This document shows positions 1-64,000 of a DNA stretch of 64,000 bases, one piece after another (positions within the stretch are counted from its first letter, which is position 1; each line of letters opens with the position of its first letter). A program made the position numbers and the translations under genes. The notes beneath the pieces were generated by a model, which ran no database searches, was not told the origin of the DNA, and saw nothing but the letters and a program-made list of their open reading frames with translations. The stretch is from Salinibacter sp. 10B. GTDB taxonomy: Bacteria; Bacteroidota; Rhodothermia; Rhodothermales; Salinibacteraceae. The stretch is from contig NZ_MQWC01000004.1 of the NCBI RefSeq assembly GCF_002954405.1, forward strand, positions 1,510,301 to 1,574,300, in the 5' to 3' direction.

Positions 1-159
1 TAACGTCTCGTCGATGCTCGCCTGCTCGATCGCGTCGGCAGTGGTATACACCTCGGGGGCCCGCTCGGACTCGCATCCTACCCATAGCATTCCTCCAAGC
101 AAAAGGAGCGCCCCCCAATGCCAGCAAGAACATGCCTTCACGAGCATACCTGTATTCAT
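1..159 (-). CDS. putative lipoprotein, N-terminal fragment (gene continues beyond left edge)
   Basis: Reading leftward from ATG at 159 there are 53 codons without a stop to the window edge. The N-terminus has a Lys, a hydrophobic stretch (GALLLLGGMLW) and then VGC at residues 27-29, which fits a lipoprotein signal with Cys29 as the lipidated residue. The -3 position is Trp rather than the usual Leu, so the lipobox is imperfect. The mature part begins with charged and polar residues. An in-frame ATG at 147 is an alternative start. Only the signal and about 24 mature residues are visible, so no function can be assigned. It is divergent from the HEAT/cyclophilin gene at 678. Confidence 0.55.
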   Translation of the reverse strand, partial: MNTGMLVKACSCWHWGALLLLGGMLWVGCESERAPEVYTTADAIEQASIDETL

Positions 160-677
160 TCCGGAAAGCTAGAACTGGAAATCATCTCCGCACGACTCCT
201 CTGCTCTTCGATGCCATCGCTCATGCCCGAAATTCTCTTTTTGTGCGTGTCTTCTGCAGTAATAGGGCAAATATCATGCGAAATAAATTACCTCAGTTAA
301 ACATTTCCTATCATTTTCTTTCCTCCCCCTTTCTATCTACGCGCATTGCAGCCCTCGCCAGATTCCCCCAGGAAGCCGTCTGCCCGGACACTCATGCTCC
401 TCGATTCGCGACAGGTTTCGTCCGACCGCTGGGCCACTGGACGGAAGAACCACTGCGAACAATCGCCGACCCTCTTTTCGTTCTGATCCGTCCCAATTAC
501 ATGCCTACCAATCCTCGGGATTTGGAATACGGCCGTCTCCCAATAGACGGGAGGAGCTAATTGATGGGCCTCCCCTCCTTTCAATGCCGAACTCCTCGCC
601 AAGACCGGCGTGGACAGAAGCACTCCAACGGAATATGCGTCCGTCTCATTGCTCTCTTCCTTGAACACTCCGTTCTC
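160..677. other. intergenic region, 518 nt, divergent genes
   Basis: This stretch separates the leftward lipoprotein from the rightward HEAT/cyclophilin gene and should hold both promoters. It contains an AT-rich patch at about 265-325 that stands out from the GC-rich surroundings. Open frames here (for example 132-560 plus and 333-668 minus) have no recognisable domain or signal sequence and are not called as genes. No tRNA, repeat or clear terminator was seen. Confidence 0.5.
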
Positions 678-2699
678 ATGCGATTTGGGCTTCTCCTTCT
701 GGCCTGTTGTGTCCTCGCGTTCTCTTCTCAGGCCCAGCCTGATCCGGAGCGCCCGCGGGACCAGTTGCTTTCGCGTCCGGCTCTTCAGTCAATCGTGGAG
801 GCCCAAATCGACCGGGACACGGAAACTCTTGTCACAGCACTCAACGCTGACGACCCGGGCGTACGAGCGCGTGCGGCCTTTGCATTGGCATCCGTTCAGG
901 ACACGAGTGCTGTCCCCGCCCTTCTGGACCGCCTGCAAGATGGTGTGCCCATCGTTCGTACGGACGCCGCTTTTGCACTCACGCACATGCCCAAGGGGGT
1001 GCCTGACGAACGGTTGATGGACGTTCTGCGCTACGAACGGGACCCCGCCATGCAACGCCGCCTGATCGCCGCCCTCGGCCATACGGGAAGTGCCACGTCT
1101 CAGCAAGCCCTCCTCGATCTGGGCCTTCCCGACCGGCGAGATCCGGACGTGGCTCTTGCGCTCGCTCGCTACGCCATGCGCGACCTCACGGATGCTCGTG
1201 CCACCAACTGGCTCGTCGAGCATCTTACCGCCGACGCTGCCAAGACGCGCCTGCACGCCGCTTACGCGTTTGGGCGAGTCGACTCTCTGGCCACGGGCCG
1301 GACCGACACGTTACGCCATGCCCTCGATGCGTACGCTACGAATGATCCGGCGGCCATGTACCTCGTGCGTGCTCTCGGCCGACAGAATGCCCATGCCGAC
1401 ACAGACCGACTCACCCGTTGGCTCCGCGAGGGGGCCGACTGGCGAACGCGCGTAGAGGCTGCACGAGCGCTGGCAGGACTCGACACGACAACCCACCCCG
1501 CCCTCATTCGTGCCCTGGACGATCCCCATCCGCTCGTGGCCCGCACCGCTGCTGAGACTCTGGCCGGGGCCGACTGGACGACCGACTCGAACACAGCCAT
1601 CGGCGTCTGGATCAGTGCCCATCCGGATCGATGGCGAATAATCGCTCCGCTGCTGCGAGGACTGGCCCGGAATGGTCGTCCGGGACGGGTTCTGAAGATT
1701 ATAAAGCAGTGGCGCAACAATGCCTCTCCCTTCGCCTACGCCGCGGCAATACCAGCCCTGCCCCCCCTCGACCGTCCGGTGGCCGACTCCCTCCTCGTCG
1801 CTGCCACGCAACACGACGATTCGCGCATCGCTGCAGCGGCCGTACAGGGAATGTCGACTCGATGGAACCGCGTTCGTCCCGACAACGCCGACCTCTACTT
1901 TGATGCCCTTTCCAGCGCCGTGCGCCGCGGCGATCCGGCCCTTCTCTACCACGGGGCCTCTGCTCTCACCGATTCGCTCTTCGTGGCCCGCGGCAGTGCC
2001 GACACTCTTGTCGCCACATACCGCACGCTCTCGATGCCCGAAGACCTGGAGGGCATGACTGCTACGCTGGAAGCACTGGGCGACATTGGCTCCTCCACGT
2101 CACACTCGGTTCTCCGCAAGGCCCTCGACCACCCTCATCCTTCCATCCGACAGGCCGCCGCTACCGGTCTTTCCCAAACAACTGATACCACTGTCAGGGC
2201 CGATCCGCGCCCCCTTCCAAACACGCCGACCCTCGACTGGGATTTCCTCCGCTCCCTCGGCCCGGCCCCCCAACTCGTCCTTTCGACAGACCGTGGGGAG
2301 ATCACAATCGAGCTCGATCCCGAACAGGCCCCGCAGACCGTGCAAGCAATCTGCCGCTTCGCTCGAAAGGGTCGCTACGACGGCGTACCGTTCCATCGCG
2401 TCGTCCCTAATTTCGTAGTGCAGGGCGGAGACTTTGCACGGCGGGATGGTTTTGGGGGACCCGGCACGTTCCTCCGTACCGAAATCACACGCCTCGGGCA
2501 TCGGCGCGGCACGCTCGGCATGGCCAGCGCGGGCAAAAACACGGAGGGCAGCCAGTTCTTCATCCCTCACAGCCTGCAGCCCCACCTCGATGGGCACTAC
2601 ACGTCGTTCGGGCACGTGGTGGAGGGCATGGACGTGATCGATCAACTCCGGGTGGGCGACCGCATTACGGAGGCAACAGTCTCCGACACAGCGCCATAG
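678..2699 (+). CDS. exported HEAT-repeat protein with C-terminal cyclophilin-type peptidyl-prolyl isomerase
   Basis: Predicted 673 aa. The ATG at 678 is chosen because it opens a signal peptide (MRFGLLLLACCVLAFSSQAQ); the frame extends to 561, but that part is not signal-like. Residues about 40-510 are helical HEAT/PBS-type repeats, rich in short Ala/Leu/Arg helices (for example DPGVRARAAFALA). Residues about 530-670 are a cyclophilin domain with FHRVVPNFVVQGGD, which carries the catalytic Arg, and GSQFFI. The Trp usual near the active site is not evident; the region reads LQPHLDGHY. Cyclophilins catalyse cis-trans isomerisation of Xaa-Pro bonds. With the signal peptide this one should act in the periplasm or at the cell surface, the repeats probably serving as a binding scaffold. 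HEAT-PPIase fusions are known in Bacteroidota, and the client is unknown. Confidence 0.85.
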   Translation: MRFGLLLLACCVLAFSSQAQPDPERPRDQLLSRPALQSIVEAQIDRDTETLVTALNADDPGVRARAAFALASVQDTSAVPALLDRLQDGVPIVRTDAAFALTHMPKGVPDERLMDVLRYERDPAMQRRLIAALGHTGSATSQQALLDLGLPDRRDPDVALALARYAMRDLTDARATNWLVEHLTADAAKTRLHAAYAFGRVDSLATGRTDTLRHALDAYATNDPAAMYLVRALGRQNAHADTDRLTRWLREGADWRTRVEAARALAGLDTTTHPALIRALDDPHPLVARTAAETLAGADWTTDSNTAIGVWISAHPDRWRIIAPLLRGLARNGRPGRVLKIIKQWRNNASPFAYAAAIPALPPLDRPVADSLLVAATQHDDSRIAAAAVQGMSTRWNRVRPDNADLYFDALSSAVRRGDPALLYHGASALTDSLFVARGSADTLVATYRTLSMPEDLEGMTATLEALGDIGSSTSHSVLRKALDHPHPSIRQAAATGLSQTTDTTVRADPRPLPNTPTLDWDFLRSLGPAPQLVLSTDRGEITIELDPEQAPQTVQAICRFARKGRYDGVPFHRVVPNFVVQGGDFARRDGFGGPGTFLRTEITRLGHRRGTLGMASAGKNTEGSQFFIPHSLQPHLDGHYTSFGHVVEGMDVIDQLRVGDRITEATVSDTAP

Positions 2700-2878
2700 A
2701 CGCCTCCCCGATCAGACCCGACTGCACCTGCCCCTGCGGCTACTCATTTCGTCAAACAACGGCAATACGCCCAGCAGCAACTTAGGCTTCTAAAGTGCGT
2801 AAAACGCGTACAAAATCTGTATGACCGTGTCTTACTGTGCTGGTCCTGTCTCCCTCCCATTGCCGTTGCTTTAGCCCA

Positions 2879-4636
2879 ATGTCTCCCCTCTCTTCCGAAA
2901 GACAGGAATCGCACGGCTCTCCCTCTTCAGAAGACCTCTCCGCTTCGAACGATCAACATGAAGCCCTCTCCCAGGAGGCCCCTTTCAACGAGAAGGCCTC
3001 CTCCATCCCCAAACAAAACATGTCTGTACATGCAAATCTCCCGGTCTCGCTTCGCGGTGACCAGGCGCCTCCCTTTTACTCGGACAGCGAGATGAGCAGT
3101 CGGATCCGCGAGCTCGAATGGGCGGACACCCTGCTCGGGCCGATCGCAAGCTGGCCCCCGGAATTAAAAAACGCGGTCGACATTATGCTTGGTGCGAAAG
3201 AGGCCATCAGTATCTACTGGGGACCCGACCACCTCCTCCTCTACAACGACGCGTGGCGGGAATTTATCGGAGACAAGCACCCAGACGCACTGGGACAACC
3301 GGCCCGCGAAGTGTTTCCAGAACTCTGGGAGGCGATTGGCCCAAAACTCGCTCATGTACTTGCCGGGGAAGGGGCCGCGTACGAACGCGAACAGCGACTG
3401 CCGTTGGAACGGGACGGCCGCCTCGAGGATACGTGGTTCGACTACAGTTTCAATCCAATTCCAATGGCCGACGGCTCCGTCGGCGGTGTGTTGAACATCG
3501 GGACAGAGGCCACCGAGCGCGTCAAGGCTGAATCGGCTCTTCGGCAGAGCGAGGAGTTTCACCGACTGGCCGCCGAGGCTGGAAATATGGGCACCTGGAG
3601 CGTGAATCTTGAAACGGGAGATGCCGTCCTCTCGCCCCGAATGGCTGAACTGATGGGGTACGCACCCAACGAGCACGAGGCCGCCCCAAGCCATTCCGCA
3701 CCGGGGCATTGGCAGCAGAAGGTGCCCCGAACGGCCTGGATGGGCTCCGTCCACCCCGAAGACCGGGCGGTGCTGGAGAAAACCATCGACACTGCCCGCG
3801 AAACGAAGGGGCCGTCCGATCTGGAATTTCGCGTCCAGCACGATGACGGGGTTCGATGGCTTTACGCACGGGGAGAGGTAAACCAGGAGGGACCGGAAGA
3901 GGGACCTCGTCTCCAAGGGGCCTCCATCGACATCACTCGGCGACGCGAGCTGGAAGAAGCACTCGTCGGGACCACCGAAGCGGTACGTCGGGACATTGGG
4001 CGCGAGCTCCACGATGTCTTGAGCTCAGACCTGGCGGCTCTTGCCATAAAAACCGACAATCTCGTGGGCAAACTAGCCCAGAAGGACTCCTCATCCGGAT
4101 CTATTCCTCCCGAGGAGACTCTTCCCGCGGAACTGGGCGACACACTCGATGAGATTGCCGAAGGCATCCGGACGGCGACCAGACGGACCCGCAATCTCTC
4201 CCATGTGCTTATGCCCGCGGCCCTTCAAGAGGAGCACCTCGCTGCCGCCCTTGAGCACCTGTGTCACGAACAGGGGGAGCTGGGCCAACCTGCCCCAATC
4301 TTCGAAGGCGACCGAAAAGAAACGCTTCCCGAACGCAACGAGACGGCAATGCACCTCTACCTTATCGCCCGGGAGGCAATGACGAATGCGCAGCGCCATG
4401 CCAAGGCTGAGCACATCTGGGTTCGCCTCTTCCAGACAAAAGAGGCACTGACCCTCACCATCCGGGACGATGGAGACGGTCTCCCCAGGCAGACGGACTC
4501 ACAGGACGGAATCGGCCTTCGAACCATGAAGCATCGCGCTGACCTCATCGGGGCCTCCCTCCAGGTCACGCCTTTGGAGGAAGGAGGAACGTTGGTCCGG
4601 TGTGCACTGCCCCTCTCCCGAGCCAAAGACAAATAG
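2879..4636 (+). CDS. PAS-domain sensor histidine kinase, HisKA_3 (NarL/DesK) type
   Basis: Predicted 585 aa from ATG 2879; a GTG lies upstream at 2837. Two PAS-type sensor domains are visible, at about residues 60-215 (W-rich, SIYWGPDHLLLYND) and 225-360 (PAS_3-like, with VHPEDR and a closing DITRRRELEEA). The dimerisation segment has RDIGRELHDVLSSDL, with His378 the likely phosphorylated residue. The C-terminal ATPase has the N-box EAMTNAQRHA, the G1 box DDGDGLP and the G2 box GIGLRTMKHRA. This architecture normally phosphorylates a LuxR-type response regulator. None is encoded next to it, so it is an orphan kinase here. No membrane segment is seen, so it is probably cytosolic. The signal sensed is unknown. 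Confidence 0.9.
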   Translation: MSPLSSERQESHGSPSSEDLSASNDQHEALSQEAPFNEKASSIPKQNMSVHANLPVSLRGDQAPPFYSDSEMSSRIRELEWADTLLGPIASWPPELKNAVDIMLGAKEAISIYWGPDHLLLYNDAWREFIGDKHPDALGQPAREVFPELWEAIGPKLAHVLAGEGAAYEREQRLPLERDGRLEDTWFDYSFNPIPMADGSVGGVLNIGTEATERVKAESALRQSEEFHRLAAEAGNMGTWSVNLETGDAVLSPRMAELMGYAPNEHEAAPSHSAPGHWQQKVPRTAWMGSVHPEDRAVLEKTIDTARETKGPSDLEFRVQHDDGVRWLYARGEVNQEGPEEGPRLQGASIDITRRRELEEALVGTTEAVRRDIGRELHDVLSSDLAALAIKTDNLVGKLAQKDSSSGSIPPEETLPAELGDTLDEIAEGIRTATRRTRNLSHVLMPAALQEEHLAAALEHLCHEQGELGQPAPIFEGDRKETLPERNETAMHLYLIAREAMTNAQRHAKAEHIWVRLFQTKEALTLTIRDDGDGLPRQTDSQDGIGLRTMKHRADLIGASLQVTPLEEGGTLVRCALPLSRAKDK

Positions 4637-4637
4637 T

Positions 4638-4649
4638 CCGGACGTCCGG
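4638..4649 (+). terminator. perfect 12-bp palindrome just after the kinase stop codon
   Basis: CCGGACGTCCGG begins one base after the TAG at 4634-4636 and is followed by CAGTTTTCG. It is a GC-rich palindrome with a short T-run, placed as a transcription terminator would be. It is short, so confidence is moderate. Confidence 0.4.
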
Positions 4650-4862
4650 CAGTTTTCGAGCAGCAGGCTGTCCAATCCGGGTTTCGACCGCGAGTACGCC
4701 AAGCGTTCCCACCACAGAGAGGTCCAGCCTCTACGCGGATCGGCACGGACCCGGGTGAGGGGATCGTCTGGAGCACAGCAGACAAGGAGGTTACGAGAAA
4801 CCACCAGAAGACAAAGCAAACGACTGGCCAAGGCCCCGTACTTGAGAGGAATGAGGTCGAAT

Positions 4863-6554
4863 TCAATAAAACAAATCCTCCATCTCCTCATCCGGATCCG
4901 CTGACGACTCCGCCGTCCCATTCGTGGCCGGGTGCGCGCGCAACGCGTCGTAAAAGCCCTGATCGTACGTCCGCGTCTTCACGACAATCGGCATCGGTAC
5001 GGCGTGCCCCAGAAGAAGTGCCTGCTGCTTCGCGTCGAGAGAAGCCAGGATCTCGCGCAGCGAAGAGGCATCGCTCGTGCCCACGAGGGCGGCGCCGATG
5101 TCCTTATCGTCGCTCAGCTTGGCGACCATCTTCGTGCCGATCTGACTGAGCACCTCCTCGTCAATAGCGCTCGGCCGCTGGTCCACCACCAGCAGGCTCA
5201 CGAAAAACTTCCGCATCTCGCGCGCAATCTTGCCGAACGGCGTCTCGTGGGCGATGCCCGGTTCGAGGAATTTGTGCGCCTCCTCGATCGTAATCATGAG
5301 CGGCTGCGGCTTGTCGGCCTCGTTCTGGGTCTGCCGGTATCGGTTCGTCTTCTCCTCGTACGCTCGCCGGATGCGCCGGGTGAGGGCATTGGCCACCAGC
5401 AGGTACACCTTCAGGTCGTCGTACCGGCCGAACTCCAGCACCACCGAGGTGCCCGACTCCAAATTTTCGAGCAGGGCATCCAAAACGTCGTAATCGTCGG
5501 GCGAGGGGCGGGTGGTAAAGAAGTCGTACTCCTGAAATGGCGCCAGCTTGCGCCGCAGCGCCTCGATCGAGCTTCTGTGCGCCCCGGTCTCGTCGGCCAG
5601 CCGTTCGAAGTCGTCGGTGGACTGTGCCTCCAGGAGCGTGGTGAGCCACTGATCGCCGTACTGGTTCTTGAGGAGATAGCTGCTCTCGGCGGCGGTGGAA
5701 TTGAGGTTGAGCGTGTCGCGGAGGGGCAGGATGTCGGCCGGGCGAATCTGGTCGGCGTGGAGGTGCACCTCGTAGTCCGGCGTGTGGCCGCGGTCGCGAG
5801 TCGTGGAGGGATCGAGCGAGAAGAGGCTCACCATGCTCGGGAAGAGGTCGCGAAGGCCCTTCACGAACATAGACTGCCCGTCCTCGCCTCCCTCCGCCTG
5901 ACTCCCGTAGCCGTACTCGGAGTGCATGTCGAACACGAGGTTCACGGCCCGCCCGGTCACGATCGTCCCCGCCAGCAGCAGGCGCGTGAGGAACGTTTTT
6001 CCGGTCCCCGTCTTGCCGAAAATGGCGTTTGAGCGCTCGGCAAACTTCGACAGGTCGATGCACACCGGACTCTCCTCCATCCCGATGGGATGCCCCACGT
6101 GGAAGTAGGTGCGCCCGTCGTCCCACGTCTCGTCGCCGAACACGCGCGCCACGTCGTCGGCCTCGGCCTGCGCCACCGGCGAGAAGTGCGCGGGAATCGT
6201 CTTGACGGATTTCGGCTCCTCGTCCGACAGCTCCGGATGGTCGGCATTGGGCATCATGAGCATGGGCTTCAGCTGCACCGTCACGTAGGTGCCGGAGCCC
6301 TGCATCACCTCGCGCAACAGGTCGTCGGACGGATCGGGCGGATTGAGCAGAATCTGCTCGTTGGCCGCCTCAATCTCCACGTCCGTGATCATGCAGAAGA
6401 AGTCGAACTGCTCGCCCTGAATCACGACGAAGGTGCCCGCGACAACACTCTCGACGGACTCGGAGGGATCGAGCTTCATCTCGATGCCCTCGTTCAGCGA
6501 GCCATGCGTGATGACGCCGATGTGCTGGGTCCGGAAGCTCGACTCTTCAAACAT
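4863..6554 (-). CDS. HerA-like ATPase (DUF87/HAS-barrel family)
   Basis: Predicted 563 aa from ATG 6554; a TTG four codons upstream is a weaker option. The N-terminal part (about residues 5-140) resembles a HAS-barrel (HIGVITHGSL). The P-loop is FGKTGTGKTFL near residue 180, followed by VNLVFDMHSEYG. Walker B is LMITIEEAHKFLEPG near residue 430, and a sensor region VVDQRPSAIDEEVLSQIGTK follows. HerA-family hexameric ATPases pump DNA or partner with the NurA nuclease in end resection, and bacterial homologues also serve in defence and secretion-like systems. No NurA, Sir2 or other nuclease partner is next to it, so its process cannot be assigned from context. The downstream neighbour is the 85-aa membrane protein upstream on the same strand. 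Confidence 0.85.
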   Translation of the reverse strand: MFEESSFRTQHIGVITHGSLNEGIEMKLDPSESVESVVAGTFVVIQGEQFDFFCMITDVEIEAANEQILLNPPDPSDDLLREVMQGSGTYVTVQLKPMLMMPNADHPELSDEEPKSVKTIPAHFSPVAQAEADDVARVFGDETWDDGRTYFHVGHPIGMEESPVCIDLSKFAERSNAIFGKTGTGKTFLTRLLLAGTIVTGRAVNLVFDMHSEYGYGSQAEGGEDGQSMFVKGLRDLFPSMVSLFSLDPSTTRDRGHTPDYEVHLHADQIRPADILPLRDTLNLNSTAAESSYLLKNQYGDQWLTTLLEAQSTDDFERLADETGAHRSSIEALRRKLAPFQEYDFFTTRPSPDDYDVLDALLENLESGTSVVLEFGRYDDLKVYLLVANALTRRIRRAYEEKTNRYRQTQNEADKPQPLMITIEEAHKFLEPGIAHETPFGKIAREMRKFFVSLLVVDQRPSAIDEEVLSQIGTKMVAKLSDDKDIGAALVGTSDASSLREILASLDAKQQALLLGHAVPMPIVVKTRTYDQGFYDALRAHPATNGTAESSADPDEEMEDLFY

Positions 6555-6599
6555 GCGTAGATGCAACTACGAGCAGGGAGATGAACGAGACGCTCCTTG

Positions 6600-6857
6600 T
6601 CACGAAGAGGAGGATGGGGAGGGCTCTTTTCCGTTGAGCGGTTCCCGGCGGCGCGGACCGTCCGTAGCGCGGCGGGTGAGGAAGAGGCCGAGGGCCACCA
6701 GCAGGATCTCACCGATGAGGCCGAAGAGAAAGCGGCGGGTCATGCTCTTGAGCACGCGGGGCAAGAACCGGATGGCCGCGTAAAACCCGAGGATGCCGAG
6801 GGCTCCCTGGAAGAGACGCGTGAGCCAGTCGGGGGTGTCGAAGCGTTGGAAGATCAT
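6600..6857 (-). CDS. small membrane protein, 85 aa, unknown function
   Basis: I place the start at ATG 6857 (MIFQRFDTPDWLTRLFQGAL); the frame is open further upstream, but that part overlaps the heptad repeat and looks non-coding. The protein has an amphipathic start, a hydrophobic segment at about residues 14-28 (ALGILGFYAAIRFLP), a basic stretch, and a second hydrophobic segment (LFGLIGEILLVALGLFL). The tail is Arg/Ser/Pro rich. It lies between rlmN and the HerA-like ATPase, all leftward, and may be cotranscribed with either. No family is recognised. Confidence 0.55.
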   Translation of the reverse strand: MIFQRFDTPDWLTRLFQGALGILGFYAAIRFLPRVLKSMTRRFLFGLIGEILLVALGLFLTRRATDGPRRREPLNGKEPSPSSSS

Positions 6858-6933
6858 GGCAGAGAGGTGGGAATCAGAATAGATCGTTGAGGACAACGTG
6901 GGAGCAATGAGCGAATCGGACCTGACCAAGCCG

Positions 6934-7075
6934 AGGATCGAAGATCGAGAATCGAAGGAGACGAGAGGCGAAAGGCGATGGGAGAAAGGCGTCTTTCGTT
7001 TCGGTGTGGGGTGATCGATCCTCAACCTTTGAGTCTCAGTCCTCTTCGCCCTTTTCCTCTCGCCTATCACTCCTC
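6934..7075. repeat. heptad-periodic array A, facing arms
   Basis: The left arm (6934-6989) can be cut into eight consecutive 7-mers with purine-rich steps such as AAGATCG and CGAAAGG. The right arm (about 7033-7075) read on the minus strand also steps by seven, with GGCGANN units. The arms are roughly complementary, so a long imperfect hairpin is possible. The right arm includes the last codons and the TGA (7067-7069) of rlmN. It is one member of the family described under findings. Confidence 0.6.
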
Positions 7076-8170
7076 GTCACTGGCGAGCTGACCACATGCC
7101 GCGTCGATGTCCTGTCCCCGACTCTGCCGCACCGTCACCGTCACGCCCTCCTGCACGAGCACCTGCACAAACCGGTCAAGCTGCTCCTGGCTCGTGCGCT
7201 CGAAGTTGAGCCCCGTCACCGGATTGTACATGAGGAGATTGACCTTGCTCGGCGCCCAGCGCGCGACCTCCGCAAGATTCCGGGCGTCTTCTTCGCTGTC
7301 GTTCACGCCCTTAAAGAGGCAATATTCGTAGGTAATCTGGCGACCGGTCGTCCGCGAGTAGTACTGAAGCGCCTCCTTCAGTGCCGGCAGGCTCGTCTTT
7401 TCGGCCTCATTCACCGGCATGATGCTGCTGCGCGTCTCGTTGTCCGGCGCGTGCAGCGACACTGCCAGGTTGGTACGCAGTTGGTCGTCGGCCAAATCCT
7501 TGATGCGACGGGCAAGCCCGACCGTCGACACCGTAATCTTCTGCGCCGAGAGGTTGAGGCTGTCCTCGTCGGTCAGGATGTCGATGCTATCAAGCACAGC
7601 ATCGTAGTTGAGCAGCGGCTCGCCCATGCCCATAAAGACGACGTTCGTCACGGGTCGCCCGAAGCGCTCCTCGGCCACCTCGTTCATGTGCCACACCTGA
7701 TCGAAAATGGCCCCCGGCGTCAGGTTTTCGCGGAAGCCCATCAGGCCGGTCGCGCAAAACTCGCAGCCCATCGCACAGCCCACTTGGCTGGACACGCACA
7801 CCGTGAGGCGTTGTGCTTCGCCCCGCTCGTCGATCGCCGGAATGAGCACCGTCTCCGCCTCCCGCCCCGACGGCAATTGGAAAAGCGCCTTCACCGTCTG
7901 GTCGGCCGCCTGTTGCTGCTCGACAATTTCGATATCCTCAACGGTCGCCTGTCGCTGCAGCCCGCGGCGCATCCGTTTCGGCAAATTCGACATTCGCTCG
8001 AAATCGGAAACGCCCTTTCCGTACATCCAGTGAAAAAGCTGCTCGCCGCGATAGCGCGGTTCGCCATGCTCGGCCACGAAGTCCGCTAGGGCTGCACGGT
8101 TCATCGTCTTCAGATCCACGCGGTCGTCGGCGGTGCCAACAGTATGTGAAGCAGTCTTGGGTTTCGGCAT
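7067..8170 (-). CDS. rlmN: dual-specificity 23S rRNA/tRNA methyltransferase RlmN
   Basis: Predicted 367 aa, radical-SAM enzyme that methylates C2 of A2503 in 23S rRNA and A37 of some tRNAs. The 4Fe-4S motif is GCAMGCEFCATG (Cys132, Cys136, Cys139). The conserved Cys of the second catalytic site lies in the C-terminal DIDAACGQL. An N-terminal accessory domain precedes the barrel (RGEQLFHWMY). Further landmarks are NVVFMGMGEPLLN, TVSTVGLARRI and NLAVSLHAPDN. Length and order match the family. The start ATG 8170 is supported by a Lys-rich N-terminus, with no better alternative. It is divergent from the outer-membrane protein gene at 8570. Confidence 0.96.
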   Translation of the reverse strand: MPKPKTASHTVGTADDRVDLKTMNRAALADFVAEHGEPRYRGEQLFHWMYGKGVSDFERMSNLPKRMRRGLQRQATVEDIEIVEQQQAADQTVKALFQLPSGREAETVLIPAIDERGEAQRLTVCVSSQVGCAMGCEFCATGLMGFRENLTPGAIFDQVWHMNEVAEERFGRPVTNVVFMGMGEPLLNYDAVLDSIDILTDEDSLNLSAQKITVSTVGLARRIKDLADDQLRTNLAVSLHAPDNETRSSIMPVNEAEKTSLPALKEALQYYSRTTGRQITYEYCLFKGVNDSEEDARNLAEVARWAPSKVNLLMYNPVTGLNFERTSQEQLDRFVQVLVQEGVTVTVRQSRGQDIDAACGQLASDEE

Positions 8171-8569
8171 ATCAACAAACGGAACGCCAAAGGGAAGGGG
8201 GACGTTTCGGGGGCGTCGTCATTCGATGCTTCGCTCCTGTGCCGTCCCATGCTCTCTTAAGCATACACCTGTTGCGATTCGACAGTCAATGTGTATCTTT
8301 GAAATGCAGTGTCATTCCACCGGGCCCCACGCCCCGTGAGCGGGACCTACACGCGGCGCTTCCGCCCCACTCCCTCCACTGTTGCCTGGCGCCGCCGATA
8401 CGTCACATGCCCCCCTGCTGCGGACAGGACTGTCCGAGCGGGAACCGCGTTGACGGTTTCGCCCTCAGGTGACGCGGAGCTGCGGTGGAGTTCCTCCCGA
8501 ACACAGCTCGCGGCACGCTCGAGCGGCCCTCTTCCACCTTCTTTGACTCTCATATTTCGCCTCTTTCCA
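8171..8569. other. intergenic region, 399 nt, divergent genes
   Basis: It separates rlmN (leftward) and the outer-membrane protein gene (rightward). Apart from the promoter-like pair at 8272-8301 and a GC-rich patch at about 8320-8345, nothing distinctive is seen. A frame continuous with the downstream gene runs through it from 8309, but it lacks a signal peptide and is judged untranslated. Confidence 0.45.
8272..8301 (+). promoter_or_regulatory. candidate Bacteroidota-type promoter (TTG / TATCTTTG)
   Basis: TATCTTTG at 8294-8301 matches the -7 consensus TAnnTTTG, and TTG at 8272-8274 sits 19 nt upstream as a -33 element. This would give a 5' leader of about 260 nt for the gene at 8570. Pattern match only. 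Confidence 0.4.
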
Positions 8570-9049
8570 ATGCGCGGACTCCTCATCGTCCTGCTTTCCA
8601 CCTTCCTCGTCTGTCCCGCCTTCGGGCAATACGTCTACGGAGAAGCGGGCCTGACCGTCCCCACCGGATCATTCTCCTACGCCAAGACGGGATTTCAGGC
8701 CGGTGTCACCGGTCGGCTTCCGATTCAGGAGTCGGACGTGGACGTTTCGGCCACCCTCCGGCTCGGATACAACGTCAGTCCTCTCCCGCAGGGAGAAATT
8801 CGACGCATTACGGGCATTCTCGGACCTGAAGTGAGTTACACGCAGGGCCAGCTCTTCACGAAGGTCCAAATCGGAGGAGGACGAAGCATTCTGGTAGAGG
8901 AAGAGCAAAATCAGGCCTGGATCTTCCGATCCCGAGTCGCAGCCGGTGTCGAGACATCGTCCGGAAGCCAGCTCGCGCTTGGCCCTACCTACACCATCAC
9001 GACCAACGAAGAATCCTGGTGGGGCATTTCGTGCTCGTTCAGCTTCTAG
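8570..9049 (+). CDS. small outer-membrane beta-barrel-like protein
   Basis: Predicted 159 aa from ATG 8570, which opens a signal peptide (MRGLLIVLLSTFLVCPAFGQ). The mature part alternates polar and hydrophobic residues (YVYGEAGLTVPTGSF, DVSATLRLGYNVS, LFTKVQIGGGRSIL) and ends in an aromatic residue (ISCSFSF), as outer-membrane barrels do for BAM recognition. The size suggests an 8-strand barrel of the OmpX/OmpA-N type. No enzymatic motif is visible, and the function is unknown. It ends 100 nt from the convergent ABC permease gene. Confidence 0.7.
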   Translation: MRGLLIVLLSTFLVCPAFGQYVYGEAGLTVPTGSFSYAKTGFQAGVTGRLPIQESDVDVSATLRLGYNVSPLPQGEIRRITGILGPEVSYTQGQLFTKVQIGGGRSILVEEEQNQAWIFRSRVAAGVETSSGSQLALGPTYTITTNEESWWGISCSFSF

Positions 9050-9055
9050 GAACCG

Positions 9056-9096
9056 TTTGATTGTTGACCGTTGTGCGGTTGGGGACTGTACTTCAG
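9056..9096 (+). repeat. heptad-type repeat J, paired with copy K at 61716
   Basis: The segment steps in sevens (TTTGATT, GTTGACC and two more) and ends in GACTGTACTTCAG. It is clearly related to 61716-61759. Two small hairpins are possible: GACCG/CGGTT and ACTG/CAGT. It lies 7 nt after a stop codon, as does copy K. Confidence 0.55.
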
Positions 9097-9104
9097 TGCA
9101 TGTG

Positions 9105-9116
9105 CCCCCGCGGGGG
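9105..9116. terminator. 12-bp GC palindrome between convergent genes
   Basis: CCCCCGCGGGGG is a perfect palindrome between the convergent genes ending at 9049 (+) and 9149 (-). It could act as a bidirectional terminator together with repeat J, though no T-run follows. Confidence 0.35.
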
Positions 9117-9148
9117 AACCATCACATTCCTTGACCGCCCCTCCCATC

Positions 9149-9928
9149 CTACGTCTCAAAGAACGGCTGCCGTACCTGCCAGACCGCCAGCCCAATCATG
9201 AGAATTGCAAACCCGCCCGTCACTGCCAGACACACCGCCGGCCCGGCCAACGTAGCAGTCTCTGTCGCAAAGCCATGCAGTCCGTGCCGCAGGCCACTCA
9301 CGGCGTAGGAGACCGGATTCCCCCACACGAGCCATTGCAGTACAGGAGCCGCCCCCTCTACCGGAAACATTGCCCCCGAGAGAAACCAGAGCGGCAGCAG
9401 GAAGAGGTTCATGACGGCGTGAAATCCCCGCGTCGTGTCCATCCGCCAGGCAATGGCGACTCCGAGCGCCGTAAACGCCAGCCCCGTGTTTAGGCAGATC
9501 GCAGCGACCATGGCAATGCCGCTCCCCCCCGGCGAGAGATCAATGAGAGGAAGGGCCCCCAGAAACAGCAGGGCCTGTACGGTCGCGAGTAGCGTGCCCC
9601 CAAGGACTGTCCCAAAAACAAGCGCCGTGCGGGGCGTGGGGGCAACCATCACGGCCTGTAAAAACCCAGACGTTCGTTCCTCAACGATGGAAATCGTCGA
9701 AAAGATGGCCGTGAAAAGAAGAACGAGGGCCAGGATTCCTGGAAACAAGAAAGACACGTAGCTTTCGCCGACGCCGCCCGGCGGACGAAAGGTATTTTGA
9801 AATCCCAGTCCTAGCAGCACCCAAAGCGCAAGGGGCTGCGCGAGTGCTCCCAACACGCGACTCCGGTCACGCACAAACTTCAGCATCTCTCGACCGGTGA
9901 GGGCCCCAATGGTACGAAGTGCCTGCAT
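9149..9928 (-). CDS. ABC-2 type transporter permease
   Basis: Predicted 259 aa; ATG 9928 is chosen because the ABC-2 membrane core begins there (LTGREMLKFVRDRSRVLG). About six membrane segments are visible. The family motif region SIVEERTSGFLQAVMVAP is present, and so is the late GNPVSYAVSGLRHGL. It lies 85 nt downstream of the ATPase gene on the same strand and should form the exporter's membrane half. Position after ctaA-ctaB suggests a link to respiratory heme or copper-enzyme assembly, but the substrate is not evident from sequence. The frame is open for 68 further codons upstream, overlapping the ATPase gene, and these look non-coding. Confidence 0.85.
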   Translation of the reverse strand: MQALRTIGALTGREMLKFVRDRSRVLGALAQPLALWVLLGLGFQNTFRPPGGVGESYVSFLFPGILALVLLFTAIFSTISIVEERTSGFLQAVMVAPTPRTALVFGTVLGGTLLATVQALLFLGALPLIDLSPGGSGIAMVAAICLNTGLAFTALGVAIAWRMDTTRGFHAVMNLFLLPLWFLSGAMFPVEGAAPVLQWLVWGNPVSYAVSGLRHGLHGFATETATLAGPAVCLAVTGGFAILMIGLAVWQVRQPFFET

Positions 9929-10013
9929 TTCGTCTAAGGTGTGGACGTATGAGCGTGGGGGAATGAGTACGTGAAGCAATCCGGTGAGGTACGGTACCGG
10001 TACCTCGCGTTCA

Positions 10014-10988
10014 TCAGGACGGCCCTTCGGGATCAGCGTTGCGCGTAAGCACCTTCTCCCGGGAGTCCCCCGGCAGAACCCCTGCGTGGACCATGAACAC
10101 GTCTTCCAGCGTGGGCGTGCGGATTGTTGCACTGCGGATATAGTTCCCCAACGCCTCGTACAACGCCGACAGGAACGAAGGAGGATCCGACGGAGCTACC
10201 TGCACCATCGCGCCTACGATGCGCGTTGAGACCCCGAACTGTGCATCAATCCGGTCGCGGAGCGCGGTGGGCTTATCGGTGTCGAGCCACAGCGTCTCAC
10301 GTCCCAGCTCGGCCTTGAGGGCTGCCGGCGAATCATCGGCAACGAGCCTCCCCTCAGACAAAATGCCCACCCGGTCGCACCGCTCGGCCTCATCCATGAG
10401 ATGGGTCGCCAACAAGAGGGTCGTGCCCTCAACCTCCCGCAGACGTTCGATGGCGGCCCAGAAGGCTCGGCGTGCGCCCGGATCGAGGCCCGTCGTGGGC
10501 TCGTCGAGCAGCAGGAGCTCGGGACGGTGCAGAAGCCCCCGGGCAAGGTCTGCACGCCGCCGCAATCCGCCCGATAGCTCGGACACTGGATCGTCAGCCC
10601 GATCTGCTACGTCGAGCCGTTCCAAGAGCGTGTCGATTCGGGCCTGCCGATCCGCGCCGTGCAGGCCATAAAGCGCGCCCTGAATGCGCAGATTCTCTCG
10701 TACAGTCAGGTTCTCGTCGAGGGCAGGCTCCTGAAAGACCACCCCCAGCATTTGTCGCACGGCATCCGCCTCTTCGCTCGTATCCCGGCCGAACACGCGG
10801 GCCTCCCCGTCCGATGGAGGCATGAGAGTACTCAGAATTCGGAACAATGTCGTCTTGCCGCTGCCATTTGGGCCTAGAACGCCGTAGAGCGTCCCTGGCG
10901 CGACCCGCAGCGACACGTCCCGCAGGGCCTCGTGCGTGCCGTAGCGGTGCGTGACGCCCTGAATGTGAACGGCAGGAGCGGAAGCCAT
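10014..10988 (-). CDS. ABC transporter ATP-binding protein
   Basis: Predicted 324 aa from ATG 10988 (MASAPAVHIQGVTHRYG). It has Walker A GPNGSGKTT, Q-loop VVFQEPALDE, signature LSGGLRRRADLARGLL, Walker B LLLLDEPTTGLDPG and H-loop LLATHLMDEAERC. The roughly 95-residue C-terminal extension is typical of DrrA/NodI/NosF-like exporters. It energises the permease encoded just downstream. The upstream gene ctaB ends 88 nt away, with heptad array B between them, so transcription may be coupled or attenuated there. Confidence 0.92.
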   Translation of the reverse strand: MASAPAVHIQGVTHRYGTHEALRDVSLRVAPGTLYGVLGPNGSGKTTLFRILSTLMPPSDGEARVFGRDTSEEADAVRQMLGVVFQEPALDENLTVRENLRIQGALYGLHGADRQARIDTLLERLDVADRADDPVSELSGGLRRRADLARGLLHRPELLLLDEPTTGLDPGARRAFWAAIERLREVEGTTLLLATHLMDEAERCDRVGILSEGRLVADDSPAALKAELGRETLWLDTDKPTALRDRIDAQFGVSTRIVGAMVQVAPSDPPSFLSALYEALGNYIRSATIRTPTLEDVFMVHAGVLPGDSREKVLTRNADPEGPS

Positions 10989-11011
10989 AAACGGTGGTTG
11001 GAAATAGATCT

Positions 11012-11078
11012 CGTGATGCGTGATTCGTAAAGCGTGACTGCGAGCATCTCTCACGCATCACGCGTCACGGCTCACGTT
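11012..11078. repeat. heptad-periodic array B (CGTGANN / TCACGNN arms)
   Basis: The left arm (11012-11039) is four 7-mers beginning CGTGATG. The right arm (11051-11078) is four consecutive 7-mers that all start TCACG. The arms are complementary in register, with a loop of about 11 nt. The right arm overlaps the ctaB stop codon (11077-11079). This is the cleanest example of the family. Confidence 0.75.
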
Positions 11079-12021
11079 AAACGAACCAGTCGACCATCAG
11101 CAGCGCCACGAGGGCCGGGACGTAAAGCACCGACGCTTTCAGAACGCGCTTCGCCTTTTGGCCCGTACGCTCTCCGTAGAAGACAATCGTCGTCCACAGA
11201 AACCAAAGTCCCAGGGGCACAGCGCCGACCCCGTAGATCCAGCCGGCACTGCTGACCATGGTCGGAAGCACACTCAGCGGCAAGAGCAAGGCCGCAAAGC
11301 CAATCATTTGCCGGGCCGTCGAGTCGCCCTCCGGCTCCACCACAGGCAGCATAGCATAGTCGCCCCGCTCGTAGTCGTTTCGGTACATCCAGGCCAGGGA
11401 CAAAAAGTGCGGCATCTGCCAGCAGGCCAGAATGCCAAAAACGGCCCACCCCCCCGCCCCGAGATGTCCCGTGGCAGCTGTGTACCCCCCAAGCGCTGGC
11501 AGTGCTCCCGGCACGGTCCCAATCAGGGTATTCCACTTCGTCACCCGCTTGAGTGGGGTATACACGAAGAGATACAATACCGCCGTGAGGGTGGCAACGA
11601 CAGCCGTGATAACGTTGACGAGCGGACACAAAATCCCGACGGCCGTGCATACCATCGCAATGCCAAGCCGACGGGCCTCCGTGGGGCTCACCCGCCCCGC
11701 CGGCAACGGACGCGCCGCCGTACGCTTCATCTGCGCATCGTAGCGTCGCTCAAACAAGTGATTGAGCACGCCTACTCCCCCGGCACAAAGCGCCACCCCA
11801 AGCATGGTCCACAGCAGCGTCCAGCCATCAATCCCCGTGGGCGACCCGACCAGAAATCCGGCAAAGGCCGACATGGTGACGACGGACGAGATTTCCGGTT
11901 TGGCGAGCTCCAGGTAGTCTCGCAGCACCCCCCCTACCGATCGCTTCCCCGTCACGGTCACATCCTCAGATGCAGACACGGCCGTCACGGACGAAGACGA
12001 CCGATTTGAGGAATCAGCCAT
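11077..12021 (-). CDS. ctaB: protoheme IX farnesyltransferase (heme O synthase)
   Basis: Predicted 314 aa UbiA-family membrane prenyltransferase that adds a farnesyl group to heme B to give heme O. The first substrate-binding loop reads NHLFERRYDAQMKRTAARPL; the first acidic residue is Glu where Asp is commoner. The second loop has YTPLKRVTKWNTLIG. About nine membrane segments are visible, with KPEISSVVTMSAFAGF near the start. Downstream of ctaA on the same strand with a 46-nt gap, it fits a heme A operon for an aa3-type oxidase. The first 30 residues are Ser-rich and poorly conserved. Confidence 0.93.
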   Translation of the reverse strand: MADSSNRSSSSVTAVSASEDVTVTGKRSVGGVLRDYLELAKPEISSVVTMSAFAGFLVGSPTGIDGWTLLWTMLGVALCAGGVGVLNHLFERRYDAQMKRTAARPLPAGRVSPTEARRLGIAMVCTAVGILCPLVNVITAVVATLTAVLYLFVYTPLKRVTKWNTLIGTVPGALPALGGYTAATGHLGAGGWAVFGILACWQMPHFLSLAWMYRNDYERGDYAMLPVVEPEGDSTARQMIGFAALLLPLSVLPTMVSSAGWIYGVGAVPLGLWFLWTTIVFYGERTGQKAKRVLKASVLYVPALVALLMVDWFV

Positions 12022-12067
12022 GGGTCAAGCAATCGTGGAGCAAACAATGAGAAAAACGAGGGAAGCG

Positions 12068-13057
12068 TTACGACTCCGTACCGGCCAGTGCCGGCTCGTG
12101 AGATGTTGAATTCACAGACGGGGCTGACGATCCCTCCTCCGAAGGCCGGGCCACCAAAAGGGTCGTAACAATCGACGTTCCAAACAGCAAGGCGCCCACC
12201 ACGAGATGCCCGACGGTGAGCAGGACCGAGAAGAGGCTGAGTCCACTCTGCGGCTCCGCATACAACATCACGAGCAGCGCGGCCAAGCCAAGGATAAACT
12301 GCAGTCCCATTGCCCCCAGCAGCGACCAGGCGGCTCGCCGCACCGTCGGAATGTCGTCGAAGTTCTTTTCGGCCGCGACGAAAACCGACAATACCAATCC
12401 CACCACCACAAACGCCCCGGTCACGTGGAAGGCCGTAAATCCGGGCGATACCCCCCCGCCGCTATGTCGCAGCAGGGCCCCGAGTACAATTTGCAGGTAA
12501 ATCCCCCCCGTGGCGGCGTAGGCCATCCTGCGCAGCCACCGCCCCTTCGTCCCCGCCGGCAAAACGCCACGGCTCTTCCGCCACGTCTCAGTGGTAAACA
12601 GCGTCATCGCCACGAGGAGAGCAAAGAAGAGCTGCGCGACGCAGGCGTGAACGGCGGCCAGGTCGATCGACACCCAAAGGACCCGAAGCCCCCCGAGAAT
12701 GCCCTGCGCAACCACGAGCACCACGGCGGCAACGCCCAGCTTGCGCATCCAGGCCCGAGGATCGGACCACCACGTCCATCCGGCCAGAACCACCGTCATC
12801 ATCCCCACAAGGCTCGCAATGAGACGATGGCCGTGCTCCGCAAGATAGGCCGGCACCGCCCACCACTCGTCCACTGGGTTTAGGAGGTTATAGGACCCGA
12901 GCGACGTGGGCCAATCCGGAAATGCCATGCCGGCCCCAATGCTGGTGACGACGCCTCCCCAACTAATCAAAAGGACGGTGGTAAAAACGGTAAGCCACGA
13001 GAAGCGACGGCGCCAAGCCCAGTGCAAATCAGACGACGATGACGTAGCAGTACTCAT
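12068..13057 (-). CDS. ctaA: heme A synthase (COX15/CtaA family)
   Basis: Predicted 329 aa, eight membrane segments. It converts heme O to heme A by oxidising the C8 methyl group. Conserved landmarks are FPDWPTSLGS, EHGHRLIASLVG, HACVAQLFFAL and FHVTGAFVVVG, followed by a further His in VGHLVVGAL. The four His in helices are the expected heme ligands. It is the first gene of the leftward ctaA-ctaB-ABC group and is divergent from glmM, with 195 nt between them carrying both promoters. Confidence 0.93.
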   Translation of the reverse strand: MSTATSSSSDLHWAWRRRFSWLTVFTTVLLISWGGVVTSIGAGMAFPDWPTSLGSYNLLNPVDEWWAVPAYLAEHGHRLIASLVGMMTVVLAGWTWWSDPRAWMRKLGVAAVVLVVAQGILGGLRVLWVSIDLAAVHACVAQLFFALLVAMTLFTTETWRKSRGVLPAGTKGRWLRRMAYAATGGIYLQIVLGALLRHSGGGVSPGFTAFHVTGAFVVVGLVLSVFVAAEKNFDDIPTVRRAAWSLLGAMGLQFILGLAALLVMLYAEPQSGLSLFSVLLTVGHLVVGALLFGTSIVTTLLVARPSEEGSSAPSVNSTSHEPALAGTES

Positions 13058-13252
13058 GGAACGGGTGGTGCACCACGGAGATGACAGCGGGATTTTTCGT
13101 CTTCATTTCCACCGTTTTCTGGCACGGAAGGGGGGGCTCTCGGTTCCATGAAGCAGCCGCGAACGGAACCCGTCCGATGAGCACTGGCGATCGGTGCCTC
13201 GTACGCGTCCCGTTCTCACAACTCGCCCCTTTTTCGCTCTCCCTCCCTTGCC

Positions 13253-14662
13253 ATGTCCACGAACGGTACTCTCATTGCCTCCATCTCCGGCGTCCGCGGC
13301 ATCGTGGGCGACGGGCTCGACCCCTCCGTCCTCGTTCGATACGCCGGCGCCTACGGCTCCTGGTGCTACGAACGCGCCCAATCCGAAGAGCGTGCTCCGC
13401 TTGTGGTCGTGGGACGCGACGCACGCCCCTCGGGCGAGGCCTGTGCCCAAATCGTCATTGGGACGCTGCGCGGCATGGGCTGCGACGTGCTGGACATAGG
13501 ACTGGCCTCTACCCCCACCGTGGAGATGGCCGTGCTGGACAACAACGCGGCGGGGGGCATCATCCTCTCTGCCTCTCACAATCCCGAAGAGTGGAACGCC
13601 CTGAAGCTGCTCAACGAAAAGGGGGAGTTTCTGACCCCGGAGCAGGGAGATACGATTATCGATCGGGCCGACGCGAGCGACGCCTCTCCGGTGCGGTACG
13701 GCGACCTGGGCAGCTACACCACACGGGACGCGCTCCCCGATCACATCGACGCCATCCTGGCACTTGATCTCATCGATCCTCAGAAGATTGCCGCGACGAA
13801 TCTCTCGGTCGTCGTCGATGGCATCAACTCCGTAGGAGGCATTGCGTTGCCGCGCCTGCTTCACCGCCTCGGCGTGGCGGAGGACAACGTCCATTGTCTT
13901 AACTGCGAGCCTACGGGCCAGTTTGCCCACCCGGCTGAGCCGCGACCCGCGCACCTCACAGAGCTCACGAACGCTGTGCCGGAACTCGGTGCCGACCTGG
14001 GCCTCGCCGTGGACCCGGACGCCGACCGGCTTGCCCTCGTGGACGATCAGGGGCGGTTCGTGCTCGAGGAGCTTACGCAGGTTCTTGCCGCCGACTTTCT
14101 CTGGCAGCACCGCAAGGGGCCATTCGTCACCAACCTCTCCTCCTCCCGCGCCATTGAGGATGTGGCCGCCAAGCACGACCAGTCCGTCTACCGCTCGGCC
14201 GTCGGCGAAATCAACGTCGTGCAGCGCATGTACGAGGTCGACGCCGTACTTGGGGGCGAGGGTAACGGCGGCGTCATCGTTCCCGACCTCCACTATGGTC
14301 GCGATGCACTGGCCGGCACTGCTTTTGTCCTTCAGCACCTGGCCGAGACGGGGCAGCCCCTGAGCGCCCTCCACGATGCGCTGCCGCACTACGCCATGGT
14401 GAAGGACAAGCTGCCCCTTCCCGACCTTCCCCCCGAACGGCTCCTCACGGAACTGGGCCACGAATACGAGGAAGCCGACACATCTACGATCGATGGGCTC
14501 AAAATTAACTTCCCCGACCGCTGGGTGCACATGCGTCCCTCCAACACCGAGCCCATCCTCCGCGTCTACGCCGAGGCCCCGACCGAGGACGAGGCCCAGG
14601 CCCTCGCCGACCGCTTCAAAACCGAGCTCCGCGATCTGATTGAAGCCCTCGAAGCGGCGTAG
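13253..14662 (+). CDS. glmM: phosphoglucosamine mutase
   Basis: Predicted 469 aa. It interconverts glucosamine-6-phosphate and glucosamine-1-phosphate for UDP-GlcNAc and cell-wall synthesis; a phosphoglucomutase/phosphomannomutase role is possible because the superfamily is hard to split by eye. The phosphoserine loop is SASHNPEEWN, the metal loop DPDADRLALVDD, the sugar loop GGEGNGGV and the phosphate-binding site RPSNTEPILRVYAEA. All four domains are present at normal length. ATG 13253 leads directly into ISGVRGIVG. It converges on the acyl-CoA dehydrogenase gene across heptad array C. Confidence 0.9.
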   Translation: MSTNGTLIASISGVRGIVGDGLDPSVLVRYAGAYGSWCYERAQSEERAPLVVVGRDARPSGEACAQIVIGTLRGMGCDVLDIGLASTPTVEMAVLDNNAAGGIILSASHNPEEWNALKLLNEKGEFLTPEQGDTIIDRADASDASPVRYGDLGSYTTRDALPDHIDAILALDLIDPQKIAATNLSVVVDGINSVGGIALPRLLHRLGVAEDNVHCLNCEPTGQFAHPAEPRPAHLTELTNAVPELGADLGLAVDPDADRLALVDDQGRFVLEELTQVLAADFLWQHRKGPFVTNLSSSRAIEDVAAKHDQSVYRSAVGEINVVQRMYEVDAVLGGEGNGGVIVPDLHYGRDALAGTAFVLQHLAETGQPLSALHDALPHYAMVKDKLPLPDLPPERLLTELGHEYEEADTSTIDGLKINFPDRWVHMRPSNTEPILRVYAEAPTEDEAQALADRFKTELRDLIEALEAA

Positions 14663-14664
14663 CG

Positions 14665-14748
14665 TCGTGATGCGTGAGCCGTGATCGGGGAACCGCTCTC
14701 ACGCGTCACGTCCTCACGGCTCCCGACTCCCGATTCACGCATCATAGG
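14665..14748. repeat. heptad-periodic array C between convergent genes
   Basis: The left arm (14665-14692) is four 7-mers of NCGTGAN type. The right arm (14698-14748) includes five consecutive 7-mers from 14714 of TCACGNN/TCCCGNN type. It begins 3 nt after the glmM TAG. The TGA of the leftward dehydrogenase (14735-14737) and its final Asp-Ala codons lie inside the right arm. Confidence 0.7.
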
Positions 14749-15595
14749 AAAAGAAGCCCTCGCCCGTCTTGCGTCCGAGTTGGCCGGCCGTCACCTTGCG
14801 GCGAAGGAGGGGACACGGACGATACTTGTCGTCTCCCAGCTCCTCGTGGAGAACCTCCATGATGTGGAGACACACGTCCAGTCCAATGAAGTCGGCGAGC
14901 GTGAGCGGCCCCATCGGGTGATTCATGCCGAGCGTCATCACCGTGTCGATGTCGTCCGGGTCGGCCACGCCCTCCATCACGCAGAACACGGCCTCGTTAA
15001 TCATCGGCATCAGCACACGGTTCGACACAAAGCCGGGATAGTCCTCCACCTCCACTGGCTTCTTGTCCAGTTCCTCTGCCAGTCCCGACACGGTGTCGAA
15101 CGTGGCCTCGCTCGTCCGCTGGCCGCGCACCACTTCCACCAGGGTCATGACAGGCACAGGATTGAAGAAGTGCATCCCGATCACCCGCGCCGGCCGCTCG
15201 GTCTGCGCCGCAATCCAGGTGATGGAAATCGAGGAGGTGTTGGAGGCGAGAATGGCGTCATCGGGCGCGTGGCGGTCGAGCGTGCCAAAGATCTCGGCCT
15301 TCAGCTCCTGCTCCTCCGGCACGGCCTCCACCGCAAGCCCCACGTCGGCGACCCCTTCCGCCGTGTCGGTGGTGGTCTGCAGCCGATCCAGTGCCTCCTC
15401 CCGTTCGCCCGATCCAATCTTGTCCTTATCCACCTGTCGATTCAGATTCTCCTCTATGGTCGTCACGGCGGCGTCGAGCCGGTCCTGATCAACGTCAATG
15501 AGGGTCACGTCGTGGCCGTGCAGGGCAAACACGTGGGCAATGCCGTTTCCCATCGTGCCGGCACCTACGACGGCGGTCTGTTGAATGCGAGACAT
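14735..15595 (-). CDS. 3-hydroxybutyryl-CoA (3-hydroxyacyl-CoA) dehydrogenase
   Basis: Predicted 286 aa from ATG 15595. The NAD-binding start is TAVVGAGTMGNGIAHVFALHG. Substrate and catalytic landmarks are SNTSSISITWIA, GMHFFNPVPVMTLVEVV (catalytic His), PGFVSNRVLMPMINEA, NHPMGPLTLADFIGLD and the closing GEGFFSYDA. The length matches the single-function FadB2/PaaH/Hbd type. It oxidises 3-hydroxyacyl-CoA in beta-oxidation or runs in reverse for butyryl/PHB metabolism. It is the last gene of a leftward series starting at 18927. Confidence 0.92.
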   Translation of the reverse strand: MSRIQQTAVVGAGTMGNGIAHVFALHGHDVTLIDVDQDRLDAAVTTIEENLNRQVDKDKIGSGEREEALDRLQTTTDTAEGVADVGLAVEAVPEEQELKAEIFGTLDRHAPDDAILASNTSSISITWIAAQTERPARVIGMHFFNPVPVMTLVEVVRGQRTSEATFDTVSGLAEELDKKPVEVEDYPGFVSNRVLMPMINEAVFCVMEGVADPDDIDTVMTLGMNHPMGPLTLADFIGLDVCLHIMEVLHEELGDDKYRPCPLLRRKVTAGQLGRKTGEGFFSYDA

Positions 15596-15734
15596 GGATA
15601 CAATCAGAAAGAGCTGTGTGTGAGAGAATCGCGTGTACCGAAAGAAAAGAAAGCGCTTCCGTCCCTGTCGACTTCCGCGAGACGAATTTCCGGTGGGCTC
15701 TTCCGGTTCCCGGCCGCCCCCCGGCACACAGCGC

Positions 15735-17063
15735 CTACCGCGACAGCAAATTCGATTCGTCGGACGTACGAAGATCCTCCTCCACCTTGCGTTCGAGTCG
15801 CTGGTCGGGATTGACGTCGATCTGCTGTGCCTGTTCGACAACCGGACTGGCAGGTCCCTTCGGCGCGTGCGGGGCAGCATCGCCGGCCCGGTAGAGTTGA
15901 AGCCGGTAGGTCGGCTCCGGCATTTCCACGTCGTGCTCATCGTAGGCCTGTTTCACGAGACGAACCGCCTCGCTCTGCACCTTGTGAAAGTCGGCCTGAT
16001 CCTGATCCACCCACCCGTGGAGGCGCACAATCACGGCCGAATCGCCCAGTTCCCGGACCCGAGCGAAGGGCGGCGGTTCGGCCAAAACGCCCTTCATCGC
16101 ATCGAGCGTGTCGATCCCCACCTGCTGCACCTCCGTGAGGTCTTCCTCCACGCTTACCCCAACGTCGAAAGAAAAAAGCCGCTGGGCATTGAGCGTGTAG
16201 TTGGTAATTACGCTTTTGAAGACCGTAGCGTTTGGCAGGCGCACGTGGTTGCCGTCAAACGTGAGGAGAACGACCTCGCGGGCCGTGAGCCGCACGACAC
16301 GGCCTTCCTGATCGGCCATCGCCACGACATCGTTCACCCGAAAGGGCTGCCGGACGCTCAGCAGGACACCGGCCAGGTAGTTTTCAATGATGTCCTGAAA
16401 CGCAAAGCCAACAGCCAAGCCCGCCACTCCCGCCGTGCCGAGCAGTGCCCCCACCAGCGAGGTCACGCCCAGCAGGTCGAACGTCACGACGAGTCCCACG
16501 AGCGCCACGGCGATCTGGACAATGCGCCGCACGAGCCCCCACGCCAGCGGGCTCACGCGCATGCGCTCCGGCACGCCCCATCCCCCAATCCACCGTGCCG
16601 TGCCCATTGTGACCAGGATCACGACCAATGCCAGGAGTCCCACCGGCAGGAATTCGATGAAGGCAGTCCCATAGCTCTGCAGCCGCGAAAAGGCGGGCGT
16701 CACCCGGTCTGCGAGATCCGTCTGGGCCGACACGTCGTTTGCCACGTAGAGAACGCCGGGGAGCGACCGGGCCAGTTCCGCCGCCTCATCGGCCTGTTGA
16801 GGCTGCACTACACTTCCCTCCAGGTGCACCACGCCCTGCTGCACACGCACCTGAATGTCGCGAAAGGCCTCGATCTGGTCGTAGAGGCCTTGCAACCGCA
16901 TCTCCAAAACTGCATCCGCCGAGTCGGGCGCCGTTGCGACGGGGGCCACCCTCCCCGTGTCGGCCGAAATGGACGGGGCCTGCGCCTGTACGGGACGCCC
17001 CTCCCCGAACAGAATCCCCAGGCTTACGCCAAACGCGAGGAGCACACGAAGAGAGAACGACAT
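15735..17063 (-). CDS. mechanosensitive channel MscS family with N-terminal BON domain
   Basis: Predicted 442 aa from ATG 17063. A signal peptide (SLRVLLAFGVSLGILFGEGRP) is followed by a BON domain at about residues 55-120 (VRVQQGVVHLEGSV). Three or four membrane helices lead to the MscS pore helix, which is Gly/Ala rich (TAGVAGLAVGFAFQDIIENY). The MscS beta domain (VNDVVAMADQEGRVV) and alpha-beta domain follow. It would release solutes on hypo-osmotic shock, which suits a halophile. The BON domain probably sits in the periplasm and contacts the envelope. The C-terminal tail is acidic and Ser-rich. Confidence 0.9.
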   Translation of the reverse strand: MSFSLRVLLAFGVSLGILFGEGRPVQAQAPSISADTGRVAPVATAPDSADAVLEMRLQGLYDQIEAFRDIQVRVQQGVVHLEGSVVQPQQADEAAELARSLPGVLYVANDVSAQTDLADRVTPAFSRLQSYGTAFIEFLPVGLLALVVILVTMGTARWIGGWGVPERMRVSPLAWGLVRRIVQIAVALVGLVVTFDLLGVTSLVGALLGTAGVAGLAVGFAFQDIIENYLAGVLLSVRQPFRVNDVVAMADQEGRVVRLTAREVVLLTFDGNHVRLPNATVFKSVITNYTLNAQRLFSFDVGVSVEEDLTEVQQVGIDTLDAMKGVLAEPPPFARVRELGDSAVIVRLHGWVDQDQADFHKVQSEAVRLVKQAYDEHDVEMPEPTYRLQLYRAGDAAPHAPKGPASPVVEQAQQIDVNPDQRLERKVEEDLRTSDESNLLSR

Positions 17064-17201
17064 CAATCGAGAGGCTCAAACAAGGAGGACGCAGAGACCG
17101 CATTCTAACACGGCGTCCGCGCAGGTGCAAGTCGCGCATCCAGCTGGCCGCACACGCGACAAGACGGAGTCCACATGCCCCACCTCCGTGCGTTCTCCCG
17201 T

Positions 17202-17630
17202 CTACGCCCACTCCCCCTGCAGCGTGAGTACCAGCGACCGGGCGCCCCCGTTGTTTCTGTGCTCGTTCAGGTAGATGCCCTGCCACGTGCCAAAAGCCAC
17301 CGCCCCATCTTGTACCGGGACGGAGAGACTCGTGTCGAGCATCGACGCCTTGATGTGGGCGGGCATGTCGTCGGGGCCCTCAATCGTATGCTGGTAGTAC
17401 GGCTGATTCTCGGGCACCATCTCGTCGAAGTGCCGCTCCAGATCGCCGCGTACGGCAGGGGCCGCATTCTCATTAATGGTGAGTGAGGCCGAGGTGTGCT
17501 GGAGAAAAACGTGAAGCAGTCCCACGCGCACGTCCCGAATCTCAGGAAGCGCGGCCAAGACCTCGTCGGTCACCAAGTGAAAGCCGCGCGATTTGGGGTC
17601 CAGAGTGATCGTCCGCTGAAGCCAGTCCAT
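17202..17630 (-). CDS. YjbQ/UPF0047 family protein (secondary thiamine-phosphate synthase type)
   Basis: Predicted 142 aa, the usual length. Family landmarks are [32 protein letters not shown] and [13 protein letters not shown]. The conserved His and Glu residues form a metal/phosphate-like site. Escherichia coli YjbQ has weak thiamine-phosphate synthase activity, and the true role is unclear. ATG 17630 gives the expected start (MDWLQRTI). It lies between the lipoprotein phosphodiesterase and the MscS channel genes on the same strand. Confidence 0.88.
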
Positions 17631-17664
17631 ACAGAAGAGCCATCGGTTATGAAGAGTCGAAGCG

Positions 17665-18927
17665 CTACGAACGGGGATGCACGTCTACCCAGACAGGAAA
17701 ATGATCGCTGGCGGACACGGCGGTCGTATCTCGCGACACAGGGCGCCAGACCCCACTGGTATCAATCGACAGGGTGGCCGACGGTAACACGTAATCCACT
17801 CGGCTGCCCCAGCGGGCCGTATCGTTCGGATCGAGGCTGGGAAAAGCGGCCTGTCCGGCGGGGGATGCCGTCGGAGCCGGCCCGCCGTGGACGCGTCCAT
17901 GGCTCACGAGCTCGCGAATAGCCTGCCGGTAGACGCCCTGATCGTCCGGATCCGCGTTGAGATCGCCCACGACCACAAACGATGCATCGTCGGCAAGGCC
18001 TCCGCTCCGGCTGGAATCGTCTTCAATGTAGGCCGCCCCGTCCAGATAATCGACCCAGAACTGAATTTCGTCGTGATTGCGACGGGCGTTGCGCTGAGCC
18101 GTCCCGTCAAAGGCCGGAGGGGTCGGATGGCTCGCCAGCACGTGAACGACGGTGCCGTCCGGCAGACGCACCGGCACGTCCCAATGACTCTTCGACGAGA
18201 GTCGAAAGGACTGCCACTCGTCCGGTGTGTACCACGGCTCCCCGCTCGCCGAATCGATGGGCTCTGCCGCATTCGGCATCTGAGACCACGGAAAGAACCG
18301 AAAGGTACGGATGGAATCGCGGAGAATCTCCAGATCGTTCCGTACGAAAAGAGCCATGCCGTACTGCCCCGGGAAGGTGCCAAAGCCCCATGCATCGTTT
18401 CCGTAGGCCCGGCCCTGGGCCGTTTGCTGCGCTACCCTCCCATTTTCGGGAGAAGGCGGCACCGTGGGGACCTCCGTCACCACCCGCCCGTCGTTGTTGA
18501 GGTCATACCCACTCGAAAGCCCCGTATTTACCGGGAGCATGACGGTCTGGTACGTGACGCCCTCCAACGTATCGGCCTGCGGCGTCGAAAGGTAGTTCTC
18601 GACGAACCGCTGTGCGTTCAAGCCCTCCGGATCCCCGCTCTCGTATCCCGGCGCCCCGGGCTGGTCGTACGTCATCTCATTTACGAGCAGAATGTCCGGC
18701 GACAAGGCCTGGATTCGAGCCGCCGCCTGTTTCAAGCGCGGATGATCCGTGCGTCTCAGGTCCTGGGTGCGCACGTCTTCAATATTGTAGGTCATCACCC
18801 GCACCGAGGCAGGGGGGACGGGCTCGTCAGTCTCCCCACACCCGCTGAGCCAAAACAGACACATCAGCAGTCCGCAGAGGATTCCAAGTGGCTGGATGTT
18901 GGTTTCTCGTAGAGGAGGTGGCAGCAC
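17665..18927 (-). CDS. endonuclease/exonuclease/phosphatase-family lipoprotein
   Basis: Predicted 420 aa from a GTG at 18927. The downstream ATG at 18864 would leave too short a signal with no basic residue. A lipoprotein signal ends in FWLSGCGE (lipidated Cys30). The EEP fold is marked by [64 protein letters not shown] and [12 protein letters not shown]. These are the metal and catalytic residues of the DNase I-like superfamily. It is likely a surface or periplasmic phosphodiesterase or phosphatase. The substrate (nucleic acid, lipid or sugar phosphate) cannot be told from sequence. Confidence 0.85.
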
Positions 18928-19143
18928 AAGAAGTTTGGGATTTGCGTTTTGGCAGCGCCGAGAGGCCCATCAGCAGAGTAGCCCGCTCCAACGACGAGCC
19001 CCTCTCCTCGTTCGTACCGTTCCCTGCGAAAATGTAGAGAAGCTGAGCATCCGTTGCGAGTCTGTCGACTGAGCCCCCGCAAACCTTTTCCCGAACGACC
19101 CGTATCGTTCGGCGAGTCCTTTCAACCAAAACTGAAAATCGAA

Positions 19144-20214
19144 ATGGACGACGCGTCTTCGCTCGTCTCGAACGGCGTCCCGTCTGCGGAAGACTCCTCT
19201 CCCTCGTCGGACGTGTCCCTCACGGTCGACCGGCCCGTGCCCACCACCCTCGACGCCATCCGCACTCCGGTCGAGGACGACCTGGAGGCCTTCCGCACGT
19301 ACTTCCGCGAGGCGATGCGGAGCGACCACTTCCTGCTGGACAAAATTGTCCAGTACGTGCTGTGGCAAAAAGGCAAGCGGATCCGGCCGCTTCTCGTTCT
19401 GCTGTCGGCGAAGGCGTGCGGAGGGGCAACGACCGAAATTACGCAACGGGCCGCTGCGCTTGTGGAGCTGCTGCACACTGCAACCCTCGTGCACGACGAC
19501 GTGGTGGACGATGCGGAGGAGCGGCGCGGGGTGTTCTCCATCAATGCCCTCTGGAAAAACAAAATCGCGGTGTTGATGGGGGACTTCCTACTGAGCCGCG
19601 GCCTGCTTCTCTCGCTCGATCACGACGACTACTCCATCCTCCACACCCTCTCGGATGCGGTGCGGCGGATGAGCGAGGGCGAGTTGCTGCAGATTGAAAA
19701 GTCGCGCCTGCTGGACATTGACGAGGAAACCTACTTCCGCATCATTTCCGACAAGACGGCCTCCCTCATCTCCGCCTGCACGAAAAGCGGGGCCGTGAGC
19801 GTGACGGAGGACGACGCGCTCATTGAGCGTATGGACCAGTTTGGCGAGACGCTGGGCCTGGCGTTCCAAATCCGGGACGACCTCTTCGACTTCCACATGG
19901 AGGACGCCGGAAAGCCGATCGGGATCGACGTGCAAGAAAAGAAGATGACGCTCCCTCTCATCGTGGCGCTCCGAGAGGCCGAACGGAGCGATCGGAAGCG
20001 GATCCTGAAAATCGTGGACCAGGACGAGAAGAGTCGCGAGGATCTCGAAACGGTGGCAACGTTCGTTACCGAGCACGGGGGCATCGACTACGCCCGGGAT
20101 CGCATGGAGTCCCTCGCAGAAGAGGCCAAGTCTTACCTCGCTCCCCTTCCCCCGTCCGACGCCCGCGCCGCCCTGGTGGGCCTCACCGAATTTACCATTC
20201 AGCGCTCCCGCTGA
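19144..20214 (+). CDS. ispB: polyprenyl diphosphate synthase (IspB type)
   Basis: Predicted 356 aa from ATG 19144. It condenses isopentenyl diphosphate onto an allylic diphosphate to make the all-trans side chain of menaquinone. The first Asp-rich motif is LVHDDVVDDAEERRG and the second QIRDDLFDF; the IPP-binding KGKRIRPLLVLLSA precedes them. The N-terminal 35 residues are acidic and Ser-rich, a halophile-like extension. Product length is inferred from family only. It is divergent from the EEP lipoprotein gene, and heptad array D joins its stop to the next gene. Confidence 0.9.
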   Translation: MDDASSLVSNGVPSAEDSSPSSDVSLTVDRPVPTTLDAIRTPVEDDLEAFRTYFREAMRSDHFLLDKIVQYVLWQKGKRIRPLLVLLSAKACGGATTEITQRAAALVELLHTATLVHDDVVDDAEERRGVFSINALWKNKIAVLMGDFLLSRGLLLSLDHDDYSILHTLSDAVRRMSEGELLQIEKSRLLDIDEETYFRIISDKTASLISACTKSGAVSVTEDDALIERMDQFGETLGLAFQIRDDLFDFHMEDAGKPIGIDVQEKKMTLPLIVALREAERSDRKRILKIVDQDEKSREDLETVATFVTEHGGIDYARDRMESLAEEAKSYLAPLPPSDARAALVGLTEFTIQRSR

Positions 20215-20218
20215 GGCA

Positions 20219-20298
20219 ATGTCGACTGTCGATTTTCGAACGGCGAATGGTTTACTTGTCCCCTGACTCGCCCCTCGCCCTTCGGAATTCGAAATTGC
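20219..20298. repeat. heptad-periodic array D between ispB and MBL gene
   Basis: The left arm (20219-20246) is four 7-mers ending in CGA (ATGTCGA, CTGTCGA and two more). The right arm (20264-20291) is four 7-mers ending in TCG, followed by AAATTGC. It spans from 5 nt after the ispB stop to 5 nt before the ATG at 20303, so it fills the whole intergenic gap. Confidence 0.65.
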
Positions 20299-20302
20299 CA
20301 CA

Positions 20303-21067
20303 ATGCCCAACCTCCATCTCCTCGGCACCGGCGCCGCCATTAGCGACCCGCACCGCACGACCACGATGCTCGCGGTCTCGGAGGACGAGCCCCCGTATCG
20401 CACGATCGTCGTGGACTGCGGCGGCGACGTGCTTCAGCGCCTCCAGGCCTGCAATCGGCCCATCGACAGTGTCGAGGGCCTCATCGTCACGCACGCCCAC
20501 ATGGACCACACCAGCGGCTTTCCCCTGCTGATGGAAAAGGTGTGGCTCGACGGACGCGACCGCCCCCTGCCCGTCGTTGGGATCGAACCGGCCCTTGCTC
20601 AAGCCGACCGCCTCTGGACCGCTTACGAGCCGGTGCATGCCGACTGGGACGACCTTCCGGCCATTCACTGGCACGAGGTGGAGCAGGAGCGGAACGCGGC
20701 GGTCTGGACCAGCGATCCGTGGAGCATTACGGCGGCGCCTGTCAACCACGGCGACACGCCGAACGTGGGCCTGCGCTTCGAGCATGCGTCCGGTCGGGTT
20801 CTCGCGTATTCCTGCGACACCGCGCCCTCCGAAAATGTCGTGCACCTTGCCCAGGAGGCCGACGTGCTCGTCCACGAGGCCAACGGCACCCCGGGCGAGA
20901 ACCACTCGACCACCGTCGACGCCGCCAACGCAGCCGCAGCGGCGGAGGTCGATCGCCTCCTGCTCGTTCACCTTCCGCCCGGCGATAAGAGTCGCGCCCT
21001 CAAAAAGGCCCGCGACATCTTTCCCCATACCGATCTGGGGACGGAGCTCGGCACCTACTCGTTCTAG
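20303..21067 (+). CDS. metallo-beta-lactamase-fold hydrolase (RNase Z-like)
   Basis: Predicted 254 aa. The MBL signature is VTHAHMDHTSGFPLLM; further metal ligands are in VNHGDTPNVG, YSCDTAPSENV and LVHLPPGD. The N-terminal NLHLLGTGAAISDPHR is typical of the RNase Z/phosphodiesterase branch. Residues specific to tRNA 3'-processing enzymes, such as an exosite arm, are not evident, so a cyclic-nucleotide or general phosphodiesterase role is equally possible. Its stop codon is 2 nt from the stop of the convergent hemolysin III gene. Confidence 0.82.
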   Translation: MPNLHLLGTGAAISDPHRTTTMLAVSEDEPPYRTIVVDCGGDVLQRLQACNRPIDSVEGLIVTHAHMDHTSGFPLLMEKVWLDGRDRPLPVVGIEPALAQADRLWTAYEPVHADWDDLPAIHWHEVEQERNAAVWTSDPWSITAAPVNHGDTPNVGLRFEHASGRVLAYSCDTAPSENVVHLAQEADVLVHEANGTPGENHSTTVDAANAAAAAEVDRLLLVHLPPGDKSRALKKARDIFPHTDLGTELGTYSF

Positions 21068-21069
21068 TC

Positions 21070-21726
21070 CTATGGAAGAACGTAAAAGGCGACTGCGATG
21101 TAGTGGCAGATGCTGCCCACAAGCACGAAGACGTGCCAAATGGCGTGACTGTAGGGGAGAGAGTGCCAGCCGTAGAAGATAATGCCGCTCGTATACGCCA
21201 GTCCGCCCGCCACAATCAGCATGAGTCCGCCCGTCGGCAGTGCACTGCTCATCGGGTCGGCCAGAAGCACGCCCAACCACCCCATGATGAGGTAGAGCGA
21301 CGTCGCGGCCGGGTGGAAGCGATGCGTGGAGAAGAGTTTAAAAAGAAGCCCGGCAATCGCAAGTCCCCACACGAGGCCGAGGACCGTCCACCCCCACCCA
21401 TCATGCAATAGCACCACCGTGAACGGCGTATAGGTCCCTGCAATGAGCAGAAAGATGGCCACGTGATCCAGAATCCGCAACGTATGCTTTGTGTGCGGCG
21501 TCTGAACGCTGTGGTAGAGTGTAGAGATGGCGTAGAGAAAAACGAGCGAACCGCCGTACACCCCCGAAGCGGCCAGGTCCCAGCCGTCTCCGGCCATGCC
21601 GGAGAGAATCATGAGGGCAATCCATCCTACAACACTCAGGGCAAGCCCAATGCCGTGCGTCCATGCATTGGCCAGCTCTTCGGCATAAGACTGGCGCTTG
21701 TGCGGCGCTTTGGTCGGATCCATCAT
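21070..21726 (-). CDS. hemolysin III / PAQR family membrane protein
   Basis: Predicted 218 aa, seven membrane helices. PAQR-type metal ligands are seen: Ser/His in STLYHSV, Asp in ILDHVAIFLLIAGTYTPF, and two His in PYSHAIWHVFVLVGSICHY. Family members (YqfA, HlyIII, adiponectin receptors) are predicted zinc-dependent membrane hydrolases that affect membrane fluidity. The haemolysin name is historical. Two ATG codons open the frame, and the second (21723) is equally likely. A promoter-like box lies 56 nt upstream. Confidence 0.9.
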   Translation of the reverse strand: MMDPTKAPHKRQSYAEELANAWTHGIGLALSVVGWIALMILSGMAGDGWDLAASGVYGGSLVFLYAISTLYHSVQTPHTKHTLRILDHVAIFLLIAGTYTPFTVVLLHDGWGWTVLGLVWGLAIAGLLFKLFSTHRFHPAATSLYLIMGWLGVLLADPMSSALPTGGLMLIVAGGLAYTSGIIFYGWHSLPYSHAIWHVFVLVGSICHYIAVAFYVLP

Positions 21727-21781
21727 AGGGCCCGAGATTGATGACCGGGGGACGAAAGAGATTTGATCCCACCCTCTTTGT

Positions 21782-21789
21782 CAAAGATA
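21782..21789 (-). promoter_or_regulatory. candidate -7 box for the hemolysin III gene
   Basis: On the minus strand this reads TATCTTTG, a match to the Bacteroidota -7 consensus, 56 nt upstream of the start codon. A clear TTG at -33 is missing; TTC lies at about the right distance. Confidence 0.35.
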
Positions 21790-22003
21790 AGAATCAAAAC
21801 GGAAAGAACTGTTACCCTGACGTTTCCTCTTCGGTCCGTCCCCCTCACCGATTTCTAAGGCCTTTCTCTCTCCAACAGGATGCGACAAGGGAACGAACGG
21901 CACGTCTGCGCACCCTCGCAGGAGACACTCGCCTTTTCGTTCGACGATGGACGCTGCTCAAGAAGCTGACCAGTCAACCTCCACGTGTGCGGAGCCGATG
22001 CAC

Positions 22004-22145
22004 TGTCGATTGGCGAATGTCGAATTTCGAATGACAGGAAATCGCCGGAGCTATAACGGCAAGGACAGATCTCCTCCTGCGAGAGCAAACTGTCTCGCCC
22101 GATCCATTCCCAACCCCACATTCGCAACTCGCCATTCAAACCGAG
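22004..22145. repeat. heptad-periodic array E
   Basis: The left arm (22004-22031) is four consecutive 7-mers of TGTCGAA type, continuing less regularly to 22045. The right arm (22118-22145) has ACATTCG, CAACTCG and related steps, complementary in type to the left arm. The loop between is about 70-85 nt, longer than in the other loci. Confidence 0.6.
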
Positions 22146-22456
22146 TCTATCCCCGCTGCCGGACGCGTCCGGCTGTGCGGAGTCACCCCTGCTACAATCT
22201 GTCACCCGAGGTCGTTTCTTCCTCTCGGTTTACGCCACTTTGTCGCAGGAGCCAATTGCAGCATCAACGATCACCGTCAGCGAACGGAATTCAAATCCAG
22301 ACCATCCGGAACGATCGGACTGTAGCAGTCGAGACGGTAAGCGAATGTTGGCGCTACATCGCCCTCCCCCCTCCCCCTGATTCCCGCGATCGACAGTCTC
22401 CGAAGCAGTAGGCAGATCGAGGGGGGGTATCTTCGATGGTTCGAACCTGCCCCCGA

Positions 22457-25400
22457 TTACTCCTCCATCCGAATCGGTGCGAACTCCTCAAAGAACGAGG
22501 GATCAGCCTGCTCCACCGCCTGCCGGTACTCGGGCCACTCGGTATCGAAGAAGGCATTGACTTCGTCGAGGGCGACGCGGAGGCGGTGCTCGGCGCGTTC
22601 GAGGGCAATACGCTCCGTTTCGTCCGGGCCGTCATCCTCAGTGCCGAGGTAAAAGCCCACGGTTCCGAGCCGGGCGTCTACGACTGTGGGATCGCTCCGA
22701 ATGCCCTCCTCGTAGTCCTTCGGCAGAATCTCGTGACGCAGGGCGTCAACGGAGTCGGCCAGCGCCATGCCCCTCTCGCGAGCCTGCACGGCAGTTGAGT
22801 CGTCACGCCCCTCTAGTTGACCATTCACCTGCTTGATGGTCTTCTTGGCCTTTCGGAGACGATCCGCGGCCTCAGTGGCCGTTTCGATGCGGCTCATCAG
22901 ACGATCATACATGGCCTGACGCGCCTCCCGCTCCTCGGGCGTCACGCCGTCAGTACGCGGATCGGGACGGACCTGGACCATCGTCGAGTCGGTATGGCCG
23001 CGATAGGAGATGTGGGCGGTGTAAGTGCCGGGGGACACCGTAGGCCCGGCGGGCTGTTCGTCCTCTTCCATCTCTTCCTTCGGAGTGCCTGGATCGCGGA
23101 CGCCTTCTCGGCGCAGGCCCCACGTGGTCCGGTTGAGTCCGTCGTCGGCGGGGCCGTGAATGGTGCGGATTGTGTCACCACTGGCGTTGGTCACGCGGAT
23201 GGTCGCCTCTTCTGGGGGCGTGCCTTCGATCTCGCTCGTGTCCGGCTTCACGACGGAGTAGGTGAGCATCGCCCCGTCCGGCTCGTTTTCGCCCTCAAAG
23301 ACGGCTTGCCCACCGGTGTGGGCGCCCAGGTGCGTGCCCTGCTCCATCAGGTACGCCGTCGGCGCCTGAAAGACGTGCGTCGAGTCGGTCAACAGATCCG
23401 TTCCCTGTTGGGCGAGGGCCCGAAAGGGTTGAATATCGTCGAGCACGTAGGCCGCGCGGCCGAAGGTACCGATGACGAGGTCGCGCTCCCGCTTCTGAAT
23501 CGCGAGGTCGCGCGTCTGAGCGGTGGGGTATCCGTGGGTCCACTGTGTCCACGAGTCGCCGCCGTCGAGGCTGAAGTAAAGGCCGAGCTGGGTTCCCAGG
23601 AACAGCAGGTCTTCCACCACCGGGTCCTGCACAATCGAGAGTGCATAGCCGTCCACGTCGTCCGGCCCCACGATTCGGGTCCACGACTGGCCGTAGTCGG
23701 TGGTGTGGTACACGTAGGGCGTCCAGTTGGCACGGCGGTGGTCGTCGAAGACGACGTACGCCTCGCCGGCGTCAAACTTCGACGCCCTCACCTGTTGGAC
23801 CCACGTATGCTCGGGCACGCCCTCGATGTTGTCGATCACGTTCGTCCAGGTTTCCCCGCCGTTGCGAGTGACGTGCAGCTGCCCGTCGTCCGTGCCGGCC
23901 CAAATGACGCCTTCGCGCACGGGACTCGGAGCGATATCGAAGATGGTCGTGAAGTTCTCGGCGCCAGTCACATCGTAGGTCAGTCCGCCGCTCTTTTGCT
24001 GGCGCTGCCACTCCGCCCGGTCGGTCGTCAGGTCCGGCGAAATGGCGGTCCACGAGTTGCCCTCGTCCGTACTCCGGTGCACGTGCTGGCTTCCGTAATA
24101 CACCGTGTTCGGGTCGTGGGGGCTCTGCGCCACCGCCGCGTTCCAGTTAAAGCGGAGCTGCTTCTCGGTCGGATCAATCACAGAGTCGGGCTGGGGACGC
24201 ATGTACTCGAAGCCGCCCGTCTCGGCGTCATAGCGCATCAAGTTGCCGCCCTGCCACATCGAGTAGCCGTAGCGCGGATTTTCGGGATCAGGCACCACGT
24301 CAAAGCCATCGCCGAAGCCGACTTTGCTCCAGTACGCATTCCGCACGCCCCCGCTGCGGTAGACACGGTTCGGCCCCTTCCACGAGCCGTTGTCCTGCAT
24401 GCCGCCATAGACGTTATAGGGGAAGGCGTTGTCGACGTTGATATGGTAGTACTGCGCGAGCGGCAGATTGTCGGGCACGCGCCAGTGCTTGCCGTAATCG
24501 TGCGAGACCGCCAGTCCTCCGTCGTTCCCCTCAATGATGAAGCTCGGGTCCGCCGGATCGATCCACATCGCGTGGTGGTCCGGGTGGATGCGGCTGTAGG
24601 AGGCCAGCGTCTCGAACGACTCGCTCCCATCCTTGCTGTAGGTAATCGTGGAGTGCAGGCTGTAGAGGCGATCCGGATTCTGCGGGTCTACGCGCAGGTC
24701 GGCGTAGTAGAAGGGCCGATCGCCGATCGTCGTGCTTGCGTTGACCTCGCGCCAGTTCGTTCCGCCGTCGTCGGACCGGAAGAGCGCGTTGTCGTCCTTC
24801 TCGACGTAGGCGTACACGCGATCCGGATTGCTGGGGGCAATGGCAAGGCCCATGCGGCCGAGCTTGGTGTCGGGAATTCCGTTGTCCTCGTCAAGCTCTG
24901 TCCAGCTCTCACCGCCGTCATGCGTCACGTAGAGGCCGGAGCCAGGGCCGCCCGACTCGAAGAACCAGGGCCAGCGGCGGTACTCCCACATCGCCACGAA
25001 CAGCTTGCCGGGGTTCTCCGGATCCATGACCATGTCCGCCACGCCGGTTTTCTCGTCGACGTAGAGGATCTTGTTCCAGGTCTCGCCGCCATCGGTCGTC
25101 TTGTAGACGCCACGCTCCTCGTTGTAGCCCCACGTGGCTCCCTGCGCCCCGGCATATGCCACGTCCGGATTGTCGGGGTGCACCAGCAAGCGGTGAATGG
25201 AGCGGGTGTCTTCCAGGCCGAGGTGCGTCCACGTCTCACCGCCGTCAATGCTCTTGAAGACGCCGTGGCCGCCGGTGGCGCTGTTGCGCGGGTTGCCCTC
25301 GCCGGTCCCCACCCAGATGACATCCGGGTTCTCCGGATGCACCGTCACGTCGCCGATGGAGGTGGCAGGCTGGTCGTCGAAAATAGGGTCGAACGTGGTG

Positions 25401-25651
25401 CCGCCGTTGGTCGTCTTCCAGAGACCGCCGGAGCCCGTGCCGACGTACCAAACATCCTTGTCGGTGGGCGACACGTCGATCGCCGTCACGCGTCCGCTCA
25501 TCCCCGCGGGCCCAATGGCACGGGGCTGAATCCCGGCGAGCTTGGTGGTGTCGAGCGACTGGGCATCGGCGGGTGGGACCGCTAGCGCGGCGAGCCCAGC
25601 CACGATCAGCGTGGTGAGCAACGACGACAGAGAGGACACTTCGAATCGCAT
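22457..25651 (-). CDS. exported BNR/VPS10-like beta-propeller protein
   Basis: Predicted 1064 aa from ATG 25651, which opens a signal peptide (LLTTLIVAGLAALAVPPADA). The next 700 or so residues are BNR/sortilin-type repeats, recognisable by SxDGGxTW boxes (KTTNGGTTFDP, SIDGGETWTHL, TTDYGQSWTRI) and Asp-box loops, probably two propellers. A beta-sandwich-like stretch follows (MLTYSVVKPDTSEIEG). The last 150 residues are helical (RIETATEAADRLRKAKKTI). Bacteroidota genomes carry many such proteins, annotated as glycosyl hydrolase or sortilin-like. No catalytic residues are recognisable, so carbohydrate or protein binding at the cell surface is the safer guess. Confidence 0.82.
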   Translation of the reverse strand: MRFEVSSLSSLLTTLIVAGLAALAVPPADAQSLDTTKLAGIQPRAIGPAGMSGRVTAIDVSPTDKDVWYVGTGSGGLWKTTNGGTTFDPIFDDQPATSIGDVTVHPENPDVIWVGTGEGNPRNSATGGHGVFKSIDGGETWTHLGLEDTRSIHRLLVHPDNPDVAYAGAQGATWGYNEERGVYKTTDGGETWNKILYVDEKTGVADMVMDPENPGKLFVAMWEYRRWPWFFESGGPGSGLYVTHDGGESWTELDEDNGIPDTKLGRMGLAIAPSNPDRVYAYVEKDDNALFRSDDGGTNWREVNASTTIGDRPFYYADLRVDPQNPDRLYSLHSTITYSKDGSESFETLASYSRIHPDHHAMWIDPADPSFIIEGNDGGLAVSHDYGKHWRVPDNLPLAQYYHINVDNAFPYNVYGGMQDNGSWKGPNRVYRSGGVRNAYWSKVGFGDGFDVVPDPENPRYGYSMWQGGNLMRYDAETGGFEYMRPQPDSVIDPTEKQLRFNWNAAVAQSPHDPNTVYYGSQHVHRSTDEGNSWTAISPDLTTDRAEWQRQQKSGGLTYDVTGAENFTTIFDIAPSPVREGVIWAGTDDGQLHVTRNGGETWTNVIDNIEGVPEHTWVQQVRASKFDAGEAYVVFDDHRRANWTPYVYHTTDYGQSWTRIVGPDDVDGYALSIVQDPVVEDLLFLGTQLGLYFSLDGGDSWTQWTHGYPTAQTRDLAIQKRERDLVIGTFGRAAYVLDDIQPFRALAQQGTDLLTDSTHVFQAPTAYLMEQGTHLGAHTGGQAVFEGENEPDGAMLTYSVVKPDTSEIEGTPPEEATIRVTNASGDTIRTIHGPADDGLNRTTWGLRREGVRDPGTPKEEMEEDEQPAGPTVSPGTYTAHISYRGHTDSTMVQVRPDPRTDGVTPEEREARQAMYDRLMSRIETATEAADRLRKAKKTIKQVNGQLEGRDDSTAVQARERGMALADSVDALRHEILPKDYEEGIRSDPTVVDARLGTVGFYLGTEDDGPDETERIALERAEHRLRVALDEVNAFFDTEWPEYRQAVEQADPSFFEEFAPIRMEE

Positions 25652-26015
25652 GGGCGACAAGATCACTTCTGGAAATCGCGAAAGGCGCTCCTTCCCCCCT
25701 TCTTGGCCCCCTAACCGGTCCACAGTTAAAGGATTTGGGGATGGAATGTGAACTGGCCTTCGCCTCCCTTTCAGAAAGAAGCGGCCCCTGCAGCGAAATT
25801 TCACATCGTTCTGGTCGGACGTGTGGTCTGGTGCGCGTCTAGGAGCTGAATGGGACGGTCGGATGCAGTCGTCTTGAGAAGTGTCTTCAGCGAAAGAAAG
25901 ACCCTCCCGGCCGCGATCGCTATGATCGTGGAAAGCACGACCGGCGTGCCTACCCCGTTTCTGGGCACCATTGCTACCATCAGTCTGCTAGTGAGGGATA
26001 TTGGCACCATGTGCA
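25652..26015. other. intergenic region, 364 nt
   Basis: It holds the promoter region of the leftward propeller gene and the 3' side of the leftward CBS gene. A 90-codon frame at 25850-26122 (+) overlaps the CBS gene's end and has no family resemblance. Nothing else is recognised. Confidence 0.4.
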
Positions 26016-26459
26016 TCATGCCGGATACCGCCCCGTCACATAGTTTTGAAGTGAGTGCACCTGTGCCTGCGCGGAGTCTAGAAGGTGCTTTACACAGTCC
26101 CCAATGGACACGAGGCCAATGAGTCGGTCGCCTTCCACGACCGGCAGATGGCGACACCGAGCCTCCGTCATGAGCGACAAGCACGTTTCGACGGTTGTGT
26201 CGGAGGTTGCCGTCACAAGATCCGTCGTCATCACCTCCGCCACTGCCGTCGTCCGAGACGTGCGTCCCTGAAGCACGATGCGGCGCAGATAATCGCGCTC
26301 GGTGAAGATGCCGGCGAGCGCCTCGCCCTCCATCACGACAATCGACCCAAGGTTGTGGTCTACCATCCGCTGGATGGACTCGTACACCGACGCGGTGGGA
26401 GCCGTCCTCAGTACGAAGGTCCCTTTTCGCTTTAGGAGCTGTTGAACAGGAGTATCCAT
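26016..26459 (-). CDS. CBS-domain pair protein
   Basis: Predicted 147 aa, essentially two CBS motifs: residues about 8-62 (MVDHNLGSIVVMEGEALAGI, FTERDYLRR) and 78-135 (VMTTDLVTATSDTTVETCL, RHLPVVEGDRLIGLVSIGD). Such stand-alone pairs bind adenosine nucleotides or SAM and regulate partner proteins. The last dozen residues (SLQNYVTGRYPA) are the tail typical of short bacterial CBS proteins. It is divergent from the sulfur transport genes at 26684, with 224 nt between. Confidence 0.9.
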   Translation of the reverse strand: MDTPVQQLLKRKGTFVLRTAPTASVYESIQRMVDHNLGSIVVMEGEALAGIFTERDYLRRIVLQGRTSRTTAVAEVMTTDLVTATSDTTVETCLSLMTEARCRHLPVVEGDRLIGLVSIGDCVKHLLDSAQAQVHSLQNYVTGRYPA

Positions 26460-26648
26460 GGATCTGCCCTCCGTACGTCCTAGTGTTATAGAAACAGGTC
26501 GAACGGTACGCTCCCCCGGGCCCTCGGTTCACCCGAACCGGAAACATTCTCCAATAGAGTATGCGGCTCGGAACGGAAGACTGTAGGCCACCGGGCCTCT
26601 CCCGTCGGAAACTTTTCCGTTCCAGAAGCATTACAGGAGCTACACCAC

Positions 26649-26670
26649 TTGTTATGACATGAAATAACAA
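26649..26670. promoter_or_regulatory. operator-like dyad upstream of the YeeE operon
   Basis: TTGTTAT-N8-ATAACAA, perfect 7-bp arms, ending 13 nt before the ATG at 26684. Similar 21-22-bp dyads precede the genes at 40755 and 41483. It may be a binding site for a dimeric regulator. Confidence 0.45.
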
Positions 26671-26683
26671 ACGACCGATTTTC

Positions 26684-27247
26684 ATGAGCGGACTTCTCAG
26701 CGCCTCCTGGCCCTGGTACGTGGCCGGGCCGATTATTGGGCTTTTCGTTCCCCTGTTGCTATTCCTTACCGGGAAGGCGTTCGGGGTATCGTCGAGCTTG
26801 AAGCACGCCTGTGCGGCAACCGTGCCCGGACGCGCCGATTATTTCAACTATGACTGGAAGGCCAGCGGCCTCTGGAATCTAATCTTCGTGGTCGGCATTC
26901 TGCTCGGCGGCGTCGTGGCGGTGCAGTTTCTGGGCGGCGGCGGTCCCACCGGCATCTCGGCGGCAACAAAGACAGACCTTCAGGCCCTTGGGTTGACCGA
27001 CTTCTCGGGATTGGTCCCGCCCGAGCTCTTTAGCTGGTCGAGCCTGACAACCCTGCCCGGCCTGGTGGCGATCGTGCTCGGCGGCTTTCTGGTAGGGTTT
27101 GGGGCGCGGTACGCCGGCGGCTGCACCTCCGGCCACGCGATCACGGGCATGGCAACGATGCAGTTGCCGTCGTTGATTGCCGTCGTCGGGTTCTTCATTG
27201 GCGGCCTGTTTACGACCTACGTCCTGTTGCCTCTGTTGCTCGGATAG
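26684..27247 (+). CDS. YeeE/YedE family sulfur-compound transporter, first half
   Basis: Predicted 187 aa with four or five membrane helices. The family signature GGCTSGHAITGMA carries the conserved Cys thought to handle thiosulfate or other sulfane sulfur, as in Escherichia coli TsuA/YeeE. Here the transporter is split in two genes; this one and the next together match the full-length family. The 50-nt spacing to the second half and the persulfide dioxygenase downstream indicate a sulfur import and oxidation operon. The start ATG 26684 follows an operator-like dyad. Confidence 0.88.
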   Translation: MSGLLSASWPWYVAGPIIGLFVPLLLFLTGKAFGVSSSLKHACAATVPGRADYFNYDWKASGLWNLIFVVGILLGGVVAVQFLGGGGPTGISAATKTDLQALGLTDFSGLVPPELFSWSSLTTLPGLVAIVLGGFLVGFGARYAGGCTSGHAITGMATMQLPSLIAVVGFFIGGLFTTYVLLPLLLG

Positions 27248-27297
27248 TATCCGCTGCTTCCGCTCCTCGGTTCTCTTACGAAGATTCTTCTGCAGAT

Positions 27298-27762
27298 ATG
27301 TCTACCCAAACCTCCACGAGTCCATCGACCGCCCAGATGCGACTGGCCGATGCGCTGATTTATCTCGGCATGGGTACGCTCTTCGGGATTATCCTCATCA
27401 AAAGTGAGGTGGTGTCCTGGTTTCGGATTCAGGAGATGTTTCGGTTTCAGGCCTTCCACATGTACGGCATTATCGGAAGCGCCATCGTGGTCGCCGGAGC
27501 AAGCATCGCCCTCCTGCGCCGCGCCGACGCGACGACCATCCGGGGCGAGCCCATTACGATCTCGGATAAGCCCATGAACAAGGGCACAAACCAAATTCTC
27601 GGCGGCATCGTGTTCGGGCTGGGCTGGGGCCTGCTCGGTGCGTGCCCGGGCCCGATTTACGCCCTCATCGGCGCCGGCGTGACCCCGGTTGCCGTTGCCC
27701 TCTTGGGGGCGGCTGCCGGCGCGTGGACGTACGGCCACCTAAAGCCGCACCTGCCGCACTAA
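27298..27762 (+). CDS. YeeE/YedE family sulfur-compound transporter, second half
   Basis: Predicted 154 aa, four membrane helices. The conserved Cys motif is LGWGLLGACPGPIYALIG, the counterpart of GGCTSGHA in the first half. The N-terminal 20 residues are polar. Split YeeE pairs of about 190 and 140 residues are common in Bacteroidota and Proteobacteria beside sulfide-oxidation genes. It probably forms a complex with the product of 26684-27247. The family is firm, and the exact substrate (thiosulfate, persulfide or similar) is inferred. Confidence 0.87.
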   Translation: MSTQTSTSPSTAQMRLADALIYLGMGTLFGIILIKSEVVSWFRIQEMFRFQAFHMYGIIGSAIVVAGASIALLRRADATTIRGEPITISDKPMNKGTNQILGGIVFGLGWGLLGACPGPIYALIGAGVTPVAVALLGAAAGAWTYGHLKPHLPH

Positions 27763-27770
27763 CGGTGTCT

Positions 27771-27840
27771 ATTGCGTATTTCGTACTGCGTATTTCGTGC
27801 AGGAGATCAGTCGTTCGGAGACACGCAATACGCAATACAA
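27771..27840. repeat. heptad-periodic array F (ATTGCGT type)
   Basis: The left arm (27771-27798) is four exact 7-nt steps (ATTGCGT, ATTTCGT, ACTGCGT, ATTTCGT). The right arm (27820-27840) has GACACGC, AATACGC and AATACAA, complementary in type. It starts 8 nt after the stop of the second YeeE gene. Confidence 0.7.
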
Positions 27841-27918
27841 GTTGTGAGCATTCTGATCCGGCCTCAGCGCCCCACTTGAAGACACGCATACCTCTCAAAC
27901 TCAGACTCCCTACCCATC

Positions 27919-29373
27919 ATGCTATTCCGACAGATTTTTGACGAGAAGCTTGCCCAGTACGCCTACCTCATCGGGTGTCAGGAAACGGGGGAAGCGCTGC
28001 TCGTCGACCCGGAGCGCGACATTGACCAGTACCTCGACCTCGCCGAAGAGGAAGGCGTCGAAATCGTCGCGGTGACGGAAACTCACATCCACGCTGACTT
28101 CCTATCCGGCGCCCGGGAGTTTGCCGAGCGCTTCGACACGAAGCTGTATCTCTCGGACGAGGGCGACGAAAACTGGAAGTACGAGTGGGCGCAAGAGCCG
28201 AAGGTCTCCGGCGGCGCGTACGACGTGGAGTGGCTCTACGATACGGATACCTTCCACATCGGCAACATCGAAATCACGGCCGTCCACACGCCCGGCCACA
28301 CGCCCGAGCACCTGTCCTTCCTCGTGACGGACAAGGGCGGCGGCGCCAACGAGTCGATGGGCATTATCACCGGCGACTTCGTGTTCGTCGGCGACCTCGG
28401 CCGGCCCGACCTCTTGGAGTCCGCCGCGAAGGTCGAAGGGGCGATGGATCCGTCGGCCCGCACGCTCTACGACTCCGTGCAACGCTTCCTCGACCTGCCC
28501 GACCACCTGCAGGTATGGCCCGCCCACGGCGCCGGCTCGGCCTGCGGGAAGGCCCTCGGCGCGGTGCCCCAATCGACGATCGGGTACGAGAAGCGGTTCA
28601 ATCCGATGATCGACGCGGCTCGCCGGGACAAGGATCACTTTGTGGATGCGATTCTGGAGGACCAGCCGGAGCCGCAGATCTACTTCGCCCGCATGAAGCG
28701 GGACAACAAGGGCGGCGCCCCGGTGCTGGGCCAGCTTCCCTCCCCCCGTGCCCTCACGTCTCGTGAGCTGGAGACGGTGGCCAACGACGAGGAGGCCCTC
28801 ATCGTCGACACGCGGCTGGACCGGTCGGCCTTCATGGCCCACCACATTCCGGGGTCGCTGTACGCTCCGATGAACAACACCTTCAACACGGTGATCGGAT
28901 CCCTGGTCGAGGATGAGACCACGCCGATTTATCTGATCATCGACGAGGACGACGTGGAGGAGGCCGTGCGCGACCTCGTCCGCATTGGCTATGACAACGT
29001 GAAAGGCTTCGCCGACATCGAGACGCTGCAGCGCTACTTCCAGGACGACGGCGCCAGCGAAACGATCGAGGAGATCACGTTCGACGACGTCGACGCGCGG
29101 ATGCAGAAGCAAGACACGGAAGTGCTCGACGTGCGGTACCGCTCGGAGTTCGACGCACGCCACGTGGACGGGGCGCTGAATGCCTCTTACACCCGCATGC
29201 CGGAGTACGAGGCGGACCTCCCGACGGACAAGACGCTGCTCGTGCACTGTGCCAGCGGTGCCCGTGCCGCCGCGGCCTCTTCGTTCCTACGACGCACTGG
29301 CCGCGACGTGGTGTACGTCAACGATGACTTCGACAACTACGAGTCGAAGCAGAAAGAAGCCGTCGCCGCGTAG
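27919..29373 (+). CDS. persulfide dioxygenase-rhodanese fusion (MBL fold plus two rhodanese domains)
   Basis: Predicted 484 aa. Residues 1-250 are an ETHE1-like metallo-beta-lactamase dioxygenase with VTETHIHADFLSGARE, VHTPGHTPEHLSF, TGDFVFVGDLGRPDL and WPAHGAGSACGK. It oxidises glutathione-type persulfide to sulfite. Residues about 265-360 are a rhodanese domain whose active-site loop reads YLIIDEDDVEE and has no Cys, so it is inactive. Residues about 375-484 are a second rhodanese with VHCASGARAAAAS and a catalytic Cys. The fusion would pass sulfane sulfur between domains. Placed after the YeeE pair and before TauE, it is the catalytic centre of the cluster. Confidence 0.92.
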   Translation: MLFRQIFDEKLAQYAYLIGCQETGEALLVDPERDIDQYLDLAEEEGVEIVAVTETHIHADFLSGAREFAERFDTKLYLSDEGDENWKYEWAQEPKVSGGAYDVEWLYDTDTFHIGNIEITAVHTPGHTPEHLSFLVTDKGGGANESMGIITGDFVFVGDLGRPDLLESAAKVEGAMDPSARTLYDSVQRFLDLPDHLQVWPAHGAGSACGKALGAVPQSTIGYEKRFNPMIDAARRDKDHFVDAILEDQPEPQIYFARMKRDNKGGAPVLGQLPSPRALTSRELETVANDEEALIVDTRLDRSAFMAHHIPGSLYAPMNNTFNTVIGSLVEDETTPIYLIIDEDDVEEAVRDLVRIGYDNVKGFADIETLQRYFQDDGASETIEEITFDDVDARMQKQDTEVLDVRYRSEFDARHVDGALNASYTRMPEYEADLPTDKTLLVHCASGARAAAASSFLRRTGRDVVYVNDDFDNYESKQKEAVAA

Positions 29374-29481
29374 CCCGGCTTTCATGCGGTGCCTCGGAGA
29401 TCGGTGGGTTCCGTCCCCCACCGGTGTCCGAGGGCCGTTTTGTTTGCGTCCGCTCTTCTTCTCCCGCAACTCCTCAGTCGA

Positions 29482-30243
29482 ATGTACTCGGCCTGGCTCG
29501 GTGCTCTGCTCGTCGGTCTCGTCCTCGGTCTTCTCGGATCGGGTGGATCGATCCTCACCGTTCCGGTGCTCGTATACCTAGTTGGGGAGCCCAATAAGCT
29601 GGCCATTGCCGAGTCGCTCGGCATCGTGACCCTCGTGAGCTTCGTCGGGGCACTCCCGTTTGCGTTTCGGCGCCAGGTGAGCTGGCGGAGCGTGGTGCTG
29701 TTCGGGGTGCCCGGCATGGTGGGGGCCTACCTGGGAGCGTATCTCTCTCAGTTTATGCCCGGCGCCCTGCAGCTGGCCATTTTCGCTGGGGTGATGCTGC
29801 TCGCCGCCGTCATGATGTTTCGTCGTCAGGCCCCCTCCTCCGACGACGCCGAGAGCCGGGCCTACTGGAAGGTGATGATCGACGGGCTGGGCGTAGGAGT
29901 GCTCACGGGCATCGTCGGGGTGGGCGGCGGCTTTCTGATCGTCCCGGCCCTGGTTCTGCTCGGGGGATTGCCGATGCACCTGGCGATTGGCACGAGCCTC
30001 CTCATCATTTCGGTGAAGAGCGTCAGCGGCTTCGTCAAATACATCGACGTGCTCGGCGGCGTCGACTCGATTCATTGGGACCTCCTGTTCATCTTCTCGG
30101 CCATCGGCATTCTGGGAAGCTTCGTGGGCGGCAAGCTCGGCGCCTACGTGCCGCAGGACCGGTTGAAACGCGGGTTTGCCGTCTTTCTCGTGGTGATGGG
30201 GGTGGTGATTCTGGGGCAGAATGTGATGACAATGATGGGGTGA
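29482..30243 (+). CDS. TauE/SafE family sulfite/sulfonate exporter
   Basis: Predicted 253 aa from ATG 29482 (MYSAWLGALLVGLVLGLLGSGGSI). Eight membrane helices form two repeats. The hallmark glycine-rich segments are GLLGSGGSILTVPVL and GIVGVGGGFLIVPAL, one at the start of each repeat. The family moves sulfite, sulfoacetate or similar anions out of the cell. Directly after the persulfide dioxygenase, sulfite export is the natural role. The spacing is about 110 nt, and an upstream frame reaching 29389 looks untranslated. Confidence 0.9.
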   Translation: MYSAWLGALLVGLVLGLLGSGGSILTVPVLVYLVGEPNKLAIAESLGIVTLVSFVGALPFAFRRQVSWRSVVLFGVPGMVGAYLGAYLSQFMPGALQLAIFAGVMLLAAVMMFRRQAPSSDDAESRAYWKVMIDGLGVGVLTGIVGVGGGFLIVPALVLLGGLPMHLAIGTSLLIISVKSVSGFVKYIDVLGGVDSIHWDLLFIFSAIGILGSFVGGKLGAYVPQDRLKRGFAVFLVVMGVVILGQNVMTMMG

Positions 30244-30383
30244 GGCCCCGCCCTTGTGCTTCTATGAGACGGCCGAGGCTTCGGTGCCTTTTGCCACACG
30301 CTGTGCCGGAATGGGGATGGGAGTATGTGCGTGTGGATGAGAGGTACACGGTCCCCATTTTTGACGCGCAGTTGAGCAGGCGA

Positions 30384-30460
30384 CGTGACGCGTGATGGTG
30401 ATGCGTAAGAGTGGAGCTCTACCATCAATCACGCAATACGAATCACGGATCACGGTTTTT
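30384..30460. repeat. heptad-periodic array G, followed by a T-run
   Basis: The left arm (30384-30397 plus 30404-30410) has CGTGACG and CGTGATG steps. The right arm (30427-30454) is four consecutive 7-mers ending in ACG (AATCACG, CAATACG and two more). GTTTTTT follows at once, so this locus resembles an intrinsic terminator for the sulfur operon. The loop carries a GAGCTC palindrome. Confidence 0.7.
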
Positions 30461-30523
30461 TACCGAAGAAAGCAGAAGTCTGCGGGATGCCACTCCCCTT
30501 CATGACTGTCTTCCCCTGAACAA

Positions 30524-32254
30524 ATGACCATTCTCCAGCGCCTCTTCCCTCTTTTCTCCCAGCTCTCGGACTACAGCCGGGAGCAGCTGCGCGGCGACCT
30601 CTCGGCGGGTCTTACGGTGGGTGTGATGCTTATTCCGCAGGGGATGGCCTACGCCCTCATTGCCGGCTTGTCGCCGATTTACGGCCTCTATGCCTCGCTC
30701 GTCCCCCTGGTACTCTACGCGGTCTTCGGGACGTCCCGTCAGTTGGCTGTGGGGCCCGTCGCCATGGTGTCGCTCCTGGTGGCCGCCGCCGTGGCCCCGA
30801 TCGCAAACGGCAATACGGAGCTCTACATCGGCCTCGCCCTCCTGCTCTCGCTCATGGTGGGTATTCTGCAGTTCGGGCTCGGCGCCGCGCGGTTCGGGTT
30901 CCTAGTCAACTTTCTCTCCCACCCCGTCCTGAGCGGCTTTACGTCGGCAGCCGCGCTCATTATCGGCTTCAGCCAGCTGAAGCACCTGCTGGGAATCGAT
31001 CTGCCGCGATCCAACTTCATCCACGAGATCCTGTGGAGCGCCGCCCAACGGCTCGGCGAGGTGCATCCCACGACGCTCCTGCTAGGCCTCGCCAGCATCC
31101 TTCTGCTCGTCGGCCTACGGCAGTGGAACCGATCCATCCCCGGCGCCCTCGTGGCGGTAGCGGTCACGACAATAACGGTCTGGGCCCTCGGCCTGCACGA
31201 ACAGGGCGTCGCCATCGTCGGCAGCGTGCCCGGCGGCCTCCCCTCTCCGTCCCTCCCGCCGCTGGACTGGGGCTACGTCCAGCAGCTTGCGCCCAGCGCC
31301 CTTGCCATCGGCCTCGTCGGCTTCATGGAATCGATCGCCGTGGCCAAGGTCTACGCCAGCCGTCATCGCTACGAGGTGGACGCCAATCAGGAGCTGATCG
31401 GGCTCGGTCTGGCAAACATCGCGGGCGCGTTCTTTAGCGCCTACCCGACCACCGGCGGATTCTCGCGAACGGCCGTGAACGACGAGGCCGGCGCCCGAAC
31501 GAACCTCGCGGGCCTCCTCAGTGCCGGCATCATCGCCCTCACGCTCCTCTTCCTGACGCCCCTCTTCTACTATCTGCCCAACGCGGTGCTGGCCGCCATC
31601 GTAATGGTCGCTGTCTTTGGACTCATCGACGTGGAGGAGGCACGCTACCTCTGGAAGGTGGACCGCCGTGACTTCGGGCTCATGGCCCTTACGTTCATCG
31701 CGACACTTGCACTCGGCATCGAGCAGGGCATCCTGGTTGGCGTGATCGTCTCCCTCATTGTCGTCATCTATGAGAGCTCGACGCCCCACACGGCCGTCAT
31801 GGGCCGCCTGCCCGACACGGAAACGTACCGCAACCTGCGCCGAAATCCGGAGGCGATGACCCGCAGCAACATCGTCATCCTCCGGATGGACGCAAATCTC
31901 TATTTCGCCAACGTGTCGACCTTCCAGGACCTGGTGCTCGACCTCGACGTGAACGATCCGGCGCTGCAGGCGGTGGTGCTGGACATGTACCCAGTCAACC
32001 AGATCGACTCGACGGCAACCCACGCCCTTCAAGAGGTGATCGAAACGTGCCGCCGGAACGGGATCGAGCTGTACCTGGCGGGCGTGAAGGGACCGGTGAA
32101 AGATGTTCTCGACGCCGCCGGCCTGTCTGACGAGCTGGGGGAGGACCGGTTCTTCCTCGAAGTGCACGACGCGGCGGAGGCGGCGGAAGCGAACATTGAG
32201 GAGGGGAAATCGGTCTCTTCCTCCTCCGCGGAGCCGGCATCGTCTCCCTCGTAG
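30524..32254 (+). CDS. SulP family anion permease with STAS domain
   Basis: Predicted 576 aa. About 12-14 membrane helices start at RGDLSAGLTVGVMLIPQGMAYA, the SulP signature region. GSVPGGLPSPSLP and the motif AFFSAYPTTGGFSRTAVN follow. The C-terminal STAS domain spans about residues 440-555 (IVILRMDANLYFANVSTF, VVLDMYPVNQIDSTATHAL). It is likely a sulfate:proton or bicarbonate symporter. After a TauE exporter and persulfide dioxygenase a sulfate role is favoured. The acidic Ser-rich tail is probably disordered. Confidence 0.92.
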   Translation: MTILQRLFPLFSQLSDYSREQLRGDLSAGLTVGVMLIPQGMAYALIAGLSPIYGLYASLVPLVLYAVFGTSRQLAVGPVAMVSLLVAAAVAPIANGNTELYIGLALLLSLMVGILQFGLGAARFGFLVNFLSHPVLSGFTSAAALIIGFSQLKHLLGIDLPRSNFIHEILWSAAQRLGEVHPTTLLLGLASILLLVGLRQWNRSIPGALVAVAVTTITVWALGLHEQGVAIVGSVPGGLPSPSLPPLDWGYVQQLAPSALAIGLVGFMESIAVAKVYASRHRYEVDANQELIGLGLANIAGAFFSAYPTTGGFSRTAVNDEAGARTNLAGLLSAGIIALTLLFLTPLFYYLPNAVLAAIVMVAVFGLIDVEEARYLWKVDRRDFGLMALTFIATLALGIEQGILVGVIVSLIVVIYESSTPHTAVMGRLPDTETYRNLRRNPEAMTRSNIVILRMDANLYFANVSTFQDLVLDLDVNDPALQAVVLDMYPVNQIDSTATHALQEVIETCRRNGIELYLAGVKGPVKDVLDAAGLSDELGEDRFFLEVHDAAEAAEANIEEGKSVSSSSAEPASSPS

Positions 32255-32280
32255 TTCGACCTCAATACTTCTTCGTCTTC

Positions 32281-32898
32281 GTGCTTGCCTTCTCTACCCG
32301 TGTCGCAGTTCTCGCCCTGGCAGCAGTTATCACCGTCGGCCTGAACGGTCCGGCAACGGCCCAGCCCCCCCCTTCCCATCACGCCGGGCAGGAGAAGCAG
32401 CAGCCGGCGACCGCCCCGACAACGGACAACACGGTCCTTCAGGCTCCGGGGCAATCCGTGTTCGGGGCCGTGCAGGAGGCCATCCGCCACCTGGAGGCCG
32501 ACTCCACAACCGACTGGTCACAAGTAAACGTGGACCGGCTGCGTCAACATCTTCTCGACATGCATCACGTAGCGGTACACGTGGCAGTCGAGGAAAAAAC
32601 CCCGATCGAGAACGGCCTCCGCCTTCGCGTTCGTCCGACGCGCGAGGCGGCCCGCGCCTCGCTCGACCGCGTGCTCGATGCCCATCCGCACATGCTTAAG
32701 CGGGAGACCGGCTGGACGATGGCCGTGGACGACCGGGAAAACGCGTACGTGCTCCGCGTCACGACGAGCGACGCAGACGACATTGCCAAAATCCGGGCGC
32801 TGGGCTACATGGGCCTGCTCGCCTACGGCCAGCACCACCAACGCCACCACTGGCACCTGGTAAAGGGCAAGCATCCACACCACCACGGAGAACAGTAG
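32281..32898 (+). CDS. exported protein with His-rich C-terminus, unknown function
   Basis: Predicted 205 aa from GTG 32281, 26 nt after the SulP stop; no ATG precedes the signal peptide (LAFSTRVAVLALAAVITVGLN). The mature domain is alpha/beta with many His (LLDMHHVAVHVAVEE). The tail has 11 His in about 23 residues (YGQHHQRHHWHL, then HPHHHGEQ), which could bind Cu, Ni or Zn ions in the periplasm. No family is recognised with certainty. Its position suggests cotranscription with SulP. Confidence 0.7.
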   Translation: MLAFSTRVAVLALAAVITVGLNGPATAQPPPSHHAGQEKQQPATAPTTDNTVLQAPGQSVFGAVQEAIRHLEADSTTDWSQVNVDRLRQHLLDMHHVAVHVAVEEKTPIENGLRLRVRPTREAARASLDRVLDAHPHMLKRETGWTMAVDDRENAYVLRVTTSDADDIAKIRALGYMGLLAYGQHHQRHHWHLVKGKHPHHHGEQ

Positions 32899-33307
32899 GA
32901 GATCTGTCTACTCCGCAAAGAACGGGCACGACAAATGTGTGCCAGCCCCTGAGGGGGACGAGCGCGATCCCACGTGCATCACACCCCACCTGTATCTTCA
33001 CGGTCGAGAATCCCATTCCCTCTCGTCTCCCCCTCTCTGGGATTCTTTTCTCTTCCGATCGCCCCCTGCAACGGAGCCTCAGTCCTTATCCCTCATACCG
33101 GGACAAGCCAGCGTCGTGACGAAAACAAGCGAAGGGAGCAGCCCTTTCTTCCCTCCTCCTGTACGCCACACCCCTACAGGGCCTGTAGAGATCACAGGGC
33201 ATGATGCCGGGCCGACTCTCCTTGTGTCCCGTCACTGACTGAACGATCTTACATATTACAGAACGACGGAATGGCAGCAGACGAGCCTACAGAAGGAGAC
33301 GGTATCT
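32899..33307. other. intergenic region, 409 nt
   Basis: No gene is recognised. It contains a 15-nt dyad CTACAGG-G-CCTGTAG (33174-33188) and a TTACA-rich element at about 33246-33265 (ATCTTACATATTACAG) that resembles the dyad cores upstream of 40755 and 26684. A Shine-Dalgarno sequence for the next gene closes the region. Confidence 0.4.
33292..33298 (+). promoter_or_regulatory. strong Shine-Dalgarno site
   Basis: GAAGGAG sits 9 nt before the ATG at 33308. Such a site is unusual in this window, where most starts lack one, and it supports this start. Confidence 0.55.
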
Positions 33308-33754
33308 ATGACGGATCACAGAACGTCTAAAATCAGGTACGGGCTCATAGCGGCGCTTCTGGTGCAGGGCATCAGCGGCATCATCGGCGGACTGGGGCTC
33401 GTCGGCGACCCGAGCGGTCGCAGCATGCAGATTCCGTTGCACTGGCTTCAGGGGTCGCCGTTTGACAATTACCTAATTCCCGGCCTCGTGCTTCTTTTCG
33501 TGCTTGGGGTCGTCCCGCTGACTGTGTTGTACGGCCTTTTGCAGCGGTATTCCTGGGCACGGCTCGCCGCCCTCGGCGTCGGAGGAGCCCTCGTCGTGTG
33601 GATCGGGGTGCAAATCCTCATCATCGGTTACCACGCGCGGCCGCCCCTCCAGCTCATCTACGGGGCGCTCGGCATTGTCATCGCCGTGCTGGCATGGCGC
33701 TCCTCTTCGGAAACGGGCTCGTCATCGCGGTCGTTTGGCGGAGTCCTCTCCTGA
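33308..33754 (+). CDS. membrane protein, 148 aa, unknown function
   Basis: Four membrane helices: residues about 10-30 (YGLIAALLVQGISGIIGG), 55-75 (LIPGLVLLFVLGVVPLTV), 83-105 (LAALGVGGALVVWIGVQIL) and 112-130 (LQLIYGALGIVIAVLA). The loop after helix 1 is polar. The tail is Ser-rich. The start is supported by a strong ribosome-binding site. The organisation resembles small DUF-type four-helix proteins, but no family is assigned. The next 300 nt may contain a remnant of another membrane protein. Confidence 0.75.
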   Translation: MTDHRTSKIRYGLIAALLVQGISGIIGGLGLVGDPSGRSMQIPLHWLQGSPFDNYLIPGLVLLFVLGVVPLTVLYGLLQRYSWARLAALGVGGALVVWIGVQILIIGYHARPPLQLIYGALGIVIAVLAWRSSSETGSSSRSFGGVLS

Positions 33755-33830
33755 GCGCCCTGGCCACGGAACAACCGCCGGAGCGGGGCGACATCCACAC
33801 GAGCCGGGTTACCGACGCGCTGAACCTGGG

Positions 33831-34004
33831 CGTACCCACGCCGTCGCACTTGCGCTCTTCGTACCGGAAGCCTGCCTGCTCCCGATGATCGCCGTGCAGA
33901 CGGTGAGCCAGATGGAAGCCGGCGTCGCATTCTTTGTGCTGGAGTTCATCGGCCCCATCGGCAGGTTCGTCGTCCTTGCAGGACTCAGCCTGCGGGTTCC
34001 GGCC
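33831..34004 (+). pseudogene. probable remnant of a membrane protein gene
   Basis: One frame here gives a protein-like stretch of about 58 residues with two hydrophobic segments (HAVALALFVPEACLLPM, then GVAFFVLEFIGPIGRFVVLA). No convincing start or upstream domain is present, and the surrounding residues in the same frame are Arg/Pro-rich and look non-coding. An ATG at 33885 could alternatively start a 69-residue protein ending at 34091. I judge it a truncated gene. Confidence 0.3.
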
Positions 34005-34065
34005 TCCACCCTCCAACAGGTCCCCAGCCGGGACCAACCTCCCACTGATCCTCTTCGCCGCAGTA

Positions 34066-34974
34066 ATGAACCGTCCGACCAAACCTACTGACCAAACGCC
34101 GACGACTTCTTCCGTTCAGCCCACGGGCACGGCGGACCTGTGGGGCTTCCTCGCCTTTTCGCACGGGTGGACATGGCTCTTCTGGGGAATCATTGTCTGG
34201 CAGGAGGTAGACGTATGGAGCACCCCGTGGGCGATGACTCTCTTCGCCATCGGGGGTCTCGGGCTTCCCCTCGGCGGCGCGGTGATGACGGCACGCGTGG
34301 CCGGGCGTGCCGGCTTCCGCGACCTTGGTCGGCGCATCGTGGATCCCAGTCGCATCCATGGGAAATTGTGGGTCGTTATCCTGCTGCTCTACCCTGCTGT
34401 AAAACTGGCCGCCGGAGGTCTTGCCGTCCTCTTCGGCAGCACGGACCTCCCGTTTTACCTGCACGAGGCGGCCGAACTCGCCCTCCAGCCCGTCGACCTG
34501 CTCCTCTACCTCGGGTTCGTGCTCCTGCTCGGCCCCCTGCCGGAAGAGATTGGCTGGCGCGGCTATCTGCTCGACCGTCTGCAGCTCCGGTTCAGCGCAC
34601 TCGGAGCCAGTGTGCTGGTCGGCCTCGCCTGGTTCGCCTGGCACGGGCCGCTCTTCTTCATGGCGGGCTACTACGCGCGGGCCGGCGGTGCGCCCGATCC
34701 CCTCCAGTTCGGCGTGGCCATTCTGCTGGGGTCCGTGCTCTACACCTGGATCTACAACAATACGGGCAGAAGCGTCCTGGCGGCCATCCTCTTCCACTTC
34801 TCGGGCAACGTCAGCGGGGAGTTGCTCGACGCCCCGGCGTCTGTCTATGCCTACGAGACGTATCTAACGGCCGCCCTCGTGCTCGTTGTGCTGTGGCGAT
34901 GGGGGACACAGACGCTGCGCAGACGTTCTGCCTCCGCTGACGCCGCTCCCCCGGTGCCCGACATGAGTCGATGA
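34066..34974 (+). CDS. CPBP-family intramembrane metalloprotease (CAAX protease-like)
   Basis: Predicted 302 aa from ATG 34066. After a polar 25-residue start, about eight membrane helices follow. The three family motifs are visible: GPLPEEIGWRGYLLDRL (the Glu-Glu and Arg), WFAWHGPLFF (His) and LFHFSGNVSGE (His/Asn). These form the metal site of ABI/Rce1-type proteases. Bacterial members cleave or process membrane substrates or protect against bacteriocins. No partner gene nearby hints at the substrate. Confidence 0.87.
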   Translation: MNRPTKPTDQTPTTSSVQPTGTADLWGFLAFSHGWTWLFWGIIVWQEVDVWSTPWAMTLFAIGGLGLPLGGAVMTARVAGRAGFRDLGRRIVDPSRIHGKLWVVILLLYPAVKLAAGGLAVLFGSTDLPFYLHEAAELALQPVDLLLYLGFVLLLGPLPEEIGWRGYLLDRLQLRFSALGASVLVGLAWFAWHGPLFFMAGYYARAGGAPDPLQFGVAILLGSVLYTWIYNNTGRSVLAAILFHFSGNVSGELLDAPASVYAYETYLTAALVLVVLWRWGTQTLRRRSASADAAPPVPDMSR

Positions 34975-35153
34975 CGGTCTTTCTGCAAAAGACCGAGATC
35001 AACGCGGTGGGCTTGGATCCGCACTTTCCCCTCTCCCGCACGCCCTCGGACCAACACTGTACCGAAAATGCAATACCGAATCCTATTGCAAGATTCGGGT
35101 ATGGAAGTGTGGAGGTATCGTGACTCTCACATCCATACTGGTCTGTCGAGCCT

Positions 35154-35699
35154 GATTCTTTGGGTTTCAGAGCAATCTCAAAATCCCACAAAACCGGCAC
35201 GTCATTTCGAATGAAGCCGAGAAATCTTCCTGGCGAGGCCGCCTACTTTTGAGGGCTCCTCGGTTTTGGCAATCTCTGTGCCTCTTTGAGATTAATCGCC
35301 GGACACCTCTCGAAGGAGAAATGCATACAAGGGTTGAAAAAACGCCCCTCCCGCCCTTGAAGAAAATGACGCCCGGACCTCTCGGAGGGAACGCGCTGGA
35401 AATTCTTCAAACTCGCTCGTGGTAATCCGGGATTGCCTGACTCACTCGGACAGTGAAGAATTTCCGCGTGACCGGAGACCGGGGATTTTTGATGCCCGAG
35501 GTCAGGCATTTTCTTCACTGGCGTGATCTTTATATTCCATTTTTGGATCCAGCCAAAAATGGCCCCCTCTTCTGGAAAAAAGCACAGGTGAATGAAGGGA
35601 GTAACATCGTACGGCGGTTGTTTTCATAATCCCACACATATTGCCACGCTCGGAGCGACCTGCCCTGGGATTTTGAGATCGCTCTACCCACAAAATGAC
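35154..35699. repeat. 0.55-kb segment bounded by inverted repeats
   Basis: AGCAATCTCAAAATCCCA at 35171-35188 is matched at 17 of 18 positions by the reverse complement of 35666-35683. Similarity continues outward with small gaps (TTTGGGTTTCAGAG against TTTTGTGGGTAGAG). Inside are CAGTGAAGAA (35451-35460) and its exact complement (35511-35520). No transposase frame is visible. It may be a MITE-like element or a remnant of an insertion. Confidence 0.5.
35201..35227 (+). repeat. GTCATTTCGA...GAGAAATCT intergenic repeat, single copy
   Basis: GTCATTTCGAATGAAGCC followed by GAGAAATCT resembles a short dispersed intergenic repeat I recall from Bacteroidota genomes. Only one copy was seen in this window, so repeat status rests on recollection. 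Confidence 0.35.
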
Positions 35700-35967
35700 A
35701 GTTGACACTGCAATAAGTAACTTCAATCGAGAACTTGGGGATTGGTGTCTAGAAAAACGGCTCGCAGTGGCTCTTGGAGCCGATTTTCAGCAAAGCAAAT
35801 TCTAGATCCATGATTGAAGTCACTTACGTCCATACGTCCAAACTTACGAAGCTTGCAAAGTTGGTATCACGCGGTTTGAGGAGCTACGGTCGGAGCAAAA
35901 CGGAGAGGATCGAGCACCTCGACGAGGTCCCAGGCATCGCGGCACGCCGGGCCACGTGCCTCCATCC

Positions 35968-36481
35968 TTACGCAGGAGCAGCGGGAGATCGTGATGATTC
36001 ATCGCGTGCGGCTTCGGAAGACCCATCATCATGAAATGTCTCGGTAGAAGAATGAGACAAAGGATTTTTCCCTTCAGCCGGCGACGGCGGTCCCGACTCA
36101 GCATCGGGGCCGCTTTTGCGGTTGAGCCGGTACGAGTTGCCCGTCACGAGCAAGCTGCTTCCGGTCATAATGACGACGGCGGCGATGGGATGGAGAAGGC
36201 CGAAGACGGCAAGGCCCAGCCCGACGGCGTTGTAGCCGAACATCCACCAGAGATTCTGTCGGATGATGCGATCGGTGCGACGGGCCAGGCGGTGCAGCCA
36301 GGGGACGAGGCAAACGTCCAACGGATACAGGGTCACGTCCGCCGCCTCCATTGAGGGTCTCGGCCCCCATTCGACAGCCATGGCAACAGTACTGTGCGAT
36401 CCCATCGATTCCATTGTGTGCCCCTTTCCTTTCCGAGACCGGGAGACCACAGTGATCACAGTAGATCCTCGAGTCGTGCAA
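35968..36481 (-). pseudogene. collapsed copper-type P1B ATPase (CcoI/FixI/CopA-like)
   Basis: From ATG 36481 the frame encodes a metal-binding N-terminus typical of CcoI/FixI pumps (YCDHCGLPVSE, then YCCHGCRMGAE). At about 36355 the sequence switches, in another frame, to the extreme C-terminus of the same family: SMEAADVTLYPLD, DRIIRQNLWWMFGYNAVG and a last helix ending VVIMTGSSLLVTGNSYRLNR. Everything between (most transmembrane helices, the actuator, DKTGT phosphorylation and nucleotide domains, roughly 600 residues) is missing. The junction is out of frame. The gene cannot make a working pump. CcoI supplies copper to cbb3-type oxidases; no cco genes are nearby. Confidence 0.75.
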
Positions 36482-36922
36482 AAGGCAGTCAAACAGGTAG
36501 TTGGGAATTCGCTTCTGACCTGGTTCGGATGAATTTGCTCCTCGAAGGCTCTAACGGCCTTGAACCAGACCGGTATGTCTGAAAAACGGGTGTTCTCGAC
36601 GCCGATTCGCTCCGCTCGAACGGACCGTACCCCTACCATTCTGCTTGATCTCACTTCATGGACCGTCTCGAGGATCGATGTCCACTTGACCACTTCAAAT
36701 TAAGACGGGATGTCCGTCGCAGGATGCATATCGAGGGCGTTCCACCTATGCAAGACCAATCAATCTGACAACTGGCATTATATTCTTTTCCGCTGGAATA
36801 TAGTCCGATCATTACGTAAAGGACGAAACGTCTCCTAGACCTGCGCCCTATTAAAATGAGCCAAAAATTGCTCGTCTGAACAGATTGCACAGCTCTGCCC
36901 CCGAATTGCTCGCCACGTTGCA
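36482..36922. other. intergenic region, 441 nt
   Basis: It lies upstream of both the ATPase remnant (leftward) and the STAS-like gene (rightward). No domain-bearing frame was found. The part 36760-36860 is A+T rich and may hold the promoter for 36923. Nothing else is recognised. Confidence 0.4.
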
Positions 36923-37345
36923 ATGGCCTGTGCCTTCCACGTCAACCCGGATCACCAATTTGTTTTGTTGCGGCCAGCGGGTGAGTTTACGGAGTCCGAG
37001 TTTATTGCCCTTTCGAAAGCCGTTTGGACTCATCCCGATCGGGAGCCGCACTTTACCCACGTCTGGGACACCCGCCCGATCGAGAAGCTGGTCATGAATG
37101 CGAGCGTCATTCCAATGTACCGAACCTTTCGGGCCAAGCATGAGGAGCAAGAGACAGTGGGCAAAGTGGCCATCGTAACGACGCGCCCCAACGTTCGAAC
37201 CTTCGCTCTGATGATTGTACAGATCGGGAAACTGGAACGCCTCACCCTCCAGCCGTTCTCCAACATGGAGGCGGCTGCCGACTGGGCAGATCTTCCCCTC
37301 CGCGTACTCAGGGAGATTCCAGACGCTCAGTGGATCACGCCGTAG
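36923..37345 (+). CDS. STAS/SpoIIAA-like protein
   Basis: Predicted 140 aa. The pattern of strand-helix repeats resembles SpoIIAA-like/CRAL-TRIO-like proteins: FVLLRPAGEFTESEFIALSK, FTHVWDTRPIEKLVM, VGKVAIVTTRPNVRTFALM, and a late LTLQPFSNMEAAADWAD with LPLRVLREI. The last motif is typical of this family, whose members often sit beside stress genes and bind ligands or partner proteins. No catalytic residues are expected. It is intact although flanked by remnants. Family assignment is moderate. Confidence 0.65.
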   Translation: MACAFHVNPDHQFVLLRPAGEFTESEFIALSKAVWTHPDREPHFTHVWDTRPIEKLVMNASVIPMYRTFRAKHEEQETVGKVAIVTTRPNVRTFALMIVQIGKLERLTLQPFSNMEAAADWADLPLRVLREIPDAQWITP

Positions 37346-37488
37346 CCCTGTCGCGCCCCGCGGGAATGACGGATCGCTTCCGGAAATGGTCGGACCCCCG
37401 CGAGCCGGTTATAGCGCCCTTGTCCAACCGATGGAACCGCCGCTTCGGACGCCTTTTCTCCCGTCGGCACGGTCTGATTCTCATCCAC

Positions 37489-37659
37489 TTGCAACTTCTC
37501 GGCCGTCCACGGCTGTGCGCGCCCCTCGGTGGCCGAGCACACGGCCGCCACCTCTTCGCTCGTCCCCTCTCCGTAGTCGTTCTCCCAGGACTGCCGCACG
37601 TGGGTGATCACAGCCGCAATCTCACGGTCGTGACGAAGGTCACCACCCGCAATCAGGTG
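37489..37659 (-). pseudogene. C-terminal fragment of a c-type cytochrome
   Basis: Read leftward, about 57 residues match the end of a class I cytochrome c of the kind attached to respiratory enzymes: DREIAAVITHVRQSWENDYG, then SEEVAAVCSATEGRAQPW and TAEKLQ. The CxxCH heme site and N-terminus are absent, and upstream residues in the frame are Arg/Pro-rich. The fragment begins within a few bases of the truncated DsrE fragment on the other strand, so one deletion may have cut both. Confidence 0.55.
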
Positions 37660-37664
37660 CTTCG

Positions 37665-37893
37665 GGGGAGGCGATCCACGGCGACGCCTCGCTGCGCGTC
37701 CTGAAAGAGGCGGCGCGCATCGCCCGAACGGGAATCCTCGCCCTGCCGGGGTCCGGGTCGTCGCCTGCGGACTCGCCATGGACAAGACGGGCGTGACCGG
37801 GAGCGAACTGATCGACGGCATCGACACCGCGCCGAACGGCTTCCACGAGCTCTTTCGTCTCCAGGACCAGGGCTACGAAACCCTGCAGCTGTA
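37665..37893 (+). pseudogene. frameshifted C-terminal fragment of a DsrE-family protein
   Basis: The 3' part reads GVRVVACGLAMDKTGVT, then LIDGIDTAPNGFHELFRL and GYETLQL before TAA at 37891-37893, a DsrE-like C-terminus with its conserved Cys. The preceding segment (about 37672-37735) is protein-like in a different frame (SLRVLKEAARIARTG), so there is a frameshift near 37740. The N-terminal part is missing. DsrE proteins carry sulfane sulfur, so this was probably part of the sulfur gene set. Confidence 0.6.
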
Positions 37894-37994
37894 ATCCTGA
37901 ATGGAGCGGGGAGGCTCCATCGCTATGCTCCCACGCGAATGGGAGCGTGGGAACTGGAGCCCCCGCTCGGACACAGCAAATTCTCCGGACGGGT

Positions 37995-38010
37995 CGTTGG
38001 AGCTCCAACG
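37995..38010. repeat. 16-bp perfect palindrome CGTTGGAGCTCCAACG
   Basis: The palindrome is flanked by GGACG and CGTCC, which extend the stem after a short mismatch. Its core CGTTGGA/TCCAACG is shared with the hairpin at 47135-47163. Confidence 0.5.
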
Positions 38011-38252
38011 GCGCGTCCGGTTCCATGACGTTGTACGGGCGTGTGAGGTGGTCCGATCGCCCCTCTGCGATGCGGCTCTATGCACCTTGTATTTCGCGGA
38101 CCCCTCGACGGGTAGCCGGCCCTGACTAGTGGAAGCTGCCGTATTCGGAGACGCCGCCCCCACCTCTCAGACGGAGGAGGTGTTACTACGGCTGGTGCTA
38201 TTGAATTCACTTGAAATAGCTCCCAGCCCCCTGAAAAACACTCCCTCGTCGC

Positions 38253-38299
38253 TCTGGACATCTAGATGGCCAGACTTGATCTAGGCAATCTAGATTGCC
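38253..38299. repeat. tandem CTAG-centred palindromes
   Basis: 38253-38274 is a 22-nt palindrome with one mismatched pair, core CATCTAGATG. 38284-38299 is GGCAATCTAGATTGCC, perfect over 16 bp. Both have the form GG-N-AT-CTAG-AT-N-CC in outline and are centred 28 nt apart, so they could bind a dimeric protein on nearly the same helix face or form hairpins in RNA. Confidence 0.5.
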
Positions 38300-38345
38300 A
38301 GAACCCATCAAATCACCGACGAGGCCTCCCCGTCCGACTGGATGG

Positions 38346-38366
38346 GCTCCAAGTCAAGCTTGGAGC
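38346..38366 (-). terminator. hairpin downstream of the methyltransferase gene
   Basis: GCTCCAAG-N5-CTTGGAGC, perfect 8-bp stem, 65 nt beyond the stop of the leftward gene ending at 38432. No T-run follows on the minus strand, so terminator activity is uncertain. Confidence 0.35.
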
Positions 38367-38431
38367 GACGTGAGAAAGAATTTCTCATGGTTGGAGGCAA
38401 ATCCCAGACTGATTCAATAGCACCACCCGTA

Positions 38432-39052
38432 TTACTTCTCCTGCTCCACAAAATCAGGCAACTCCTCCGGTATTCGCCAGAGAAAGATAAGACTGCTCCC
38501 CACCTTTTTCGTCGTGATCGGCGACCACTCTTCCATGTGGAAGTCGTGGGCCACGACCCGGGTCCCGGGCTCCAACTCCTGCAACAGCTTCGAGCGAAGC
38601 TTCAGATTGGCCGCAGGAAGGAGATAGAGAGTCACCACCGTCGCCTCACTGATGTCGACCTCAAAAAGGTCGGCCCGTCGAAACGCGACGCGACCGGACA
38701 CCCCGGCCTCCTTCGCATTGGTCCGCGCCTTTGTCACGAGCGCCGAATCGATCTCAATGCCAACGCCCCGGGCCCCGTAGGTCTTCGCCGCCGCAATGGG
38801 AATCCGCCCATCCCCACTGCCCAGATCGTAGACGACGTCCTCCGACGTCACGCCGGCAAGCGCAAGCATCGAGTCGACGACAGGCTGCGGCGTCGCCACG
38901 TAGGGCGCTGCCTTTCCGTCGCCGGTCCGGTAGCGGTAGTTCAGAATGGAACCCTCGGTGGAGTCCGGCACCTGTGCAGCACTCCGGGCGGGAAGAGCCA
39001 CAATCATCCCCAGAAGCACCACAAAGACGAGTCCTGAACGAAGACCGTACAT
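38432..39052 (-). CDS. SAM-dependent methyltransferase with N-terminal signal/anchor
   Basis: Predicted 206 aa from ATG 39052, which opens a hydrophobic signal (YGLRSGLVFVVLLGMIVALP, then ARSAAQ). The rest is a class I methyltransferase: VVYDLGSGDGRIPIAAAK (motif I), GVGIEIDS, RRADLFEVDISEATVVTLYLL and EPGTRVVAHDF. A signal peptide on a SAM enzyme is odd because SAM is cytosolic. The N-terminus could instead be an uncleaved anchor with the domain facing the cytoplasm. Similar proteins occur in other phyla. The substrate is unknown. The next gene upstream is a second methyltransferase on the same strand. Confidence 0.8.
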   Translation of the reverse strand: MYGLRSGLVFVVLLGMIVALPARSAAQVPDSTEGSILNYRYRTGDGKAAPYVATPQPVVDSMLALAGVTSEDVVYDLGSGDGRIPIAAAKTYGARGVGIEIDSALVTKARTNAKEAGVSGRVAFRRADLFEVDISEATVVTLYLLPAANLKLRSKLLQELEPGTRVVAHDFHMEEWSPITTKKVGSSLIFLWRIPEELPDFVEQEK

Positions 39053-39107
39053 GAAAAATGGAGAACGTCGGCTCGGATGCACAACGAAAAAGCGAGACCG
39101 GGAAGAC

Positions 39108-39722
39108 CTATGCGGGACGCCGCCACACGAAGCGGACGGTCGCGCCGGGCCCCGTGTGCATCCCTTCATCCAGCATCGGCTCGGCACGCTCCAGCTGCTC
39201 GATGCCATCCACCGCGAAATGCGTGCGAAGCTCCTCGACCGTCACCATCATGTCCACGTCCGGCGGGCCGCCGCTCGTATAGCCCTCGGTCCGCTGTTCG
39301 GGCCGAAACCATTCGGCAATGAGGGTGCCGCCGGGCCGCAGGACATGTTGAAGCAGGGCATAGAGATCGGGACGTTCGGAGGGGGAAAGGTGGAGAAACG
39401 TGATTACCACTGCGTCCCAGGTCCGATCGGGATCCCAGTCCCGAACGTCCGCCCGGAGCGTCTCGACGGAGACCCCTTCCCTCTCGGCGAGCTGCTCGGT
39501 CTTGCGCAACCCTTCGGCCGAGTAGTCGACCGCCGTGACCGTATGTCCCTGTCGGGCCAGGTGAACGGCGTTTCGTCCCTCGCCGACCCCGAGGTCGAGC
39601 ACGTCGCAGGGAGACGACAACCAGGTCGCAGCCGCTTCTCTAATGAAGTCGTTCGGCTGCACTCCGTACACGTACTCGTCGGCGGCAAAGCGATCATCCC
39701 AAAAAGAGGCCGGTTTCGGCAT
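39108..39722 (-). CDS. class I SAM-dependent methyltransferase (TehB-like)
   Basis: Predicted 204 aa. Landmarks are FWDDRFAADEYVYGVQPNDF, VLDLGVGEGRNAVHLARQGH (motif I), VTAVDYSAEGLRKTEQLAER, DAVVITFLHLSPSERP and HVLRPGGTLIAEWF. The opening matches TehB/thiopurine-type methyltransferases that act on tellurite, selenite or thiols, so a link to sulfur or metalloid detoxification is plausible but not shown. It is 55 nt upstream of the exported methyltransferase gene, so the two may be cotranscribed. Confidence 0.88.
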   Translation of the reverse strand: MPKPASFWDDRFAADEYVYGVQPNDFIREAAATWLSSPCDVLDLGVGEGRNAVHLARQGHTVTAVDYSAEGLRKTEQLAEREGVSVETLRADVRDWDPDRTWDAVVITFLHLSPSERPDLYALLQHVLRPGGTLIAEWFRPEQRTEGYTSGGPPDVDMMVTVEELRTHFAVDGIEQLERAEPMLDEGMHTGPGATVRFVWRRPA

Positions 39723-39765
39723 AGCAAAAGCGGTCTGTGAGTAGAATGAGAGCCCTAAACCTCAG

Positions 39766-40566
39766 TCAGTTCGCGGTCAGGGAAGTGTCGGCCATTCCGA
39801 AGTTTCCTCGTGCCGAATCGGCGGCCATGACGCGGACCGCCGAGGCCCCGTCCTCCGGCACCGAGATCGTTCCGGCGTACTCGCTGGTTGTACCCGTAAA
39901 CGAGAGCGGCGCTTCGGCCACGACCGTCCCGTCGTTCAATAGCTGCGCCCGGATCGTGTACCGATTTGCGTCCCAGAGGCCTCCAGGCTCGGTCGGGCAT
40001 CCGCACATCATCCGAACGCGGGCGCGAACGTTGACACGTGCCCCAGGCGATAGGTCGCCGCCCCCAGCCTCAAGGACCTCTACGATAAAGCCGTGAAGGA
40101 TCAGCGTGATGCCGTCGCCCGTCACGTCCTGTCCCGGCACGAGCACAGTGGTCTTGGAGGCCGTCTGCATCGCCTGCGGATAATCGAGCGGCCCCTCCGC
40201 CGTGATTTCCACGCGGGTGGGACGCGTCAGGTCGAGGGTCGTCTTGTATTTTGCCGCTCCCGGCACGTCATAGATCGTGGCCCCCCGTTTGTGCGGCTGC
40301 TGCATAATCTTGGCCGTGCTTCCCGAATCGCCTGTCTGTCGTCCTTCTGCGAGAACCTCCCCGGTCTCGACCGCCCGAATGGTAATCTTGGCTCCGCCCA
40401 CCGGGTCTTGAAGAAGTTTTGCGTCGTTGGATACGGCTCGTATTACAACCTCGGTCGGAACGGCCTCCTGAGCAACGGCCGGCGCGGCAAAGAGAAATAC
40501 GAAGACGGACGCAAGAAGCAAGCAGAATCGACGGTTCACAGCACTACGGGATGTTTGAGAAGACAT
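39766..40566 (-). CDS. exported protein of unknown function, 266 aa
   Basis: A signal peptide is clear (RRFCLLLASVFVFLFAAPAVAQ). The mature part begins with a stretch resembling a beta-sandwich carrier domain (TEVVIRAVSNDAKLL, GAKITIRAVETGEVLAEGR). A middle segment has VRMMCGCPTEPGGLWDANRY, whose Cys pair could bind metal. A closing Ig-like part has EAPLSFTGTTSEYAGTISVPE. No known family is recognised. It is leftward, upstream of the two methyltransferases, and divergent from the heme protein at 40755. Confidence 0.75.
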   Translation of the reverse strand: MSSQTSRSAVNRRFCLLLASVFVFLFAAPAVAQEAVPTEVVIRAVSNDAKLLQDPVGGAKITIRAVETGEVLAEGRQTGDSGSTAKIMQQPHKRGATIYDVPGAAKYKTTLDLTRPTRVEITAEGPLDYPQAMQTASKTTVLVPGQDVTGDGITLILHGFIVEVLEAGGGDLSPGARVNVRARVRMMCGCPTEPGGLWDANRYTIRAQLLNDGTVVAEAPLSFTGTTSEYAGTISVPEDGASAVRVMAADSARGNFGMADTSLTAN

Positions 40567-40724
40567 GTGAGCACGTTGTATTCACGGACGTCGCGACCGA
40601 TCCCCCCTCCCTCATGTGGTCGGTTGACCCACACTCATCTAGGCGTTTTCTCCACAGAGGCCTATGCCACAGGTGGACGACGATTGCCCCCTTCTTTCGT
40701 ACCCTTGAAGACGCATACCGGCCA

Positions 40725-40745
40725 GTTGTTCTTACATGTAACAAC
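40725..40745. promoter_or_regulatory. operator-like dyad upstream of the heme-protein gene
   Basis: GTTGTT-N9-AACAAC, perfect 6-bp arms around a TTACATGTAA palindrome, ending 9 nt before the ATG at 40755. It has the same layout as the dyads at 26649-26670 and 41418-41439. Confidence 0.45.
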
Positions 40746-40754
40746 CATTTTGTT

Positions 40755-41357
40755 ATGACCTTCCGCCGATTCCCGATTGGGCTCTTCCTCGTGCTCGCGG
40801 TGCTTATTGCCGGATGCGGAAGGGCGGACTCCAACTCCAGTGGCTCTGATGCCTCCGAATCCCCACCGGATTCCGTCCGCCCGCTCGTGGAGCAAAAAAT
40901 CGCGGCGTTGAACGACATGCGCGAATCGCTGGCCACAACCATCGACACCCCCACCGTCGACAAGAGCACCTTCAAGCGCGTGTGCAAGCCGGTGGGACAG
41001 CGGGCAAAGCAAATGAGCGCGGAGGAGGGGTGGACCGTGCAGCAACTCGCCGAACGGTACCGAAATCCTGCTCACAAGCTGGATCCCGAAGCCCGGCGAC
41101 TCTACGAGCAATTTCTCGTCTCGCCGACCCAGACGGACACGTGGATTCGAACTGAACGCAACGGCACCGACGGCTGGCGCTACGCCCGTCGCATTACGGT
41201 ACAGTCCTCGTGCCTTGCCTGCCACGGTCCCAAAGAGCAGCGCCCCAAATTCGTGAAAACGGGCTACCCGGACGACCAAGCGTACGGATTTGAGCAGGGC
41301 GACCTGCGGGGCATCTACACCGTCTTCGTTCCCCAATCGTCGTCTGTTTCCAAGTAG
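40755..41357 (+). CDS. Tll0287-like (DUF3365) c-type heme lipoprotein
   Basis: Predicted 200 aa from ATG 40755. A lipoprotein signal ends in LAVLIAGCGRAD. A helical region follows (VEQKIAALNDMRESLATTI), then the DUF3365 core WIRTERNGTDGWRYARRITV and the heme-binding SSCLACHGPKEQRP (CxxCH). Family members are periplasmic heme redox sensors, free-standing or fused to kinases. Here it is free-standing and lipid-anchored, and 126 nt upstream of the DUF1641-SQR pair, so it may sense or relay redox state for sulfide oxidation. The operator-like dyad lies in its leader. Confidence 0.83.
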   Translation: MTFRRFPIGLFLVLAVLIAGCGRADSNSSGSDASESPPDSVRPLVEQKIAALNDMRESLATTIDTPTVDKSTFKRVCKPVGQRAKQMSAEEGWTVQQLAERYRNPAHKLDPEARRLYEQFLVSPTQTDTWIRTERNGTDGWRYARRITVQSSCLACHGPKEQRPKFVKTGYPDDQAYGFEQGDLRGIYTVFVPQSSSVSK

Positions 41358-41417
41358 TCTCCGTACTGACTCTCAGTCGTCTCTTGCTTTTTGGCTTCAT
41401 GGGAACATCACATCTAC

Positions 41418-41439
41418 TTGTATTTACAAGTTAATACAA
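41418..41439. promoter_or_regulatory. operator-like dyad upstream of the DUF1641-SQR operon
   Basis: TTGTAT-N10-ATACAA, overlapping a second dyad ACTTGTA-TT-TACAAGT (41416-41431), ends 43 nt before the ATG at 41483. The form TTGT-N14-ACAA is shared with the dyad at 26649. Confidence 0.45.
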
Positions 41440-41482
41440 ACTGTTACCCTCCGCCGTTTTCTCCTCTAGACACCTCAGGGCC

Positions 41483-42406
41483 ATGGAATCCACACAAACG
41501 AACGGCGCCGTAAATTTGGAAAAGCGCTTACAAGATCCCGAGACCCGTGCGGCGCTTGTCCACCTTCTCGACCGCCTCGACACGATCGAACGAGCCGTCG
41601 ACGTTCTTGACCGTATCGAACACCAGTGGTCGCCCGTGCTCCAAACCACCGCCGACGTGGTCGACGACGAGTTGACGCGTGCGGCGAACCGGGGCGTCGT
41701 GCTGGACGAACGGGCCAGTGAAGCCCTAACCCTCGTCGAAAAGCTGACGGAGCCGGACACGGTGGAGGTGCTCACGGCCCTCATCGACCGGCTCGACCAG
41801 TTGGAGCAACTGGCCGCTCTGGCCGACCAGTTGCCGGATGCTACGATGATTGCGGTCGACACGATCGACGAGGCCCTCACGCAGGCAGCCGATCGGGGCG
41901 TTGTGCTCGACGAGCGAGCACGGGAGGGCCTGCAGTTGCTCGAAAAGATGACCGAGCCCGACACGGCACAGGCCCTGGGCGCCGTGCTGGACCGAGCGGA
42001 GCACCTGGAGCGACTGTCGGCTCTCGCCGAGACGGCCCCGGATGCGATCGCAACGGTCGTCGACATTCTGGATGCCGAGTACGCTCGCGCCGCCGAGCAC
42101 GGATACGATCCGGAGCGTCTGCTGCGCCAGACGATCGAATCGCTACGCCGCCTGAGCGACCTGTTTCAGTCAGAGGAGTTTGAGGCACTGCTCGACTCCG
42201 GCGTGCTCGACCCAGGGGCCCTACAGGCGGTGGGCAGTCTCGGCTCGGCCCTCGTCGAAAGCCAGAAGGAGTCGCAGCGTGGAGAAACGCCCCGTCGCGG
42301 CTTCTTCGGTCTGCTTGGGGCCCTCCGCGACCCGGACGTGCAGCGTGCCATCGGGTTCATCGTGTCTTTCGCCAAAAAGTTTGACCAAAACCTCAACGGG
42401 AAGTAA
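41483..42406 (+). CDS. DUF1641-family protein with internal tandem repeats
   Basis: Predicted 307 aa, acidic and helical. Two near-identical repeats of about 75 residues are visible (about 48-125 and 126-200), each with RGVVLDERA and EPDT boxes separated by LIDRLDQLEQL-type helices. The C-terminal part has RRGFFGLLGALRDPDVQRAIGF, the DUF1641 hallmark. DUF1641 proteins are repeatedly found next to sulfide:quinone oxidoreductase or formate dehydrogenase genes and may help membrane attachment. The SQR gene starts 64 nt downstream on the same strand. Confidence 0.8.
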   Translation: MESTQTNGAVNLEKRLQDPETRAALVHLLDRLDTIERAVDVLDRIEHQWSPVLQTTADVVDDELTRAANRGVVLDERASEALTLVEKLTEPDTVEVLTALIDRLDQLEQLAALADQLPDATMIAVDTIDEALTQAADRGVVLDERAREGLQLLEKMTEPDTAQALGAVLDRAEHLERLSALAETAPDAIATVVDILDAEYARAAEHGYDPERLLRQTIESLRRLSDLFQSEEFEALLDSGVLDPGALQAVGSLGSALVESQKESQRGETPRRGFFGLLGALRDPDVQRAIGFIVSFAKKFDQNLNGK

Positions 42407-42470
42407 TCCCCCAGCGTCTTGCCCATCCCCCGACGCTCGTCGATTTCTCTCATTCTGATTCCGCATTCCC

Positions 42471-43670
42471 ATGACCAACTCACATCAGGTTCTCATCGTG
42501 GGCGGGGGCACCGCCGGCCTCACGGTTGCCTCCCAGCTCGTCACCCGCGACGACGCACCGGAGGTGGCCGTCATTGAGCCCGCCGACACTCACTACTATC
42601 AGCCCCTATGGACCCTCATTGGGGGCGGCGTTTTTCCGAAAGAAGAATCGGCCCGTCCCATGGCCGAGGTGATGCCGAAGGGCGTGACCTGGATTCAGGA
42701 TGCTGCTGCCTCCTTTGACCCGGACAACAACACCGTGACCACGGCGGGAGGTGACACGTACGGCTACGACTATCTCGTTATGGCCGCTGGCCTCCAAATC
42801 AACTGGGACGCTCTTCCCGGCCTGGCCGAGTCGGTGGGACAGCCCGGCACCGGGGTGGTCAGCAACTACTCCTACGAGACCTGCGAGACCACCTGGGACG
42901 CCATTCAACAATTTCCCAAGGGGGGCACGGCGCTCTTTACGGAACCGACCATGGGCGTGAAGTGCGGCGGTGCCCCGCAGAAAATCATGTATTTGACCGA
43001 CGAAGCCCTGCGCCGGCGCGGCGTCCGCGACGGCAGCCGCATCGCGTTCATGAAAGCGAAGGGGGCGTTGTTCTCGTCGAAGCCCTACGAAGAGACGCTC
43101 TACAAGGTCGTGGAGCGCAAGGACATCGAGGTGAATTTGATGACGGAGCTGACCGAAATTCATCCCGACCAGAAGGAGGCCGTCTTCCGAAACTTGGAGA
43201 CCGAAGAGGAAACGACCATCGGCTACGACCTACTGCACGTCGTGCCCCCGATGGGACCGCTCGACTTTATCGCCGACAGTCCGCTCGCCGATGAGGAGGG
43301 CTGGGTCGACGTGGACGCCGAAACCCTCCAGCACACCCGGTACCCGAACGTATTTGGCCTCGGCGACAACTCCAGCCTGCCCACCTCCAAGACCGGTGCG
43401 GCCATCCGCAAGCAGGCCCCCGTATTGGTGGATCACCTGATGGCGCAGATTCACCACACGACGCCCGTAAACGGCACGTACAACGGCTACACCTCCTGCC
43501 CGCTCGTCACCGGCTACGGCAAACTCGTTATGGCCGAGTTCGACTACGACAAGGAGCCGGACGAGAGCTTCCCGTTCGACCAGACGCAGGAACGCTACAG
43601 CATGTATGCGCTCAAGGCGTACGGCCTGCCTCGCATGTACTGGAACGGAATGCTGAAGGGGCGGATGTAG
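42471..43670 (+). CDS. sqr: sulfide:quinone oxidoreductase
   Basis: Predicted 399 aa FAD flavoprotein that oxidises sulfide to sulfane sulfur and reduces menaquinone at the membrane. It has the FAD site VLIVGGGTAGLTVASQL, the second dinucleotide site DYLVMAAGLQINWDALPG and the late FGLGDNSSLPTSKTGAA. The two redox cysteines of the SQOR-like class are Cys165 (VKCGGAPQKIMYL) and Cys343 (YTSCPLVTGYGKL). The C-terminal helices (MYALKAYGLPRMYWNGML) match the amphipathic membrane-binding segment. It forms a pair with the DUF1641 gene. It supplies persulfide for the dioxygenase encoded at 27919. Confidence 0.93.
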   Translation: MTNSHQVLIVGGGTAGLTVASQLVTRDDAPEVAVIEPADTHYYQPLWTLIGGGVFPKEESARPMAEVMPKGVTWIQDAAASFDPDNNTVTTAGGDTYGYDYLVMAAGLQINWDALPGLAESVGQPGTGVVSNYSYETCETTWDAIQQFPKGGTALFTEPTMGVKCGGAPQKIMYLTDEALRRRGVRDGSRIAFMKAKGALFSSKPYEETLYKVVERKDIEVNLMTELTEIHPDQKEAVFRNLETEEETTIGYDLLHVVPPMGPLDFIADSPLADEEGWVDVDAETLQHTRYPNVFGLGDNSSLPTSKTGAAIRKQAPVLVDHLMAQIHHTTPVNGTYNGYTSCPLVTGYGKLVMAEFDYDKEPDESFPFDQTQERYSMYALKAYGLPRMYWNGMLKGRM

Positions 43671-43918
43671 CCGCCGATGGGGGACAGAGTGATTGGTTGT
43701 GAGGCTCGCGGGCTCTCCTCTTTGAGAATGCCGGGATGGGCGTGTGGGTGGGGGCGTCCAAAATTCCCGGCCCCTCTTCCCGTAATCAAAGTGTCCCCGC
43801 ACGAACGACTCTGCCGAACTGCAGAATCTGTCGTGGATCGTTCCTCGTCGAACGTTGGTGCTTTCTTCTCCCCCCCCGACTCCCATAGGCCCACACTCCC
43901 AAATTCCAATGCTTCTCC
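43671..43918. repeat. weak heptad-type array H
   Basis: The right part (about 43879-43913) read on the minus strand steps in sevens with TTGGGAG and CTATGGG units. The left part (about 43676-43710) has TGATTGG and TTGTGAG steps. Both are less regular than arrays B, C, F or G, so membership is tentative. It starts just after the SQR stop. Confidence 0.35.
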
Positions 43919-43942
43919 CCGACTAGCCCCTCTACAGACGCT

Positions 43943-44917
43943 ATGGACACCTTCGATCGCATCCTGCTCCCGACGGACTTTTCGACGACGGCCCGGCAAG
44001 CGCTCTCGTTTGCCGCTCACCTGGCGGCCCGGCACGATGCGGTGCTCCACATCCTTCACGTGCGTACGCCGGCCGAGGAGCGGAAACAGCCCCCAGGGGT
44101 GGACGCCCCCACGACACAGGAGGAGCTGGCCGAGTGCGCCCGGCGGGCAGGGGAGGAGCTGGGCGCCCCCACGGCCCCGGCCGTGGACGTACTCTCTCTG
44201 GTGCGCGACACCGTCGCGGCGGACTCGGTGTCGGACGCGGTACTCGACTACGCCTGCGAGTACGAGATGGACTTGATCGTGATGGGAACGGCTCGCCGGA
44301 GCGGCCTTCGCACCCTCTTCCCGCAAAGCACGGCGTCGGCAGTGGTCCGGCATTCGCCCTGCCCCGTGCTCACGGTGCTCGACACTCCAGACAACGTGCC
44401 CGGCCCGATCGACCAGATTTTCGTGCCGTATGACTTTTCGGAGCCGGCCGCCAAAGCCGTACGCTACGGCAAAGCTCTCGCCGAAGGGTACGGCGCAACC
44501 GTGACACTCGTCCACGTGGTGCAAGACCTGACGGTCCCCATGGAGTACGAATTGAACGTACCCGACGTGAAGACGGCCGACGTGCAGGCCCGTGCCGAAG
44601 CGGCCCTTCAGGAAGAAGCGGCGGATCGGCACCGCGTGCTCGTTGCCACCGGCCATCCGGGCCGCCGCATCGTGGAGCTTGCGGAGGAGCGTGCGGCCGA
44701 CCTCCTCGTGCTCGCAACGCATGGACGGACGGGCCTCCGGCGCATCCTTCTCGGGAGCGTGGCTGAGCAGGTCATCCGTCGCGCCTCCTGCCCTGTCCTC
44801 ACCGTGAACGCGTTTCCCTCCTCAGACCAGAAGACCTCCGAACCGATCGACAATCCGGACCGAAGCGATCAGGTATCCGCATCCGCGTCGGTCTCGAACA
44901 CCGGCTCAAAGTCGTGA
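43943..44917 (+). CDS. tandem universal stress protein (two UspA domains)
   Basis: Predicted 324 aa. Domain 1 (about residues 1-145) starts FDRILLPTDFSTTARQALSF; its ATP-loop region reads TARRSGLRTLFPQSTAS and lacks the usual final Gly-Ser. Domain 2 (about 150-295) starts IDQIFVPYDFSEPAAKAVRY and has the full ATHGRTGLRRILLGSVAEQV. So only domain 2 clearly keeps the ATP-binding pattern. Tandem Usp proteins respond to starvation and oxidative or respiratory stress. The last 16 codons overlap the end of the convergent GntR gene by 49 nt. Confidence 0.9.
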   Translation: MDTFDRILLPTDFSTTARQALSFAAHLAARHDAVLHILHVRTPAEERKQPPGVDAPTTQEELAECARRAGEELGAPTAPAVDVLSLVRDTVAADSVSDAVLDYACEYEMDLIVMGTARRSGLRTLFPQSTASAVVRHSPCPVLTVLDTPDNVPGPIDQIFVPYDFSEPAAKAVRYGKALAEGYGATVTLVHVVQDLTVPMEYELNVPDVKTADVQARAEAALQEEAADRHRVLVATGHPGRRIVELAEERAADLLVLATHGRTGLRRILLGSVAEQVIRRASCPVLTVNAFPSSDQKTSEPIDNPDRSDQVSASASVSNTGSKS

Positions 44918-45675
44918 AGAGGCATGCCGTGCGTGCCTGTGTCGCGCCGGGACGGATCGCGGGCGAGCTCCATTTCGTAGGCGACCCGATCACTCCGATA
45001 ATAGCGCCGCTGATAATAGACCCGCTTCTCCCCTTCGGTAAGCGACAGGCGCTCGATGAGCAGAAGGGCCGTGCCCTCGTCCACCCCGAGTACATCCGCA
45101 ATCGCCGGATCAGCATTGGCTGCCGTAATGCGGTAGCTGCCCCGCAGGATCGGAATGTCGTACTCCGTCTCCAGGATCTGGTAGATCGTCTCGTGCTCCA
45201 GATTGTGCCCTTCGAGGAGTTGGGCGTAAAACATGGGAAGCCAGGTGCGGTCGAACGCCACCGGTCGGTCGTCGCCGAGGCGCAGGCGATCGAGCCGCAT
45301 CACCTTCTGCTCGTCGGTGTTCAGGTGAACAGTCACATCCGGGGGAGGCGTCTCCGGGGCGTGATGCTCTACCACAGAGCGAGCTTCGAGTCCGGCCTGC
45401 GCCATGTCCTGCGCAAAGTCAGTGAGCCGCACGAGTCCCTGCGCGGCCCGCTGTTCTTTAACGAACGACCCCAGCCCCTGCCGCCGATAGATGTAGTCCT
45501 CATTTTCGAGTGTCTGTAGGGCGCGCCGCACCGTCACGCGGCTCACATCGAACCGCTCGCCGATCTCTTTCTCCGAGGGCAGCTTTTCATCCGTGCCGTA
45601 TGCGCCGTCGTCAATTTGCTCGCGCAGCCAGTCGCTGATCTGCTCGTGACGCGGGCGTCCAGATTCGAGGTCCAT
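44869..45675 (-). CDS. GntR/HutC-family transcriptional regulator
   Basis: Predicted 268 aa. The winged helix spans residues about 8-72 (QISDWLREQIDDGAYG, then LPSEKEIGERFDVSRVTVRRAL). A UTRA ligand-binding domain covers about 95-240 (RLRLGDDRPVAFDRTWLP, ILRGSYRITAANAD, LLIERLSL and VYYQRRYYRSDRVAYEMEL). UTRA regulators sense small metabolites such as sugars, amino acids or phosphonates. Its 3' end overlaps that of the first Usp gene by 49 nt. The second Usp gene starts divergently 330 nt upstream and could be a target. Confidence 0.92.
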   Translation of the reverse strand: MDLESGRPRHEQISDWLREQIDDGAYGTDEKLPSEKEIGERFDVSRVTVRRALQTLENEDYIYRRQGLGSFVKEQRAAQGLVRLTDFAQDMAQAGLEARSVVEHHAPETPPPDVTVHLNTDEQKVMRLDRLRLGDDRPVAFDRTWLPMFYAQLLEGHNLEHETIYQILETEYDIPILRGSYRITAANADPAIADVLGVDEGTALLLIERLSLTEGEKRVYYQRRYYRSDRVAYEMELARDPSRRDTGTHGMPLHDFEPVFETDADADT

Positions 45676-46005
45676 AGCGAAGATTCAGAAGATGTCTGCG
45701 GGAAGCGCAGCGAAAGAGAACATATTCACGGTCTGCACCAAGCGAAAAGCTCCTATCGTCGACGGTTCGCCTAGGATCCGTCCTGATGTTCGATCGTCGG
45801 CGGCCGACGCCGTTCCTTCGTTCACAGCCAGCGCGGCTCTCAAGGGGCCATTACATCGGGTTCAGGGAAACTCCTACAAACGAACCTCCAGGGGAGCGCT
45901 CTCTTTTGATGTGTAGTGAAGATGTTCGAATTCCGTAGACGTGGTCGTGGACCCCGTCGCGGAGGTACACCAAACGCACGTTCTTACACAACGGAGGATC
46001 CAGCC
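45676..46005. other. intergenic region, 330 nt, divergent genes
   Basis: It holds the promoters for the GntR gene (leftward) and the second Usp gene (rightward). A GTTCTTACACAAC element at 45980-45992 shares GTTCTTACA with the dyad at 40725. A strong GGAGG (45993-45997) follows it. No gene is recognised. Confidence 0.4.
45993..45997 (+). promoter_or_regulatory. strong Shine-Dalgarno site GGAGG
   Basis: GGAGG lies 8 nt upstream of ATG 46006 and decides this start over the upstream ATG codons at 45916 and 45922, which have none. Confidence 0.55.
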
Positions 46006-46947
46006 ATGCTCAATATCCAACGAGTGTTGTTTCCTACTGATTTTTCCGATGGGTCAAAGCGCGCCTTTCCGCAGGCGGCGTTTCTCGCGGACTGGCACGA
46101 CGCTGAACTCCACATTTTGAACGTGACGGGCCGCCACCGACACGACTACAAGGAGACGAAGAAAAACTTTCCGATCTCGCCCGACACCCTCACGGAGTGG
46201 CTTCGGCGCCCGGCGCAGTCGGTCGAAGGGACGACCTGGCCCGACCTGGAGGCCCTGCCGATCGAGCAGTCCCAGATCGAGGCGTCCACCCCCGCGGAGT
46301 CCATCGTCACGTACGCGGACGACAAGAATATTGATCTCGTGGTGATGGGCACCCACGGACGGCGCGGCGTCGATCGGATGCTCTTCGGCAGCGTAACGGA
46401 AGAGGTTGTACGGCGAGCCCCATGCCCAGTTTTCACCGTGCGGGCCGACGCCGACAAGACGCCCGGACAGGCAGTTCGACGGGTTCTCGTTCCCATCGAC
46501 TTTTCCGACGCGTCCGAAAGCGCCGTGCAGCACGCCAAGGAGATTGCACTTACCTACGGGGCGGAGATCGATCTGCTACACGTCGTGGAACCGCCCTTCT
46601 ACCCGTCGGCGTACGGCATTGATACCACCACCTTTCCCACACAAGAGGTGGTGGACCGAGTCGAGAAGCAGCTGGGAGACATGGCGCGCGAGGAAATTGG
46701 GTATGAGCACGTCATGGTGAGTGCCACTGTAGGACACCCCCCCAGCGAAATTTTGAACTACGTGGATGAGAACGAGGTAGATCTCGTGGTCATTGCCACG
46801 CACGGTCGTACGGGACTGGAGCGCGCCCTTCTCGGCAGCGTAACGGAGCGAGTGCTGCGGCGCTCCCCTGCCCCGGCCTTCGTGGTGAAGCCGACTCGTA
46901 AATCGCTGTTGCCCTCTGCCAAGACGGCGGCAACCCAGGAAACGTAA
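46006..46947 (+). CDS. tandem universal stress protein (two UspA domains)
   Basis: Predicted 313 aa from ATG 46006. Domain 1 starts IQRVLFPTDFSDGSKRAF and keeps GTHGRRGVDRMLFGSVTEEV. Domain 2 starts VRRVLVPIDFSDASESAV and keeps ATHGRTGLERALLGSVTERV. Both have the G-x2-G-x9-G-S ATP-binding pattern, unlike the first domain of the Usp encoded at 43943. It lies between the GntR regulator (divergent) and the SQR-like gene (convergent). Expect induction by stress, though the signal is not visible in sequence. Confidence 0.92.
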   Translation: MLNIQRVLFPTDFSDGSKRAFPQAAFLADWHDAELHILNVTGRHRHDYKETKKNFPISPDTLTEWLRRPAQSVEGTTWPDLEALPIEQSQIEASTPAESIVTYADDKNIDLVVMGTHGRRGVDRMLFGSVTEEVVRRAPCPVFTVRADADKTPGQAVRRVLVPIDFSDASESAVQHAKEIALTYGAEIDLLHVVEPPFYPSAYGIDTTTFPTQEVVDRVEKQLGDMAREEIGYEHVMVSATVGHPPSEILNYVDENEVDLVVIATHGRTGLERALLGSVTERVLRRSPAPAFVVKPTRKSLLPSAKTAATQET

Positions 46948-47316
46948 CAGCTGTAACCGTCTACCTCACAGAGAACTCCCATCGTAAACGATATGGCCCG
47001 GAACGTGCCGTTGATGCCGAACGGCGCTTCTCGGGTCATTTGCGTTGGGGCGGCGCCTCCGGAGTGGGAATACCCTCATCTGCTAGATACGATACCAACT
47101 CCGGCACCTCTATTCCGGTAGGAAGCAAGCTTCCGTAGCGTCGTTGGAGTCCAACGACGCTACACGGGTGTCCTCTGCCCCGTCCGACGGACAATCTCAC
47201 AATCCTACAGTCCAACGGCGCTTCTGGAGGCCTCCTTGACGACACCGACGATACGATAGGGGTTTGCGTATTGCACCGCCGCACCTCCTACCTGAAGTCT
47301 GCAGTAGGATTCAGTA
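46948..47316. other. intergenic region between convergent genes, 369 nt
   Basis: No gene is recognised. It contains the perfect hairpin 47135-47163 and two copies of AACGGCGCTTCT (47020-47031, 47214-47225). Its placement between convergent genes fits a terminator role for the hairpin. Confidence 0.45.
47135..47163. terminator. perfect 13-bp hairpin between convergent genes
   Basis: GTAGCGTCGTTGG and its exact reverse complement are separated by only AGT. The core CGTTGGA/TCCAACG recurs at 37995-38010. No T-run follows on either strand, so it may be a repeat element rather than a classic terminator. Confidence 0.5.
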
Positions 47317-48411
47317 TTACGACTCCTGCATTCGGGCGTGCCGTATCGCTCGCGCCACTTCTTCTGCCTGCTGCCGCGCCCGCTCCGCGGTCTTGACACC
47401 CTCCACCCCAATCACATCGCCAACCCCAAACACGGTCTCAAACCGCGGGTGCCGAAACGTTTCAGGATCTACCTCTAAGTACCCCCGCATCGGCCCCCTC
47501 TGATAAGATAGATCACTCTGTTCGAGAATGGCAGGCGGCCGCATGGGCGGCACCACGTGTAGGAGATCATACCGGAGAACGTCCTGACTCTGCGACTCTC
47601 CCTTCGACACGTTGAACACGGCCTCTCGGTGGTCGGGGCGCACGTCGACGAGATCGTATCCGGAGAAGATGCGGATGTCCTCTACGTGCTCACTGCGATC
47701 AAGGAGATCGCCATACTCCGCCCCCATTGCCTCGGACGAGGCGGCGGTCGCAAAGTACAACTCCGTGCGGTCCCGAACACCAGTTTCTTGCCATAGCGCC
47801 TCGGCCCGGAAGAGAAGACGCAACGGAGCGCTTCCGCTTTTGTGTGGTGTGGACGGGGCCGTAAACAGGGCCCTCCCTCCGTCAAATGTACGGATCAAGT
47901 CCCAGGCCTGACCGGCCGACTCGTAGCTGTACACACTGCAGATGCCGGCTTTGCCAAGATTCGCTTTCAGATTTCGAATGCGGTCCCATTGAACGTGAGT
48001 GCCGATGGCAACAACAAGATGCTCATAGTGCACCTTCCCTCCGTTCTCCATCATCACGACTCGCTCTTCCGGGTGAATTTCCGCTGCCCGGGCCTGAATC
48101 CAGCTCACCTCTTCTGGAATTTGCAGGTGCTCCGGCGAACGCGTCTGTTCTTTTTGGATGCCTTCTGTTCCAACACGCATCCACGCCGGCTGATCGTAGT
48201 GGGTCATCGACGGCTCAATGAGGGCGATGTCCGCAGCTAGCCCCATTTCACGCAAGGACTGGAGAACGGCAATCCCCCCCACCCCGCCGCCGAGTACAAC
48301 AACGGGATACGAGGACGCAACGGGGGCGTCCGTCTGCGTAGGTGACCCCACATTCGATTCCGATGGAGGCGAATCGGAGGAACTGTCAGAAATAGAAAGG
48401 CGCGTATTCAT
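47317..48411 (-). CDS. SQR-like FAD protein lacking both redox cysteines
   Basis: Predicted 364 aa from ATG 48411; a 35-residue Ser/Pro-rich leader precedes the fold. It is clearly homologous to the SQR at 42471: VVVLGGGVGGIAVLQSL, SMTHYDQPAWMRVG, EHLVVAIGTHVQWDRI, YDLLHVVPPMRPPAI and FGVGDVIGVEGVKTAERA. At the first redox cysteine it has HKSGSAPLR instead of VKCGGAPQK (Ser192). The C-terminal segment with the second cysteine and the membrane helices is absent. It probably binds FAD but cannot do the usual sulfide chemistry. A sensor, scaffold or different reductase is possible. It is divergent from a PAS protein gene. Confidence 0.82.
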   Translation of the reverse strand: MNTRLSISDSSSDSPPSESNVGSPTQTDAPVASSYPVVVLGGGVGGIAVLQSLREMGLAADIALIEPSMTHYDQPAWMRVGTEGIQKEQTRSPEHLQIPEEVSWIQARAAEIHPEERVVMMENGGKVHYEHLVVAIGTHVQWDRIRNLKANLGKAGICSVYSYESAGQAWDLIRTFDGGRALFTAPSTPHKSGSAPLRLLFRAEALWQETGVRDRTELYFATAASSEAMGAEYGDLLDRSEHVEDIRIFSGYDLVDVRPDHREAVFNVSKGESQSQDVLRYDLLHVVPPMRPPAILEQSDLSYQRGPMRGYLEVDPETFRHPRFETVFGVGDVIGVEGVKTAERARQQAEEVARAIRHARMQES

Positions 48412-48732
48412 GGAGAAGTGGCCCTGCGGCAGGAGATGGCTCGGGATTGCACAAGTTCGCAGTTCACTCCCCAAGACACAAAGGAGAACTGGCGCAACCC
48501 TTCCCGCGAACTTCCCCCTTTACCCGTAAGGATTTGGAGCCTCCTCCGACCTCCTCTTGTCTGAATGGCGTCTGTGCCAATCGTTTCTCGTTTGGGGTGC
48601 GTGAGGATTCGCCCCACAGTCGTTTGCGTGAATGCTACAACGTTGGCCAACGCTGTATCCGCTACGATGTGTTTCCCTCTTGGATGTCTTCTTCTCCTGG
48701 TGCAGACGGCTCTCGAATTGTGCTCCCTCCCC
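48412..48732. other. intergenic region, 321 nt, divergent genes
   Basis: It separates the SQR-like gene and the PAS gene and should carry both promoters. No Bacteroidota -7 box, dyad or heptad array stood out. A frame in phase with the PAS gene runs back to 48565 but is Cys/Val-rich and unlike its protein. Confidence 0.4.
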
Positions 48733-49530
48733 ATGCATACGCTCAAGCAGTCCCTCCCTACGACCGGCTCCCATCCGATTCTCGATGAACTCCGGTCGTC
48801 GCTATACCACGCCCTTACGATCCTGAACGAGAAGTGGGAAGAAGTATCGCTGTCCGTAACCGCCCCGTCGTTCTCGTCAACGAAGGGAACCGAACGCTCC
48901 TTTCGAGTAGAAACCCCCACCGAGCGGATTGTGCAGATTCAATTCGGAGTGTATCCGCTCGGTCCTGGAACGTACGAGGTGTACATTTCACTTGCCGATG
49001 GCCCCACGCGACGCCTCACCTACGATTCAAACCGGGGAGACACCACCGACGCCGAGCAGGCATGGCTTGGGCAAACAGCCACCATCGCCCTGATGGAAGA
49101 GATCGAACCGCGACTTAGCCGGATCGAATCGCCCCCGCCCGAGCCATCTCCCGACGCCTCCGTTCCCCAACTGGACATTGAATGCGACGGGACCATTCGG
49201 AACCTCAACCCAGCGGCCCGCACCATTATCGATGTGTCCGGCGACTCCTGCGAGGCCCCGAGCTTTTTTACCTATGTCCACGGCCGCAATCTGCGCCAGG
49301 TGATCCGCGACCTCACCCGCATGGAGCAGGGAACCATTCAGCGCGCGCGATGGCTCCTGCGTCTCCAAACGGGAGAACCTCGGGAACGCTGGTACCGCGG
49401 ACGGGCAACGAGCCAGCTCGACTCGAAGGGGACGGTTCGCCTTCGCCTTCACCCCCTGAGTCCTCCGAAAACACCGCCCTCCGAAGGCGACGCCGCGCCC
49501 GCTGAACACAGAAAAGCCGACAGGACGTAA
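48733..49530 (+). CDS. PAS-domain protein without output domain
   Basis: Predicted 265 aa from ATG 48733 (MHTLKQSLPTTGSHPILDEL). The N-terminal half has an uncharacterised alpha/beta domain (VQIQFGVYPLGPGTYEVYISL). The C-terminal half is PAS-like: LDIECDGTIRNLNPAARTII, then FFTYVHGRNLRQVIRDLTRM and WLLRLQTGEPRERWYRGRA. No kinase, cyclase or DNA-binding domain follows, and the tail is Pro-rich. A free PAS protein divergent from the cysteine-less SQR homologue suggests the two act together, but this is inference. Confidence 0.7.
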   Translation: MHTLKQSLPTTGSHPILDELRSSLYHALTILNEKWEEVSLSVTAPSFSSTKGTERSFRVETPTERIVQIQFGVYPLGPGTYEVYISLADGPTRRLTYDSNRGDTTDAEQAWLGQTATIALMEEIEPRLSRIESPPPEPSPDASVPQLDIECDGTIRNLNPAARTIIDVSGDSCEAPSFFTYVHGRNLRQVIRDLTRMEQGTIQRARWLLRLQTGEPRERWYRGRATSQLDSKGTVRLRLHPLSPPKTPPSEGDAAPAEHRKADRT

Positions 49531-49643
49531 GCGGCCCTGCCGGCTCATATGCATTGCGTGTCGAAGAGTGGGGTCCGGTCGCGTCGACCTCAGGTCAAGA
49601 GGTCAAGGCGCCCTTCGGGCCAACCCGCCCAGGGAGCAACCCG

Positions 49644-50393
49644 CTATCGGGTCGCCGCCTGCGAAACGGCGCGCGTGTCAAGCGAATCGAGCACACCGGG
49701 GAGCTCGTTCGGATCCTCGATGACGAGGTGAGCCCCCCGCTCCTTCAGCAACGGTTCGTGCTCCTCGGCATCCACGTAGGGTGGCACGACCCCGATGGCC
49801 CACATATTGGCGTCGCGAGCGGCCTTCATGTCATCGACCGAGTCGCCAACGTAGGCAACCTCCTCCGGACTGAGGTCACAGCCGGCAGCGGCGAGCATGG
49901 TGAGGGAGTGCTCGAGGGGAAACGGATCCGGCTTCTGCCGCTCGCCCTGCTTTTCCTTGCCTACGAGCAACGGGAAGTAGCTCGACCAATTCTGATGATT
50001 CAGGGTCCATTCGGCCTCCTCTTCGGGCCGTCCCGTAACGATGCCAAGAATGCGGCCATCGTTGAGCGTGTCGAGAGTCGTGTCGTCGATGAGGGCCGGC
50101 TCCTCGTTGATGAAGCCGTCCCAATCATCGCCCCGGTAGCGATCCTGAAACTCTTCGATCACACGACTCAGCGGCACCTCCATCGCCGTGTCCGTAATGA
50201 TGGCGTGGGTGAGCTTCCAGTCGTCCTCGAACCCGCCGTAGTTCTTATACCGCTGAATGGCGTTTTCGCCAATTTTGCGGCCGGTGAAGTGCTCGACCGT
50301 TTCCTCGATGGCGCGGCGGTACGAGCGAGACACGTCCACCAGGACGCCGTCCATGTCAAACAGCAACGCGTTGACGGATACGTTTTCGGGCAT
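49644..50393 (-). CDS. HAD-superfamily phosphatase (subfamily IA)
   Basis: Predicted 249 aa from ATG 50393. Motif I is ALLFDMDGVLVDVSRSY with the nucleophile Asp, motif II GIVTGRP, motif III lies around Lys in GKEKQGERQKPDPFPL, and motif IV is VAYVGDSVDDMKAARDA. A helical cap lies between motifs I and II (KIGENAIQRYKNYGGFEDDW). This cap and the TGRPEEEAEW stretch resemble the family found with histidinol-phosphate metabolism, but no his gene is nearby. It hydrolyses a small phosphate ester. It is upstream of nothing on its own strand and is convergent with the PAS gene. Confidence 0.87.
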   Translation of the reverse strand: MPENVSVNALLFDMDGVLVDVSRSYRRAIEETVEHFTGRKIGENAIQRYKNYGGFEDDWKLTHAIITDTAMEVPLSRVIEEFQDRYRGDDWDGFINEEPALIDDTTLDTLNDGRILGIVTGRPEEEAEWTLNHQNWSSYFPLLVGKEKQGERQKPDPFPLEHSLTMLAAAGCDLSPEEVAYVGDSVDDMKAARDANMWAIGVVPPYVDAEEHEPLLKERGAHLVIEDPNELPGVLDSLDTRAVSQAATR

Positions 50394-50497
50394 GAAGCGT
50401 GCGGGTCTACGTTCGGGTGATAGCGGCCAATTTGGTTCCACCGTACGACGCCGCCACAGTTCCGGCGCCGTGTGTCCTTTTGTCCATCCTTCGTCGC

Positions 50498-53400
50498 TTA
50501 CTCCTCTCCCTCCGATTGTTCCTCCAGAAGGGACTCCACCGCCCGGCGGAGCTGCGGATCTTCGCCCTCGGCCTTGATCGCAGGAGGGTTCTGAACCGAG
50601 ATGTCGGGACGAGCCGGGCCGTGCTCCATGTTCTCGTCCGTCTGATAGACGTACCAGGCCCGGAACGGCATGCGCACGTACGACCCATCGAGAAGACCGG
50701 TGCCGCCGGTGGAGATGACGGCGCCGAACGTCGGCTGGCCCACGAGCGGGCCATGTCCAAGGTTCTTAAAGGCGTGAGAGAAGATCTCAGCATTCGAGTA
50801 GCTGTTCTCGTTGGCGAGGGTCGCCGTGGGCTTTGTCCAGGCCGCATAGGGCAAACGTTCGCCGAACGGATAGTGCTCGCGGAACTGCTTGTGGTTCTGT
50901 TGCAGATTGTCCGTAGCCCCGCGCGGAACGGTGTATGCGTGACGACGCACATTGAGAACCGTCATCAAGTAGTCCGTCGTCCATCCGCCCCCGTTAAAGC
51001 GCACATCGATGATGAGTCCCTCTTTGTCGTGGGCGCTGGCGTAGAGTTCGCGCTCGAAGTGTTCGAAGCTCTCCCAGTTCATGCCCTCGACGTGGATGTA
51101 GCCGAGGCGCCCGTTGGAATACTCCTCCACCAATCGCTTGCGCTCCTCTACCCACTCGCGATAGAGTTCATCTTGCAGGTCGTCGGTGGGCCGGATGCGA
51201 ACGGTTCGCTCCTCCCCGTCCGGACCGGTCACGCGGAGAAGCACCTTTTCTTTCACCGTCCCCTCCATGAGGGCGTAGAAATTGCCCGCTTCCGCCACGG
51301 ACGTACCGTTTACCGTGGTAATCACGTCTCCCTCACGGAGCGTACTGGTCTCGCGGGCAGCGGGGGACCGCGGCACCACGCGCTGCACCTCCACGCCGTT
51401 GTCCACCGGATCCACCTCAACGCCAATGCGACCGGTCCGCTCATTTTGCGTTTCGGCCCGATCTCCCCCGTAGTAGCCCATGTGGCTAGCGTTGAGCTCC
51501 CCCAGCATCAGATTTACCGCATCCTGGAAATCCTGTGTGGTGGATGCCTGCAGCGCCCAGGGACGGTACTTCGTCCGCAGCGAGTCCCAGTCGTCGCCGT
51601 GGAAGTTGGGATCGTAGAAGCCTTCCTGCAGGGCACGCCCCACCTCCGTGAAGATTTGCTCCCGCTCCTTCTCATGATTGACCTCCATCGTCGCCTGGAA
51701 GGCAAGGCGCTCCAGGTCCGGCTTCTCGGTAGGCACCCGAGCAATCTGCCCGTTCGAGTGCGTGAAGGTCACCTGCGTTCCGGTCGGGGCCAGGCGCACG
51801 TTTGACGGTTCCACACCGCCCTCTGTAATGCGCGTGCGCTCCGATCCGTCCCACTGGATGCTGTAGAGGTCGACCTCGGTGTCATAGTCGGCCGCCCAGC
51901 CGCTCCCGCCAGCCACGAAGTAGAAGGTCTCCCCATCCTCGCCGATGACGGGCTCTCCCTCATTGCCCGGAAGGGCCGTCACGCGCTCCAGGCGATCATG
52001 AATGTTCTCAAAGTCGATCTCGACCGACGGCGTCTCGCTTTCATCCGAGTCCCCGGCGTCCGCCGCACCGTTCTCTGCCTCATTTTCCTCAATCTCTTCC
52101 CAGTCGCGCTCGGTCTTTTCCCAGTCCTCCTCCTGAAGCCACACGAACCACACGTCCGATCCGGCAGCGCTACGCTCGGAGACGAAGCCAAGCTTTGACC
52201 CGTCAGGGCTCCACACCGGTGCACTATCGCCGCGCGGGTGCTGACTCACGTTCACCGGTTCGCGCGACCCGTCGGCAGCGTGAATGTAGATGTCCGAATT
52301 GAAGTTTAGATTGCTCTTGCTGTAGGCCAGCCACTCGCCGTCGGGGCTCCACGAGACGTCCGTAGGGGCGTTCCAGCCGTCCACGAGCACTGCCTCATCC
52401 GTGAGGCCGTCCGCCGAGAGAGTGGCGGTGAGAAGCTGCCCTTCGCCGTAGCTCGTCATCGAGCCACGCCGGAGCGCGATTCGAGAGCGGTCGGGTCCCA
52501 TCGACAGGATTCGTTCATTCTCAGGCGTGTCCGTGAGGCGCGTAACCCGATACTGGAGAGCATCGTACAAGTCGCCCGGATGCTCGGAATCGGCCGACTC
52601 GAGGCGGTAGAGGTCGTATTGTCCACCGTTGCGATCCGAAACAAAGACGAGCGTGGAATCGCTGGTCCAGGTCACGTCGCGGTCGCGGTAGGCGTGCTCC
52701 GTAAGTCGGGTTGTCCGCGGCTCATCCGTTTCGTTTTGCATGAGGAAGAGCTCTCCGCGAAGCACGAGGGCCACCTGCTCGCCGTTGGGCGATACTGCGT
52801 AGTCCCGCACCCCGTTACTCATTTCCATTTGTTCGGTGGGATCGAAGCGATAGTCCGCCGGCACCGTCACGTCCAGTTGCCGCGGCTCGCCCCCATTCTC
52901 CATTACATAAATGTCCGTCTGCCGCTCAAAGGCGATCACCCGCCCATCGGCACTGGCACTGAGGGCTCGCACCCCATCGTCCTCAAACGACGTCACGGCC
53001 TCGGGTGCCCCATCGGTTCCTCCCTGATCGGTAATGGCCTGCCGGTGGACGTTGTAGGTGCCGCTCCGCTCACTGATGTAGAGGAGCGTCCGTGGGCCCG
53101 TCCACACCGGGTGGTGATCGTTGCCCCCATAGCTCGTGATGCGGGTAAAGCGGTCATTTTCCGTATCGTAGATCCAGACCTCGCGGTCGGCTGGTCCCTG
53201 ATAGCCTTTTTTGCTGGTGTCATTGTAGCCCTGCTCAAAGGCAATGAAGCGCCCGTCCGGCGACATGCGGGGCGCAGCGCCCACCGCGTCGAGGCGCCGG
53301 TTCGGCGTGCCGCCCTCTGCCGGCACCTGATAAATCTCATTCAGCCACTCGGCCTGTGCGTAGGTGCGACGGGTCGTGAAGAGGAGATGTCCATTCGGGG

Positions 53401-53752
53401 TCCACCCGCTCAGGGCATCGTCGGTGGAGTGATACGTGAGGCGCTGCGGCGTGCCCCCCTCCGCGTCCATGAGGTACACGTCGTCGTTGCCGTAGCGATC
53501 ACTCGTGAAGGCAATCTGCTCCCCGTTCGGGCGCCAGCGGGGGGTCCCCTCGTAGGCCTCGTGGATGGTTAGGCGCTCGGCCCGCCCCCCATCGACCGGG
53601 ACCGTCCACAAATCCCCCTGGTAGGAAAATGCGACCTGATTGCCCTCCGGATGCACAGCAGGATGCCGCATGAACGGATCCGTCGTTTGGGCCAACGCAG
53701 GCCCGACGAAAAGAGCGAGCAGGAAAACGGCAGTAGCAAAACGGAGTTGCAT
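50498..53752 (-). CDS. tricorn-like S41 serine protease, exported
   Basis: Predicted 1084 aa from ATG 53752, which opens a signal peptide (MQLRFATAVFLLALFVGPAL). Residues about 30-640 form TolB/WD-type beta-propellers with repeated blades (AFSYQGDLWTVPVDGG, ISPDLT-like and VSWSPDGEWLAYSKSN boxes). An acidic linker follows (EEIEENEAENGAAD). A tricorn core precedes the PDZ domain (about 790-860, EGDVITTVNGTSVAEAGN) and the S41 domain, with NENSYSNAEIFSHAFKNLGH (nucleophile Ser) and GLIIDVRFNGGGW. It degrades peptides, probably in the periplasm. A strong candidate for peptide nutrition. Confidence 0.92.
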   Translation of the reverse strand: MQLRFATAVFLLALFVGPALAQTTDPFMRHPAVHPEGNQVAFSYQGDLWTVPVDGGRAERLTIHEAYEGTPRWRPNGEQIAFTSDRYGNDDVYLMDAEGGTPQRLTYHSTDDALSGWTPNGHLLFTTRRTYAQAEWLNEIYQVPAEGGTPNRRLDAVGAAPRMSPDGRFIAFEQGYNDTSKKGYQGPADREVWIYDTENDRFTRITSYGGNDHHPVWTGPRTLLYISERSGTYNVHRQAITDQGGTDGAPEAVTSFEDDGVRALSASADGRVIAFERQTDIYVMENGGEPRQLDVTVPADYRFDPTEQMEMSNGVRDYAVSPNGEQVALVLRGELFLMQNETDEPRTTRLTEHAYRDRDVTWTSDSTLVFVSDRNGGQYDLYRLESADSEHPGDLYDALQYRVTRLTDTPENERILSMGPDRSRIALRRGSMTSYGEGQLLTATLSADGLTDEAVLVDGWNAPTDVSWSPDGEWLAYSKSNLNFNSDIYIHAADGSREPVNVSQHPRGDSAPVWSPDGSKLGFVSERSAAGSDVWFVWLQEEDWEKTERDWEEIEENEAENGAADAGDSDESETPSVEIDFENIHDRLERVTALPGNEGEPVIGEDGETFYFVAGGSGWAADYDTEVDLYSIQWDGSERTRITEGGVEPSNVRLAPTGTQVTFTHSNGQIARVPTEKPDLERLAFQATMEVNHEKEREQIFTEVGRALQEGFYDPNFHGDDWDSLRTKYRPWALQASTTQDFQDAVNLMLGELNASHMGYYGGDRAETQNERTGRIGVEVDPVDNGVEVQRVVPRSPAARETSTLREGDVITTVNGTSVAEAGNFYALMEGTVKEKVLLRVTGPDGEERTVRIRPTDDLQDELYREWVEERKRLVEEYSNGRLGYIHVEGMNWESFEHFERELYASAHDKEGLIIDVRFNGGGWTTDYLMTVLNVRRHAYTVPRGATDNLQQNHKQFREHYPFGERLPYAAWTKPTATLANENSYSNAEIFSHAFKNLGHGPLVGQPTFGAVISTGGTGLLDGSYVRMPFRAWYVYQTDENMEHGPARPDISVQNPPAIKAEGEDPQLRRAVESLLEEQSEGEE

Positions 53753-53902
53753 AGAACGTAGGTTGGGAGCAATCATGCGGAAGCGCTTTCCTTCATACAT
53801 CAAGGATGGAAACGGGTTCAGGGCCCGTCGTTCTGTGGCATGGGGGGCTCGGACACGGCCACAGCGACCCATGCAGGTTGCCCTGAAGATGCGTGCCCCT
53901 TC

Positions 53903-54949
53903 TCACTGTCCAAGTATACGCACCGAGTCGCCCAGTACGTCCTCCACGTAGAGCATCTGCAATAGAACGATGACCACAATGGCGAGCGGGGCAGCAAGCA
54001 GAACGCCAGCCGCTCCGGCCAGCACCCCCATCGCAATCTGTGCAGTGATGAGAATCACAGGCGGCATCGACACGGCGCGCTGCTGAACGAGGGGGGTGAT
54101 GACGTAGCTTTCGAGCGTTTGTACGGCCCCGAAGACCAGCACGACGTAGAACACCTTCGTGAGGCTCACCATGAGGGCCACCAGCACCGCGGGAATGAAA
54201 GAGAGGATGGGCCCCACGTATGGCACGAAGGAAAGTAGGGCCGCCAGCAGGCCGAGCGCGAGGGGCGTGGGCACCCCGGCAATCCAAAGGCCAAGCATCG
54301 TCAGGGCCCCGACGACGCTCATCATGGTGAGGCGCCCCACCAGCCACCACCGGAGCGCGTGGGCCAGCGCATTTATCACTTCGTGGGCCCGCTCGCGGTG
54401 CCGCTTGGGCGTGAGGTGCACGATGCCGCTGACGTACGAGCTGGGGGCTGCTGCTCCGTAGATGCCGATGAAGACAATCACGAAGACATTGGCCACCACG
54501 CCCAGGGTTCGCGAGAATGCGCTCGTGACTCCTCCCATCACTTCTTTGGGAGACGGCATGAGGTCGCGCAGGGCATTCGGATCGGCCAGGAGCCGCTGCG
54601 TCCAATCCAGGTTTGCAATTCGCTCTCGGAAGCGCGCCACCGCCTCGGGAAGCTGTACGATCAGGTCGTTAATCTGGCCGGTGAGGGGCGGCCCCACCAT
54701 GCCCGACAAAATGAACGGCACAAAGATCGCCGTCGTGATCACCACCGCCAGTGCACCGGGGCGCTCCAGAGGCGTTCGCCGCTGCAAAATATCCGCGCCT
54801 CCCCCAAGCCCCACTGCTACCAGCACCCCCGCAAATACGATGAGCAGAACGCGCGAGAGCACCACGAACAGATACAGCAGCAGGATCGACGCGGCCACAA
54901 TGCCTACCGCAATCATAACCCGATTCGGAAAGGGACGCCGAGAGGACAT
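53903..54949 (-). CDS. AI-2E transporter/PerM family membrane protein
   Basis: Predicted 348 aa from ATG 54949 (MSSRRPFPNRVMIAVGIVAA). Eight or so membrane helices are visible in the family layout: two N-terminal helices, a soluble stretch (LPEAVARFRERIANLDW), and the core LWIAGVPTPLALGLLAALLSFVPYVGPIL region. GAVQTLESYVITPLVQQRAV follows, the best conserved family motif. Members include TqsA-type exporters and sodium/proton antiporters, and in halophiles the antiporter role is attractive but unproven here. It lies between the S41 protease and rho genes. Confidence 0.88.
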   Translation of the reverse strand: MSSRRPFPNRVMIAVGIVAASILLLYLFVVLSRVLLIVFAGVLVAVGLGGGADILQRRTPLERPGALAVVITTAIFVPFILSGMVGPPLTGQINDLIVQLPEAVARFRERIANLDWTQRLLADPNALRDLMPSPKEVMGGVTSAFSRTLGVVANVFVIVFIGIYGAAAPSSYVSGIVHLTPKRHRERAHEVINALAHALRWWLVGRLTMMSVVGALTMLGLWIAGVPTPLALGLLAALLSFVPYVGPILSFIPAVLVALMVSLTKVFYVVLVFGAVQTLESYVITPLVQQRAVSMPPVILITAQIAMGVLAGAAGVLLAAPLAIVVIVLLQMLYVEDVLGDSVRILGQ

Positions 54950-55261
54950 GGTAGAAATGGAGGAAGCACTGAAGAACGGCAGACACAATACTATACACTC
55001 GCCCCCTCGACGAGCCTGGCACGGCATGGACGGCTATCCCCCATCCTCTCTCCCCGACAGACACTGGAAGGGGCAAGAGGAAGACAGAATCGAACGAAGG
55101 CCCGTCCCAAGAGGAGATCTCCCTCACTCCGCCCCGCCTCCACGGGTGTGCTCCCTAAACTTGGAGCAGAACGCATGCGACGCAAGCGTGAGAAAACTCG
55201 TTCGGGAAGGGGCAGCAGGATGCTTCCATGCCGAGAACAAGATCAGCGAGCAATCGGAGCC

Positions 55262-56740
55262 CTACGAATTCATCATCTCCAGGAATTCGTCGTTGCTCTC
55301 GGTGTCTTTCATCTTGTCGAGCAGGAATTCCATCGCCTCGATCGGCTCCATGTCCGCCAGAATCTTGCGCATCACCCACACACGCTTCAGCTCCGGCTTT
55401 GTCAGCAGTTCCTCTTCACGACGGGTGCCGGAGAGGATGAGGTCGATTGCCGGAAACACACGACGGTCGGCCATTTCCCGATCGAGCACAAGCTCCATGT
55501 TGCCGGTGCCCTTGAACTCCTCAAAGATGACCTCGTCCATGCGGCTGCCGGTGTCGACGAGGGCCGTGCCGATAATGGTGAGCGAACCGCCCTCCTCCAC
55601 GTTCCGCGCCGCGCCGAAGAAGCGTTTCGGTCCCCGAAGCGCACCGGCCTCAATACCGCCGGACAAGGTCCGGCCCTGTCCCGGATGCACAGCGTTGTGC
55701 GCACGCGCAAGCCGCGTGATGGAGTCGAGGAGCACACACACATCCTGCCCCGACTCGACGAGGCGTTTCACCTTCGCGAGCACCGTGTCGGCCACCTCTA
55801 CGTGCCGCTCCGGATCTTTGTCAAATGTAGAAGCAACCACTTCTCCGTCGACGTTGCGGTCCATGTCGGTCACTTCTTCCGGCCGCTCGTCGATGAGAAG
55901 CACCAGGAGATGCGTATCCGGATGATTCGTCGTAATCCCGTGGGCGATCTTCTGCAGAAGCACCGTCTTCCCCGCCTTCGGGGGCGAGACGATAAGGCCA
56001 CGCTGTCCTTTTCCAATGGGCGCAAACAGATCCAGAATGCGGGTGCCATACTCCTCCGCTTCCGTCTCCAGCGTGAGCCGTTCGTCCGGAAAGATGGGCG
56101 TCAAATATTGAAACTCGCCTCGCTCCTCCACGTCCCCCGGATCGCAGCCATTAATCTCGTCGACCTGAATGAGGGCAAAGAACTTCTCCCCCTCCTTCGG
56201 GGGGCGGACTTCGCCGCGTACCGTATCGCCCTGCTGAAGGCCAAAGCGCTTAATCTGCGACGGCGACACGTAGATGTCGTCCGGACTCGACTCGTAGCTG
56301 TACTCGTCGGATCGGAGGAAGCCGTAGCCGTCCGGCAGGATTTCCAGGAGTCCCGTCTTTTGAATCATGCCCCGCAGCTCCGTCTCGTCGGGGTCGTACG
56401 TGCGCATGTACTCGGGCCGGCCGGACGCTTCGGCGTTCTGCCCGGAGGAGGCCTCTTCCTCCTCTTGTGCAGACGGAGAGGCCTCCTCCCCAGTGGCTTC
56501 CGACGCCTCCCGTTCATCGTCCGGGGAATTCGAGGCCGTTCCGTTCTTTTCCGACGAAGAGGCCGAATCCGAAGCCTCATCCAGGGGCGCATCGCCAGTA
56601 GCGGCGCCTTCGGCCTGCGCCTCCAGGATCCGGTAAATGAGATCTTGCTTGCGCAGGTCGGAGTAGCCCGGCAGATCCAGCTCGCGGGCAATGTCGCGCA
56701 GCTCGTCGAGCTTCTTTTCTTGCAGTGTGGAAATCTTCAT
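55262..56740 (-). CDS. rho: transcription termination factor Rho
   Basis: Predicted 492 aa, longer than Escherichia coli Rho (419). The N-terminal Rho-N domain is residues 1-45 (LREKKLDEL-like, [15 protein letters not shown]). An acidic, Ser/Glu-rich insertion covers about 46-115. The RNA-binding cold-shock fold follows ([29 protein letters not shown]). The ATPase has Walker [15 protein letters not shown], Walker [15 protein letters not shown], the Q-loop [13 protein letters not shown] and the R-loop [19 protein letters not shown]. It is an RNA-dependent hexameric helicase that ends transcription. Acidic insertions in this position are common in GC-rich and halophilic bacteria. Confidence 0.96.
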
Positions 56741-57405
56741 GCGGTTACGCTGTGCGGTTCGGATGCGTGCCGCAACGACCTGTGTAGGAGGAGGACAAAA
56801 GACACAGGAACGAATGGCGGCGAGTGGACCAGATGGAATCGTAGGCGTTCATGCTCCTCAGTCCCTCCTCGACTGAGTCTCGTTCGCGGCCTTCAGTCAA
56901 CCCGTCGTGCAGAGCACAGCTCGATGCGAGGCGCCGACTCGAACACAACGGCGCATTCGGAGCGGAGGGCAACGGTGGGGAATCGCCCGCTCCCTCGCCT
57001 GGTGTGTGCGAACGGCAGGTCCCTAAAGGTCGCTGTAGAGGAAAGTGCAGATGCGATCATACATCAACGAACCTCACAAAGGCTTGATCCGTCTACGACG
57101 GTCCGTTACTCAAAACTCTACTTCCCCCTACGAACGAAACAATTCGTGTGCCACGAGAACAGTCTCCTCCGGCAGATTTGTTCGGTTCTCGCCGAACCTC
57201 CGTGCAATCTTTACCCTTTTGCCCGATCGCATCGGAATATCGTTTTGCCCCGCCCCGCTCCGCCTCCGCCCGAGTGATCTTCATGGATTTCTTTCCGGAT
57301 TGCTCGCCCGAATGAGCCTGCAACGTTACGTGTACGGGCCTGATATGTCTTATACATACCACGTTCCGTTACGCTCCTTTCCTCCGTGCGACGTTCGTGT
57401 CTGCT
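56741..57405. other. intergenic region, 665 nt, divergent rho and recJ
   Basis: This is the long leader region of rho (leftward) and of recJ (rightward). Rho is autoregulated in many bacteria through its leader, so a long 5' region is expected. A TATACAT element at about 57351-57357 could be a promoter box for recJ. Long open frames across it on the plus strand continue antisense to rho and are not coding. Confidence 0.45.
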
Positions 57406-59172
57406 ATGACCTATCGCTGGACCTATCGTTCACTCGACACCCCCGAGGTCGTTTCTGAGCTTCAGGACGCGCTCAACGATCTGCCGGCGGCACTGGCTCG
57501 CGCGCTGGCCCTCCGGGACGTGTCGACGTTTGACGAGGCCCGCCACTTCTTTCGGGCCGACCGGGCGGATCTGCACAACCCGCTCGGCATGGCCGACATG
57601 AAGAAAGCGGCGGATCGCCTGAGCACCGCCATCGACGACGGTGAGCGCGTGCTCGTGTACGGCGACTACGACGTGGACGGCACGACGGCCGCCGCCCTAA
57701 TGACCGACTTCCTTCGCAAACAGGGCGTGGAGACCTCTTTCTTCATTCCCGACCGGTACGATGACGGCTACGGCCTCTGTGCCCGCGGGCTCGACGCAGC
57801 AAAGGAGCTTGGGGCCTCGCTCGTCGTGGCGCTCGACTGTGGCATCACGGGCCATAAGGAGGCGACCTATGCCCGCGAGCAAGGACTCGACCTCATCATC
57901 TGCGACCACCATACGCCAAAGGAAACCGACGACGGCGTGGATCTGCCCGATGCGTACGCCGTCATCGATCCCAAACGGCCGGACGACGACTATCCCTTTA
58001 CGGAGCTTTCCGGGTGCGGTCTTGGCTTTAAGCTTGTGCAGGCTACCCTCGACCGACGAGGGCAGAACCCCGACGCTGCGTTCGACTACCTCGATCTGCT
58101 CGCTGTCTCCACCGCCAGCGACATCGTGCCACTCTACGGGGAAAACCGCGTCCTCATGGCTGAGGGCCTGGCCGCCCTCCAACAAAGCGACCGTCCCGGC
58201 CTTCGCGCACTGGCCGACGCTGCCGACCTCAATCTCGAAACTGTGACGTCGACCGGAAACATCGTCTTTACGCTCGGCCCGCGCATCAACGCCGCCGGGC
58301 GAATGGCCCATGCCTCCACGGCCGTGGATCTCTTGCTTGCTCAGAGCTACTCGGAAGCGGAGCCCCTCGCCGCCGAACTGGAGCGCCTCAACAAGAAGCG
58401 CCGCACGATCGACGATGCGACGGAAGAAGCTGCCGTGGAAAAGGCCGAACGGCAGATCACCTCCCGCAGCCCACACGCCCTCGTGCTCTACGAAGAAGAC
58501 TGGCACCTCGGCGTCATTGGCATTGTGGCCAGTAGCATCGTCGAGCGCTTCCACAAGCCGACGATCCTGCTTACGCATAACGGCGACGAGGTGAAAGGGT
58601 CGGCCCGTTCGATCGAAGGCATCAACATCTACAACGCCCTCTCGGACTGTGCCGACGTGCTCACCCAGTTCGGCGGACACGACCACGCAGCCGGCCTCTC
58701 GCTGGACGTGGACGACATCGAGGCCTTCCGGGACCGGTTCGACGCTGCTGTCGGAGAGCGGGTGACTCCGGAACTCCTGACCCCGTCGATCAATGTGGAC
58801 GCTGAGCTCGATCTCGGGATCATTGGGACCGTGGAGGACCGATTCTGGGCTGTGCTCCAACAGTTTGGGCCGTTCGGTCCGGCGAATGCCCGCCCGGTCT
58901 TTCACGGCAAAGACCTGGCCGTGGCCGGCACGCCCCGCACCGTGGGAAGCGACGACAGTCACCTCAAGTTCGAGGTCCGGCAGCGCGACGACGAGCGCGG
59001 ACGCAACGTGTTCGACGTCATCGGCTTCGGAATGGGCGAGAAGCTCTCAGTGCTGGAGCAGAGCCAGAACGAGGGACGCCCAATTGAGTTGCTGTTCTCA
59101 CTGGAGGAAAACACCTGGAACGGACAAACCAATCTTCAACTGAAGGCGCGCGACGTACGACTGGAGGAGTAA
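57406..59172 (+). CDS. recJ: single-stranded-DNA exonuclease RecJ
   Basis: Predicted 588 aa from ATG 57406; a GTG lies three codons upstream. It is a 5'-3' exonuclease in recombination and repair. DHH-family motifs are LVYGDYDVDGTTAAAL, SLVVALDCGITGHKEA and DLIICDHHTPKE. Further on are GLGFKLVQATLDRRG, INAAGRMAHASTAVDLLL, WHLGVIGIVASSIVERFHKP and the DHHA1 motif QFGGHDHAAGLSLD. The C-terminal OB fold (FGPFGPANARPVFHGKDL) is present. Length and order match the family. Confidence 0.95.
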   Translation: MTYRWTYRSLDTPEVVSELQDALNDLPAALARALALRDVSTFDEARHFFRADRADLHNPLGMADMKKAADRLSTAIDDGERVLVYGDYDVDGTTAAALMTDFLRKQGVETSFFIPDRYDDGYGLCARGLDAAKELGASLVVALDCGITGHKEATYAREQGLDLIICDHHTPKETDDGVDLPDAYAVIDPKRPDDDYPFTELSGCGLGFKLVQATLDRRGQNPDAAFDYLDLLAVSTASDIVPLYGENRVLMAEGLAALQQSDRPGLRALADAADLNLETVTSTGNIVFTLGPRINAAGRMAHASTAVDLLLAQSYSEAEPLAAELERLNKKRRTIDDATEEAAVEKAERQITSRSPHALVLYEEDWHLGVIGIVASSIVERFHKPTILLTHNGDEVKGSARSIEGINIYNALSDCADVLTQFGGHDHAAGLSLDVDDIEAFRDRFDAAVGERVTPELLTPSINVDAELDLGIIGTVEDRFWAVLQQFGPFGPANARPVFHGKDLAVAGTPRTVGSDDSHLKFEVRQRDDERGRNVFDVIGFGMGEKLSVLEQSQNEGRPIELLFSLEENTWNGQTNLQLKARDVRLEE

Positions 59173-59201
59173 CCCACACGCGCTGGGCGTTTTGGACTGG
59201 C

Positions 59202-59320
59202 GGATAGAGCGTGGAGCGTGTGCGCATTCGACGTCAGCGGGGAAAGGAGACAAGTTGCGGAGATCTCTCCTTCTCCCCCTCGCTCATCCCCCACGCTCCC
59301 ATTCCCTCATCCCCTTCCAC
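59202..59320. repeat. heptad-periodic array I
   Basis: The left arm (59202-59222) has GGATAGA, GCGTGGA and GCGTGTG. The right arm (59279-59320) is six consecutive 7-mers (CTCGCTC, ATCCCCC, ACGCTCC and so on), complementary in type to the left arm. It lies 29 nt after the recJ stop. Confidence 0.6.
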
Positions 59321-59413
59321 GCCCCATTTGACGATTCCTTCGCAACCGTCCCCCGGTCCGCGGATTCACAGTGCGCGGTCCCTGCTTTCTCGCCCAATTT
59401 CCCTGCGCATGCC

Positions 59414-60226
59414 ATGACCTGGTGGGAAGCCCTCCTCCTTGGACTCGTCCAGGGCATCACAGAGTTCGTCCCCGTCTCCTCGTCCGGCCACCTGGTTCTG
59501 AGCCAGCATCTGCTGGGACTCGGCGCCGAAGAATCCGACATCACCTTCGAGGTGTTCGTCCACTTCGGTACGGTGCTCAGCATCTTCACCGTGTACGGCC
59601 AAGAGGTGGCCGACCTTCTGGCAGAGGCGTGGGCTGGTCTCCGACACCCAACCCTCGTCCCCGAGCGCTACCGGGAAAATGACACGTTTCGGCTCGGCGT
59701 GTTCATTCTCATCACGCTCATTCCCACGGGCCTCGTGTATGTCCTCTTCAAGACTCAGTTGGAGCAGGCCTTCGGAAGCCCGCGCTTCACGAGTGCCATG
59801 TTGCTCGTCACGGGGGTACTCCTGCTGCTCACCCTGCTCCGCCCCCAACCGGAGGGGATGCTGAGCCCAATCAAGTCGTTCGTCGTCGGCGTTGCCCAGT
59901 CCGCCGCCATGATTCCGGGAATCTCCCGGTCAGGGTCCACCATCTGCACGGCACTTTACCAGAACGTCCGCCCCGAGCGAGCCGCGAACTTCTCGTTCCT
60001 CATGCTGCTACCGGTCGTGCTGGGCGCCACGCTTCTGAAGGGACTCGAACTGGCAGAGCAGGGACTGACCACCGAATGGGTTCCTCTCTTCATCGGCACG
60101 GTTGCCGCCTACGTCTCCGGCATTGCCGCCATCTACATCGTGATCGACTTCGTCCGGCGGGGCAACCTGCAGTACTTTGCCTACTACTGTTTCCTCGTCG
60201 GCGGACTGGGGCTGTGGCTGCTGTAG
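59414..60226 (+). CDS. uppP: undecaprenyl-diphosphate phosphatase
   Basis: Predicted 270 aa from ATG 59414. It recycles the undecaprenyl carrier for peptidoglycan and gives bacitracin resistance. Catalytic region 1 is LGLVQGITEFVPVSSSGHLVL (Glu and the Ser/His), and region 2 is SAAMIPGISRSGSTI with the essential Arg. Seven or eight membrane helices are visible. The family length is about 265-275. The upstream frame to 59192 overlaps the heptad array and is not coding. It is the first gene after recJ and converges on the ferredoxin gene. Confidence 0.95.
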   Translation: MTWWEALLLGLVQGITEFVPVSSSGHLVLSQHLLGLGAEESDITFEVFVHFGTVLSIFTVYGQEVADLLAEAWAGLRHPTLVPERYRENDTFRLGVFILITLIPTGLVYVLFKTQLEQAFGSPRFTSAMLLVTGVLLLLTLLRPQPEGMLSPIKSFVVGVAQSAAMIPGISRSGSTICTALYQNVRPERAANFSFLMLLPVVLGATLLKGLELAEQGLTTEWVPLFIGTVAAYVSGIAAIYIVIDFVRRGNLQYFAYYCFLVGGLGLWLL

Positions 60227-60340
60227 GACGACCGCTCCTCCAAAAAGCACCCTCCGCTCCCTGAAGCAACCTCGGTCGACAGTCCGCGGTCGCAGGCCAT
60301 GTACGCACGCGGTCGCCCGTTCTCACTGGCCGTGCAGTGC

Positions 60341-60730
60341 CTACGCGTCCGATTCGTCTTCGGCGCTGAGCGTATCGATCGGATACCACTCCGGCTCCGG
60401 CTCCACGGTGATGGACGGTTCCGGCCCGGCATCGTCCCACCCCTGATCGCTCACCGTCATGAGCGGCTTCACCGTCATGTCGCGGTCCACCACGATTTGG
60501 CACGAGAGTCGCATCTCACCCATCTGCCCGATGTCGCCGAGCTTCTCGTGCTCGGCCTTCGTCATCACGGAGGGCTCCCCCTCCTCAAACTGGACGCGAC
60601 AGGTCGTACACTGGGACTGTCCTCCGCATCGATGGCCCACATCGACACCGGCATCTTCGATCGCCCGAACCAGCCGGGTGCCCTCTTCGACCTCGACTGT
60701 TCCAACCCCTTCAATCGTTAACTCGTGCAT
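60341..60730 (-). CDS. [2Fe-2S] ferredoxin
   Basis: Predicted 129 aa. The plant-type cluster motif is HRCGGQSQCTTCRV with Cys35, Cys41 and Cys44, and Cys77 in MRLSCQIVVD. The spacing C-x5-C-x2-C is that of adrenodoxin/Isc-type ferredoxins. Strand pattern LTIEGVGTVEVEEGTRLVRA is typical at the start. The acidic tail of about 40 residues (EPSITVEPEPEWYPIDTL) is extra compared with the family and looks halophilic. An electron carrier; its partner is not apparent from neighbours. Confidence 0.92.
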   Translation of the reverse strand: MHELTIEGVGTVEVEEGTRLVRAIEDAGVDVGHRCGGQSQCTTCRVQFEEGEPSVMTKAEHEKLGDIGQMGEMRLSCQIVVDRDMTVKPLMTVSDQGWDDAGPEPSITVEPEPEWYPIDTLSAEDESDA

Positions 60731-61157
60731 AAACGGATGTCTGATCTGTGCAAGTAGTGTATTGTGAGTGACGACGCATAAAAAGACGAATCGGCGGCGA
60801 GTCCGTCAACCCCTCGCGCCTCCCGAAATAAACATGTGTGCGTAATTTTACCGGGGCGCGAAGGTCTGTGGACTGCCTTTTCTCCTTGCCAGAACGGCAA
60901 CGGTCGAGGCGCTCCACGGAGCGAGCATTGGCGTACCCACACGTACACCGTCCGACGGCCGTGCCTCCTCCTTTGGATCAGATCTGTTGATCGTGGGAGC
61001 ATTTGCCGGGGCGAGAGGTGTCATATTTGCACACACCCGGGTGGCGCCCAGGCCTTTGCAATAAAGCCGTAATATGCTTCATTTCCTCTCCCGATTGTGC
61101 CAGACGTTTCGCATCATCAACGTACCGTAGATTCTCGCCCCACCCGTCCACGCTCTT
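60731..61157. other. intergenic region, 427 nt, divergent genes
   Basis: It lies between the ferredoxin start (leftward) and the idi start (rightward). It contains a small hairpin CGCTCC-AC-GGAGCG at about 60910-60925 and no recognisable gene. Promoters for both neighbours should be here, but no clear -7 box was found. Confidence 0.4.
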
Positions 61158-61709
61158 ATGTCTGCTCACGTCGTTCTCGTTGACGAAAACGACCAGTCTC
61201 TGGGAACGGCCGAGAAGCTGCGTGCCCACACGGAAGGCTGGCTCCACCGGGCCCTATCGGTCTTTGTCTTTGACCGGGCGGGCCGCCTCCTCCTCCAGCA
61301 ACGGGCCAAAAGTAAATACCACTCTGGGGGCCTATGGTCGAACACCTGCTGCAGCCATCCGCATCCCAGCGAAGCCCCCGGAGCTGCGGCCCGCCGCCGG
61401 CTCAACGAGGAAATGGGCTTTTCCTGCGATCTATCTCCGGCCTTTCCCTTCACGTACCGCGCTCCCGTAGGGCAGGCACTCACAGAGCACGAGTACGACC
61501 ACGTGTTCATTGGGGTCGTAGACGAGATTGCGATCCGTCCTCACCCCGATGAAGTGGCCGACTGGGCGTGGGTCACCCCCGAGTCGCTTCGCATGGATAT
61601 GGAGTCCCACCCGGACCGCTACACGGTTTGGTTTCGTCGTCTGCTCGACCGCGTCTTGACGGAGGCCCCGGTGTCCCAGACTGCCTCTTCCGTGCCGTCC
61701 TCTTCGTAG
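61158..61709 (+). CDS. idi: isopentenyl-diphosphate delta-isomerase, type I
   Basis: Predicted 183 aa Nudix-fold enzyme that interconverts IPP and DMAPP for isoprenoids (quinones, carotenoids, undecaprenol). Landmarks are GWLHRALSVFVFDRAGRLLLQ, GGLWSNTCCSHPHPSEAPG with the catalytic Cys and metal His, RRLNEEMGFSCDL (Nudix-like Glu), and EYDHVFIGVVDE with metal-binding Glu. The N-terminal HVVLVDENDQSLGTAEK is typical. It works in the same pathway as the polyprenyl synthase at 19144 but lies 41 kb away. Confidence 0.95.
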   Translation: MSAHVVLVDENDQSLGTAEKLRAHTEGWLHRALSVFVFDRAGRLLLQQRAKSKYHSGGLWSNTCCSHPHPSEAPGAAARRRLNEEMGFSCDLSPAFPFTYRAPVGQALTEHEYDHVFIGVVDEIAIRPHPDEVADWAWVTPESLRMDMESHPDRYTVWFRRLLDRVLTEAPVSQTASSVPSSS

Positions 61710-61715
61710 GGACTG

Positions 61716-61759
61716 TTTTGATTTTTGACCGTCGGGCGGTCGGGACGTCTGTACGTCAG
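61716..61759 (+). repeat. heptad-type repeat K, second copy of J
   Basis: It matches 9056-9096 in order: TTTGATT, a TTGACC step, then CGGTCGGG or its counterpart, and a CTGTACNTCAG end. Two hairpins are possible, GACCG-N5-CGGTC and GACGT-N4-ACGTC. Both stems differ in sequence from copy J but keep pairing. It starts 7 nt after the idi stop. Confidence 0.55.
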
Positions 61760-61901
61760 CGCTAGGGTCCTCCGCAAGGTCCCGAAAGCGACCTAGGGGC
61801 GGAGATGAACGCCCCGCAATCGTCAACGGCATCCGGGCCCATTCCTCCGAACTCTTCGGAACGAAAGTGTCGCGAGGCGAACCGCCCATCTCAGACACGC
61901 G

Positions 61902-63032
61902 CTACTCGGACGTCGGTTGGAGCTCGCTCAGCGCCACTGTGTGGCTGAGTACCGAGGCCCCTTCCTTGTCGTGCAGGCGCATCCGAATCCGCGGATCTTC
62001 CCGTGACCAGTCGATCGTGACCGAGCCATAGTTGGGATAGGGATAAATCGTGTCTCCCACGCGGAGGGGATTGGGCAGATTTTTCGCCTGCGGCCACTCC
62101 TGGTTCAGGGCACTGGACGTAAAGTCGTACAGCGGATACGGGCCGCCGGTGTAACGAGACAGCTCGCCCCAGTGCACGTCTCCACTCAGAAAGAGAACGC
62201 CGCCGGCCCCCGTCTCTTCGATCATCCGAAAGAGACGCGCCCGCTCCAGGGGCATCTGCGACCAGATCTCCCATCCGTGGTCGGGCGAGACCACCTGAAT
62301 GCTCGACACGATGAGACGCACCTCGGCGGGCTTCTGGAGCTGCGCCCGCAGCCACTCCCACTGCGCCGCTCCCAGCATCGTCGCGTCGGGATCGCGGTTG
62401 GGCGCGTATGGCCCAAACCCACGCTCCTCGGCCTCCTCACTGAGCTCGACCGTCTCGAAGCGGTCCCGGAAGTACCGCGTATCGAGCAGAATTATCTGCA
62501 CACGTTTGCCGGGTGGACCGTAGCGATGAGCCCCATACACACCGGGTCGCTGGCGACGCGGCGAGTCCTCCGGCACGTCGAAGAAGTCCAGAAAGATCTC
62601 TTCGGAGGTCTCTTTCTGTTCGTACCAGCCGCCCATGTCGTTAGCCCCGAAGTCGTGGTCGTCCCACGTGGCAAGGATCGGGGTCGTTTGCCGTAACTTC
62701 TGGTAGCCCGGCTTGGCCGCCAGCCGGCTGTACTCGTGGCGGAGGGTGTCCATGTTTGCGGTATCCCCATAAATGTTGTCCCCTCCAAAGATGAAGAGGT
62801 CGGGATCCTCCGCGAGAATGGGCGTCCAGATGGGCTGCGGCCGGTCCTGCACCGCACACGAGCCAAACACGATGCGCTGGAGAGGCTCGTCGGACGAAAC
62901 GGTGGGCCGTGCCTCCTGCGCCTGTGCCGGTACGACGGCAATCGTCAAAAGGAGAATCGAGAGAACAATGACCGACGCCCCGCCTCCACGAGGAAGCGGG
63001 GCGCCGGGTGTCGGAATCGAATCAGCGATCAT
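61902..63032 (-). CDS. PhoD-like alkaline phosphatase/phosphodiesterase, exported
   Basis: Predicted 376 aa. An N-terminal signal runs ASVIVLSILLLTIAVVPAQAQ after a 20-residue polar lead, which might mean that the true start is further in. Metal-binding motifs of the metallophosphatase fold are IVFGSCAVQDRP, DLFIFGGDNIYGD, ILATWDDHDFGANDMGG and FLSGDVHWGELSRY. The substrate domain has FGPYAPNRDPDA. PhoD-family enzymes release phosphate from mono- and diesters outside the cell. It stands alone between idi and the SusD gene, both of different function. Confidence 0.9.
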   Translation of the reverse strand: MIADSIPTPGAPLPRGGGASVIVLSILLLTIAVVPAQAQEARPTVSSDEPLQRIVFGSCAVQDRPQPIWTPILAEDPDLFIFGGDNIYGDTANMDTLRHEYSRLAAKPGYQKLRQTTPILATWDDHDFGANDMGGWYEQKETSEEIFLDFFDVPEDSPRRQRPGVYGAHRYGPPGKRVQIILLDTRYFRDRFETVELSEEAEERGFGPYAPNRDPDATMLGAAQWEWLRAQLQKPAEVRLIVSSIQVVSPDHGWEIWSQMPLERARLFRMIEETGAGGVLFLSGDVHWGELSRYTGGPYPLYDFTSSALNQEWPQAKNLPNPLRVGDTIYPYPNYGSVTIDWSREDPRIRMRLHDKEGASVLSHTVALSELQPTSE

Positions 63033-63074
63033 TATGCAATGGGAATGAGAAACAACCAGTGACGGGACAAGCCC

Positions 63075-64000
63075 CTACTCAAGAAGCCACATCTCCGTGT
63101 TGATGGTATTGGGCCCCTGGCGTTCCACCGCCTCCCGGTAATTTTCTGCATTGAGCGACTGCTCGCTCTCGGGGTACCGGAAGCGGACGGGAATCTGATC
63201 CTGATTCACGTTCTGGGCCGACGGGTCGATGTCCGGCGTGCCGGTGCGGCGCCAGTTGAACCACCCTTCCATCCCGGTGTAGAAGAGCGCGATCCACTTC
63301 TGCGTGTTGATCTGCTCCAGGGCCCGCGTCTGGTCGTTGGTGGCATACGCCACTCCGGACTGGCTAAGATAGCCACTGGGCACGGACTGGCCGTACTGCT
63401 TCATCGACGCCTCGATGCCTTTCTCATAGAGCGACTGTGCATCGCCGCTGGTCCAACCCCGCTCGGCCGCCTCGGCCTTCAGGAAGAGCACCTCGGCATG
63501 GGTCATGATGAGCCCCTTCGCGGCGTTCGGCGACTCGAAGTAGCGGGTGGTGTTGAGGCTCGACTGAAATCCTCGTCCCCCGTTGTACTCGTTGGACTCA
63601 CTGTCGCTGAGGCCGTTCGGGACCCCGACGTACGTGTCGAGCGAGTCCGGCAGGTCGGCAAACACCGACAGGCGCGGGTCGTCGAACTGCTTCAGCGTTT
63701 CCGTGAAGGTCTGGCTCATACGGTACGTGCGGAACGTACCGACGCGCGACGTGTGGCGGGGCCACTCGTTCGGGCGCGAGGTCTGGTACTCCAGCGCCGC
63801 GTTGTCGACGTTGTCCTCAAACACCGGGTACTCCGACGGATTATTGACGATCGTGCGGAACTGCTCCTGCACGTTCACGCCGTCGATGGCCCCCTGCTTC
63901 TCCGAAAGCCGCATCAGAAGGCGGAGGCGCAGCGAATTGGCGAGCTTCTTCCACTTCATCACGTCGCCGCCGTACAGGATGTCGCCCTGAAGGGACTGCC
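63075..64000 (-). CDS. SusD/RagB-like nutrient-uptake lipoprotein, C-terminal part (truncated by window edge)
   Basis: The frame is open to the right edge, so the N-terminus with its lipoprotein signal lies outside the window. The visible part, about 308 residues, matches the SusD-like class: DILYGGDVMKWKKLANSLRL near the edge, LMTHAEVLFLKAEAAERGW, and NTQKWIALFYTGMEGWFNWR near the end. SusD proteins bind glycans or peptides and pair with a SusC TonB-dependent channel encoded next to them; here susC would lie to the right of the window. The substrate is unknown. Confidence 0.88.
   Translation of the reverse strand, partial: QSLQGDILYGGDVMKWKKLANSLRLRLLMRLSEKQGAIDGVNVQEQFRTIVNNPSEYPVFEDNVDNAALEYQTSRPNEWPRHTSRVGTFRTYRMSQTFTETLKQFDDPRLSVFADLPDSLDTYVGVPNGLSDSESNEYNGGRGFQSSLNTTRYFESPNAAKGLIMTHAEVLFLKAEAAERGWTSGDAQSLYEKGIEASMKQYGQSVPSGYLSQSGVAYATNDQTRALEQINTQKWIALFYTGMEGWFNWRRTGTPDIDPSAQNVNQDQIPVRFRYPESEQSLNAENYREAVERQGPNTINTEMWLLE

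Follow-up and report, generated by a model that had tools for sequence, protein, structure and literature searches.

Enzymes with sulfide:quinone activity, the SQRs, pass electrons from sulfide into respiration in bacteria and mitochondria. Of the described systems, type II SQR, represented by human SQOR (PDB 6OI5/6OI6), stands closest to the protein discussed here, for which we coin the name SQRt (the product of 47317-48411 on the minus strand, together with its orthologs). The two have the FAD Rossmann fold and the central domain in common over ~330 residues (TM 0.82), but SQRt lacks either catalytic Cys and the C-terminal domain that holds the quinone channel and membrane helices. In SQRs, this domain houses the quinone channel and also takes part in membrane binding, and C. 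maquilingensis SqrC deprived of one or two helices becomes cytoplasmic and inactive (PMC9666304). T. roseopersicina SqrF, on the other hand, keeps its activity without its single terminal helix (PMC9666304), so function can survive the loss of helices alone. SQRt goes further than the SqrC or SqrF helix mutants in that the whole C-terminal domain is lost. The type I SQR of Acidithiobacillus ferrooxidans (3T31) has the same fold as SQRt (TM 0.67) at 16% identity. Cys158 of SQRt aligns with its Cys128 and Ser192 with its Cys160, and SQRt is without equivalents of Cys160, Cys356, His132, and the C-terminal domain.

Two further systems are instructive. ATPTT1 of the Tetrahymena type III ATP synthase (6YNV) has an SQR-like fold that was recruited outside SQR metabolism and is a precedent for putting the SQR fold to another use (PMC7583250). 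Unlike SQRt, ATPTT1 is longer, eukaryotic, and NAD-binding, with a Cys near the cofactor, and it is not a close relative. Flavoproteins of the thioredoxin-reductase type, like SQRt, have two Rossmann domains and no third interface domain. SQRt differs from them in its single Cys and therefore the absence of CxxC, in the absence of the NAD(P)H motif GxGxxG/A, and in a sequence that groups with SQR. No prior description of an SQRt-like clade was found in the literature searched, subscription journals lying largely outside it. The clade offers a natural test of what the SQR fold does without the SQR reaction and, if it is true that SQRt senses redox or sulfur state, would show that an SQR can become a regulator in bacteria.

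The window analyzed is a stretch of 64,000 nucleotides from Salinibacter sp. 10B (contig NZ_MQWC01000004.1), and its features of interest are collected in Table 1. Genomes used for comparison are designated by index, G000 being the window genome.

Table 1. Features of the SQRt locus, in window coordinates
Feature	Position	Strand	Basis
DUF1641 protein, conserved upstream neighbor of the canonical SQR in the genus	41483..42406	+	Pfam, synteny
Canonical type II SQR, both catalytic Cys (KCGGAP, TSCPLVTG)	42471..43670	+	ORF, alignment
GntR-UTRA regulator, syntenic anchor	44869..45675	-	Pfam, synteny
USP-domain protein; G020 ortholog directly precedes PAS gene	45916..46947	+	Pfam, synteny
Dispersed intergenic repeat with perfect 14+1+14 palindrome at 47135-47163; outer edges approximate	47090..47257	.	
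SQRt, 364-aa SQR-derived flavoprotein	47317..48411	-	ORF; Pyr_redox_2; SQR alignment; AF2; PDB match
Ser192 codon, position of SQR catalytic Cys 1	47836..47838	-	alignments
Cys158 codon, sole Cys of SQRt	47938..47940	-	alignments
Intergenic region between divergent SQRt and PAS genes	48412..48735	.	blastn
PAS protein (probable start), PAS domain ~49162-49470	48736..49530	+	open frame from 48565; Pfam, homologs

Fold of SQRt and loss of the catalytic parts

The open frame of SQRt spans 47317-48474 on the minus strand, and translation from the ATG at 48411 yields the 364-aa product. A Pyr_redox_2 domain is recognized by Pfam (48.5 bits against a cut-off of 26.1), and a sequence search of solved structures places human SQOR nearest (E 4e-57, residues 34-352). 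An AlphaFold2 model from a 47-row alignment reached a pLDDT of 86.9 and a pTM of 0.84 with low confidence in the first 25 residues; a model from only six sequences was poor (58.5). Foldseek with the better model returned human SQOR as the top PDB match (TM 0.82 on the query, 31-32% identity). Together with the FAD motifs kept, these results confirm the claim of the first-pass annotation that this protein has the FAD fold of SQR.

Columns in which at least 95% of 39 full-length type II SQR sequences agree were scored across the six SQRt. Every SQRt retains 36 of these columns, 12 are altered in every SQRt (C192, G194, Q197, and K198 among them), and 22 are gone with the C-terminus. The FAD motifs GGGxGG and GD (G41, G42, G43, G46, G331, D332) are retained, as are Q74 and K340. 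Because the nucleotide-binding residues are kept, SQRt would be expected to bind FAD. No GxGxxG was found in the alignment of the central domain, so the usual NAD(P)H site is missing.

The first-pass annotation had also placed the loss of the first catalytic Cys at Ser192 and reported that the segment with the second Cys and the membrane helices is missing, and the alignments bear out both statements. The Cys of VKCGGAPQK in the window's canonical SQR is matched by Ser192 here and by Gly in each of the five orthologs, and SQRt terminates at a helix (342-363) before the TSCPLVTG of that enzyme. All six SQRt stop just past the helix that follows the GD...KT motif and are without the CPLxTG segment, the second Cys, and the C-terminal helices. 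Both the alignment and the model place the quinone site and the C-terminal domain, with its amphipathic helices, among the parts that are absent, which points to a soluble, cytosolic protein. The loss of both catalytic Cys is beyond chance because they are conserved at 95% or more in the 39 SQRs and present in none of the six SQRt, while 36 other columns stay. SQRt is probably unable to carry out the SQR reaction, and its role is probably a redox-responsive or structural one.

The remaining cysteine

Cys158 is invariant in all six SQRt. The earlier description of a protein without redox cysteines thus stands for the two catalytic residues and fails for this one. In a MAFFT alignment with the A. 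ferrooxidans type I SQR, whose sequence was checked against the PDB, Cys158 falls on Cys128, the third Cys of that enzyme. The surroundings are alike (GICSV and SICTV), and the spacing to the next Cys position is nearly equal (34 and 32 residues). An hhalign comparison of the SQRt profile with a fragment of the type I SQR gave no match, so the correspondence rests on the MAFFT alignment, the local motif, and the spacing. In SQR, letting go of the polysulfur product has been linked to Cys128 (PMC6335251). A Cys occupies the Cys158 position in 19 of the 39 type II SQRs of the phylum, and the Salinibacter-type SQR has Val; Cys158 was accordingly rejected as a novelty of the SQRt clade. Judged from these alignments, SQRt has given up the two essential cysteines and retained the accessory one.

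Distribution, phylogeny, and selection

Among 27 genomes of the family, SQRt is present in six (G000, G001, G003, G013, G014, and G017). The five orthologs, all from the same family of halophiles, are 49-55% identical and carry the same truncation, and 91 columns are invariant at this level of identity. No further SQRt was found in a 394-genome sample of the phylum. A scan of 84,980 species returned only four SQRt (Salinivenus lutea, Salinivenus iranica, and two Bacteroidetes MAGs), the scan having used two short motifs that could miss distant members. In plasmid records, the best among the matches listed were SQR-like proteins less than 37% identical, with no SQRt among them. Among the genomes searched, SQRt is confined to one family of halophilic Rhodothermota.

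The six SQRt group as a single clade (100/100) whose stem is very long, at 1.67 substitutions per site, and the position of this clade relative to the type II SQRs is uncertain (84/65). SQRt is about equally similar to human SQOR (~197 bits) and to the nearby canonical SQR (~199 bits), which, with the length of the stem, rules out a recent duplication of the latter. In the close pair G013 and G014, 22 synonymous and 5 nonsynonymous codon changes give an omega (dN/dS) of 0.08, and SQRt is under purifying selection as measured in this pair. SQRt is therefore a real, old, and conserved gene family, and the view of a specialised SQR paralogue gains the support of a conserved, selected clade devoid of both catalytic Cys and the C-terminal domain. 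That SQRt is instead a decaying SQR copy or pseudogene, as truncation and missing catalytic residues might suggest, can practically be dismissed, since five orthologs are truncated alike with 91 invariant columns, omega is 0.08, and the frames are open throughout.

What SQRt may do

We propose that SQRt descends from type II SQR, is soluble and binds FAD, has ceased to work as a sulfide:quinone oxidoreductase, and most likely acts as a redox-responsive regulator or adaptor, a reading to which we assign a probability of roughly 45%. With the C-terminal domain gone, SQRt would be cytosolic and the flavin side would lie open to a partner or a small molecule. A change in the state of the flavin or of Cys158 could then alter the surface of SQRt and with it the binding to another protein. 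This partner would not be the neighboring PAS protein; gene order hints at stress-type genes and, in two genera, at a NarL-type histidine kinase/response regulator pair. The case for a regulatory role comes from gene context and the missing catalytic parts, and a novel enzyme or a structural protein would account for these about equally well.

A soluble oxidoreductase with another reaction is a tentative alternative that we consider somewhat unlikely. A persulfide or thiol would reduce the flavin, perhaps through Cys158, and oxygen or a small carrier protein would reoxidize it. The kept flavin motif, the purifying selection, and an invariant Cys158 at the place of the SQR Cys128 implicated in polysulfur release (PMC6335251) are all in keeping with such an enzyme. 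However, a Cys at this position is widespread among the phylum's ordinary type II SQRs and so is not new, G194, Q197, and K198 around the lost Cys192 have drifted as well, and no electron acceptor gene is linked to SQRt.

SQRt could also be a structural or scaffold protein past redox chemistry, in the manner of ATPTT1, and we know of no complex that contains SQRt. ATPTT1 matches SQRt in sequence (E 4e-19) and in fold (TM 0.76) and, as a protein recruited into a complex, binds NAD rather than FAD (PMC7583250). The long stem and lost catalytic residues of SQRt agree with a scaffold, but the FAD-type residues that it keeps would be needless in a pure one. Moreover, a Cys sits close to the cofactor in ATPTT1 itself, and whether this protein is active is a question that its authors leave open (PMC7583250). 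On balance, we hold a scaffold to be unlikely.

Returning to the regulator or adaptor, its most specific form is a cytosolic flavin/sulfur redox sensor made from a disarmed SQR. Cys158 or the flavin would provide the read-out, and the signal would pass to a partner, for example the histidine kinase and NarL-type regulator whose genes lie beside that of SQRt in two related genera. So precise a version is doubtful, and we rate it as decidedly improbable. The context of the SQRt gene varies between genomes. It can be seen whole in G003 and G017, and contig ends cut off the upstream side in G001, G013, and G014. Stress-type neighbors are a USP gene in the window and, in G003, a BON gene directly upstream of SQRt (72 bases, same strand); in G017, a mechanosensitive-channel gene is divergent from SQRt. 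On the opposite strand, downstream of SQRt, G003 and G001 carry orthologous genes for a histidine kinase and a NarL-type regulator (regulators 51% identical over 224 residues, kinases 41% over 274), with an MMPL gene in between in G003. In a family-wide search with the kinase, the match in G001 stood clearly above the rest (183 bits; next 139), and only G003 and G001 have such a clear best match in common. Regulators of the NarL type are too common for counts of co-occurrence. This pair, associated with SQRt in two genomes of two genera and absent at the window locus, is a better regulatory lead than the PAS protein, and two genomes are too few for a module. Elsewhere in the window, a histidine kinase domain (3839-4609) is a 36% match to the kinase near SQRt in G003. 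Defense-system models gave no match.

The neighboring PAS protein

Similarity of the PAS protein to its ortholog sets in near 48736, which is the probable start. The PAS domain lies below the Pfam cut-off in the window protein alone (E 0.06) and becomes clear at the level of the family, 12 of 14 homologs matching PAS_4 (best PAS 1.6e-8). With no output domain found, the first-pass description of an output-less PAS protein was accurate. Its C-terminal part belongs to a small family of stand-alone PAS proteins of ~130 aa, and as a member of this local family the protein has no demonstrated link to SQRt. Stand-alone PAS frames of this size with no output domain are conserved across nearly all family genomes and are also present in other families of the order (L050 1528-1926; L027-L049, L081-L089). 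The proteins of the window and of G020 are longer forms with an extra N-terminal part. This part resembles a separate 152-aa frame, found elsewhere in the window genome, at 26-28% (L120, G000:C4:2040716-2041117), a likeness hinting at a small domain family.

The earlier proposal that SQRt and the divergent PAS protein together form a flavin-based redox or sulfide sensor is very improbable. In its favor are the divergent adjacency in the window genome and a genuine PAS family membership. However, a PAS ortholog occurs in only two of the 27 family genomes (G000 and G020), and the pair is found in G000 alone, with no conservation beyond the window genome among the 27. PAS occurs without SQRt in G020, and SQRt occurs in five genomes that lack this PAS protein; G001, G013, and G014 have no ortholog of the full PAS protein. 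In G020, moreover, the PAS gene retains its own upstream sequence and sits directly behind its USP neighbor with no SQRt between. By blastn, the USP gene of the window is covered by similarity to G020, which then breaks off and restarts ~115 bases upstream of PAS, and the dispersed repeat sits in the gap where gene order breaks. Insertion in the window and loss in G020 both fit this break. Co-occurrence and synteny thus reject a conserved SQRt-PAS module, and the adjacency is an accident of one genome. No sigma-70-type promoter was found between the two genes, and such promoters may not apply to this group.

Gene order around the locus and the dispersed repeat

The canonical SQR lies 4 kb from SQRt. 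At the level of the genus, the order is Tll0287-like, DUF1641, SQR, and GntR (G015, G016, G021, and G022), and the window locus has two USP genes, SQRt, and PAS in addition. By GntR identity (91%), the closest relative is G020, which has Tll0287-like, GntR, USP, and PAS genes without SQR, DUF1641, or SQRt; a search of G020 for SQR gave no match at 1e-8, and DUF1641 is absent at its locus. DUF1641 and SQR adjoin throughout the genus (window 41483-43670; L056). A third SQR-like gene in the window genome is of the type III kind and has both Cys (IKCPVAP and NCFIETG; L023 1492-2760, G000:C4:35625).

The palindrome in the repeat, GTAGCGTCGTTGGA-N-TCCAACGACGCTAC, is part of a longer element dispersed among intergenic regions. 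Allowing up to three mismatches, it occurs 34 times in the window genome, 49 times in G020, and a few times in G017, G018, and G013, with none in the other 22 genomes and none for a reversed-pattern control. The repeat looks like a REP- or MITE-like element.
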